Source: a virus
Reading direction: 5' to 3' (one strand)
Virus record (IMG/VR): IMGVR_UViG_3300029913_000093
Span: 1 to 27,603 of that record
Length of the DNA stretch: 27,603 bases
Shown here in pieces: positions 1 to 27,603 of this stretch. Under the pieces are notes generated by a model. That model was not told where the DNA came from. It did not search any database and saw nothing but the letters and a program-made list of their open reading frames with translations. Numbering within the stretch: the first letter of the stretch is position 1; each line of letters starts with the position of its first letter. The position numbers and the translations under genes are program-made.

Positions 1-2
1 AT

Positions 3-1205
3 ACAGTATGGCCGTCAAAGTATTTGCCTATCATATTCGTAGATGGTGACTCACACTACATTGAGGGTCGCCAATATACAAAGTCGTTTATTCACGAAGC
101 GCGCGATGCGCAGAAGTTCATTAACTATGTTGGTAGTGAAATTGCAGCAGAGATTAAGAATCGCAGACGTGAACAATGGATTGGTACACCGGATAACATT
201 ATTGGTCAGGAGCAAATGTGGCGTAATCCTGAATTACAAATGGGGATATTGCTAGCCAAACCTGATCAAAAGACAGGAACGATGCCAGTTAAGATGCAGG
301 CATGGGATTTATCACCGGCGTTAATGGAAAACTTCCAGCGTGGTTCGCAAGATATTAAGGAGATTCTAGGATTCTCTGAGGCTGAAGAACTGCAAGGACG
401 TGACATCTCTGGGAAGGCTAGGCAAGAGAGAAAACTAGAGGGATCGATGTCGGCAATGGTATTCTTGTCTAACTTGAACCAGTCATTGGAGCAAGGCGGC
501 CGTGTGGTATTAGATTTATTGCCAGCCATTGTTGGTAATGATGAAAGGCACATGGTGATATCGCAATTTGATGGCAAAGGTAAATCCATTGTTCTTAACA
601 AAAAGAATGAAGATGGTTCGATAGAAAATGAATTAACAGCTGGTGATTATGATATTGAAATAGATGCAGGACCAAGTTTTGCTGTTCAGAAAGAAGTGGC
701 GTTGGAGATGTTCCAGCAAACAATGCAAATCAATCCGCAAATATTCCCGCTTATCGCCGATCTTTGGGCTAAGAATATGGACCTACAATACACTGACCAG
801 ATCGTCGAGCGCTTCAAAACACTTGTGCCACCTGATATTTTGGCGAAAGAAAACGGCGAGCCGCCTCCTCCACCTAAGCCAAATCCACAAGAAATGATGA
901 TGCAAGCTGAATTGCAGGAAAAGCAAAGCAAAATTCAGAATGAAATGGCAAAAACGCAGCTGGAGAAGCAAAAGATCGAGTTAGATCAGCAAGAATTAGC
1001 TCTAAAGCGGCGTAAAATGGAGTTGGAAGAGCATGAAGTAGAGTTACGAACTCAGCAAGATCAACGTGACCATGAAATGGATTTATTAAAAGTAGAGAAA
1101 GAGCACTCCAATAAAATGATGGGGCATGCTGTTGATCTGCACAAACATAAAAACCCTCAACCGAAGGAGAAAAGTAATGCCGTTAGTAAAAGGAAAAAAA
1201 GCTAA
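3..1205 (+). CDS. Portal protein, C-terminal part (P22 gp1-like), 5' end outside window
   Basis: The frame is open to the first base of the window, so the N-terminus is missing; the TTG at 24 is just an internal leucine. Portal proteins form the dodecameric ring at the unique capsid vertex through which DNA is packaged and ejected. Position immediately upstream of scaffold and coat genes, and a long C-terminal charged Q/E/K-rich helical region (about residues 290-380 counted from the TTG codon at 24) preceded by a run of prolines, fit the P22-type portal, whose C-terminus forms a helical barrel. A stretch with IGNDERHMVI and later QINPQIFPLIADLW resembles the core and clip region of this family. 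The end overlaps the next small gene by 29 bases. The family call is from gene order and character of the protein, not alignment. Confidence 0.85.
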   Translation, partial: TVWPSKYLPIIFVDGDSHYIEGRQYTKSFIHEARDAQKFINYVGSEIAAEIKNRRREQWIGTPDNIIGQEQMWRNPELQMGILLAKPDQKTGTMPVKMQAWDLSPALMENFQRGSQDIKEILGFSEAEELQGRDISGKARQERKLEGSMSAMVFLSNLNQSLEQGGRVVLDLLPAIVGNDERHMVISQFDGKGKSIVLNKKNEDGSIENELTAGDYDIEIDAGPSFAVQKEVALEMFQQTMQINPQIFPLIADLWAKNMDLQYTDQIVERFKTLVPPDILAKENGEPPPPPKPNPQEMMMQAELQEKQSKIQNEMAKTQLEKQKIELDQQELALKRRKMELEEHEVELRTQQDQRDHEMDLLKVEKEHSNKMMGHAVDLHKHKNPQPKEKSNAVSKRKKS

Positions 1206-1326
1206 AACGAAAAAAGGATTTAGTGAGAATGTTGAGCGTGAAATGAAATCAGGCAAACCACAAAAGCAAGCGGTAGCAATTGCTTATAGTGAAGCGGGCG
1301 AGAAAAAACGCAAGAAGAAGAAATAA
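1177..1326 (+). CDS. Small basic phage protein (DUF6496-like)
   Basis: 49 aa, very basic (MPLVKGKKAKTKKGF... ending in a lysine/arginine run). The motif GKPQKQAVAIAYSEAG is the hallmark of a small protein often found between portal and scaffold genes in phages; its function is unknown. The ATG at 1177 has an AAGGAG ribosome binding site at 1164-1169, while the longer reading from 1126 lacks one, so the short start is chosen. It overlaps the end of the portal gene in another frame, which suggests translational coupling. The charge suggests nucleic-acid contact, but that is inference. Confidence 0.8.
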   Translation: MPLVKGKKAKTKKGFSENVEREMKSGKPQKQAVAIAYSEAGEKKRKKKK

Positions 1327-1327
1327 C

Positions 1328-1439
1328 CTACACCTGTGTAGATGCTTTCCTAACCAGCAAGAGTAAAATTGTCATTAATTACGGTGGGGAATTCTCGCCG
1401 GGCGCTTACAGAAGGCGCGTTATCAAGTTCTGGGGCAGA
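1328..1439 (+). other. Hairpin-rich leader of the scaffold gene
   Basis: The gap before the scaffold gene holds several possible RNA hairpins: CTACAC/GTGTAG at 1328-1341 with a 2-base loop, CGGTGGG at 1382-1388 with CTCGCCG at 1394-1400 (7 pairs, two of them G-U), GCGCTT at 1402-1407 with AGGCGC at 1413-1418, and TCTG/CAGA at 1429-1439. None is followed by a T-run, so this is not an obvious terminator. No ORF with a ribosome binding site is seen here. Confidence 0.4.
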
Positions 1440-1464
1440 GTCAATGCCAATGTGGAGTTAAGTG

Positions 1465-2238
1465 ATGAGCATTCAAGAAGAGAATATTTCTAGTCAAGAA
1501 CATGAAAATCTAGCCAGTGAAGTGAACCATGATTTAGGCATGTCAGAAGGGACGGAAGGTGAAAGCTCCGAACCTAAAAAGGAACCAGCGGAGGATTTGC
1601 CTGCTTTTGCCAAGGAAAGATTAGGCAGACAAGAAAAGCGGCATAAAAGGGAATTACGTGCAGTGCAGCAACAATTGCAACAGTTGATGCAAGCACAACA
1701 ATCTGGCGGCCAAAACATGCAAAGCTCACAACCACAACCGCAAGGTGATGGTGGAATGGATGATCAGATACAACGTGCCGTAGCTGCGGCGATGCGTGCG
1801 AAAGACGAGCACGAAAGTCGCGCTAAGGAAGCTGAAAAAGCCGCTCATGTACATCAGCAGTACCAGAATTTGCAAGATCATCTGGATGCTACCGCCGATA
1901 AATATGACGACTTTGACGACGTAGTACGTGGGGATAAAGTCCCATTTACCGAAGCGATGCGAGATGCATCGTTGCTTCTGGATAACCCGGGCGATGTACT
2001 CTATAAACTTGGCAAGAATAGACCCGAACTTGAACGCATTGCGAAACTTCATCCACTAGACCAAGCAAAAGAGATGGTGAAACTATCTGTTGCCTTGATG
2101 TCTGGCGGTGGTAAGTCGGGCTCTGCTCCACGACCCATTGGTCAGATCAAGAATACTCCAGTTGCACCATCGCAAGTTAACGACAACACGCCAGCTTCTG
2201 AAATTAGAGCTCGCATGAAAGCCGGTAACTTTAAATAG
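1465..2238 (+). CDS. Capsid scaffolding protein (P22 gp8-like role)
   Basis: 257 aa, highly charged and glutamine-rich, with a Q-rich coiled-coil segment around residues 50-80 and an alanine/lysine/glutamate helix around 100-135, then YDDFDDVVRGDKVPFTEAMR and LYKLGKNRPELERIAKLHPL. This layout is typical of phage scaffold proteins, which line the inside of the procapsid and guide coat assembly. It lies exactly between portal and coat, as gene 8 does in P22. The C-terminus (PASEIRARMKAGNFK) is basic, as expected for a coat-binding tail. ATG 1465 is preferred over GTG 1462 because GGAG at 1454-1457 is spaced 7 bases from it. Confidence 0.85.
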   Translation: MSIQEENISSQEHENLASEVNHDLGMSEGTEGESSEPKKEPAEDLPAFAKERLGRQEKRHKRELRAVQQQLQQLMQAQQSGGQNMQSSQPQPQGDGGMDDQIQRAVAAAMRAKDEHESRAKEAEKAAHVHQQYQNLQDHLDATADKYDDFDDVVRGDKVPFTEAMRDASLLLDNPGDVLYKLGKNRPELERIAKLHPLDQAKEMVKLSVALMSGGGKSGSAPRPIGQIKNTPVAPSQVNDNTPASEIRARMKAGNFK

Positions 2239-2239
2239 C

Positions 2240-2292
2240 GGTGAGCTGTAAGGACGGACTAGGATAGTCCAGCAATACACTTGCAGTTCGCC
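2240..2292 (+). promoter_or_regulatory. Long hairpin in the leader of the coat gene
   Basis: Starting one base after the scaffold stop codon, GGTGAGCTGTAAG (2240-2252) can pair with CTTGCAGTTCGCC (2280-2292): 13 continuous pairs, three of them G-U on the + strand. A second hairpin, GGACT AGGAT AGTCC (2256-2270), sits inside. The coat ribosome binding site (GGAGA, 2309-2313) stays free just downstream. It may stabilise or process the mRNA upstream of the most heavily expressed gene. Structure seen; role inferred. Confidence 0.6.
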
Positions 2293-2321
2293 ATTAAATG
2301 GACTTAATGGAGACTGGCACA

Positions 2322-3533
2322 ATGCCCAATCAATTTATTACGACCCAACTCGTTAGTAATACCGCTTTAGCTATGTTCGCGAACAATGCACCATTCATTA
2401 TGACTGGTTCACGTATTTACCAAGATGACTTTACGTCGTCTGGTTATAAAATTGGTGATACCTTACAAGTTCGCAGACAGAACAATTTCATTGTTGGTGA
2501 TGGTTCAACAGCTGTTCCGCAAGACATTATTGAAACCGTGGAAAACATCACTGTTGCTCACCAATACCATGCTTTAATTTCGTACACAGTACAAGATTTA
2601 ACCTTGCGTATCGAAGATTTCTCACGAATCTTCATTCAACCTGCTATTCAAAACATCATTTCCAAGATGGAGCAAGATATTTGCTCAGCTGCTGAACAAC
2701 AATTGAACTTCTACAGTGGTACAGCTGGCACCCCAATCAACAGCTTTACAGCAGTTGATACAGCTGGCGCGAAACTGTTAGAGCAAGGCGTGAATATTTC
2801 ATCTGATGCTTATTTGGCGATGACTGTTCGTGATGGTTCTAGCTTGAAAGGTGCATTACTGAATAACTTCACCCCAGTATTTAACGAAGACATTGTTCGT
2901 CAATCAGCTATTGGTCACTTATCCTATTTTGATATTTTCCAATCTCAAAATGTACATAAGCATACCGCTGGCGTCGGCCCAACAACTTATTCTGGCGATA
3001 CATTGCTGGTTAATGGTGCGGTTGCTTCTGGCAATACGATTATACTTTCTGGCGCAACAGTAAGCATTACTAACTACTTCTTGCCTGGCGATTTGATTTC
3101 CATTTCTGGCGTGACTTCAGTTAACCCATTGTCATTAGTAACAACTGGCCAAAACATGCAGTTTGTTATCACCTCTGCAGCTAACTCTAGTGCTGGCGGC
3201 GCTGTGACAATTACTGTTAGCCCAAATATCATCAGTACGGCTGGCGACCCACATCAAAATGTATCGAATGCTGTTCCTAATGGTGCGTCCGTTACTGTAG
3301 TTCCAAGTTACAATGTTAACGTGGCATATCCATCACGCGCATTAGACATTGTTTGCCCTCCATTGTATAAACTGCAAGTTCCATATGCTTCTGTTGCTGT
3401 TGATCCGGAAACAGGATTATCGCTTGCTGTTACACAAACGGGTGACATTCTTGGTTATCAAAACTTTATGCGTCTTGACGTGCTTTGCGGTTTCTTATGG
3501 CATCCACAATACGCTTGTAAGTTACTTTCTTAA
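2322..3533 (+). CDS. Major capsid (coat) protein, P22 gp5-like with I-domain-like insert
   Basis: 403 aa (P22 coat is 430 aa). Position after the scaffold gene and the sequence pattern support a HK97-fold coat of the P22 branch. Segments NITVAHQYHALISYTVQDLTLRIEDFSRIFIQPAI and ISKMEQDICSAAEQQL resemble the E-loop/spine region. Residues about 225-330 are a beta-rich, Gly/Ser/Val-rich stretch with FLPGDLISISGV, comparable to the P22 I-domain line 'MKRGDKISFAGV'. ATG 2322 is chosen over ATG 2298 because GGAGA at 2309-2313 lies 8 bases before it and MPNQFITTQLV is a normal start. Several hundred copies form the capsid shell. The assignment rests on order plus I-domain similarity recalled from P22. 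Confidence 0.9.
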   Translation: MPNQFITTQLVSNTALAMFANNAPFIMTGSRIYQDDFTSSGYKIGDTLQVRRQNNFIVGDGSTAVPQDIIETVENITVAHQYHALISYTVQDLTLRIEDFSRIFIQPAIQNIISKMEQDICSAAEQQLNFYSGTAGTPINSFTAVDTAGAKLLEQGVNISSDAYLAMTVRDGSSLKGALLNNFTPVFNEDIVRQSAIGHLSYFDIFQSQNVHKHTAGVGPTTYSGDTLLVNGAVASGNTIILSGATVSITNYFLPGDLISISGVTSVNPLSLVTTGQNMQFVITSAANSSAGGAVTITVSPNIISTAGDPHQNVSNAVPNGASVTVVPSYNVNVAYPSRALDIVCPPLYKLQVPYASVAVDPETGLSLAVTQTGDILGYQNFMRLDVLCGFLWHPQYACKLLS

Positions 3534-3545
3534 TAGGTGATGTAG

Positions 3546-3749
3546 ATGCAACTGACGTGTTTATATCATCCAGTGAAAGACATGATCGTGACGGATGATG
3601 AAGAGTATTTTAATAAGTTGGTTGCATCAGGCGTGTGGTTTGAACATCCTACCAAAGCAAAAGATATGAGGGATAAATATGAAAAGCAGATACGACAGAG
3701 CACCGGGAAAAGATGCAAGAATGGCGAACGTTCGCGGAAAGAGATTTGA
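3546..3749 (+). CDS. Small phage protein of unknown function between coat and connector genes
   Basis: 67 aa. The N-terminal half reads LYHPVKDMIVTDDEEYFNKLVASGVWFEHPTKAKDM, a pattern (variable tether, then SGVWF-HPTKAK) seen in short proteins encoded next to phage coat genes. The C-terminus is basic. ATG 3546 has AGGTGA at 3535-3540. It starts 12 bases after the coat stop and overlaps the next gene by 71 bases in a different frame, so the two are probably co-translated. No function is recognised. Confidence 0.75.
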   Translation: MQLTCLYHPVKDMIVTDDEEYFNKLVASGVWFEHPTKAKDMRDKYEKQIRQSTGKRCKNGERSRKEI

Positions 3750-3960
3750 AGGTGAGCATTCTTCGGCTAATTCATTTGTAAAATCTGAAGAAGCTAAGAT
3801 CAAATCAAAGGCTGGGCGTGATCCTAAGTTAGAAGCTAAGGATATGGAATTTAATGCTGAAATGATGAATAACGGTGCTCACGCACAACGTTTAGCATCT
3901 GCATTGACTTCAAGTATTGATCACGAAGCATTTCCAGTGCGCAAACCATCATCTGAGTAA
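3679..3960 (+). CDS. Small basic/charged phage protein, unknown function
   Basis: 93 aa, rich in K, R, E and A with no membrane segment. The start ATG 3679 has a good GAGGGA site at 3667-3672, which lies within the previous gene. The pair of overlapping small ORFs is in the slot between coat and gp4-like genes. The protein reads as largely helical and hydrophilic. Function is not recognised; a head-completion or decoration role is possible only from position. Confidence 0.7.
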   Translation: MKSRYDRAPGKDARMANVRGKRFEGEHSSANSFVKSEEAKIKSKAGRDPKLEAKDMEFNAEMMNNGAHAQRLASALTSSIDHEAFPVRKPSSE

Positions 3961-3962
3961 TT

Positions 3963-4018
3963 TATAGAAAACCTATACATGATAGAAATGTCATGTATAG
4001 GAATTTCGATTTTCTATA
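3963..4018 (+). terminator. Nested inverted repeat before the gp4-like gene (terminator or processing site)
   Basis: CCTATACATGA (3972-3982) pairs perfectly with TCATGTATAGG (3991-4001), loop of 8. Directly outside it, TATAGAAAA (3963-3971) pairs perfectly with TTTTCTATA (4010-4018), leaving an 8-base bulge (AATTTCGA) on the 3' side only. Together this is 20 pairs. A clean T-run after the stem is absent, so it may be an RNase III site, an attenuator or a weak terminator between coat and connector genes. Confidence 0.6.
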
Positions 4019-4032
4019 CTCAAGGATGATTT

Positions 4033-5073
4033 ATGCCACAGAATATTCCAACTACCGATGATCTAATCATTGGATCATTGTACATGCTTGGTGAGCTTGG
4101 CGTCGGTGAAACACCTGACGGCTTTATGCTTAGTACCGGGTTGGAATTGCTTAATGAGATTTTAGCTAAATTCTCCGCTGATAGTATTTACATTCCCTAC
4201 CTAACAACATTGAAGAGTCATTTCATTGTTGGCAAAGACACTTACTCTGTTTCTGATATTACAATAGGAACTGACATTGTTGCAGATAGAATTGTTGATT
4301 TAAGTTTTGCAAATTATCTTGTTCCTGGAACGGGTATTAATCAAAACTCAAATCCAATCTCTGAAAACTTTACCGCTAGCAATGTGACAAATTATTTAAC
4401 GGTAAGTTCTGCTACGCCATTTGTCACGGGTACGCCCGTTGTGCTATCGACATTTGGAACAGTGCCATCGCCATTTATTACTGGTGTTACGTACTACACT
4501 ATATTTGTAAATGCTACTACTATCATGTTGGCTGCAACTGAACAGAATGCATTAATTGGAATTCCAATACAGATATTAACTGACGGTGTTCCTGTTAATG
4601 TCATTACAACGTATCAGGGTCAATATAATACTGAAATGACTAGTATTGTTTATCCGTTGCGGATAATAAACAAAGCTACTTATTGGGGAATTGTAAGGCA
4701 GACAAACTTATTAGCTAGACCTGGATTTATATTTCTAGATAAGCAAGCAACTGAAAGTTTCTTTACTGTTTATCCAGTTCCAGATCAACCATATCCATAT
4801 CAGATTCAAGTTAAGTCAATGCTTAACTCTGTTAGCAATGAAACATCACTTGGATCATTGCCTCCATATTATTATGGTTTCTTAAAATACGCATTATGCA
4901 GAAAGTTTTTAGCATACTATCCTTCGGGAAATTGGCCACAAACTAACGAAGATGAATATCAGGATTACTACAATAACCTGAAAAATGCTAATGAAACTGA
5001 CTTAACGATTAGACCATCTGTTGTGCTAACAGCACCAGAGCCTTTCTACTGGCCAAATATTTTGAGTTATTAA
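4033..5073 (+). CDS. Head-tail connector / tail accessory factor, P22 gp4-like with a large insert
   Basis: 346 aa. The N-terminal 90 residues (TTDDLIIGSLYMLGELGVGETPD, LELLNEILAKFSADSIYIPY, FIVGKDTYSV) match the character of P22 gp4, the factor that binds below the portal ring to close the packaged head. The C-terminal 140 residues (YPLRIINKATYW, PDQPYPYQIQVKSML, PPYYYGFLKYALCRKFLAYYPSGNWP, DYYNNLKNAN) continue that fold. P22 gp4 is only about 166 aa; here about residues 95-200 are an inserted beta-rich domain also found in the next gene. It is followed at once by the gp10-like gene, as in P22. Confidence 0.8.
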   Translation: MPQNIPTTDDLIIGSLYMLGELGVGETPDGFMLSTGLELLNEILAKFSADSIYIPYLTTLKSHFIVGKDTYSVSDITIGTDIVADRIVDLSFANYLVPGTGINQNSNPISENFTASNVTNYLTVSSATPFVTGTPVVLSTFGTVPSPFITGVTYYTIFVNATTIMLAATEQNALIGIPIQILTDGVPVNVITTYQGQYNTEMTSIVYPLRIINKATYWGIVRQTNLLARPGFIFLDKQATESFFTVYPVPDQPYPYQIQVKSMLNSVSNETSLGSLPPYYYGFLKYALCRKFLAYYPSGNWPQTNEDEYQDYYNNLKNANETDLTIRPSVVLTAPEPFYWPNILSY

Positions 5074-5074
5074 T

Positions 5075-6967
5075 GTGCCTATTGAAAATTATGACATTGT
5101 CGGTTCATACAACAATCAGCGCATATCATCTATTGATAGTGAGCGCTCTGTAAACCTATTCGAGTATCTAGATCCTCTTGGCAAGAAAGATAAATCACTT
5201 TTATCAACATCGGGTCTATTGAATTCTGATCTAACATTTCCTGGCGCTGCAAACGGGTATAGAGCACAGTTTGTTGCAAATCTAGGATCATCCCAGTTAA
5301 TGTTTGTGGTAATTGGCGCAAATGTTTATGTAATAAATAATGCATTTACTGTTACTAAAATAAATACATCACCATTGGCTCAAACTACTGGATATGTTGG
5401 TATTGATGCAAATAATGGCGGAACAGATGGTCATGTTCAGGTTATATTTGTTGATGGAGCAAATGGTTATATTTACGATGTAGTTTCAGCGGTGTGGACT
5501 AAAATTACTGACGCCGCATTTCCAGTGGCGCCAAATGGTCCGATTGACGTGTGCTATCTAGATGGTTTCTTTGTTGTTATCAGTGCAAATACAAATAACT
5601 TTTACCTTAGCAGTCTTAATGAAGGGTTAATTTGGTCTGGAACAACATCAAATATTTCGGCTGCAAATGTTGTAACTAGCACTTTTACCACTACTGATAC
5701 ATCGATGTTTCCAACTGGAGCAGCAGTTGTTGTTGGAAATGGAACTGGCGCATTACCAAGCGGAATAACATCTGGAAACACTTATTATATTATCAATACG
5801 GGTGCTACTACATTTCAACTAGCTAGCACTCTTGCAATGGCAATTGCACCAGTTCCAACACCTATTGTATTTGGTTCTGGATTTTCCGCATCGCCAACAA
5901 TAATGAATAATGGGCAATTACAAGAAGGCGCTGTTACATCGCATCCTGGAACACTTGTTGCATGTCGAACATTGCATCGTAGGATATTCTTCTTTTCGCA
6001 ATATTTCACAGAAGTATGGGAAAATTCAGGATTAGGTTCAAATCTTCCATTTCGCAGAAATAATACTGCATTAATGGAGTATGGAACAGCAGCCATTGGT
6101 AGCGTGGCGACTGGTTTTGATAAGTTATTTTTCTTATCTCAAGACAGGGATGGTCAAGGCGCCGTAATGGAGGTTGTTGGTACTGAATCAATTCCAGTAT
6201 CTACCAGAGCATTGGATTATGCGATTGCGCAATATGCTGCTGACCCTCTGACTGGCGTAGCCGATGCTAGAGGATTTTTAATTAAAGAAAATGGATTAAT
6301 ATTCTACCGTCTTAACTTTACATTAGCGAATCATACCTACGTATATGGCGTGACAATGTCTGACGAGCAGAATAAACGTTGGCATGAAGAAGAAATGTTG
6401 GACGAGTCTAGACATGTTGCGCAAACGCATGGATATTTCTACGGGGTGAATTATGTTGGTAATTATCTAACACCTGAACTCTACAGTGTTGATCCAAGCT
6501 ACAACAGTAATGATGGAGAAAGCATTCGAAGAATCAGAATCGGCCGACCAATTATGCCACCTACATCGCAGCGCTTGCGAATTGATAGATTCCAATTGGA
6601 CTTATTACAAGGACAAATTACTGAAGATCAGCAAACACCGCAGCCAGTAGATATCACAACAGAATCTGGATTTGGATTAGAAACCGAAAGCGGAGTGGAT
6701 ATAATCACAGAAGGTGCCACATTTGTTTATGATTTAACTTTAGCGCCACTAGTTTATTTATCCATATCTAAGGATGGAGGTCAGTCATTTGGATATCGTC
6801 TACCTGCACCTATGGGTAATGTCGGGCAACGTACATTTAGAACAGTTTGGAGAAAATTAGGTACGACTGTCAGAGGTCAAGCTTTTGTTCCTATGATTGA
6901 GTTCTTTACACAGACACCATTTATTATTTTAGGTGCCACTTGGTTTTATGAAGTATTGCCGGAGTAA
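5075..6967 (+). CDS. Packaged-DNA stabilisation protein, P22 gp10-like, with inserted domain
   Basis: 630 aa, against about 472 aa for P22 gp10, the hub protein under gp4 that seals the portal channel and supports the needle and fibres. Recognisable parts are the N-terminus (YNNQRISSIDSERSVNLFEY), the beta-propeller-like middle (CYLDGFFVVISANTNNFYLSSL; VACRTLHRRIFFFSQYFTEVWEN) and FLSQDRDGQGAVMEV. Residues about 193-275 interrupt the propeller with a module homologous to the gp4 insert. The start is GTG 5075, one base after the previous stop codon, with only a weak upstream GAG, suggesting translational coupling. A C-terminal extension (about residues 490-630) is beta-rich. Confidence 0.85.
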   Translation: MPIENYDIVGSYNNQRISSIDSERSVNLFEYLDPLGKKDKSLLSTSGLLNSDLTFPGAANGYRAQFVANLGSSQLMFVVIGANVYVINNAFTVTKINTSPLAQTTGYVGIDANNGGTDGHVQVIFVDGANGYIYDVVSAVWTKITDAAFPVAPNGPIDVCYLDGFFVVISANTNNFYLSSLNEGLIWSGTTSNISAANVVTSTFTTTDTSMFPTGAAVVVGNGTGALPSGITSGNTYYIINTGATTFQLASTLAMAIAPVPTPIVFGSGFSASPTIMNNGQLQEGAVTSHPGTLVACRTLHRRIFFFSQYFTEVWENSGLGSNLPFRRNNTALMEYGTAAIGSVATGFDKLFFLSQDRDGQGAVMEVVGTESIPVSTRALDYAIAQYAADPLTGVADARGFLIKENGLIFYRLNFTLANHTYVYGVTMSDEQNKRWHEEEMLDESRHVAQTHGYFYGVNYVGNYLTPELYSVDPSYNSNDGESIRRIRIGRPIMPPTSQRLRIDRFQLDLLQGQITEDQQTPQPVDITTESGFGLETESGVDIITEGATFVYDLTLAPLVYLSISKDGGQSFGYRLPAPMGNVGQRTFRTVWRKLGTTVRGQAFVPMIEFFTQTPFIILGATWFYEVLPE

Positions 6968-6970
6968 TCA

Positions 6971-7804
6971 ATGGCTAATGACTTCGATATACCACCAATT
7001 TATGATGCCTTTGTAAAAAGTCAATCTGGTAAATTAACAGATGAAACTCGAAGATGGTTTGAAATATTTTATCAAAATTTAATTGGATATTTGTCGCAGT
7101 ATGGAATGTTCATACCGCAGGTTACAACATCTCAACGCGACACCATTAAATTACCGCAGAACGGTCAATTTATATTTAACACAACTAATGTAGAAGTAGA
7201 GGTTTGGTATAATAACAAGTGGAACCCATTGGAAGCGGGAAGTTTTACATTCCCGATTACGCCAACACAGGGCGGAACAGGTGTTGTAAGTCCAACTGCT
7301 CATACATTGCCTGTGGCAGAGGGTTCGAGTAATTTTAACTTTATTGGTCCTTTAACTGACGGACAATTATTAATAGGATCTACTGGGGCTGATCCAGTGG
7401 CGGGAAATTTAATACCTGGTGCAGGTATTAGTATTTCAAATGCATCTGGAGCAATAACCATTTCAGCTTCTGGATCAGGAGTTACTTGGACAACGATTAC
7501 TGCTGTTTCGGTGAATGCTGCAGCCAATAATGGTTATATTACTAATCGCACAGTGACACCGGTTAGTGTAGTTTTGCCAGCAACATTCTCCGCCGGGGAT
7601 TTTGTTGAAATTATGGGATTAGGTGCGGGTGGCTGGTCATTGGTTTGTAACAGCGGACAAAACATCGAATTCGGTTCGGTAAGTACTAGCATTGCAGGCT
7701 CGATAAATTCTGATATTCAATATTCAAACATTACTGTGAAAGGAATAGTGGCTAATACTGTTTGGTCTGTGACTTCGATTAATAGCAATCCACAAGTAGT
7801 TTGA
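6971..7804 (+). CDS. Tail fibre-like protein with fibre-attachment N-terminus
   Basis: 277 aa. The N-terminal 85 residues include DETRRWFEIFYQNLIGYLSQYGMFIPQVTTSQRDTIKLPQNGQFIFNTT, and the pattern TT-QRD-I-LP-NGQFIFNTT---VEVWYNNKW is the short beta-rich motif common in phage tail proteins. Then come collagen-like/beta-helix style repeats (TPTQGGTGVVSPTAHTLPVAEG) and a C-terminal domain shared with the gene at 8533. It sits where P22 has gene 26 (tail needle), but the sequence looks like a fibre. It starts 3 bases after the gp10-like stop with weak spacing to an upstream GGAG (6960-6963), 7 bases from the ATG. Confidence 0.75.
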   Translation: MANDFDIPPIYDAFVKSQSGKLTDETRRWFEIFYQNLIGYLSQYGMFIPQVTTSQRDTIKLPQNGQFIFNTTNVEVEVWYNNKWNPLEAGSFTFPITPTQGGTGVVSPTAHTLPVAEGSSNFNFIGPLTDGQLLIGSTGADPVAGNLIPGAGISISNASGAITISASGSGVTWTTITAVSVNAAANNGYITNRTVTPVSVVLPATFSAGDFVEIMGLGAGGWSLVCNSGQNIEFGSVSTSIAGSINSDIQYSNITVKGIVANTVWSVTSINSNPQVV

Positions 7805-7824
7805 CGGTTAACAATATGATAAAT

Positions 7825-7850
7825 TCACCTCCTTAATTGGAGATTATATG
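7825..7850 (+). promoter_or_regulatory. Ribosome binding site hairpin of the first HNH gene, matching the 16S rRNA 3' tail
   Basis: TCACCTCCTTA (7825-7835) equals the last 11 bases of enteric 16S rRNA (the anti-Shine-Dalgarno tail) and precedes GGAG (7839-7842). CTCC (7829-7832) can pair with this GGAG in a 6-base loop hairpin, which would hide the ribosome binding site of the ATG at 7848. Such occlusion is known to throttle expression of T4 homing endonucleases. Confidence 0.55.
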
Positions 7851-8504
7851 AAACATTCAACTAGACCAAACAATAGCAATTATCATAACTGGAGAAACGC
7901 TGTTCTTGAAAGAGATAAGAATATATGTCAGCGCTGTAAAATTGTAGGAAGGAAAATTCATGCTCATCATATTATAGAATGGGATAAGAACGAAGATTTG
8001 CGATATGAAGTGAATAATGGATTAACATTATGTACTTCTTGTCACAATAAGCATCATCATATTGGTAAAGAAAGTAAGCTTAAAGGAATTCCATTAAGCG
8101 AGGAAACAAAGAAAAAATTAAGTGAAAAATTAAAAGGAATGAAAGCTTGGAATAAAGGACAAAAAGGGTGTTTTAACGAAGAAACAAAAGAAAAAATGCG
8201 TGAAGCAAAGCTAGGAAAAAAAGCTAGCGAAGAAACAAAAAAGAAAATGAGTTTTGCTCATAAAAACCAAATTTATACTATAGAAAGAAATAGAAAAATA
8301 AGCGCTTCTAAAAAAGGTATAAAATTTACTGATGAGCATAAGAAAAAATTAAGGGATGCCAAGCTGGGAAGAAAATTAAGCGAATCTCATAAAGCAGCAT
8401 TATTAGAAGCTAGAACACCAGAAAATATTGAAGCTAATAAAATTAGATTAAAAGGCAAGAAATGGAAAATAGATCCAGAAACAAATAAAAGAATCTGGTA
8501 TTGA
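7848..8504 (+). CDS. Free-standing HNH homing endonuclease with NUMOD3 repeats
   Basis: 218 aa. N-terminal HNH zinc fold: CQRC (C27, C30), HAHHIIEWD (H38-H41), NNGLTLC-SCHNKHH (N57, C62, C65, H66 with H69/H70). From about residue 75 come four to five copies of the NUMOD3 DNA-binding repeat (pattern G-PLSEETKKKLSEKLKG, FNEETKEKMREAKLG, ASEETKKKM, FTDEHKKKLRDAKLG, LSESHK). Ends KGKKWKIDPETNKRIWY, nearly identical to the second HNH gene. It nicks or cuts a target so the gene spreads into cognate phages. It is inserted between two paralogous fibre genes. AT-rich codon use differs from the flanking fibre genes, a sign of recent transfer. Confidence 0.92.
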   Translation: MKHSTRPNNSNYHNWRNAVLERDKNICQRCKIVGRKIHAHHIIEWDKNEDLRYEVNNGLTLCTSCHNKHHHIGKESKLKGIPLSEETKKKLSEKLKGMKAWNKGQKGCFNEETKEKMREAKLGKKASEETKKKMSFAHKNQIYTIERNRKISASKKGIKFTDEHKKKLRDAKLGRKLSESHKAALLEARTPENIEANKIRLKGKKWKIDPETNKRIWY

Positions 8505-8532
8505 ATGAGTGTTTATCTAGGAGCTGTATAAA

Positions 8533-9120
8533 ATGAGTACAAATAATCAAATAAATAGTAGCCAGCCCTTTTCCGCTGCAATAGGTGGTACAGGTGTTGC
8601 AAGTCCTACAGCTCATGGCATTCTGATTGCCGAAGGTTCGAGCCCAATGGTTCCAATTGTCTTGGGTGCAGGCCAATTATTAATTGGTACTACTGCTAGC
8701 GATCCGTCTGCTGCGGCATTAACCGCAGGCACGGGTGTTAGTATTACCAGTGCATCGGGCGCTATTACAATTAATGCAACCGGCGGTGCGCTAACCTGGA
8801 GCACCATAACTGGAGCGACGCTCGCTGCTGCCGTTTCACATGGATATATAATTGCTGACGTAAGCGCGCCATGTGTAGTCACACTTCCTGCAACAGCCGC
8901 AATAGGTGATGCAATTAGATTAAATGGATTATCAACAGGCCAAGGTTGGGTCGCCACCGCCAACACAAGTCAGACTATTCAATTTGGCAATCAAGCTTCT
9001 TCTAGCGCCGGTTCCTGGGCGTCAACCAATGCTGGTGATAGCTGTTTAATAACTTGTTTGGTGGCTAATTCGATATGGGGAATGTCGGATGTCGTGAGTA
9101 GTGGTCTTACTAAAGTATAA
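8533..9120 (+). CDS. Short tail fibre-like protein, paralogue of the 6971 gene
   Basis: 195 aa. It lacks the attachment N-terminus of the 6971 protein and begins MSTNNQINSSQPF. Residues 17-195 align by eye with the last 190 residues of that protein: GGTGVASPTAHGILIAEGSS, GAGQLLIGTTASDPSAAALTAGTGVSI, SASGAITINATGG, LTWSTITGATLAAAVSHGYII, VVTLPATAAIGD, and QTIQFGNQASSSAGSW. These are tail distal segments. It might be the orphaned 3' part of a once longer fibre, or a separate subunit. An upstream GGAG at 8519-8522 is 10 bases from the ATG. Both sides are flanked by HNH genes. Confidence 0.75.
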   Translation: MSTNNQINSSQPFSAAIGGTGVASPTAHGILIAEGSSPMVPIVLGAGQLLIGTTASDPSAAALTAGTGVSITSASGAITINATGGALTWSTITGATLAAAVSHGYIIADVSAPCVVTLPATAAIGDAIRLNGLSTGQGWVATANTSQTIQFGNQASSSAGSWASTNAGDSCLITCLVANSIWGMSDVVSSGLTKV

Positions 9121-9151
9121 TGACCTGTAATAGCAGTTGATTAAATGATAA

Positions 9152-9176
9152 AATAATCTCTTTAATGGAGATTATT
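9152..9176 (+). promoter_or_regulatory. Nine-pair hairpin sequestering the ribosome binding site of the second HNH gene
   Basis: AATAATCTC (9152-9160) pairs perfectly with GAGATTATT (9168-9176); loop TTTAATG. The GAG of the Shine-Dalgarno (GGAG, 9167-9170) is inside the stem, and the stem ends right before ATG 9177. It supports 9177, not 9165, as the true start. The geometry strongly suggests translational repression of the endonuclease. Confidence 0.7.
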
Positions 9177-9788
9177 ATGACAAAGGGAAGAAATAACAAA
9201 GATGGACGTTATTGGAAAAGTGAGGTTTTAAAAAGAGACAACTATAAATGTCGGCATTGTGAAAGCGATAAAAATTTATGCTCTCATCATATTATAGAAT
9301 GGGATAAAGATGAAAGTTTACGATACGAAATCAGCAATGGACTGACATTATGCAGAGGATGTCATAATAAAATTCATTTTAAAGGTAAAAAGTTAACAGC
9401 TGAGCATAAGGCAAAATGTAGTGCTTCATTAAAGTTAATTATCCATACGCCAGAATGGAATGCAAATATGGGAGATTCCAAAAAAGGGAAAAAGCTCAGC
9501 GAAGTACGAAAAGCTCAAATGAGTGCATTAATGAAAGGAAAAGAAAGCCCCAATAAAGGAAAAAAAACAGGCAAGCCATCATGGAATTCTGGAAAAACAT
9601 ATAAAAGATTTGGGGTTAGCCCGTTAAAAGGTAGAAAAGTAAGTGATGAGCATAGAGAAAAATTAAAAAATATTTTGCAAGAAGTTTCACAAAGAAAAGA
9701 AGTTAGAGAGGCAAATAGCCTGCGAACAAAAGGAAAAAAGTGGATCATTGATCCTGAAACCAATAAACGAAAATGGATATTAGATTAG
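9177..9788 (+). CDS. Second HNH homing endonuclease with NUMOD3 repeats
   Basis: 203 aa. HNH core: YKCRHC (C25, C28), LCSHHIIEWDKDESLRYEISNGLTLCRGCHNKIHF (H37-H38, N54, C59, C62, H63, H67). This reads as a close relative of the HNH at 7848, with the same DES/DE-LRYE--NGLTLC pattern, NUMOD3-like repeats (KLSEVRKAQMSALMKGKES, VSDEHREKLK) and end (GKKWIIDPETNKRKWILD). ATG 9177 sits 6 bases after GGAG 9167-9170; the ATG at 9165 overlaps that site and is not used. It sits between two fibre genes and probably homes into a conserved fibre sequence. Confidence 0.9.
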   Translation: MTKGRNNKDGRYWKSEVLKRDNYKCRHCESDKNLCSHHIIEWDKDESLRYEISNGLTLCRGCHNKIHFKGKKLTAEHKAKCSASLKLIIHTPEWNANMGDSKKGKKLSEVRKAQMSALMKGKESPNKGKKTGKPSWNSGKTYKRFGVSPLKGRKVSDEHREKLKNILQEVSQRKEVREANSLRTKGKKWIIDPETNKRKWILD

Positions 9789-9800
9789 GATCAATAATTC

Positions 9801-10490
9801 ATGACCACACAAAACCAAATAGAAAATACTAATATTGCGAATGCAGGCGCAAATTCCAATATAACTTCTATGACAGGATTAAATGGCACTTTGCAAGCTC
9901 CCACCGGCGTCGCGAGCAGCACGGGTGCGCTGGCATTCACATTTAGTTATGTCGTAAGCGCAGTAAATTATATAGGGGTTTCAAATAATACTACGGGAAA
10001 TACTCCTTTCCTTTCCGCGAGTGGAACTGACACAAATATTCAATTGCAATTAACGGGCAAAGGTACTGGCGGCGTTTTGGCGCAAGGAACCAGCACGAAT
10101 AATAATGCTCCCGGTGGTTATATTGGGGAGTTTATTTCTAGCGTCATAGCTTCTGCTTCGCATGTTACTTTTTCGGGTGGCTTAGCTCACGACCTAACAA
10201 GTATATCGTTAACCGCTGGTGATTGGGATGTTTGGGGAAACATAACTTATGATACGGTTGGCGCAGGCACGTCAATAATTCTCGGATGGATATCGACCAC
10301 CTCGGCAACCTTTCCTGATGCATCATTATACACTGCAATTACTGCAACAGTGGGGTCGGGATCTGGAATTACTGTCCCAATGAGAAGAATTAGCATAGCT
10401 GCAACTACCACAGTTTATATTACAGGATATTTACAAACAGCTAACTCAAGCACAGCGTGTGGCGGAATTTACGCAAGGCGTGCGCGATAA
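9801..10490 (+). CDS. Tail fibre-like protein with beta-sandwich C-terminus
   Basis: 229 aa. The N-terminus (MTTQNQIENTNIANAGANSN) resembles the short start of the 8533 protein (MSTNNQINSSQ). Residues 45-100 (GVSNNTTGNTPFLSASGTDTNIQLQLTGKGTGGVLAQG) are a repeat often seen before the distal domain of phage fibres. The last 115 residues, with LTAGDWDVWGNITY and TTTVYITGYLQTANSSTACGGIYARR, look like a C1q/TNF-like trimeric beta-sandwich tip. It follows the second HNH gene after 12 bases. Binding specificity cannot be predicted from sequence. Confidence 0.75.
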   Translation: MTTQNQIENTNIANAGANSNITSMTGLNGTLQAPTGVASSTGALAFTFSYVVSAVNYIGVSNNTTGNTPFLSASGTDTNIQLQLTGKGTGGVLAQGTSTNNNAPGGYIGEFISSVIASASHVTFSGGLAHDLTSISLTAGDWDVWGNITYDTVGAGTSIILGWISTTSATFPDASLYTAITATVGSGSGITVPMRRISIAATTTVYITGYLQTANSSTACGGIYARRAR

Positions 10491-10550
10491 TTGATAGATG
10501 ACGCTAGCCCAAATTAAGTGCTAAAATTAACGCAATAAAAGGATATTATT

Positions 10551-11234
10551 ATGGCGGATATGAATTTCGGCGGATCTCGAAATTACAATGGAGCCAACGT
10601 TGGCGGCCAGGGTTACGGCGGTATGGGAAATGAATTTGGAAACGGATTCGCCCAATTCTTTGGTGGTTTGACTGGCGACTCCGGTTCACCTTACGAGAAA
10701 GGACAAGAAGCCTATCAACCGTATTTCGACAAAGCAGCTAATGCTCAGCAGCCTTATGCGCAAGCGGGTCAGCAAGCATTAGGAAATTATCAAAACTGGC
10801 TTCAAGGCCAGCAAGATCCATCCGCATTTATCAATCATCTAATGGGTGGTTATCAAGAATCTCCATGGGCTAAATATCAGCAACAACAAGGTATGCGCTC
10901 TCTGCAAAACCAAGGATCAGCTAATGGTCTATTGGGAAGTACCCCCATGCAGTTGCAAGCTCAACAAAACGCGCAAGGCATCTCGTCATCGGATATGCAA
11001 AACTGGCTGGGTAACGTGCTGGGTATTAATTCCAATTATGGCGCAGGACAGCAAGCATTGATCCAGGGCGGCCAAGGTGCGGCAAACTCACTGAGCAACT
11101 TATACAATACTGGCGGCGAAAACATGGCTGGATTTGGTTATGGTCAGCGCGCAGGCCAACAGCAAGATCAATCAAATATATTGGGTGGATTTGGGCATAT
11201 GCTTCCAGGTCTAGCTAGTTTCTTCATGGGGTAA
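10551..11234 (+). CDS. DNA ejection protein, P22 gp7-like
   Basis: 227 aa, nearly the same size as P22 gp7 (229). Very rich in Q, G, N and A: PYEKGQEAYQPYFDKAANAQQPYAQAGQQALGNYQNWLQGQQDPSAFINHLMGGYQESPWAKY. This proximal segment (Q-rich 'PY-D-a-AAN-QQPYAQ... PSAFIN-LMGGYQESPWAKYQ') is a pattern of phage DNA transfer proteins, which leave the capsid before DNA and help it across the cell envelope. The glycine/serine-rich ends suggest flexibility. The ATG has an AAAGGA at 10539-10544. First of three ejection-type genes in the gp7-gp20-gp16 order. Confidence 0.75.
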   Translation: MADMNFGGSRNYNGANVGGQGYGGMGNEFGNGFAQFFGGLTGDSGSPYEKGQEAYQPYFDKAANAQQPYAQAGQQALGNYQNWLQGQQDPSAFINHLMGGYQESPWAKYQQQQGMRSLQNQGSANGLLGSTPMQLQAQQNAQGISSSDMQNWLGNVLGINSNYGAGQQALIQGGQGAANSLSNLYNTGGENMAGFGYGQRAGQQQDQSNILGGFGHMLPGLASFFMG

Positions 11235-11237
11235 ATT

Positions 11238-12581
11238 ATGGCAATATTTGGCGCAATTCCTTTACCTAGTGTAGTGTCTGATACCGGACCCGGTGGTCGG
11301 TTGTTTACGAATTACAATGCAATATCCAAAGCTGGATTGGAGAATCGCAAGGCTGAATTACAAAATCAATTCTATCCACGCGAAACTGAAGCTAAAATTC
11401 AGCATTTAATATCACCTAATGCGCTATATGGTTCCGCTGCTGGTGAGCAAGCCTATCTAAATGCTATACGTCCAATTGCTAGCAACAACCCTGCTGCGTC
11501 ACAGCCAAATCTTCCACAGCCTCAACAACAGTCTCCAGACATGTTCAGCACAATTGGAAATGCATTAAAGAGCGTATTTCAAGGCTCAAGTGGTAAATCA
11601 TCGACTCCTAATAATGCAATCAATAATACACCAACTCAACAAGATACGGGGCAACCAAATAGAAACGCAATTAGCGCAACGCCATCTGGTGATATGTCTC
11701 CGAATGAGCAAGCCGGAGGTTCAGGATCTAGTGTGAACAGCCCAAACAGTCAGCCATATTTAGATAGCAAAGGATTTGTTAACGGTGGGCGCCAGCAGGA
11801 ATTGCAAAATCCTGGTGAATATAATATATGGAAAAATAATGCGTCTGCTCAGGGAGCAAAACAACAAAAAGAAGCTGAAGCAGAAGTAGCTCAATCAGCT
11901 GATCAGTTTACAACTGCGCAATCACTTTCTAGAAATGCGCCTATTATCCAAAAGAATAGCGAGATTCTTAGAGACGCTATCGCTAAAGTTCCAAATTGGG
12001 TGAAAGGTCCGCGCGGTGGATTAATTCCACACTGGGCCACTGATGATCCAAATCGTGAAGTAGCAAATGGTGCTGTGGCGCAATTAAGAAATGCAATCGC
12101 ACCTTATGTCAATGGTGGACATGGTGCTGCTGTTAATTTAGATGTTGCGCAGACATTAAAACCCGATGTTACTTTGACGAAAGAAGGCATGGAAAGAATG
12201 ATTGCTTATGGCGAAGGTGTAGCAAAAAGACAACAAGAATTCTTGCCAATATACAATAAACTTAAAGCAGCTGGATTAACTGCACCTCAACTTGAGCAAG
12301 CGTACAGCCAATATAATACAGATTATCCGTTCTTTGATGTGAAAACACAAAAACCAATTAATGCAAATAAATACAAAGAATTTTTAAGTCCAGAAAATAT
12401 AGCTAAATTTAAATCTGGACAAGAAGTAGATGCACCATCTAATAAATTTGATGTGAAAGGGTTTTTATCACAGAAATTTGACCCATCAAATAATAATGAT
12501 GAATTCTGGAATGCAGTTGATTCATATAGTCCAGAAATACAACAGCAGATAAGAGCAGCATTACCAAAAGGGAAAAAATAA
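11238..12581 (+). CDS. DNA ejection protein, P22 gp20-like
   Basis: 447 aa (P22 gp20 is about 471). The N-terminus (MAIFGAIPLPSVVSDTGPGGRLFTNYNAISKAGLENRKAELQ) is followed by low-complexity P/Q/S/N-rich stretch (residues 85-190) and then an alpha-helical section. It begins 3 bases after the first ejection gene and overlaps the third by one base (TAATG), so translation is coupled. Similarity to gp20 is by order and composition only. Role: virion-internal protein ejected with DNA. I see no catalytic motif. Confidence 0.65.
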   Translation: MAIFGAIPLPSVVSDTGPGGRLFTNYNAISKAGLENRKAELQNQFYPRETEAKIQHLISPNALYGSAAGEQAYLNAIRPIASNNPAASQPNLPQPQQQSPDMFSTIGNALKSVFQGSSGKSSTPNNAINNTPTQQDTGQPNRNAISATPSGDMSPNEQAGGSGSSVNSPNSQPYLDSKGFVNGGRQQELQNPGEYNIWKNNASAQGAKQQKEAEAEVAQSADQFTTAQSLSRNAPIIQKNSEILRDAIAKVPNWVKGPRGGLIPHWATDDPNREVANGAVAQLRNAIAPYVNGGHGAAVNLDVAQTLKPDVTLTKEGMERMIAYGEGVAKRQQEFLPIYNKLKAAGLTAPQLEQAYSQYNTDYPFFDVKTQKPINANKYKEFLSPENIAKFKSGQEVDAPSNKFDVKGFLSQKFDPSNNNDEFWNAVDSYSPEIQQQIRAALPKGKK

Positions 12582-14314
12582 TGGCTGATTTTTCTCTACC
12601 ATCTCAAGATGAATTTGATAAAAGATTCCCAACTGATGTTAATAGTGAATCACAGGGGTTTTCTTTGCCATCTCAAGATGAATTTGACAATCGGTACTCT
12701 AAATCTAACAAAAAAAAACCTGATATAAATTACGAAGAAGAATCAAAGAAGTTCAAAAATGAATTTCCCTCTATGTATTCTCCTAGCTCTGCCTTGCAAT
12801 TTGGTGGTGTTGAAAATATTAAACATCACCCAGTAACAACTCAGCTTGCGATGACAGCTCCATTAATGGGGATTTCCGCCGGAGCAGGATTATTAAATAG
12901 CCTTGGAAGAACAGCTATTCAAGGTTCGGCTGGAACTGGATTTTCTGAACTGGACCCAAATAATAAGAATAGCCTATTAGAAAACGCAGGAATGAATTTT
13001 GGCGGCAATGCATTATTGGAAGGCGGTGGAGCATTACTTGGCAAAGGATTACAAGCCGGGAAAAACTATATTAAAAGTTTAGCAGCGCCATCATTTGCAA
13101 AAGGTGTTGGCGATATTGTAAGCGATAAAAACGCTGTAATGTCTGCGCCAAATGCATTGCCTGAAGTTGCCCAGAAAACAGCTGGCGAACATGCATTTGA
13201 TAAAGCGAAAGCAGTTCATGATACCGCAGCAGCAGATGAAAATAATAAATGGAATGTAGCAAAAGGCTATGCTTCCATAGCCGATACGACTCCTGGTATT
13301 AATTACAATAATGAAGGCTATATGAATGGCCTTGAGAAAATGCGCCAGGAATTGACTGATAAATTAAAAGTTAATCCGAGTTCTGATAAGCATATTGCAT
13401 CATTGCAATTTGTTCATAATTTACTGGATGCTGCGCCAAGTTCATTTGAAGGTGCATTAAAACATCATCAAGGATTGAATGAGTATTATAGAGATAGCAT
13501 TGGAGGTGCTAAATTACCGACTGATGTTGTATCTAGAGCAATAAAATTATCAAAAGGTGACGTTGCAAAAAATCTAGAAAATAATAATTTGTCGGATACA
13601 GTAAAAAGTACATTTGATAACGCTAATTCTGCAACACAAGCTAAGAATCAAACATTCCATCAGGTGGTAACTCCAAAAGGAAAGAATGCTACATCAACAT
13701 TTTCTAATTTGATAAAGAATAATAATCCTAACTTTGATAAAGCATCTTTTATAAAGGATTACGTGCCAAAAGGCGGAGAAGATATTGGAAAAATGCAACA
13801 ATTTAGCAAAATGGTTGGTGATGAAGATTTCGGCAAAAAAACATTGCGCAGTCATTATTTTGATAATTCTGCAGAACCAAAAGAATTTTTAAAGAAATAT
13901 AACAATCTCAGTCAGAAGCAACGAGAATATTTGTTCTCAAATGCTGAACGCTCGAAAGTTGATTCATTGAATAAAATATTAAGAGACAGTCCAAACGCAT
14001 TAAAATCTAACATAGCTAAAGGATTTGGTAGGAATTTAGTTACTGGATTGATCGGAACCGGAACAGCGATAGCGACACATGGTATGAGTTTGGTACCAAA
14101 TGCTATTACTGGTGGGTTAAGTTTCTTAGGCGGCAATGCAATAAGACCGATTGGAAATGCAATAGCACAAACTAAATTTGGACAAAAAGCATTAACAAAC
14201 GCTCTAACTAATCCTAAAAGACTGGGATTATCTGATAAAATAAGAGGCACATTAAATCCATTTGCTGGACCAGTTGCCGAAGGAATGTATAATTCTGAAC
14301 AAGGAAAACAATAA
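12581..14314 (+). CDS. DNA ejection protein, P22 gp16-like, with duplicated N-terminal motif
   Basis: 577 aa (P22 gp16 is about 609). The N-terminus carries a tandem motif, FSLPSQDEFDKR then FSLPSQDEFDNR, about 24 residues apart. Then comes a hydrophobic glycine/alanine-rich segment (residues 85-160: MTAPLMGISAGAGLLNSLG..., GGNALLEGGGALLG) which could insert into a membrane, and a C-terminal hydrophobic stretch (GRNLVTGLIGTGTAIATHGMSLVPNAITGGLSFLGGN). In P22 gp16 is released into the cell and acts on the membrane. Start codon overlaps the previous stop by one base, and the stop overlaps the next ATG the same way. Confidence 0.7.
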   Translation: MADFSLPSQDEFDKRFPTDVNSESQGFSLPSQDEFDNRYSKSNKKKPDINYEEESKKFKNEFPSMYSPSSALQFGGVENIKHHPVTTQLAMTAPLMGISAGAGLLNSLGRTAIQGSAGTGFSELDPNNKNSLLENAGMNFGGNALLEGGGALLGKGLQAGKNYIKSLAAPSFAKGVGDIVSDKNAVMSAPNALPEVAQKTAGEHAFDKAKAVHDTAAADENNKWNVAKGYASIADTTPGINYNNEGYMNGLEKMRQELTDKLKVNPSSDKHIASLQFVHNLLDAAPSSFEGALKHHQGLNEYYRDSIGGAKLPTDVVSRAIKLSKGDVAKNLENNNLSDTVKSTFDNANSATQAKNQTFHQVVTPKGKNATSTFSNLIKNNNPNFDKASFIKDYVPKGGEDIGKMQQFSKMVGDEDFGKKTLRSHYFDNSAEPKEFLKKYNNLSQKQREYLFSNAERSKVDSLNKILRDSPNALKSNIAKGFGRNLVTGLIGTGTAIATHGMSLVPNAITGGLSFLGGNAIRPIGNAIAQTKFGQKALTNALTNPKRLGLSDKIRGTLNPFAGPVAEGMYNSEQGKQ

Positions 14315-16047
14315 TGACAACACCATCAGCAGTCATCTTGCCAGATCCAATCTGGAACTTTGTAAACCAGAATGGAGAAGCATTAGGTGGTGGATTCTTA
14401 GGAACGCGATTATCGCAACAGCCTGGAGTATATGCTCCTGTTTATCAGGACACGGCAGAAAATAATGTTTACCCAACGGTGACGGGTCCAGGATCATTGG
14501 GTCTTGTTATACAATTAGGATTAAATGGTTCTTTGCCATTGGGTCCAATATATTGGGATAGCGCGACAAATTATTATGTTTTTGTAACAGATTCATATGG
14601 GAATACTATATGGAGTGTTGATGTTTATGGAACATCTGTAACAGGTGGTGGCGGAGGAAGTGCGCCAATTACTGAAGTTACCTATGTTGAGAATTTAATA
14701 CATAACAATACATTTTACAGACATGCTGGAACAGATGTAATTCCACCAGCTGCTCCTCCTGTTATTACAACAGCGCAATTAGTCACTTTAGCACCAGGCG
14801 CGCACGCGGGGCTATCTGCATTTGCAGCTAGTACAAATCCGAATGGTCCAGCTGCTTCGGACATTTGTTTTATTAAAAATAATCTGTCTGCTACAGATAC
14901 ATTGCAGTTCTATCAATTCCCATTGGGATCTACTTTAACTGTAGGTCTTCCTGCTCCAGTTTATTATTTAAATTACTCATGTTCTGGATCAGGCTCTGGA
15001 GAACTTTATAAATATATCCAGTTTCCCATAACGGGTGGCGCTCAGAATTTAAGTGGGCAGACTTTAACTGGTACTATTTATTATAGATGGAATTCTGGAA
15101 CAGCAACTTTGACACCATTTTTAAGGCAATTCTATGGTGATGGTGGTGGTAGTGTTGATCAAACAGCGCCTGCAAGTTTAACACCAACTGGATTGGTTGC
15201 TGATGGATCATGGCAAGCTCTCCCGTTATCGTTTACCGTTCCAAGTGCATTTGGTCAGACATTGGGTGCTTGTGGTAATGATGGTTTATTTTTAGAAATA
15301 GGTTTGCCACTGGATTCAACTTGCAGCATTGATATTACTAAGCCAACTTTATATATCGGAACTGCTGTTCCAAGTAATGATTTCACCAGCAATGATACCG
15401 CAGAGGCTATCTGCAATGAATTTAGAACTGGTGATATTAGAACGTCACTAAATAGTTTCTCGCCATTTGGTTGGGTGCCAGCTAATGATGGATCAATTGG
15501 TAGTTCAGGGTCTAATGTAGCGACAGGATCATCTGCATCTACGAGAGCTGACAGAGATACATTTCCATTGTACAACCTATTGTGGAATGCAGTCACATCT
15601 CAAACCAATGGAACAAATGCGGGTGGAACGGGTTATGCTCAGCTTTATACAAGTTCTGGCGTTCCCATTAGCGCGGTTGGGGCAAGTGCAGTTGCAGACT
15701 TTGCTGCAAACAATAGAATAGGTTTAACTAAAGCATTGGGTCGTATATTAGCGACAGCGGGCAGCGGCGCGGGATTAACGGCACGTACGCTGGGTGAGAA
15801 TATTGGATCTGAAGTTATTACCATTGCTGGTATGCCAAGTCATAATCACGCCGGATCTACAGTTCCACTAAATAATACGGTTGGTGGTGTTGCGGCGGGA
15901 GCGTTAGGTCAGTTAGTGCAACAATCTGGTGGATCTACAGCAACATTGACCATAACACCGGCAGGTGGTGGTATATTAAATACCCAAGGTGCGGCTGATG
16001 GTAATATGCCACCAGTGACATTTATGAATGCATTCTTCAAGCTTTAA
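14314..16047 (+). CDS. Tail spike/fibre with head-binding N-terminus and tail-collar C-terminus
   Basis: 577 aa. Residues 1-95 (ILPDPIWNFVNQNGEALGGGFLGTRLSQQ, APVYQDTAENNVYPTVTG, LPLGPIYWDSATNYYVFVTDSYGNTIWSVD) read like the head-binding module of P22-family tailspikes. A central domain (about 120-340) is beta-rich. The C-terminus (RTLGENIGSEVITIAGMPSHNHAGST ... NMPPVTFMNAFFKL) is the phage tail-collar domain with its GMPSHNH signature; in other phages this is at fibre ends and may bind zinc or be a trimerisation cap. Occupies the gene 9 slot of P22. No endoglycosidase catalytic motif was recognised. Confidence 0.8.
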   Translation: MTTPSAVILPDPIWNFVNQNGEALGGGFLGTRLSQQPGVYAPVYQDTAENNVYPTVTGPGSLGLVIQLGLNGSLPLGPIYWDSATNYYVFVTDSYGNTIWSVDVYGTSVTGGGGGSAPITEVTYVENLIHNNTFYRHAGTDVIPPAAPPVITTAQLVTLAPGAHAGLSAFAASTNPNGPAASDICFIKNNLSATDTLQFYQFPLGSTLTVGLPAPVYYLNYSCSGSGSGELYKYIQFPITGGAQNLSGQTLTGTIYYRWNSGTATLTPFLRQFYGDGGGSVDQTAPASLTPTGLVADGSWQALPLSFTVPSAFGQTLGACGNDGLFLEIGLPLDSTCSIDITKPTLYIGTAVPSNDFTSNDTAEAICNEFRTGDIRTSLNSFSPFGWVPANDGSIGSSGSNVATGSSASTRADRDTFPLYNLLWNAVTSQTNGTNAGGTGYAQLYTSSGVPISAVGASAVADFAANNRIGLTKALGRILATAGSGAGLTARTLGENIGSEVITIAGMPSHNHAGSTVPLNNTVGGVAAGALGQLVQQSGGSTATLTITPAGGGILNTQGAADGNMPPVTFMNAFFKL

Positions 16048-16055
16048 TATTTGTA

Positions 16056-16078
16056 AAAACTCTAATGATTAGGGTTTT
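16056..16078 (+). terminator. Candidate terminator after the tail-collar gene
   Basis: AAAACTCTAA (16056-16065) pairs with TTAGGGTTTT (16069-16078), loop TGA; one pair is U-G on the + strand. The U-tract is part of the stem end. An outer pair TTGTAAA (16051-16057) with TTTACAA (16090-16096) covers the start of the next ribosome binding site, so it could also work as a leader switch. Confidence 0.45.
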
Positions 16079-16108
16079 AGGAAGTTTTATTTACAAGGAG
16101 TTTATCTT

Positions 16109-16411
16109 ATGGCGTTACAGACGTTTAATATTCCTGCACTAGATCCCTATGGTTTCACAGGGCCTACACGGGTAATGGCGGGTGTTGCTAGAACAGGAAG
16201 TGTAACCTTAGATACGCCATATGGCGCTAGCGGAAATGCAGAATTTGCTAGATGGTTATATGTTGGTGGCACTGGAAATGTTTCGTATATCAAGTGGGAT
16301 GGTACCACTCAAGTACTAGTCGGATTGGCTGCTGGTGTATGGCACCCAATTTATTCAATCGTAGTCAATTCTTCTGGAACAACCGCAACTTCATTGGTGT
16401 GGGGAAGTTAA
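16109..16411 (+). CDS. Small virion protein resembling spike-base/fibre-base proteins
   Basis: 100 aa, with ALDPYGFTGPTRVMAGVARTGSVTLDTPYG and ARWLYVGGTGNVSYIKWDGTTQVLVGLAAGVWHPIYSIVVNSSGTTATSLVWG. The second part matches the 'LYVGGAGN---DG----F-gVPaG--lPi---RVNATGTTAT-I' pattern of the small spike-base family (known from the Rhodobacter gene transfer agent). That family forms short beta-folded bases for receptor-binding spikes. The ATG has AAGGAG 16095-16100 with about 8 bases spacing. Probably a virion component. Confidence 0.7.
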   Translation: MALQTFNIPALDPYGFTGPTRVMAGVARTGSVTLDTPYGASGNAEFARWLYVGGTGNVSYIKWDGTTQVLVGLAAGVWHPIYSIVVNSSGTTATSLVWGS

Positions 16412-16447
16412 TACGGAAATTTACTTTATTTTATGGAGATTTAAATA

Positions 16448-16888
16448 ATGTCTAATATCAATGCTATTAATACATTTAAGCAATTAGGTTCAGTCCGATT
16501 GGTGGCGAATTCAAATCAATCAGGTACTTATTTTAATGGCCCAACCAATAGCGGTGTAGGCGCTACATTTACATATGCTACCGGTGCATTAACAATCGAC
16601 AGCGTTGCTGTAAACTTAAATGATTATATTTTATTTGCTGGTCAAACAGCTGGCTATCAAAATGGTATCTACCAATGCACACAAGCAGGTGCTACCGGTG
16701 TAGCTGCCATTCTGCAACGCCGTGGTGACTTCCAGTGCGTAGAACAAATCAAACTTGGCCAGTATTGTCCAGTTGGAGCTGGTACAACCTACGCGGGAAG
16801 CATTTGGGTTGTAGTTGAGCCGTTGCCAGCAGCAATTGGCGTACCTGTAGTTTCTGGCGCAAACAATATTGTATTTGTTCAAAGTTAA
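16448..16888 (+). CDS. Tail-associated protein with a single fibre domain
   Basis: 146 aa. The domain VRLVANSNQSGTYFNGPTNSGVGATFTYATGALTIDSVAVNLNDYILFAGQTAGYQNGIYQCTQ...ILQRRGDFQCVEQIKLGQYCPVGAGTTYAGSIW is widespread in phage tail proteins and is present again in the protein at 18003 (VVAASTGALTVTYSNGSAGVGATLTNAG... RVLIKNQSSTFQNGVYTVT). GGAG at 16434-16437 lies just before the start. Its own terminator follows, so it may be separately expressed in quantity. The short single-domain form suggests a decoration or fibre-tip role; that is inference. Confidence 0.7.
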   Translation: MSNINAINTFKQLGSVRLVANSNQSGTYFNGPTNSGVGATFTYATGALTIDSVAVNLNDYILFAGQTAGYQNGIYQCTQAGATGVAAILQRRGDFQCVEQIKLGQYCPVGAGTTYAGSIWVVVEPLPAAIGVPVVSGANNIVFVQS

Positions 16889-16893
16889 AAACG

Positions 16894-16918
16894 AAGGGCG
16901 TTAATAGCGCCCTTTTTT
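16894..16918 (+). terminator. Rho-independent terminator
   Basis: AAGGGCG (16894-16900) pairs with CGCCCTT (16908-16914) around a 7-base loop (with an extra T-G closing pair), followed by TTTT to 16918. It is the clearest rightward terminator in the window and follows the 16448 gene by six bases. Confidence 0.9.
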
Positions 16919-16928
16919 AGGGGGTTAT

Positions 16929-17075
16929 ATGAATTGTTATGGATCAGGGTTTGTCACACAAATCATATATTCAACTGGAGTTCCAACTACGCCAGTTGTT
17001 AACGATGCATTTTTGTTGATGAGTGGCGGAATCCTGCTTTTAGAAACTGGCGCTGATTTCCTGTTAATGGAGTAA
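16929..17075 (+). CDS. 48-aa small protein with LLLETG-type motif
   Basis: ATG 16929 to TAA 17073-17075. Product MNCYGSGFVT..., ending LLMSGGILLLETGADFLLME. The 'LL-MSGG-LLLE-G-fLL-E' tail is a repeated beta-strand motif common in phage tail/fibre proteins. A G-rich site (16920-16924) lies 4-5 bases before the ATG, and the next gene starts 7 bases later with its GGAG site (17069-17072) inside this ORF. That packing makes it real despite the size. Function unknown, probably a fibre accessory. Confidence 0.65.
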   Translation: MNCYGSGFVTQIIYSTGVPTTPVVNDAFLLMSGGILLLETGADFLLME

Positions 17076-17082
17076 CTTTTAA

Positions 17083-17991
17083 ATGCCGACAAATATGAAT
17101 TTAGCGCAAGTTTATGCTGCGAATCCTATTACAGTAGTTGGAAATACAGATTTGTATTATACCGCAGTCGGGGGAACTACCGATGGCGCAATTACTGGCG
17201 CTAGTTTAAAAACTGCCTTTAGTGGATCAAGTCCATGGACAGCAGGATCTGGGACACATTCAGCACTAGGTGGAGATGGAACCTCAGTAGCTTCTGGTAA
17301 TTACTCATTAGCATATGGTGAAAACTCTACATCATCTCTCGGTATAGCTTGTTTTGCGCAAGGTAATGGCGCATCGGCTGGCGGCAGTGGTAATGATTAT
17401 AGTTTTGCATTTGGCTATCAGGCTATTGCTGATGGTGCAGAATCATTTGCGTTTGGTCATCAATCAGATTCTCATGGTGCCAATAGCTTTGCCTTTGGTA
17501 GCAATAATACAAGAACAGGATATGCGGCAAGTAATAGTTTTGCATTTGGGAATGGATGTTTAACCCAAAGTGCATATGGTGTTGCAATTGGTAATGCGGC
17601 AACCCAAACACACGCAGGATCATTTGTATTTACTGATAGTACTGGCACCAATAACACCGATAGTGCAGTCAATCAATTTGCTTGTACTTTTGCAGGTGGG
17701 TATTACTTCTGGGGCGGATCATTATCAATTTCTACAATTGGATCTGGCCTGAAAATAGCGGAAGGATCTAATGCTAAGCAAGGGATCGCAACTTTGGTTG
17801 GTGGAACGGTTACTGTAGCGAATACCTCTACAACTGCCAATAGCAGAATTCAATTAACAATTCAAAGTCCTGGCGGTACCGTGGGTTCTCCATATGTAGC
17901 TTCGAGGATAGCCGGGACATCCTTTACAATAACGTCAACGAGTGCTTTGGATACTAGTGTCGTTGCTTATTTTATAGTTGAACCAGCATAG
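17083..17991 (+). CDS. Tail fibre with YadA-head-like beta-roll repeats
   Basis: 302 aa. Residues 55-185 contain the pattern S-A-G...A-G in tandem at about 14-16 residue steps: SLAYGENSTSS, ACFAQGNGASA, SFAFGYQAIADGAES, FAFGHQSDSHGANS, FAFGSNNTRTG, SFAFGNGCLTQS, VAIGNAATQTH. This is the left-handed parallel beta-roll of trimeric autotransporter heads (YadA family), here on a phage. The C-terminus (VANTSTTANSRIQLTIQSPGGTVGSPYVASRIAGTSFTITSTSALDTSVVAYFIVEPA) is a common fibre tip domain. A trimeric adhesive fibre is inferred. Preceded by a 48-aa ORF and followed after 11 bases by another fibre gene. Confidence 0.85.
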   Translation: MPTNMNLAQVYAANPITVVGNTDLYYTAVGGTTDGAITGASLKTAFSGSSPWTAGSGTHSALGGDGTSVASGNYSLAYGENSTSSLGIACFAQGNGASAGGSGNDYSFAFGYQAIADGAESFAFGHQSDSHGANSFAFGSNNTRTGYAASNSFAFGNGCLTQSAYGVAIGNAATQTHAGSFVFTDSTGTNNTDSAVNQFACTFAGGYYFWGGSLSISTIGSGLKIAEGSNAKQGIATLVGGTVTVANTSTTANSRIQLTIQSPGGTVGSPYVASRIAGTSFTITSTSALDTSVVAYFIVEPA

Positions 17992-18002
17992 GGGTATAAT
18001 AA

Positions 18003-19349
18003 ATGGCTACTATAAAAATCTCAGCATTGCCACCGTTAACATCAGCACAGTTGTCGGATATAGCACCATATGTTCAGGGTGGGACAACCTACCGAGGAAC
18101 AAATGCTCAATTAGTGACTTTATTTAATGCGCAATTATCTTTTCTTCCATTAGCTGGTGGAACCCTGTCTGGTGCATTAAATCTAGGTGGTTTCCAAATC
18201 AATAATGTTGCTGATCCAACATTATCTACAGATGCAGCTACTAAAAATTACGTTGATAATATTGCTACTGGAGGAGGAATTCCAGTCGTAGCGGCTAGTA
18301 CTGGCGCATTAACCGTTACTTACAGTAACGGTTCAGCAGGAGTTGGCGCAACACTTACGAATGCGGGATCACAAGTTGTATTTGGATTGGATGGCCAGTC
18401 ACCAACCGTTGGCCAAAGAGTATTAATTAAAAATCAGTCATCCACTTTCCAGAATGGTGTTTACACAGTTACTAATGTAGGCTCATTATCGACTAACTGG
18501 ATTTTAACTCGAGCTACAGATTATGACACACCAGCAGACATCAACAGCACTGGCGTCATTCCAGTAACAGCAGGAACGGCTAATGGTAATACCGGCTGGT
18601 ACAATTCCACGACCATGGTTACCATCGGAACCACAGCAATTACATTCGTACAGTTTGGTTCTTCTGGAACAGTAACATCGATTACAGCAGGGACAGGATT
18701 AAGCGGTGGAACGATTACAAGTTCTGGGACGATAGCCATTGCAACAAATGGTGTTACAAATGCGCTCTTAGCACAAATGCCAGCAGATACTTTAAAAGGT
18801 AACAATACAGGTAGTCCAGCTAATTCGGCAGATCTTACCACATCGCAAGTTTATACATTGTTGGGTCAGATGCCAGCGGCTAACCTACCTTCAGGAACAA
18901 TGTTTAATTTTAACCAAACCCAATTAACAACAGCGGTTTCATTCACCACATTAAGCTTCACTATTGTTTCTGGATTGCAAGTTTCTATCACTCCAACCTC
19001 GGCTTCTAATAAAATATTGGTAAGAGCTGTTATATCAGTAGGGTCAGATGGTACAACAAATGCTTATTATAAATTGAATAACGGTATCACTGATATTGCG
19101 CTCGGAACGACGGCGGGAAGCAGGATTTCTATAACAGCGGCTGATTCCTATTTTGGCGCTGCTAGTTTATCAACATTGGTCATGGAATGGTTGGATACGC
19201 CTGCTACCACATCCACCTTGACATATAGTGTTGAAGTAATGCAAAACGGTTCCGGAACAGGATATATAAATCGTTCTGGTACCGACACAGATACGATAGC
19301 CTATCCAAGATCGGTTTCAACAATTTCAGTATGTGAAGTTAAGGCTTAG
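18003..19349 (+). CDS. Tail fibre protein, multi-domain
   Basis: 448 aa. N-terminal MATIKISALPPLTSAQLSDIAPYVQGGTTYRGTNAQL resembles the N-terminus of many fibre proteins. Residues 50-95 (PLAGGTLSGALNLGGFQINNVADPTLSTDAATKNYVDN) are the standard phage-fibre 'gls-P-adaATK-YVD' segment. The middle has the 16448-type domain (about 95-220). The C-terminal 130 residues (TSASNKILVRAVISVGSDGTTNAYYKLN...WLDTPATTSTLTYSVEVMQNGSGTGYINRSGTD.DTIAYPRSVSTISVCEV) are another common distal domain. Likely a trimeric receptor-binding fibre; last rightward late gene here. Confidence 0.85.
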   Translation: MATIKISALPPLTSAQLSDIAPYVQGGTTYRGTNAQLVTLFNAQLSFLPLAGGTLSGALNLGGFQINNVADPTLSTDAATKNYVDNIATGGGIPVVAASTGALTVTYSNGSAGVGATLTNAGSQVVFGLDGQSPTVGQRVLIKNQSSTFQNGVYTVTNVGSLSTNWILTRATDYDTPADINSTGVIPVTAGTANGNTGWYNSTTMVTIGTTAITFVQFGSSGTVTSITAGTGLSGGTITSSGTIAIATNGVTNALLAQMPADTLKGNNTGSPANSADLTTSQVYTLLGQMPAANLPSGTMFNFNQTQLTTAVSFTTLSFTIVSGLQVSITPTSASNKILVRAVISVGSDGTTNAYYKLNNGITDIALGTTAGSRISITAADSYFGAASLSTLVMEWLDTPATTSTLTYSVEVMQNGSGTGYINRSGTDTDTIAYPRSVSTISVCEVKA

Positions 19350-19386
19350 CGATATACTAATCAGGCATTTGTCTCTTTAACGTGTG

Positions 19387-19413
19387 CCAGCCGCCTTTCA
19401 GATGGCGGCTTGG
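19387..19413 (+). terminator. Strong GC hairpin after the last fibre gene
   Basis: AGCCGCC (19389-19395) pairs with GGCGGCT (19404-19410), extended by CC/GG across a bulged T. There is no T-run, so classical intrinsic termination is uncertain. A second AGCCGCC at 19488-19494 could compete for the same partner strand. Confidence 0.5.
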
Positions 19414-19419
19414 ATTATA

Positions 19420-19524
19420 GTGAGAACAGATCGGAGTTTCACCGATTTCTATAATGGGCTTAAATCGACGACAGAGACATTATAGTTAGCCGCCATTAGC
19501 ATTTCAGTATGCTGCTGTTCTCAT
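19420..19524 (+). ncRNA. Candidate structured RNA with a four-way junction
   Basis: A closing stem TGAGAACAG (19421-19429) with CTGTTCTCA (19515-19523), plus a G-U pair outside, encloses three arms: ATCGG/CCGAT (19430-19446, loop 7), CTATAATG/CATTATAG (19449-19485, loop 21) and TAGCAT/ATGCTG (19497-19514, loop 6; one pair U-G). Arms one and three stack directly on the closing stem. The layout is cloverleaf-like, but there is no tRNA signature (no GTTCRANNC, no CCA, no normal 7-base anticodon loop). The G-U pairs exist only on the + strand, which favours a + transcript. No protein-coding frame with a ribosome site is present here. Confidence 0.5.
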
Positions 19525-19531
19525 AAGCTTG

Positions 19532-19597
19532 GTGGCATCAATCGTCAAAGGAAGTTGTCCAACGCTGATTGGAGTTAAAAAACCCGATTGATGCCAT
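19532..19597 (+). ncRNA. Second structured element: 12-pair stem with internal hairpin
   Basis: TGGCATCAATCG (19533-19544) pairs perfectly with CGATTGATGCCA (19585-19596). The enclosed segment holds TCCAA/TTGGA (19558-19573, loop CGCTGA). This begins 9 bases after the four-way junction, so the two may form one RNA of about 240 bases. Twelve perfect pairs in a non-coding region are unlikely to arise by chance. Confidence 0.5.
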
Positions 19598-19614
19598 AAC
19601 ACTGGTGACACCCA

Positions 19615-19663
19615 CACCCCGTAAGTAAAAGGCTAAACCATCAGTTAGTAAGGTTTAAGGGTG
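19615..19663 (+). other. Third stem of the convergent gap
   Basis: TAAACC (19634-19639) pairs with GGTTTA (19652-19657), and CACCC (19615-19619 or alternately 19609-19613) pairs with GGGTG (19659-19663). This completes an almost continuous run of inverted repeats over 19387-19663. The gap 19350-19678 otherwise contains no gene I can support. Confidence 0.4.
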
Positions 19664-19678
19664 CGGATATCATAAACT

Positions 19679-19879
19679 TTAAGCAGGCTCTTTTACGATA
19701 CAATCTTTATTAAAGATCACATCGTTATAACCATCATATGTCGCCAATATAAACGTAGCATTCACTAAAACCTTCTTAGGTTCGCCGTGATAAATGTTCC
19801 TATTACCAGAATAGCAATCTATGGTAGCAGCATTCGCCAAACCAGAAACAAAACAAAATACTAACACTAAATAACGCAT
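19679..19879 (-). CDS. Small exported protein with Sec signal peptide
   Basis: 66 aa. Residues 1-17 (MRYLVLVFCFVSGLANA) are a typical signal peptide: positive residue, hydrophobic core, and ANA cleavage site. The mature part (49 aa, ATIDCYSGNRNIYHGEPKKVLVNATFILATYDGYNDVIFNKDCIVKEPA) has two cysteines that could form one disulfide, so the periplasm is the likely location. GAGG lies 6 bases before the ATG. It is the last gene of the leftward block, separated from its neighbours and preceded by a hairpin leader. Periplasmic small proteins of phages can modify the envelope or exclude other phages, but nothing here shows it. Confidence 0.75.
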   Translation of the reverse strand: MRYLVLVFCFVSGLANAATIDCYSGNRNIYHGEPKKVLVNATFILATYDGYNDVIFNKDCIVKEPA

Positions 19880-19893
19880 ATGATCCTCATAAT

Positions 19894-19944
19894 GGTGCTA
19901 GATACTGGCAAAGGGGTTTAAACTTTGTTATCCAGCATCTAACC
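19894..19944 (-). promoter_or_regulatory. Leader hairpin of the exported protein gene
   Basis: On the minus strand TAGATGCTGG can pair with CCAGTATCTA as ten pairs including one G-U (mismatch A/C if read on +), extended inward by CAAAG/CTTTG and outward by GGT/ACC, around a loop TTTAAACCC. The wobble pair argues that the - strand is the RNA form. It sits about 15 bases upstream of the start codon and could tune expression. Confidence 0.5.
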
Positions 19945-20022
19945 TAACTCAGGTGGCAGCGTCATATAGGGAGTAAGGTCGTAACGCATGGTACGAGCTT
20001 AGCATATGCCGCCGCCATAAAC

Positions 20023-20496
20023 TTAAAACGGAATAGAATCATTAAAGAATTCTGCGCCTTGACCTTCTGTTTTGCTCGGTGCAATTGTATCAGTTGACAC
20101 GTAATCGTCTACTACATTTTTTGCTTTATAGAATTCACCCGAACCATCATTTTTTGGTTTAGCTTCTATGCGAGAAATCATGCATTTACCACGCTTTCCA
20201 GCGGCCAGACGCTCATTAAATTGTTGGTTATCATATTCTATTTCTAGACCGGTTACTCTGCAAAAATGGATAGTTTTCCATTCCATGCTTGGCATACTGA
20301 TTAAGTTATCAAATACATTAAACTCTTTGCCGTCATGTGTAATACGAAGCTTTAGCTCAATCATTGGATTTCCAGCTTGAGAACGTTTAAACTTGCTTTC
20401 CATAACAGTAAAATTATAAACTCCCTTCTCTAATAATGGAAACTCACGTGCTTTGATTGCTTCTTCTTCGGTCATTCTTGAATATGTAAAACTCAT
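20023..20496 (-). CDS. Probable single-stranded DNA-binding protein (DUF669-like)
   Basis: 157 aa. MSFTYSRMTEEEAIKAREFPLLEKGVYNFTVMESKFKRSQAGNPMIELKLRITHDGKEFNVFDNLISMPSMEWKTIHFCRVTGLE reads as an OB-fold style beta-barrel of the phage DUF669 kind: a 'GxYnFtV-es--k-S-aGNPMiel-lr' start and acidic C-terminus (DTIAPSKTEGQGAEFFNDSIPF), as in SSBs whose acidic tail recruits partners. It pairs with the ATPase gene two genes upstream. Start ATG 20496 overlaps the HNH stop as ATGA, with GGAG (minus strand) 9 bases before. Identification is moderately sure. Confidence 0.6.
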   Translation of the reverse strand: MSFTYSRMTEEEAIKAREFPLLEKGVYNFTVMESKFKRSQAGNPMIELKLRITHDGKEFNVFDNLISMPSMEWKTIHFCRVTGLEIEYDNQQFNERLAAGKRGKCMISRIEAKPKNDGSGEFYKAKNVVDDYVSTDTIAPSKTEGQGAEFFNDSIPF

Positions 20497-21080
20497 GCTA
20501 TATGACTCCATGTTTTTTCAGTTTTGATATTTGATATTGTAGACGCATCAACTTTAAATAATTTAGCAATTTTTAAATGAGGAACTTTTTCTTTGATTAA
20601 TGATTTAATTTCTGTAACTTGATTAGAAGTTAACTTAACATGAGGTGCTTTTCCAGTTATTTTTTGATATTGATGTTTGTAAACTTCATTTTTTTTCATT
20701 GGATCTCTATTTTTAATTCTTCTATCATTCATATTATCTTTATGCGTTCCTAAAGATAAATGATCGGGACGAACGCACATCGGATTGTCGCATTTATGCA
20801 TCACTTCTAAGTTGTCAGGTACAATACCATTAAATATTTGATACGATATTCGATAAGCCGGAATATTAGACCTATTAATTCTCATATGTCCATTTACATT
20901 ATTTTTCCCCGCTCCAATCCATAACATACAATCATCTTCTTTTTCTGGTATAAGAACTTTGCTATAAAATTTATTTTTCAAATTGTTAATAAATTTATGA
21001 TTATTTATATATTTTCTTTTTCTCTGTTGGTAAAAATCATACATGGCGAATTGAGTTTTTGACAATGGGGTGAATCTCAT
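20493..21080 (-). CDS. HNH_3 homing endonuclease with C-terminal helix-turn-helix
   Basis: 195 aa. HNH core: VMHKCDNPMCVRPDHLSLGTHKDNMNDR (H95, C97, C102, H107, N116) within a region beginning DCMLWIGAGKNNVNGHMRINRSNIPAYRISYQIFNG. This matches HNH_3 endonucleases of phages. The C-terminus (LTSNQVTEIKSLIKEKVPHLKIAKLFKVDASTISNIKTEKTW, residues 150-190) is a helix-turn-helix that recognises target DNA. It is inserted between the P-loop ATPase and the SSB-like gene with ATGA overlaps at both ends. The lysine- and asparagine-rich, AT-heavy codon use is unlike the flanking genes, which fits transfer. Confidence 0.9.
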   Translation of the reverse strand: MRFTPLSKTQFAMYDFYQQRKRKYINNHKFINNLKNKFYSKVLIPEKEDDCMLWIGAGKNNVNGHMRINRSNIPAYRISYQIFNGIVPDNLEVMHKCDNPMCVRPDHLSLGTHKDNMNDRRIKNRDPMKKNEVYKHQYQKITGKAPHVKLTSNQVTEIKSLIKEKVPHLKIAKLFKVDASTISNIKTEKTWSHIA

Positions 21081-21748
21081 AAATCTATATCCTCATTGAA
21101 ATATTTAAACATAACATCTTTAACTAATTGTAAATCATTTGGTATTAACTTATCTCTGAACATATCCATTGGCGTTTTAGCTAAATGTTGCCCGTCATTC
21201 TGTGTTAGAAACTTAAACTCACCATCCACTGATAAAGCATGCAATACAACGGTAGCCATACCTTCCAAGCACACCGTGTTATCAATCAGCTTGCCAATAG
21301 TCTTACATTTAATAACGCCGTCACTACCTTGATCGGAATGCGATAGCACAAACGAATATAAATCAGGTCGACAGTGGGATAGGTCATTCATTATCTGCCA
21401 TGCATTACGGCCTAATTCGGCGTACTTCTCGAAACCCTTTACCATAATCTTGGACATATATTCATTGGTAATACTGTAGGTAAAGTCATCGATAATCAGG
21501 TTCTTAATATCTGGACGGCGTTCGTTGATAAATTTAACCACCTTAATAATCACCGCAGCACTATCACTGCAAAAGTAATTACCCGAAAGCCTGTCATCAG
21601 ACAAAGCAGTATATTTGGAGTTAGCGCCCTTGAATGGTAGCACTTTGCCCAATACGTTAATAATGAACGTTTCCTCGGGAGGAAGATTTCGTAACGATGT
21701 GCTTTTACCAGTACCACTATGGCCTATAATTAATACACAATTAGACAT
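21077..21748 (-). CDS. P-loop ATPase, RecA-like (AAA_24/Sak4-type)
   Basis: 223 aa. Walker A GHSGTGKST at residues 9-17 and a probable Walker B NLIIDDF at 83-89. The size and layout fit phage AAA_24/Sak4-like ATPases, RecA-fold proteins that act with an ssDNA-binding protein in recombination; an SSB-like protein lies in the same operon. Start ATG 21748 is chosen over TTG 21763 because GAGGA lies about 9 bases before it and the longer form would swallow that site. It overlaps the 47-aa upstream gene by 8 bases. Other roles of P-loop ATPases cannot be excluded. Confidence 0.75.
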   Translation of the reverse strand: MSNCVLIIGHSGTGKSTSLRNLPPEETFIINVLGKVLPFKGANSKYTALSDDRLSGNYFCSDSAAVIIKVVKFINERRPDIKNLIIDDFTYSITNEYMSKIMVKGFEKYAELGRNAWQIMNDLSHCRPDLYSFVLSHSDQGSDGVIKCKTIGKLIDNTVCLEGMATVVLHALSVDGEFKFLTQNDGQHLAKTPMDMFRDKLIPNDLQLVKDVMFKYFNEDIDL

Positions 21749-21884
21749 CGATATTTTCCTCAATCAATTCACGCCATTCAGCTGGGAACTTACGGTTTAA
21801 TCTAAAATGCTTTTTATACTGATAAATCATTCTTTGCCACCATGTATCACAAACTTTATTTACCGCCAATGCGTAATCTAACAT
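21741..21884 (-). CDS. 47-aa small protein, unknown
   Basis: Minus-strand ORF from ATG 21884 to TAA 21743-21741: MLDYALAVNKVCDTWWQRMIYQYKKHFRLNRKFPAEWRELIEENIDV. It has a strong GGGAG ribosome site about 7 bases upstream, directly follows the stop of the 76-aa-type zinc gene and overlaps the ATPase start by 8 bases, so it is a real operon gene missed by size cutoffs. Amphipathic, charged, two tryptophans. No family recognised. Confidence 0.75.
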   Translation of the reverse strand: MLDYALAVNKVCDTWWQRMIYQYKKHFRLNRKFPAEWRELIEENIDV

Positions 21885-22109
21885 TTAACTTCTCCCTAAA
21901 AAGTTATTAACCATGGCGGCCCATACATCTGTACCACTCATGTTTTTGTAGTCATGCTCCGGAGCAAGCATATATTCGTGCTGCTGTAAAATACATCTGC
22001 ATTTAGAACACTCTCTATAAGTCTCAGTATAACCACCCATGTACTCACCATATTGGTGCCTGTTTTGCGTAATAACCACTTCTGAACCACAGGAATTATG
22101 AATGAACAT
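21885..22109 (-). CDS. Small zinc-ribbon-like protein
   Basis: 74 aa from ATG 22109 (a GTG at 22115 in frame is the alternative). Cysteines: NSCGSEVVITQN... ECSKCRCILQQHEYM, that is C7 (in the 74-aa numbering) and CSKCRC, plausibly holding a zinc ion. Ends VWAAMVNNFLGRS, followed immediately by the 47-aa gene. The start overlaps the stop of the 22293 gene by 14 bases. Function unknown. Confidence 0.65.
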   Translation of the reverse strand: MFIHNSCGSEVVITQNRHQYGEYMGGYTETYRECSKCRCILQQHEYMLAPEHDYKNMSGTDVWAAMVNNFLGRS

Positions 22110-22293
22110 AGCCACCCCACTCCATCAGGTTATTTATTTCAGGTAGGTTTCTGTGCCTGGCGATGACGAATATAAAACTGGCGTAGTAGTCCAACATGCG
22201 GTGCGATGCAGCTAATGCATGGTCAGACATTTTGTGAAAACCGAGTTTATCGAGAACGTGTGAAATGAAATGTGCGTTAGTAAAATCTTGCAT
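22096..22293 (-). CDS. 65-aa protein, unknown, first gene of the recombination operon
   Basis: MQDFTNAHFISHVLDKLGFHKMSDHALAASHRMLDYYASFIFVIARHRNLPEINNLMEWGGYVHS. ATG 22293 is preceded by AGGGAG with about 6 bases, so the longer ORF up to 22320 is rejected. Mostly helical and hydrophobic in the middle (YYASFIFVIA) but not clearly a membrane segment. It follows a candidate promoter at 22320-22347, downstream of a leftward terminator, so it opens the transcription unit for the ATPase, HNH and SSB-like genes. Confidence 0.7.
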   Translation of the reverse strand: MQDFTNAHFISHVLDKLGFHKMSDHALAASHRMLDYYASFIFVIARHRNLPEINNLMEWGGYVHS

Positions 22294-22319
22294 ATTAATC
22301 TCCCTAAGATTAAGCGGCA

Positions 22320-22347
22320 ATTATATATTATGGGATTATAAAGTAAA
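22320..22347 (-). promoter_or_regulatory. Candidate sigma70-type promoter for the leftward recombination genes
   Basis: On the minus strand a -35 TTTACT (22347-22342), 16-base spacer and a perfect -10 TATAAT (22325-22320) precede the 22293 ATG. An alternative TATAAT lies just upstream. The location directly after the terminator at 22357-22392 is what is expected for a separately controlled unit. Confidence 0.6.
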
Positions 22348-22356
22348 GCGAATTTT

Positions 22357-22392
22357 AAAAAAAAGGCCACGAAAAGGGGATAAAAGTGGCCT
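22357..22392 (-). terminator. Rho-independent terminator, leftward
   Basis: Minus-strand stem AGGCCAC (22392-22386) with GTGGCCT (22370-22364), loop of 15, followed by a run of eight T that reaches 22357. It ends transcription of the right-hand early genes before the recombination unit. Confidence 0.9.
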
Positions 22393-22423
22393 AATACTTT
22401 TTACATAAGGAGTTGATACATGA

Positions 22424-22585
22424 TTATTCTACAGGAGTCGCCTTCGGCGGTCTACCCATACGTTTAACTGTCGTGCCCTTAGCTTTAGCCTTAGCAGCGA
22501 TTAACTTATCAATGTACTTTTGCAATGGTCGGACTTGGCGTTCAACTTCAACTTTAATAAGTGCTTTCAATTCACGAGTATTCAT
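22424..22585 (-). CDS. 53-aa protein with AT-hook-like tail
   Basis: MNTRELKALIKVEVERQVRPLQKYIDKLIAAKAKAKGTTVKRMGRPPKATPVE, ATG 22585 to TAA 22424-22426. The C-terminal GRPPK motif is an AT-hook, used to grip the DNA minor groove; the N-terminal half is a charged helix that could dimerise. AAGG lies about 7 bases before the ATG. A DNA-binding or nucleoid-like regulator role is inferred. The ribosome site is modest and the product is short, but codon flow and the motif support it. Confidence 0.7.
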   Translation of the reverse strand: MNTRELKALIKVEVERQVRPLQKYIDKLIAAKAKAKGTTVKRMGRPPKATPVE

Positions 22586-22629
22586 TATGGAGCCTTTAGT
22601 TAATTGGAAAGTGCGAATTGTACATTATA

Positions 22630-22794
22630 TTATTTTAATGTCCATAAATGTTCTTTGTCACGGATAAATGTTTTAGTGTTGAGATAAGTAATTACGGTGT
22701 CACCATTAACTTCTGGGCGCATATTGTAATTCACATAGACTAACCAGCCATCTTGCGTATATTCCCTGAGTAATGCGCCTAGATAGAAATTCAT
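22630..22794 (-). CDS. 54-aa protein, unknown
   Basis: MNFYLGALLREYTQDGWLVYVNYNMRPEVNGDTVITYLNTKTFIRDKEHLWTLK, ATG 22794 to TAA 22632-22630. Its ATG overlaps the stop of the 22791 gene as ATGA, with an upstream AAGG (minus strand), so it is translationally coupled. Beta-rich by eye, no cysteine or membrane segment. No family recognised. It is missed in the longer ORF lists because of size. Confidence 0.7.
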   Translation of the reverse strand: MNFYLGALLREYTQDGWLVYVNYNMRPEVNGDTVITYLNTKTFIRDKEHLWTLK

Positions 22795-23081
22795 CGTTTC
22801 AGAACCTTCAAGTTATCCTCTAAACGTGAAATAAACCCTAATTTTAAAGCATCAAAGTCAATTTCCCTATTGGTGGATATCTTGTGAAATACCTCCAGGT
22901 AACGCAATATATTGGCGTCATTCTCAGCTATGGCGGCGGTGATGATGTTCAGGAACATGTTTAAAGGTAAGTCCTTATTGTCATCATGGTTTAGTATTTC
23001 TTTTTGTATGCGCTTCATTAAATACTTGAACGTGGGTTCGGCTATGCGGCGCACTAATATGGCGGCTTCTTTGTCGTTCAT
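22791..23081 (-). CDS. 96-aa helical protein, unknown
   Basis: MNDKEAAILVRRIAEPTFKYLMKRIQKEILNHDDNKDLPLNMFLNIITAAIAENDANILRYLEVFHKIST..., ending RLEDNLKVLKR. Predominantly helical and hydrophilic with no catalytic motif. ATG 23081 is preferred, with AAGGA 9 bases upstream; GTG 23084 is possible. Its start overlaps the stop of the zinc-finger gene before it (TGATG). The leader copies a 14-base segment that also precedes that zinc-finger gene. Confidence 0.7.
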   Translation of the reverse strand: MNDKEAAILVRRIAEPTFKYLMKRIQKEILNHDDNKDLPLNMFLNIITAAIAENDANILRYLEVFHKISTNREIDFDALKLGFISRLEDNLKVLKR

Positions 23082-23242
23082 CACTTGAAGTCCTTATTTA
23101 ATAATCTAAATTGATATATTTGCTGATCTCCAATTGTTTCTGGCGATTTTGTTCTGCATTCTTCACAAATACTAAAAAAATGAGCTAGTGGATGATCAGC
23201 ATTTTGAAATTCATTATCGCATCGAACACACTTGGTTATCAC
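23081..23242 (-). CDS. 53-aa two-CxxC zinc-finger protein
   Basis: Start GTG 23242, stop TGA 23083-23081: MITKCVRCDNEFQNADHPLAHFFSICEECRTKSPETIGDQQIYQFRLLNKDFK. CVRC and CEEC separated by 17 residues form a plausible four-cysteine zinc site. GAGGA lies 6 bases before the GTG, and the stop overlaps the next start (TGATG). The start context repeats that of the following gene. Small phage zinc proteins often regulate transcription or translation, but nothing here shows which. Confidence 0.65.
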   Translation of the reverse strand: MITKCVRCDNEFQNADHPLAHFFSICEECRTKSPETIGDQQIYQFRLLNKDFK

Positions 23243-23267
23243 TTGAAGTCCTCGATTTTGTGTTTTT

Positions 23268-23378
23268 TCATTCCTTGTCTTCTGTGTAACATGAACATTT
23301 AATATCTTCCATTGACCCGTCGCTAGTAGGGCAACTTAATAAACCTCTTCCATCACACCATTCGCATTTGTCTGGCAT
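23268..23378 (-). CDS. 36-aa cysteine-rich zinc-ribbon peptide
   Basis: MPDKCEWCDGRGLLSCPTSDGSMEDIKCSCYTEDKE, ATG 23378 to TGA 23270-23268. CEWCDGRG resembles one CxxCxGxG half of a DnaJ-type zinc centre, with later C16, C28 and C30. The leader is one of the repeated CCAACAGCGAG cassettes. Very short, but motif density and matching leader support it. Confidence 0.6.
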   Translation of the reverse strand: MPDKCEWCDGRGLLSCPTSDGSMEDIKCSCYTEDKE

Positions 23379-23395
23379 ATCGCTCTCGCTGTTGG

Positions 23396-23545
23396 TTATT
23401 TAATTACATCATGTTCTTCTATTGTATATTCATCTTGATAAGGTGGATCAAAGCTATCCCACATTTGGTCGGCATCCTCCTCATTTTTAAATACACCTTC
23501 AATTTTTTGTGAATCATATTTATTTATTAGTATGTAAACTTTCAT
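23396..23545 (-). CDS. 49-aa acidic protein, unknown
   Basis: MKVYILINKYDSQKIEGVFKNEEDADQMWDSFDPPYQDEYTIEEHDVIK, ATG 23545, stop TAA 23398-23396. Acidic, with no cysteine. The pattern 'V-I--K-DS--IEGVF-n-e-A-q-w' is of the common phage type of small beta-alpha proteins. Its stop codon is the TAA in repeat R1, and its leader is repeat R2. Function unknown. Confidence 0.65.
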   Translation of the reverse strand: MKVYILINKYDSQKIEGVFKNEEDADQMWDSFDPPYQDEYTIEEHDVIK

Positions 23546-23562
23546 ATTGATCTCGCTGTTGG

Positions 23563-23766
23563 TTATTCTGTTTTACTGCACATTTGTCGAGTGTCATCAT
23601 GCAAGTCATCAATTTCTTCTTGAATTGTCATAAGCATCATATTAACAAGCCTGTCTGTCGAATATGTCGATCCACGCAGAAATTCTCTCACCATTTTTAT
23701 TGAATTTTGTGCGCTCTTTAATCCTTCTGTTCTTGCGCCATTGTAATCAAATTCGTTGTTTGTCAT
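23563..23766 (-). CDS. 67-aa protein, unknown
   Basis: MTNNEFDYNGARTEGLKSAQNSIKMVREFLRGSTYSTDRLVNMMLMTIQEEIDDLHDDTRQMCSKTE. Helical and acidic toward its C-terminus. The leader is repeat R3 (AACCAACAGCGAGA) and its stop TAA lies in repeat R2. No family recognised. Confidence 0.65.
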   Translation of the reverse strand: MTNNEFDYNGARTEGLKSAQNSIKMVREFLRGSTYSTDRLVNMMLMTIQEEIDDLHDDTRQMCSKTE

Positions 23767-23788
23767 ATTGGTCTCGCTGTTGGTTAAT

Positions 23789-23862
23789 AATCCTATAATA
23801 TTAGGATTTTATGGGTTTCTAATCTGTTATTAGGTATAAGTTCAATCCAATAGGATTATTGG
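23789..23862 (-). other. Two hairpins in the 23767-23876 spacer
   Basis: AATCCTA (23789-23795) pairs with TAGGATT (23802-23808), loop TAATAT; CCAATA (23847-23852) pairs with TATTGG (23857-23862), loop GGAT. AATAATCCTA at 23786-23795 is also the inverse of TAGGATTATT at 23851-23860. No ORF with a ribosome site is seen in this gap of about 110 bases. Confidence 0.45.
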
Positions 23863-23882
23863 GCTCGCTGTAGGTTATTCTG

Positions 23883-24095
23883 TTAATATGGTAATGGAGC
23901 CTGTTGGTATTTCCACACTAATTCCTCTTTCTTTTTGCAGCACTCATAACAGTAATATGTGTTAGGCGTAATGATTGAATATCCTTTTGCATAAGCTACT
24001 TCTGTATGGCAATTGTTACAGGTAAACACAATAGTAGGATACATTTCCTCGCATTTGGGACAGGTTGATATGTATTTTTTATTCTCATCGGTCAT
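23883..24095 (-). CDS. 70-aa zinc-ribbon protein with three CxxC motifs
   Basis: From ATG 24095: MTDENKKYISTCPKCEEMYPTIVFTCNNCHTEVAYAKGYSIITPNTYYCYECCKKKEELVWKYQQ... The motifs CPKC, CNNC and CYECC can hold one or two zinc ions. AAGGA precedes this ATG by about 9 bases, whereas ATG 24119 (MATQGTL...) has none, so the shorter form is preferred. Directly follows the two-TM gene in the operon. Role unknown. Confidence 0.7.
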   Translation of the reverse strand: MTDENKKYISTCPKCEEMYPTIVFTCNNCHTEVAYAKGYSIITPNTYYCYECCKKKEELVWKYQQAPLPY

Positions 24096-24130
24096 TTGCA
24101 GAGTTCCTTGTGTTGCCATAATATTTCGTT

Positions 24131-24295
24131 TTAAAATCCTCGCCAGAATGCTATCCAACCCATTGTCAGTAATATTGTAAACCAAAGAATATTAAAGATA
24201 GCTTTTGATACGGTATCATATGGCTTAAACATCGCGTATAAAGCACCTATGAAAAACAATGCGCTTGCGATTAGGTATAAAGGGCGGTCACTCAT
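24131..24295 (-). CDS. 54-aa protein with two membrane segments
   Basis: MSDRPLYLIASALFFIGALYAMFKPYDTVSKAIFNILWFTILLTMGWIAFWRGF, ATG 24295 to TAA 24133-24131. Residues 6-22 and 34-50 are hydrophobic enough to span a membrane, joined by a charged hairpin. Size and topology are holin-like, but its position is in the early block, not near lysis genes, so a membrane-modifying early function is as likely. The start overlaps the preceding gene by 8 bases. Confidence 0.7.
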   Translation of the reverse strand: MSDRPLYLIASALFFIGALYAMFKPYDTVSKAIFNILWFTILLTMGWIAFWRGF

Positions 24296-24509
24296 CGGTG
24301 GCCTGCTTGGTGATTAGTTTTTTAATATCATCATGTAATAACTTCAATAATGTTGATAGCTCATCAGTCATCATGCCATTCATTTCTAGTGCTGATTTTA
24401 GTTTCCATACTTCAAAGTCTGCGGCTTTCACACCAGTATCATGGCCACGCTGATAAGCTTCACGCTGCGACATAGGGATGTTTGTTGTTACTTGCATATC
24501 ATTAATCAT
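24288..24509 (-). CDS. 73-aa helical protein, unknown
   Basis: MINDMQVTTNIPMSQREAYQRGHDTGVKAADFEVWKLKSALEMNGMMTDELSTLLKLLHDDIKKLITKQATDE. ATG 24509 chosen because GAGGGG lies 7-8 bases upstream, within the preceding gene; the longer ORF to 24572 is not used. Mostly helical, possibly coiled coil toward the C-terminus. Overlaps both neighbours by 8 bases. Confidence 0.65.
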   Translation of the reverse strand: MINDMQVTTNIPMSQREAYQRGHDTGVKAADFEVWKLKSALEMNGMMTDELSTLLKLLHDDIKKLITKQATDE

Positions 24510-24873
24510 AACGATGCCCCTCAACATATAATGTACCACCATAATAACCATTATTTTCATTGCGCATTTCAATCATGAAATCACCTTTATCTGTCTTAAT
24601 CTCATAGAAATATTGGTCTATTTCGTCGTGATACTCTTCTTTCTCCGAGTCATAACCGCATTCTTTAAGGTTAACGCATTCTTTTGCAATGATATCGGTT
24701 ATCAAAGCACCAGAAGGAATTAAATCGAAATGCTCTATCCATGAAGTGGAGCAGCAATCACCCTCTGTATTGACGGTGTAATCTTTATCTTCACATGATA
24801 TTAACATTTGGTCTTTTGCATCGTTTAATACCATTGACTTAACTATTTTGCCTTTTAGTACATTCAGAATCAT
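24502..24873 (-). CDS. DUF7448-like phage protein with GDCCS--WIE motif
   Basis: 123 aa: MILNVLKGKIVKSMVLNDAKDQMLISCEDKDYTVNTEGDCCSTSWIEHFDLIPSGALITDIIAKECVNLKECGYDSEKEEYHDEIDQYFYEIKTDKGDFMIEMRNENNGYYGGTLYVEGHRYD. The motif GDCCSTSWIEH and tail 'NNGYYGGTLYV' fit a small uncharacterised family found in many phages. Its ATG overlaps the stop of the 52-aa gene (ATGA), and it overlaps the next gene by 8 bases. Biochemical function not known. Confidence 0.7.
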   Translation of the reverse strand: MILNVLKGKIVKSMVLNDAKDQMLISCEDKDYTVNTEGDCCSTSWIEHFDLIPSGALITDIIAKECVNLKECGYDSEKEEYHDEIDQYFYEIKTDKGDFMIEMRNENNGYYGGTLYVEGHRYD

Positions 24874-25028
24874 CGCTGCCTATCCTTCTGTCTAGCTTCG
24901 TCACGCTTCAACTGTTCACACACATCACGGTTATTCAATCGCTCAACCATGTCTTTGCGTCCCACTACATTACCAACATAGCGGCCATTGTTATCGTAGA
25001 TTTCTTTAACTATTACTTTATCGTCCAT
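24870..25028 (-). CDS. 52-aa basic protein, unknown
   Basis: MDDKVIVKEIYDNNGRYVGNVVGRKDMVERLNNRDVCEQLKRDEARQKDRQR, ATG 25028 with AGGAG 7 bases before, stop TGA 24872-24870. Charged, basic C-terminus. Overlaps the preceding gene by 11 bases and the following one as ATGA, so it is clearly in the operon. Function unknown. Confidence 0.75.
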   Translation of the reverse strand: MDDKVIVKEIYDNNGRYVGNVVGRKDMVERLNNRDVCEQLKRDEARQKDRQR

Positions 25029-25182
25029 CGGTAAGCTCCTGTATTTTATTGCCTGCTAGTTTGCATATGATTGTCAGTAAATGTCGTTCATATGGGTCAA
25101 AGTTCTTATCTATTGCAATGTCACGCATGATGCTTTCTATCATGGCTTGTGCGTGCAGTAGATCATCCTTGGTGTAGTCCAT
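25018..25182 (-). CDS. 54-aa protein, first gene of the leftward early block
   Basis: MDYTKDDLLHAQAMIESIMRDIAIDKNFDPYERHLLTIICKLAGNKIQELTDGR, ATG 25182, TAA 25020-25018. Helical. AGGAT lies 5 bases before the ATG. One ATTGCAAT palindrome lies inside its coding sequence at 25112-25119. It is the promoter-proximal gene downstream of the divergent control region. Function unknown. Confidence 0.7.
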   Translation of the reverse strand: MDYTKDDLLHAQAMIESIMRDIAIDKNFDPYERHLLTIICKLAGNKIQELTDGR

Positions 25183-25232
25183 TATAGATCCTATTGCAAT
25201 ATTGTTAATGCAAGAGTATAGTTCATTGCAAT
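25112..25232. repeat. Three ATTGCAAT palindromes (probable operator sites)
   Basis: Exact ATTGCAAT at 25112-25119, 25193-25200 and 25225-25232; the last two share the ten bases ATTGCAATAT, with centres 32 bases apart (about three helix turns). A partial copy, AATGCAAG, is at 25207-25214. Two copies overlap the divergent promoters, so a repressor that binds the palindrome could control both directions. Confidence 0.6.
25194..25222 (+). promoter_or_regulatory. Candidate rightward early promoter
   Basis: -35 TTGCAA (25194-25199), 17-base spacer, -10 TATAGT (25217-25222). The -35 lies inside the ATTGCAAT palindrome at 25193-25200. It would drive the zinc-finger gene at 25257. Confidence 0.5.
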
Positions 25233-25243
25233 ATCAAAAACAA
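25215..25243 (-). promoter_or_regulatory. Candidate leftward early promoter
   Basis: Minus strand -35 TTGTTT (25243-25238), 17-base spacer, -10 TATACT (25220-25215). Its -10 overlaps that of the rightward promoter (TATAGT, 25217-25222). Spacing fits; the -35 is weak. Confidence 0.5.
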
Positions 25244-25256
25244 TAGGTGCTAAATA

Positions 25257-25427
25257 ATGAAAAAGAAATCTCCAAATAAATGCATAGCTCCCGGATGTGT
25301 TAATGACATTCAAGTCAAGAAACATCAGATTTGCCGAACACATGCTAATCAAATGTATCGCCATGGCGTGATAAGTTCAGAGCCTCTTAAGAAACGTAAT
25401 ATGAAGCATGTCGTAAAGTTTGTATAA
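25257..25427 (+). CDS. 56-aa zinc-finger protein
   Basis: MKKKSPNKCIAPGCVNDIQVKKHQICRTHANQMYRHGVISSEPLKKRNMKHVVKFV. The block CIAPGCVN...ICRTHANQMYRHG matches the C-x4-C ... C-x2-H zinc pattern seen in many phage small proteins of the 'C-VpGC...GlC--Hy-r--RhG' kind, probably DNA-binding. It is rightward and begins about 35 bases after the candidate promoter's -10, so it could be the regulator of the nearby palindromes. That last point is inference. Confidence 0.75.
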   Translation: MKKKSPNKCIAPGCVNDIQVKKHQICRTHANQMYRHGVISSEPLKKRNMKHVVKFV

Positions 25428-25448
25428 CTAAGTAACCAAGGATGGTTT

Positions 25449-25583
25449 ATGACAGACAAAAAACTCTATCGAGATTTTGAGTTACTGATGGAATATTACA
25501 AAGCTGCAATAACCAAACAAGAAAAGTATGAGCAATTTATTGCGTGTAAATTATTGTTTATGGGGAATGTCGCACAAAATTAA
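25449..25583 (+). CDS. 44-aa protein, unknown
   Basis: MTDKKLYRDFELLMEYYKAAITKQEKYEQFIACKLLFMGNVAQN; the ATG at 25449 has AAGGA (25439-25443) 5 bases before it, and the ATG at 25442 in another frame ends after 12 codons. Helical, charged. Cotranscribed with the zinc-finger gene on the + strand. No family recognised. Confidence 0.6.
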   Translation: MTDKKLYRDFELLMEYYKAAITKQEKYEQFIACKLLFMGNVAQN

Positions 25584-25646
25584 TCATATATTTAACAAGA
25601 GGGTAGATGTAAAACTAGAATTTGAGGAGTATAGTGTGGGTTCGCT

Positions 25647-25668
25647 GAGCCTCTGTAGCAAGAGGCTC
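25647..25668 (+). other. Perfect eight-pair hairpin
   Basis: GAGCCTCT (25647-25654) pairs with AGAGGCTC (25661-25668), loop GTAGCA. No T-run follows, so it is not a clear terminator. It opens a structured interval of about 100 bases before the 25775 gene. Confidence 0.5.
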
Positions 25669-25690
25669 TCGAGGTAAGTTCCGTTTGCTT

Positions 25691-25735
25691 TTCCGCTATC
25701 GTTTGCTCACACTGATAATGAGCATTATAGCGGAA
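25691..25735 (+). other. Two-tier hairpin upstream of the replication genes
   Basis: TTCCGCTAT (25691-25699) pairs perfectly with ATAGCGGAA (25727-25735), and inside it TGCTCA (25704-25709) pairs with TGAGCA (25719-25724). Total 15 pairs. CGTTTGCT is also repeated directly at 25682-25689 and 25700-25707. It may be an RNA leader or a replication/packaging element. Confidence 0.5.
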
Positions 25736-25748
25736 TTGTGGTCACAAT
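25735..25748. promoter_or_regulatory. Operator-like palindrome before the 25775 gene
   Basis: ATTGTG (25735-25740) and CACAAT (25743-25748) form an inverted repeat of 6+6 bases spaced by GT, close to the start of the gene at 25775. It overlaps the edge of the hairpin before it. A dimeric regulator site is likely but unproven. Confidence 0.45.
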
Positions 25749-25774
25749 CAACTATTATGCTTAGGATAGATAAA

Positions 25775-26119
25775 ATGCGCACATTCAAAATTCCTCCATT
25801 TTCAAAACCTTTATACGATTTACAAAAATCTGGTTACTCTCCAAACAATTCAATTTATTTATTTATTGGTAATAAAGCTTGGGCGAAAGGACAGGCTTTT
25901 TCTAAGATGTATCCCACGCGCACTATGATAATTCCTCCCTGGTTGCCACCTATTGACTACCATTGGCCTGTCAATGAATGCGATATACTTATAATAGATA
26001 CCGGTTATGCAGAAAAATCTTATGTAGAAGAATTAGCACTATGTTTGTACGCAGGAAATGCCGAAATTGTACGCTCGATTAACTTTATCAATCCAATGGT
26101 GGTTTATCATAAGGGATAA
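25775..26119 (+). CDS. 114-aa protein of unknown function next to the replication ATPase
   Basis: MRTFKIPPFSKPLYDLQKSGYSPNNSIYLFIGNKAWAKGQAFSKMYPTRTMIIPPWLPPIDYHWPVNECDILIIDTGYAEKSYVEELALCLYAGNAEIVRSINFINPMVVYHKG. The order 'IYLFIGN-AW--A--F ... PPWL-P--Y-WPVN-CDiLIIDTG ... ELA-CL' is shared with small proteins often encoded beside replication or integration genes of proteobacterial elements; function unknown. ATG 25775 chosen over the ORF start at 25685 because AGGATA at 25763-25768 lies 6 bases before it. It is 3 bases before the next gene. Confidence 0.65.
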   Translation: MRTFKIPPFSKPLYDLQKSGYSPNNSIYLFIGNKAWAKGQAFSKMYPTRTMIIPPWLPPIDYHWPVNECDILIIDTGYAEKSYVEELALCLYAGNAEIVRSINFINPMVVYHKG

Positions 26120-26122
26120 TTT

Positions 26123-27304
26123 ATGCACAAGGATGATGTAATAATAAACATGAACACTTTTAAAAAAAACTCCAATCATGAAGATAATAATTTAGAAATT
26201 GAAATTGTTATGGCAGACATGATTACTCCAAAACCTCAACCTTGGTTCTGGAAAAACATTATTCCATTAGATACCACAACCCTATTTGCTGGTTTTGGTA
26301 ATAGTGGAAAATCACAATTATTAATTTTTATGGCTGCTAAAACATCTACTGGTGATGCGTTTAATGCGGGAGGATCTGTCTGTATATTCCCGCAAGGAAA
26401 TGTCATTATTCTTTCCGGAGAGGATGATTTTAATTATCAACTTATCCCTAGATTAATTGCAGCAAATGCAGATTTAAAAAAAATTCATTTGCTTAAAATG
26501 ATGAAAATATCAGGTCAGCCCAAAAAATTACTGGATCTTGATGCCCATTTGGAATTATTAGAAAAAACTATATTAGAAGCTCAAAATCAAGGAAATCCAA
26601 TAAAATTAATCATTATAGATCCAGTCCAATATTTTACGGGAGAAATGAAAGATCACATTAATGCGAACGTATGTCGTTTTATTGCATCTTTAAATGATCT
26701 CGCTAAAAAATATAATCTTTCTATTATCATGAATAAACATCTACGCAAAAAGGGTAGCGGAGACGGTGCGTCTAGCGCGGTTGACTCAGTATCAGGTAGT
26801 GGAGCCTGGACGACTTCTCCGCGCTCATGCTGGCTTATACAACGTCATCCGACTAAAGAAGGCGTTATCCTGTTTGCAGATTTAAAAGGCAATTTAAAAA
26901 GCAAAGAAACCAAATCATTGGCTTATAAAATTGATGAAGTTTTTATTACCGTTTCTCCTGAAAGTCAGGAAAAAATACCGGCAACCGCAATGACATGGTT
27001 GGATAAACTGGAAGATTTTAATGCTGATACAGCACTGAATACCGTTTCCCTATCTCCAGTAGAACAAAATCTTCGAAAATGGATGATAGACCTTCTTTTG
27101 GAATGCGATAAAAATCCAAATAATGGCGCTATGTTTATCTCTTCAGATTTGGGGAAAGAAGCTATTAGCGCCGGATATACTAAGACAACTTATTTTCGCG
27201 TTAGAGGCAAAATGATTGAAGAAGGTGTCATAAAAGAAGCAGTTATAGGGCAAGCAAAGAAGCTCAATATGATAGTTTTGGTTGATCCGGAGCTGTACAA
27301 ATAA
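26123..27304 (+). CDS. RepA/AAA_25-like replicative ATPase
   Basis: 393 aa. P-loop GFGNSGKS at residues 57-64, Walker B-like LIIIDPV at 162-168, a histidine in NKHLRKK (H206), and VDSVSGSGAWTTSPRSCWLIQR (220-241) as in RecA-fold hexameric ATPases of the RSF1010 RepA/AAA_25 group. These are helicase-like proteins that act at an origin. The C-terminus (MIDLLLECDKNPNNGAMFISSDLGKEAISAGYTKTTYFRVRGKMIEEGVI) looks like a winged helix. It starts 3 bases after the previous stop with AAGGGA as ribosome site. Just downstream lies an iteron-like array, so it is probably its initiator or helicase. ATP-binding call is safe; initiation role is inferred. Confidence 0.85.
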   Translation: MHKDDVIINMNTFKKNSNHEDNNLEIEIVMADMITPKPQPWFWKNIIPLDTTTLFAGFGNSGKSQLLIFMAAKTSTGDAFNAGGSVCIFPQGNVIILSGEDDFNYQLIPRLIAANADLKKIHLLKMMKISGQPKKLLDLDAHLELLEKTILEAQNQGNPIKLIIIDPVQYFTGEMKDHINANVCRFIASLNDLAKKYNLSIIMNKHLRKKGSGDGASSAVDSVSGSGAWTTSPRSCWLIQRHPTKEGVILFADLKGNLKSKETKSLAYKIDEVFITVSPESQEKIPATAMTWLDKLEDFNADTALNTVSLSPVEQNLRKWMIDLLLECDKNPNNGAMFISSDLGKEAISAGYTKTTYFRVRGKMIEEGVIKEAVIGQAKKLNMIVLVDPELYK

Positions 27305-27334
27305 AGTTACATTTTATTATATTGTGTCTGGGGG

Positions 27335-27559
27335 TGGGACTGGTGGGACTAGCCCCCGCAGACCGCATGGTAGAGCCATTTCCCAGTCCCAAATGGGCTT
27401 GGGACTGGGTGGGACTGTGGGACTGGGATTGCTTAAATATAGAACCCCAGTCCCACCAGTCCCACCAGTCCCAAAAGGGGGTGGGACTGGATATATAGAT
27501 ATAAGTATATAATTAATATATATTTTTTTTTATATATATGGCTAGTCCCACCAGTCCCA
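27335..27559. repeat. Array of twelve TGGGACT heptamers (iteron-like), candidate origin
   Basis: TGGGACT (+) at 27335, 27344, 27400, 27410, 27418 and 27482; AGTCCCA (its complement) at 27385, 27449, 27458, 27467, 27544 and 27553 (start positions). Spacing is often 9 bases, near one helix turn. It follows the replicative ATPase gene at once and borders an AT-rich stretch. This is the usual architecture of iteron origins. The 27282-27512 open reading across it is repeat-driven and not supported as a gene. Confidence 0.6.
27395..27427 (+). other. G-quadruplex-forming run, with a counterpart on the other strand
   Basis: Six GGG tracts (27395, 27401, 27407, 27411, 27419, 27425) with loops of 3, 3, 1, 5 and 3 bases fit the classical G4 motif on the + strand. 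On the minus strand the tracts at 27445-27448, 27452-27454, 27461-27463 and 27470-27472 have loops of 3, 6 and 6. Either could stall polymerases or be bound by the replication protein. Confidence 0.5.
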
Positions 27560-27568
27560 CCCTTTTTT
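27473..27568 (+). other. 18-pair inverted repeat around an AT-rich block
   Basis: AAAAGGGGGTGGGACTGG (27473-27490) pairs with CCAGTCCCACCCTTTTTT (27551-27568), two of the pairs G-U. The 60-base interior (27491-27550) is almost all A and T (ATATATA/TATATAT runs). It can act as a strong terminator with its T-run, or as an unwinding element between heptamers. The remaining 35 bases of the window (27569-27603) show nothing I can assign. Confidence 0.6.
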
Positions 27569-27603
27569 AGTATTGCGAAACATGGTGTTCAAAATTTAAT
27601 ATC

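What the first reader, a model, noticed from the sequence alone, without database searches (positions are those of the whole stretch)
19420..19524. Possible new phage RNA with a four-way junction in the convergent gap
Nine perfect closing pairs plus three arms (5, 8 and 6 pairs) fit in 105 bases with little slack, two arms stacking on the closing stem. The compact layout resembles a tRNA cloverleaf without tRNA signatures. G-U pairs occur only in the + strand reading. It is the most unusual structure in the window.
Basis: partly seen in the sequence, partly recalled or inferred. Interest (0 to 1): 0.75.

Follow-up and report, generated by a model that had tools for sequence, protein, structure and literature searches.

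The report
Phage RNA family that mimics tRNA
The folded element is real but lies on the opposite strand: it is a divergent member of an RNA family, absent from Rfam, that looks like a transfer RNA whose anticodon part is replaced by a variable insert, found in dozens of environmental phages and plausibly used as a tRNA mimic.

Summary
The fold exists at 19420-19524, but folding alone proves little: about 4-5% of equal windows in this record fold as well, and 82% of shuffled records contain at least one such four-way junction. Comparison changes the picture. A model of this one structure found a weak match in a relative with a P22-type coat protein. That led, through sequence similarity and one viral-contig scan, to about 47 member loci (41 distinct sequences). 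They share one architecture on the MINUS strand: TTAY leader, 8-bp freely covarying acceptor-like stem, 2-nt spacer, D-like arm (loop GACAGUGA), 66-96-nt hypervariable insert, T-like arm (loop UGCAAUU) stacked on the acceptor, sometimes encoded ACCA. Covariation is overwhelming (137 doubly changed cells against 31 expected). The 40-sequence model scores the window's minus strand at 29.1 bits (E 2e-6; plus strand 5.6; next best in window 15.5). Members run co-directionally with flanking genes, some follow the SSB gene, some sit beside genuine tRNA genes. None match Rfam 15 or ARAGORN. In the window the element appears to end a series of four TTAT...ACC(A/T) hairpins downstream of SSB. Best reading: a new phage tRNA-like RNA, wrong strand in the first report. 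Function, perhaps a tRNA decoy, is inferred and untested.

The parts
19422..19522 (-). Element C: the finding itself, read on the minus strand; tRNA-like RNA, acceptor GAGAACAG/CTGTTCTC
   Evidence: R2 27.7 bits and R3 29.1 bits on minus, 4.3 and 5.6 on plus
19523..19526 (-). TTAT leader directly 5' of the acceptor of element C
   Evidence: commonest leader of the family: TTAT 15 and TTAC 6 of 46 members
19515..19522 (-). 5' strand of acceptor-like stem of C (8 bp)
   Evidence: the homologous stem covaries at all 8 pairs
19498..19513 (-). D-like arm of C: AGCAT ACTGAA ATGCT
   Evidence: fold; family D-arm GCGTG GACAGTGA CACGC is conserved; C has a shorter, diverged loop
19447..19497 (-). Insert of C in the place of anticodon and variable arms (51 nt); can form an 8-bp arm (19478-19485/19449-19456) with a 21-nt loop
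   Evidence: sequence; the insert is hypervariable across the family
19430..19446 (-). T-like arm of C: ATCGG TGAAACT CCGAT, stacked directly on the acceptor
   Evidence: matches family T-arm (CGG)TGCAATT(CCG) with U54, G55 and A58 equivalents kept (alignment)
19422..19429 (-). 3' strand of acceptor-like stem of C, followed by ACTA (19418-19421)
19534..19595 (-). Element B: TTAT|62-nt hairpin with 11-bp stem|ACCA
   Evidence: R3 9.1 bits, not significant by itself
19607..19671 (-). Element A: TTAT|65-nt hairpin with 14-bp stem including G-U pairs that exist only on minus|ACCA
   Evidence: fold -25.7 minus against -13.2 plus kcal/mol
19955..20016 (-). Element D: TTTAT|GGCGGCG...CGCTGCC|ACCT, directly after the SSB stop codon
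   Evidence: the same position as family members in L276, L288, L304, L216 and short form in G008
20023..20511 (-). SSB-like gene (162 aa) upstream of the series
   Evidence: PHROG 378; ends NDSIPF (sequence)
19679..19879 (-). 66-aa ORF with signal-peptide-like start, between elements D and A; no relatives outside the same phage

Best explanation
19418-19526 encodes, on the minus strand, a tRNA-like RNA. Shown by sequence comparison: it shares with a covarying phage family an 8-bp acceptor-like stem stacked on a 5-bp/7-nt T-like arm (13 bp in all), a short spacer, a D-like arm and an insert in place of the anticodon and variable arms. Inferred: it lies at the end of the early operon (SSB gene, element D, 66-aa gene, elements A, B, C), is read through from that operon, cut out at the TTAT|G boundary by tRNA-maturing enzymes such as RNase P, and kept with an encoded or added CCA end. 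Inferred, less sure: it does not decode, but mimics the acceptor/elbow half of tRNA and occupies a host factor that acts there, most likely a tRNA-attacking defence nuclease or toxin, or a tRNA-handling enzyme. My confidence in the identity as a tRNA-like RNA is about 0.85, in the decoy function about 0.35; the figure below is for the whole.
For: Window-trained model R1 found L192:90-212 (23.3 bits, noise about 14). That element proved to be conserved in further relatives. Model R2, built without the window, scores the window minus strand 27.7 bits against 4.3 on plus; R3 from 40 members 29.1 against 5.6, E 2.3e-6 in the whole window, next best 15.5. 44 of 61 pattern hits have at least 7 of 8 acceptor pairs. 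Covariation: 97.8% of cells paired, 137 doubly changed cells against 31 in shuffles, all 8 acceptor pairs covary. RNA strand: G-U 19 against A-C 6 mismatches (p 0.007), upstream gene co-directional 42/46, downstream 33/40. Canonical tRNAs lie about 10 nt away on the same strand in L279, L314, L316 and L326. SSB gene directly upstream in L276, L288, L304, L216, as for element D here. A and B both carry TTAT and ACCA exactly at the stem ends. Decoy idea: Cas12a3 defence cuts tRNA CCA tails, cleaves a minimal acceptor hairpin with CCA, and its authors say phage resistance would need 'other, yet unknown, means' (PMC12851939); phage tRNAs evade other tRNA-targeting defences (PMC11555353, abstract).
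Against: C is divergent: D-loop 6 nt instead of 8, T-loop UGAAACU instead of UGCAAUU, tail ACTA instead of ACCA. The only other copies of its exact sequence are two records of the same phage, identical in the gap, so C itself cannot be tested for covariation. The first match was picked as the best of 1.3 Mb, so later scores of C are not fully independent. The short-form statistic supporting A and B (7 against 0-2 in controls) did not repeat in a second set (0 hits). ACCA is encoded in only 6 of 46 members. No transcript data. Nothing here tests the decoy function.
Confidence: 0.6

Rival explanations
1. tRNA-like carrier for a variable small RNA: the conserved acceptor, D and T parts are a processing and stability shell, and the hypervariable insert is the active part, for example an antisense RNA.
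For: Insert length and sequence vary freely while the shell is conserved; the same insert occurs with different acceptors (L280, L285, L300, L302). Inserts are no more structured than shuffles (mean z -0.48), as expected of a base-pairing region.
Against: Several inserts contain further T-arm-like motifs (L282, L283, L287), which suggests nested tRNA debris. Short forms A, B and D have hardly any insert. Targets were not searched for.
Confidence: 0.2
2. Decaying phage tRNA genes: tRNAs acquired by the phages and losing their anticodon half.
For: Some members lie among real tRNA genes (L279, L313, L314, L316, L326). In L225 13742-13858 ARAGORN finds a tRNA only if an 18-nt insertion is allowed.
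Against: All members share the same non-canonical D- and T-loop and the 8+5 layout, and stems are kept by double changes. Decay of different tRNAs would not give that. No match to Rfam tRNA models for the members themselves.
Confidence: 0.1
3. Ordinary transcript-end hairpins (terminators) between convergent operons.
For: Position between converging genes; several stable hairpins in the gap.
Against: No U tract and no terminator-like site found. In relatives members lie inside co-directional gene runs, while convergent gaps of relatives hold unrelated sequence.
Confidence: 0.08
4. C resembles the family by chance: a coincidental fold in a gap.
For: Such junctions occur in most shuffled records; about 4-5% of windows fold as well.
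Against: 29.1 bits on the expected strand, TTAT leader, position in the SSB operon, companions A, B and D with the same boundaries.
Confidence: 0.08

Closest known systems
Canonical tRNA (Rfam RF00005)
   Same: Acceptor stem stacked on a 5-bp/7-nt T arm, 2-nt spacer before a D arm, some encoded ACCA ends, some members in tandem with real tRNA genes
   Different: 8-bp acceptor, T-loop UGCAAUU instead of UUCRANU, no conserved anticodon arm, 66-96-nt hypervariable insert; not matched by Rfam or ARAGORN
Bacterial tRNA-Sec (RF01852)
   Same: 13-bp acceptor plus T helix
   Different: D loop, insert and anticodon do not correspond; no match above the gathering score
tmRNA
   Same: tRNA-like ends around a non-tRNA middle part
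   Different: About 120-200 nt in all; ARAGORN finds no tmRNA and no tag peptide
Phage tRNAs that evade tRNA-targeting defence (PMC11555353; van den Berg 2023, cited in PMC12851939)
   Same: Phage-encoded tRNA-related RNAs; possible counter-defence role
   Different: Those are functional tRNAs replacing cut ones; these lack a recognisable anticodon

Membership tests
The phage tRNA-like family defined here (R3) | Significant match to the covariance model on the co-directional strand | tested here: met
   29.1 bits, E 2.3e-6 in the whole window, minus; plus 5.6
The phage tRNA-like family defined here (R3) | 8-bp acceptor-like stem preceded by TTAY | tested here: met
   TTAT|GAGAACAG...CTGTTCTC
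The phage tRNA-like family defined here (R3) | T-like arm, 5 bp/7 nt, stacked on the acceptor, loop UGCAAUU | tested here: inconclusive
   Arm and stacking met; loop is UGAAACU (5 of 7 identical)
The phage tRNA-like family defined here (R3) | D-like arm with loop GACAGUGA | tested here: inconclusive
   Arm present; loop ACUGAA, shorter and diverged
The phage tRNA-like family defined here (R3) | Covariation of the stems | tested here: inconclusive
   Strong for the family; for C only identical copies exist
Canonical tRNA | Score above the Rfam or ARAGORN threshold | tested here: not met
Canonical tRNA | 7-nt anticodon loop on a 5-bp stem | tested here: not met
   The only arm in that place has an 8-bp stem and a 21-nt loop
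tmRNA | tRNA-like ends plus tag reading frame and pseudoknots | tested here: not met
   ARAGORN and Rfam negative
Intrinsic terminator | G+C-rich hairpin followed by U tract | tested here: not met
   0 sites in 19000-20200
Any RNA gene | A discrete transcript | not testable with these tools
   No RNA-seq available

The most novel reading that the evidence does not exclude
A previously undescribed class of phage tRNA mimics: anticodon-less RNAs with conserved elbow loops, freely varying acceptor stems and hypervariable inserts, sometimes in series with short CCA-ended hairpins in early operons, that act as decoys for host factors attacking the acceptor end or elbow of tRNA.
Probability: 0.3. 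Interest if true: 0.88.

Novelty: new variant of a known kind. Interest (0 to 1): 0.72.

Why it matters
Phage tRNAs are now known as counter-defence tools, and defences that cut the universal CCA end are described as having no known phage answer (PMC12851939). A widespread RNA family that keeps the acceptor and elbow but drops the anticodon is what a tRNA decoy would look like. It is missed by tRNA finders and Rfam, so many phage genomes would need re-annotation. It also gives a ready covariance model and sequences for a direct test.

Tried and rejected
Direct DNA similarity of the gap in phages and plasmids: none. Gap of 46 relatives: only 14-19-nt chance matches. Closing-stem pattern in viral contigs: other hits lack the arms. 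Hairpin B pattern in bacterial genomes: one unrelated coding palindrome in a MAG. R1 hit in the coat gene of L246: coding, not followed by R2 or R3, rejected. Reading the conserved blocks as protein (AIGRNCT...): stop codons in some members and double changes that alter amino acids argue for RNA. 369 genomes of one proteobacterial class: no R3 match, without a positive control. Named jumbo phages 7t3 and fENko-Kae01: short matches inside genes, weak or no model match, rejected. Two minus-strand sigma-70-like sites within the gap are no more than chance. Short-form enrichment not reproduced in the second set. Test of SSB gene ends: only one strong automatic candidate in 29, so SSB adjacency is frequent in the family but not general for SSB genes. 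The scan for TTA[TC] stems with loose tails over all spans showed no enrichment over permuted leaders.

Full report
CONTEXT. The window is a 27.6-kb viral record with a P22-type portal and coat. Structural genes run on plus to the tail-fibre gene ending at 19349; early genes (Sak4-like annealing protein, HNH endonuclease, SSB, a 66-aa ORF) run on minus and end at 19679. The finding lies in the 329-nt gap between them.

OBSERVATION. The described pairs exist and both strands fold. By folding alone this is not exceptional: 4-5% of 105-nt windows in the record are as stable or have as low a z, and similar three-armed closures appear 1.5 times per shuffled record. The whole gap is more structured than shuffles, especially on minus (z -4.5). 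No Rfam family, tRNA or tmRNA is found.

HOMOLOGUES. DNA similarity finds only two other records of the same phage, identical in the gap. About 80 relatives with 77-86% identical coat protein were fetched; their convergent gaps carry other sequence. A covariance model of the single structure (R1) gave 23.3 bits in one relative, L192:90-212, well above the next intergenic noise (about 14 bits). A second R1 hit (L246, 21.3 bits) lies in a coat gene and was set aside. The L192 element turned out to be conserved in L207, L214/L160 and L250/L072 in two blocks, with stems changing on both sides.

STRAND AND FAMILY. On the complementary strand the element reads TTAY - 8-bp stem - 2 nt - GCGTG GACAGTGA CACGC - insert - GCNGG TGCAATT CCNGC - 8-bp stem'. 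R2, built from those four without the window, hits the window on minus at 27.7 bits and on plus at 4.3. A pattern from the two loops gave 62 viral loci, of which 44 of 61 scorable hits keep at least 7 of 8 acceptor pairs. The 40-sequence alignment shows 97.8% of cells paired, 137 doubly changed cells against 31 +/- 4 in shuffles, all eight acceptor pairs varying on both sides, and sliding the partners destroys the signal. R3 from this alignment scores the window minus strand 19418-19526 at 29.1 bits, E 2.3e-6 for the whole record with filters off, next best 15.5, plus strand 5.6. Because L192 was chosen for resembling the window, these scores are not fully independent; but a chance hit would hardly have landed in one of the few such elements in 1.3 Mb.

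RNA SENSE. In the stated sense G-U pairs outnumber A-C mismatches 19 to 6 (p 0.007); the upstream gene is co-directional in 42 of 46 and the downstream gene in 33 of 40 members. In the window the minus strand is likewise that of the adjacent early genes.

tRNA LIKENESS. T-like arm of 5 bp and 7 nt stacked directly on the acceptor (13 bp together, as in bacterial tRNA-Sec, PMC7609411), spacer of 2 nt, D-like arm, ACCA encoded after the acceptor in 6 of 46 and in L250. A blastn search with L250 matched the 3' halves of annotated phage tRNA genes (E 0.2). Members lie 8-11 nt from canonical tRNA genes on the same strand in L279, L314, L316 and L326, and 72 nt away in L313. Yet the members are not recognised by ARAGORN or Rfam, and the place of the anticodon and variable arms is taken by a 66-96-nt insert that varies completely and is no more structured than shuffles. 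The same insert can be combined with different acceptors.

WINDOW ANATOMY. Reading minus from the SSB stop (20023): D, GTTTAT|GGCGGCG...CGCTGCC|ACCT (19955-20016); 66-aa ORF; A, TTTAT|14-bp stem|ACCA (19607-19671), whose G-U pairs make it fold at -25.7 on minus and -13.2 kcal/mol on plus; B, TTAT|11-bp stem|ACCA (19534-19595); C, TTAT|GAGAACAG...CTGTTCTC|ACTA (19422-19522). Short hairpins with the TTA[TC] leader and NCCA tail number 7 in 1.35 Mb of relatives against 0-2 for permuted leaders and 0 for permuted tails, two of them being A and B, one following SSB in G008. This did not repeat in the 0.55 Mb around the R3 members (0 hits), so A, B and D are less certain than C.

MECHANISM. Shown: sequence and structure conservation, strand, operon position. 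Inferred: maturation by tRNA-processing enzymes; mimicry of the acceptor and elbow half of tRNA; a decoy or competitor role. Published work describes defences that cut the tRNA CCA end, cleave a minimal acceptor hairpin and have no known phage answer (PMC12851939), and phage tRNAs that evade other tRNA-directed defences (PMC11555353). Rivals are a tRNA-like carrier for a variable small RNA, decay of tRNA genes, terminators, and chance.

NOVELTY. No match in Rfam 15 and no description found in seven relevant literature searches; the library holds only open-licence papers, so an earlier description elsewhere cannot be excluded. Filed as a new variant of a known kind (phage-encoded tRNA-like RNA) because its function is untested.

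Noticed in passing
window 27332-27580: Dense inverted repeats of GGTGGGACTGG-like units next to the AAA_25 helicase gene; the strongest fold of the record on both strands (z about -8). Possibly an origin or regulatory region.
   Followed up: no
window 23378-23884: Four copies of TATTGATCTCGCTGTTGGTTA at spacings of 167, 221 and 91 among short early ORFs; possible phage promoter or operator repeats.
   Followed up: no
window 7848-8504 and 9165-9788: Two ORFs that share a 107-nt stretch at 75% identity and a repeated 41-nt motif; the first matches HNH endonucleases, so they are possibly duplicated homing endonucleases.
   Followed up: no
window 25111-25233: A second three-armed closed structure of similar pair count on plus, the only other one of this kind in the record.
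   Followed up: no
window 19402-19410 and 19488-19496: ATGGCGGCT can pair with AGCCGCCAT (9 bp) or with the neighbouring AGCCGCC at 19389, so alternative folds of the gap are possible.
   Followed up: partly
L192 1-22: Partial match to abiF RNA (24 bits, cut by the contig end) about 70 nt from the tRNA-like element.
   Followed up: no
L127 390-1840: Cluster of several aberrant tRNA-like elements with TTTAT leaders followed by genuine tRNA-Met and tRNA-Asn genes.
   Followed up: partly
L225 13742-13858: tRNA-Arg-like gene with ACCA end that ARAGORN accepts only with an 18-nt insertion in the anticodon loop.
   Followed up: partly
L282, L283 and L287 inserts: Inserts of three family members contain further T-arm-like motifs (TTCRANT loops), suggesting nested tRNA-like sequences.
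   Followed up: no
L298 after the SSB gene, L127 591-664 and 1284-1353: A second recurrent element type, ATGGCCGAyrAT...AATrGGCC(A)CCA, in the same arrays; not modelled.
   Followed up: no
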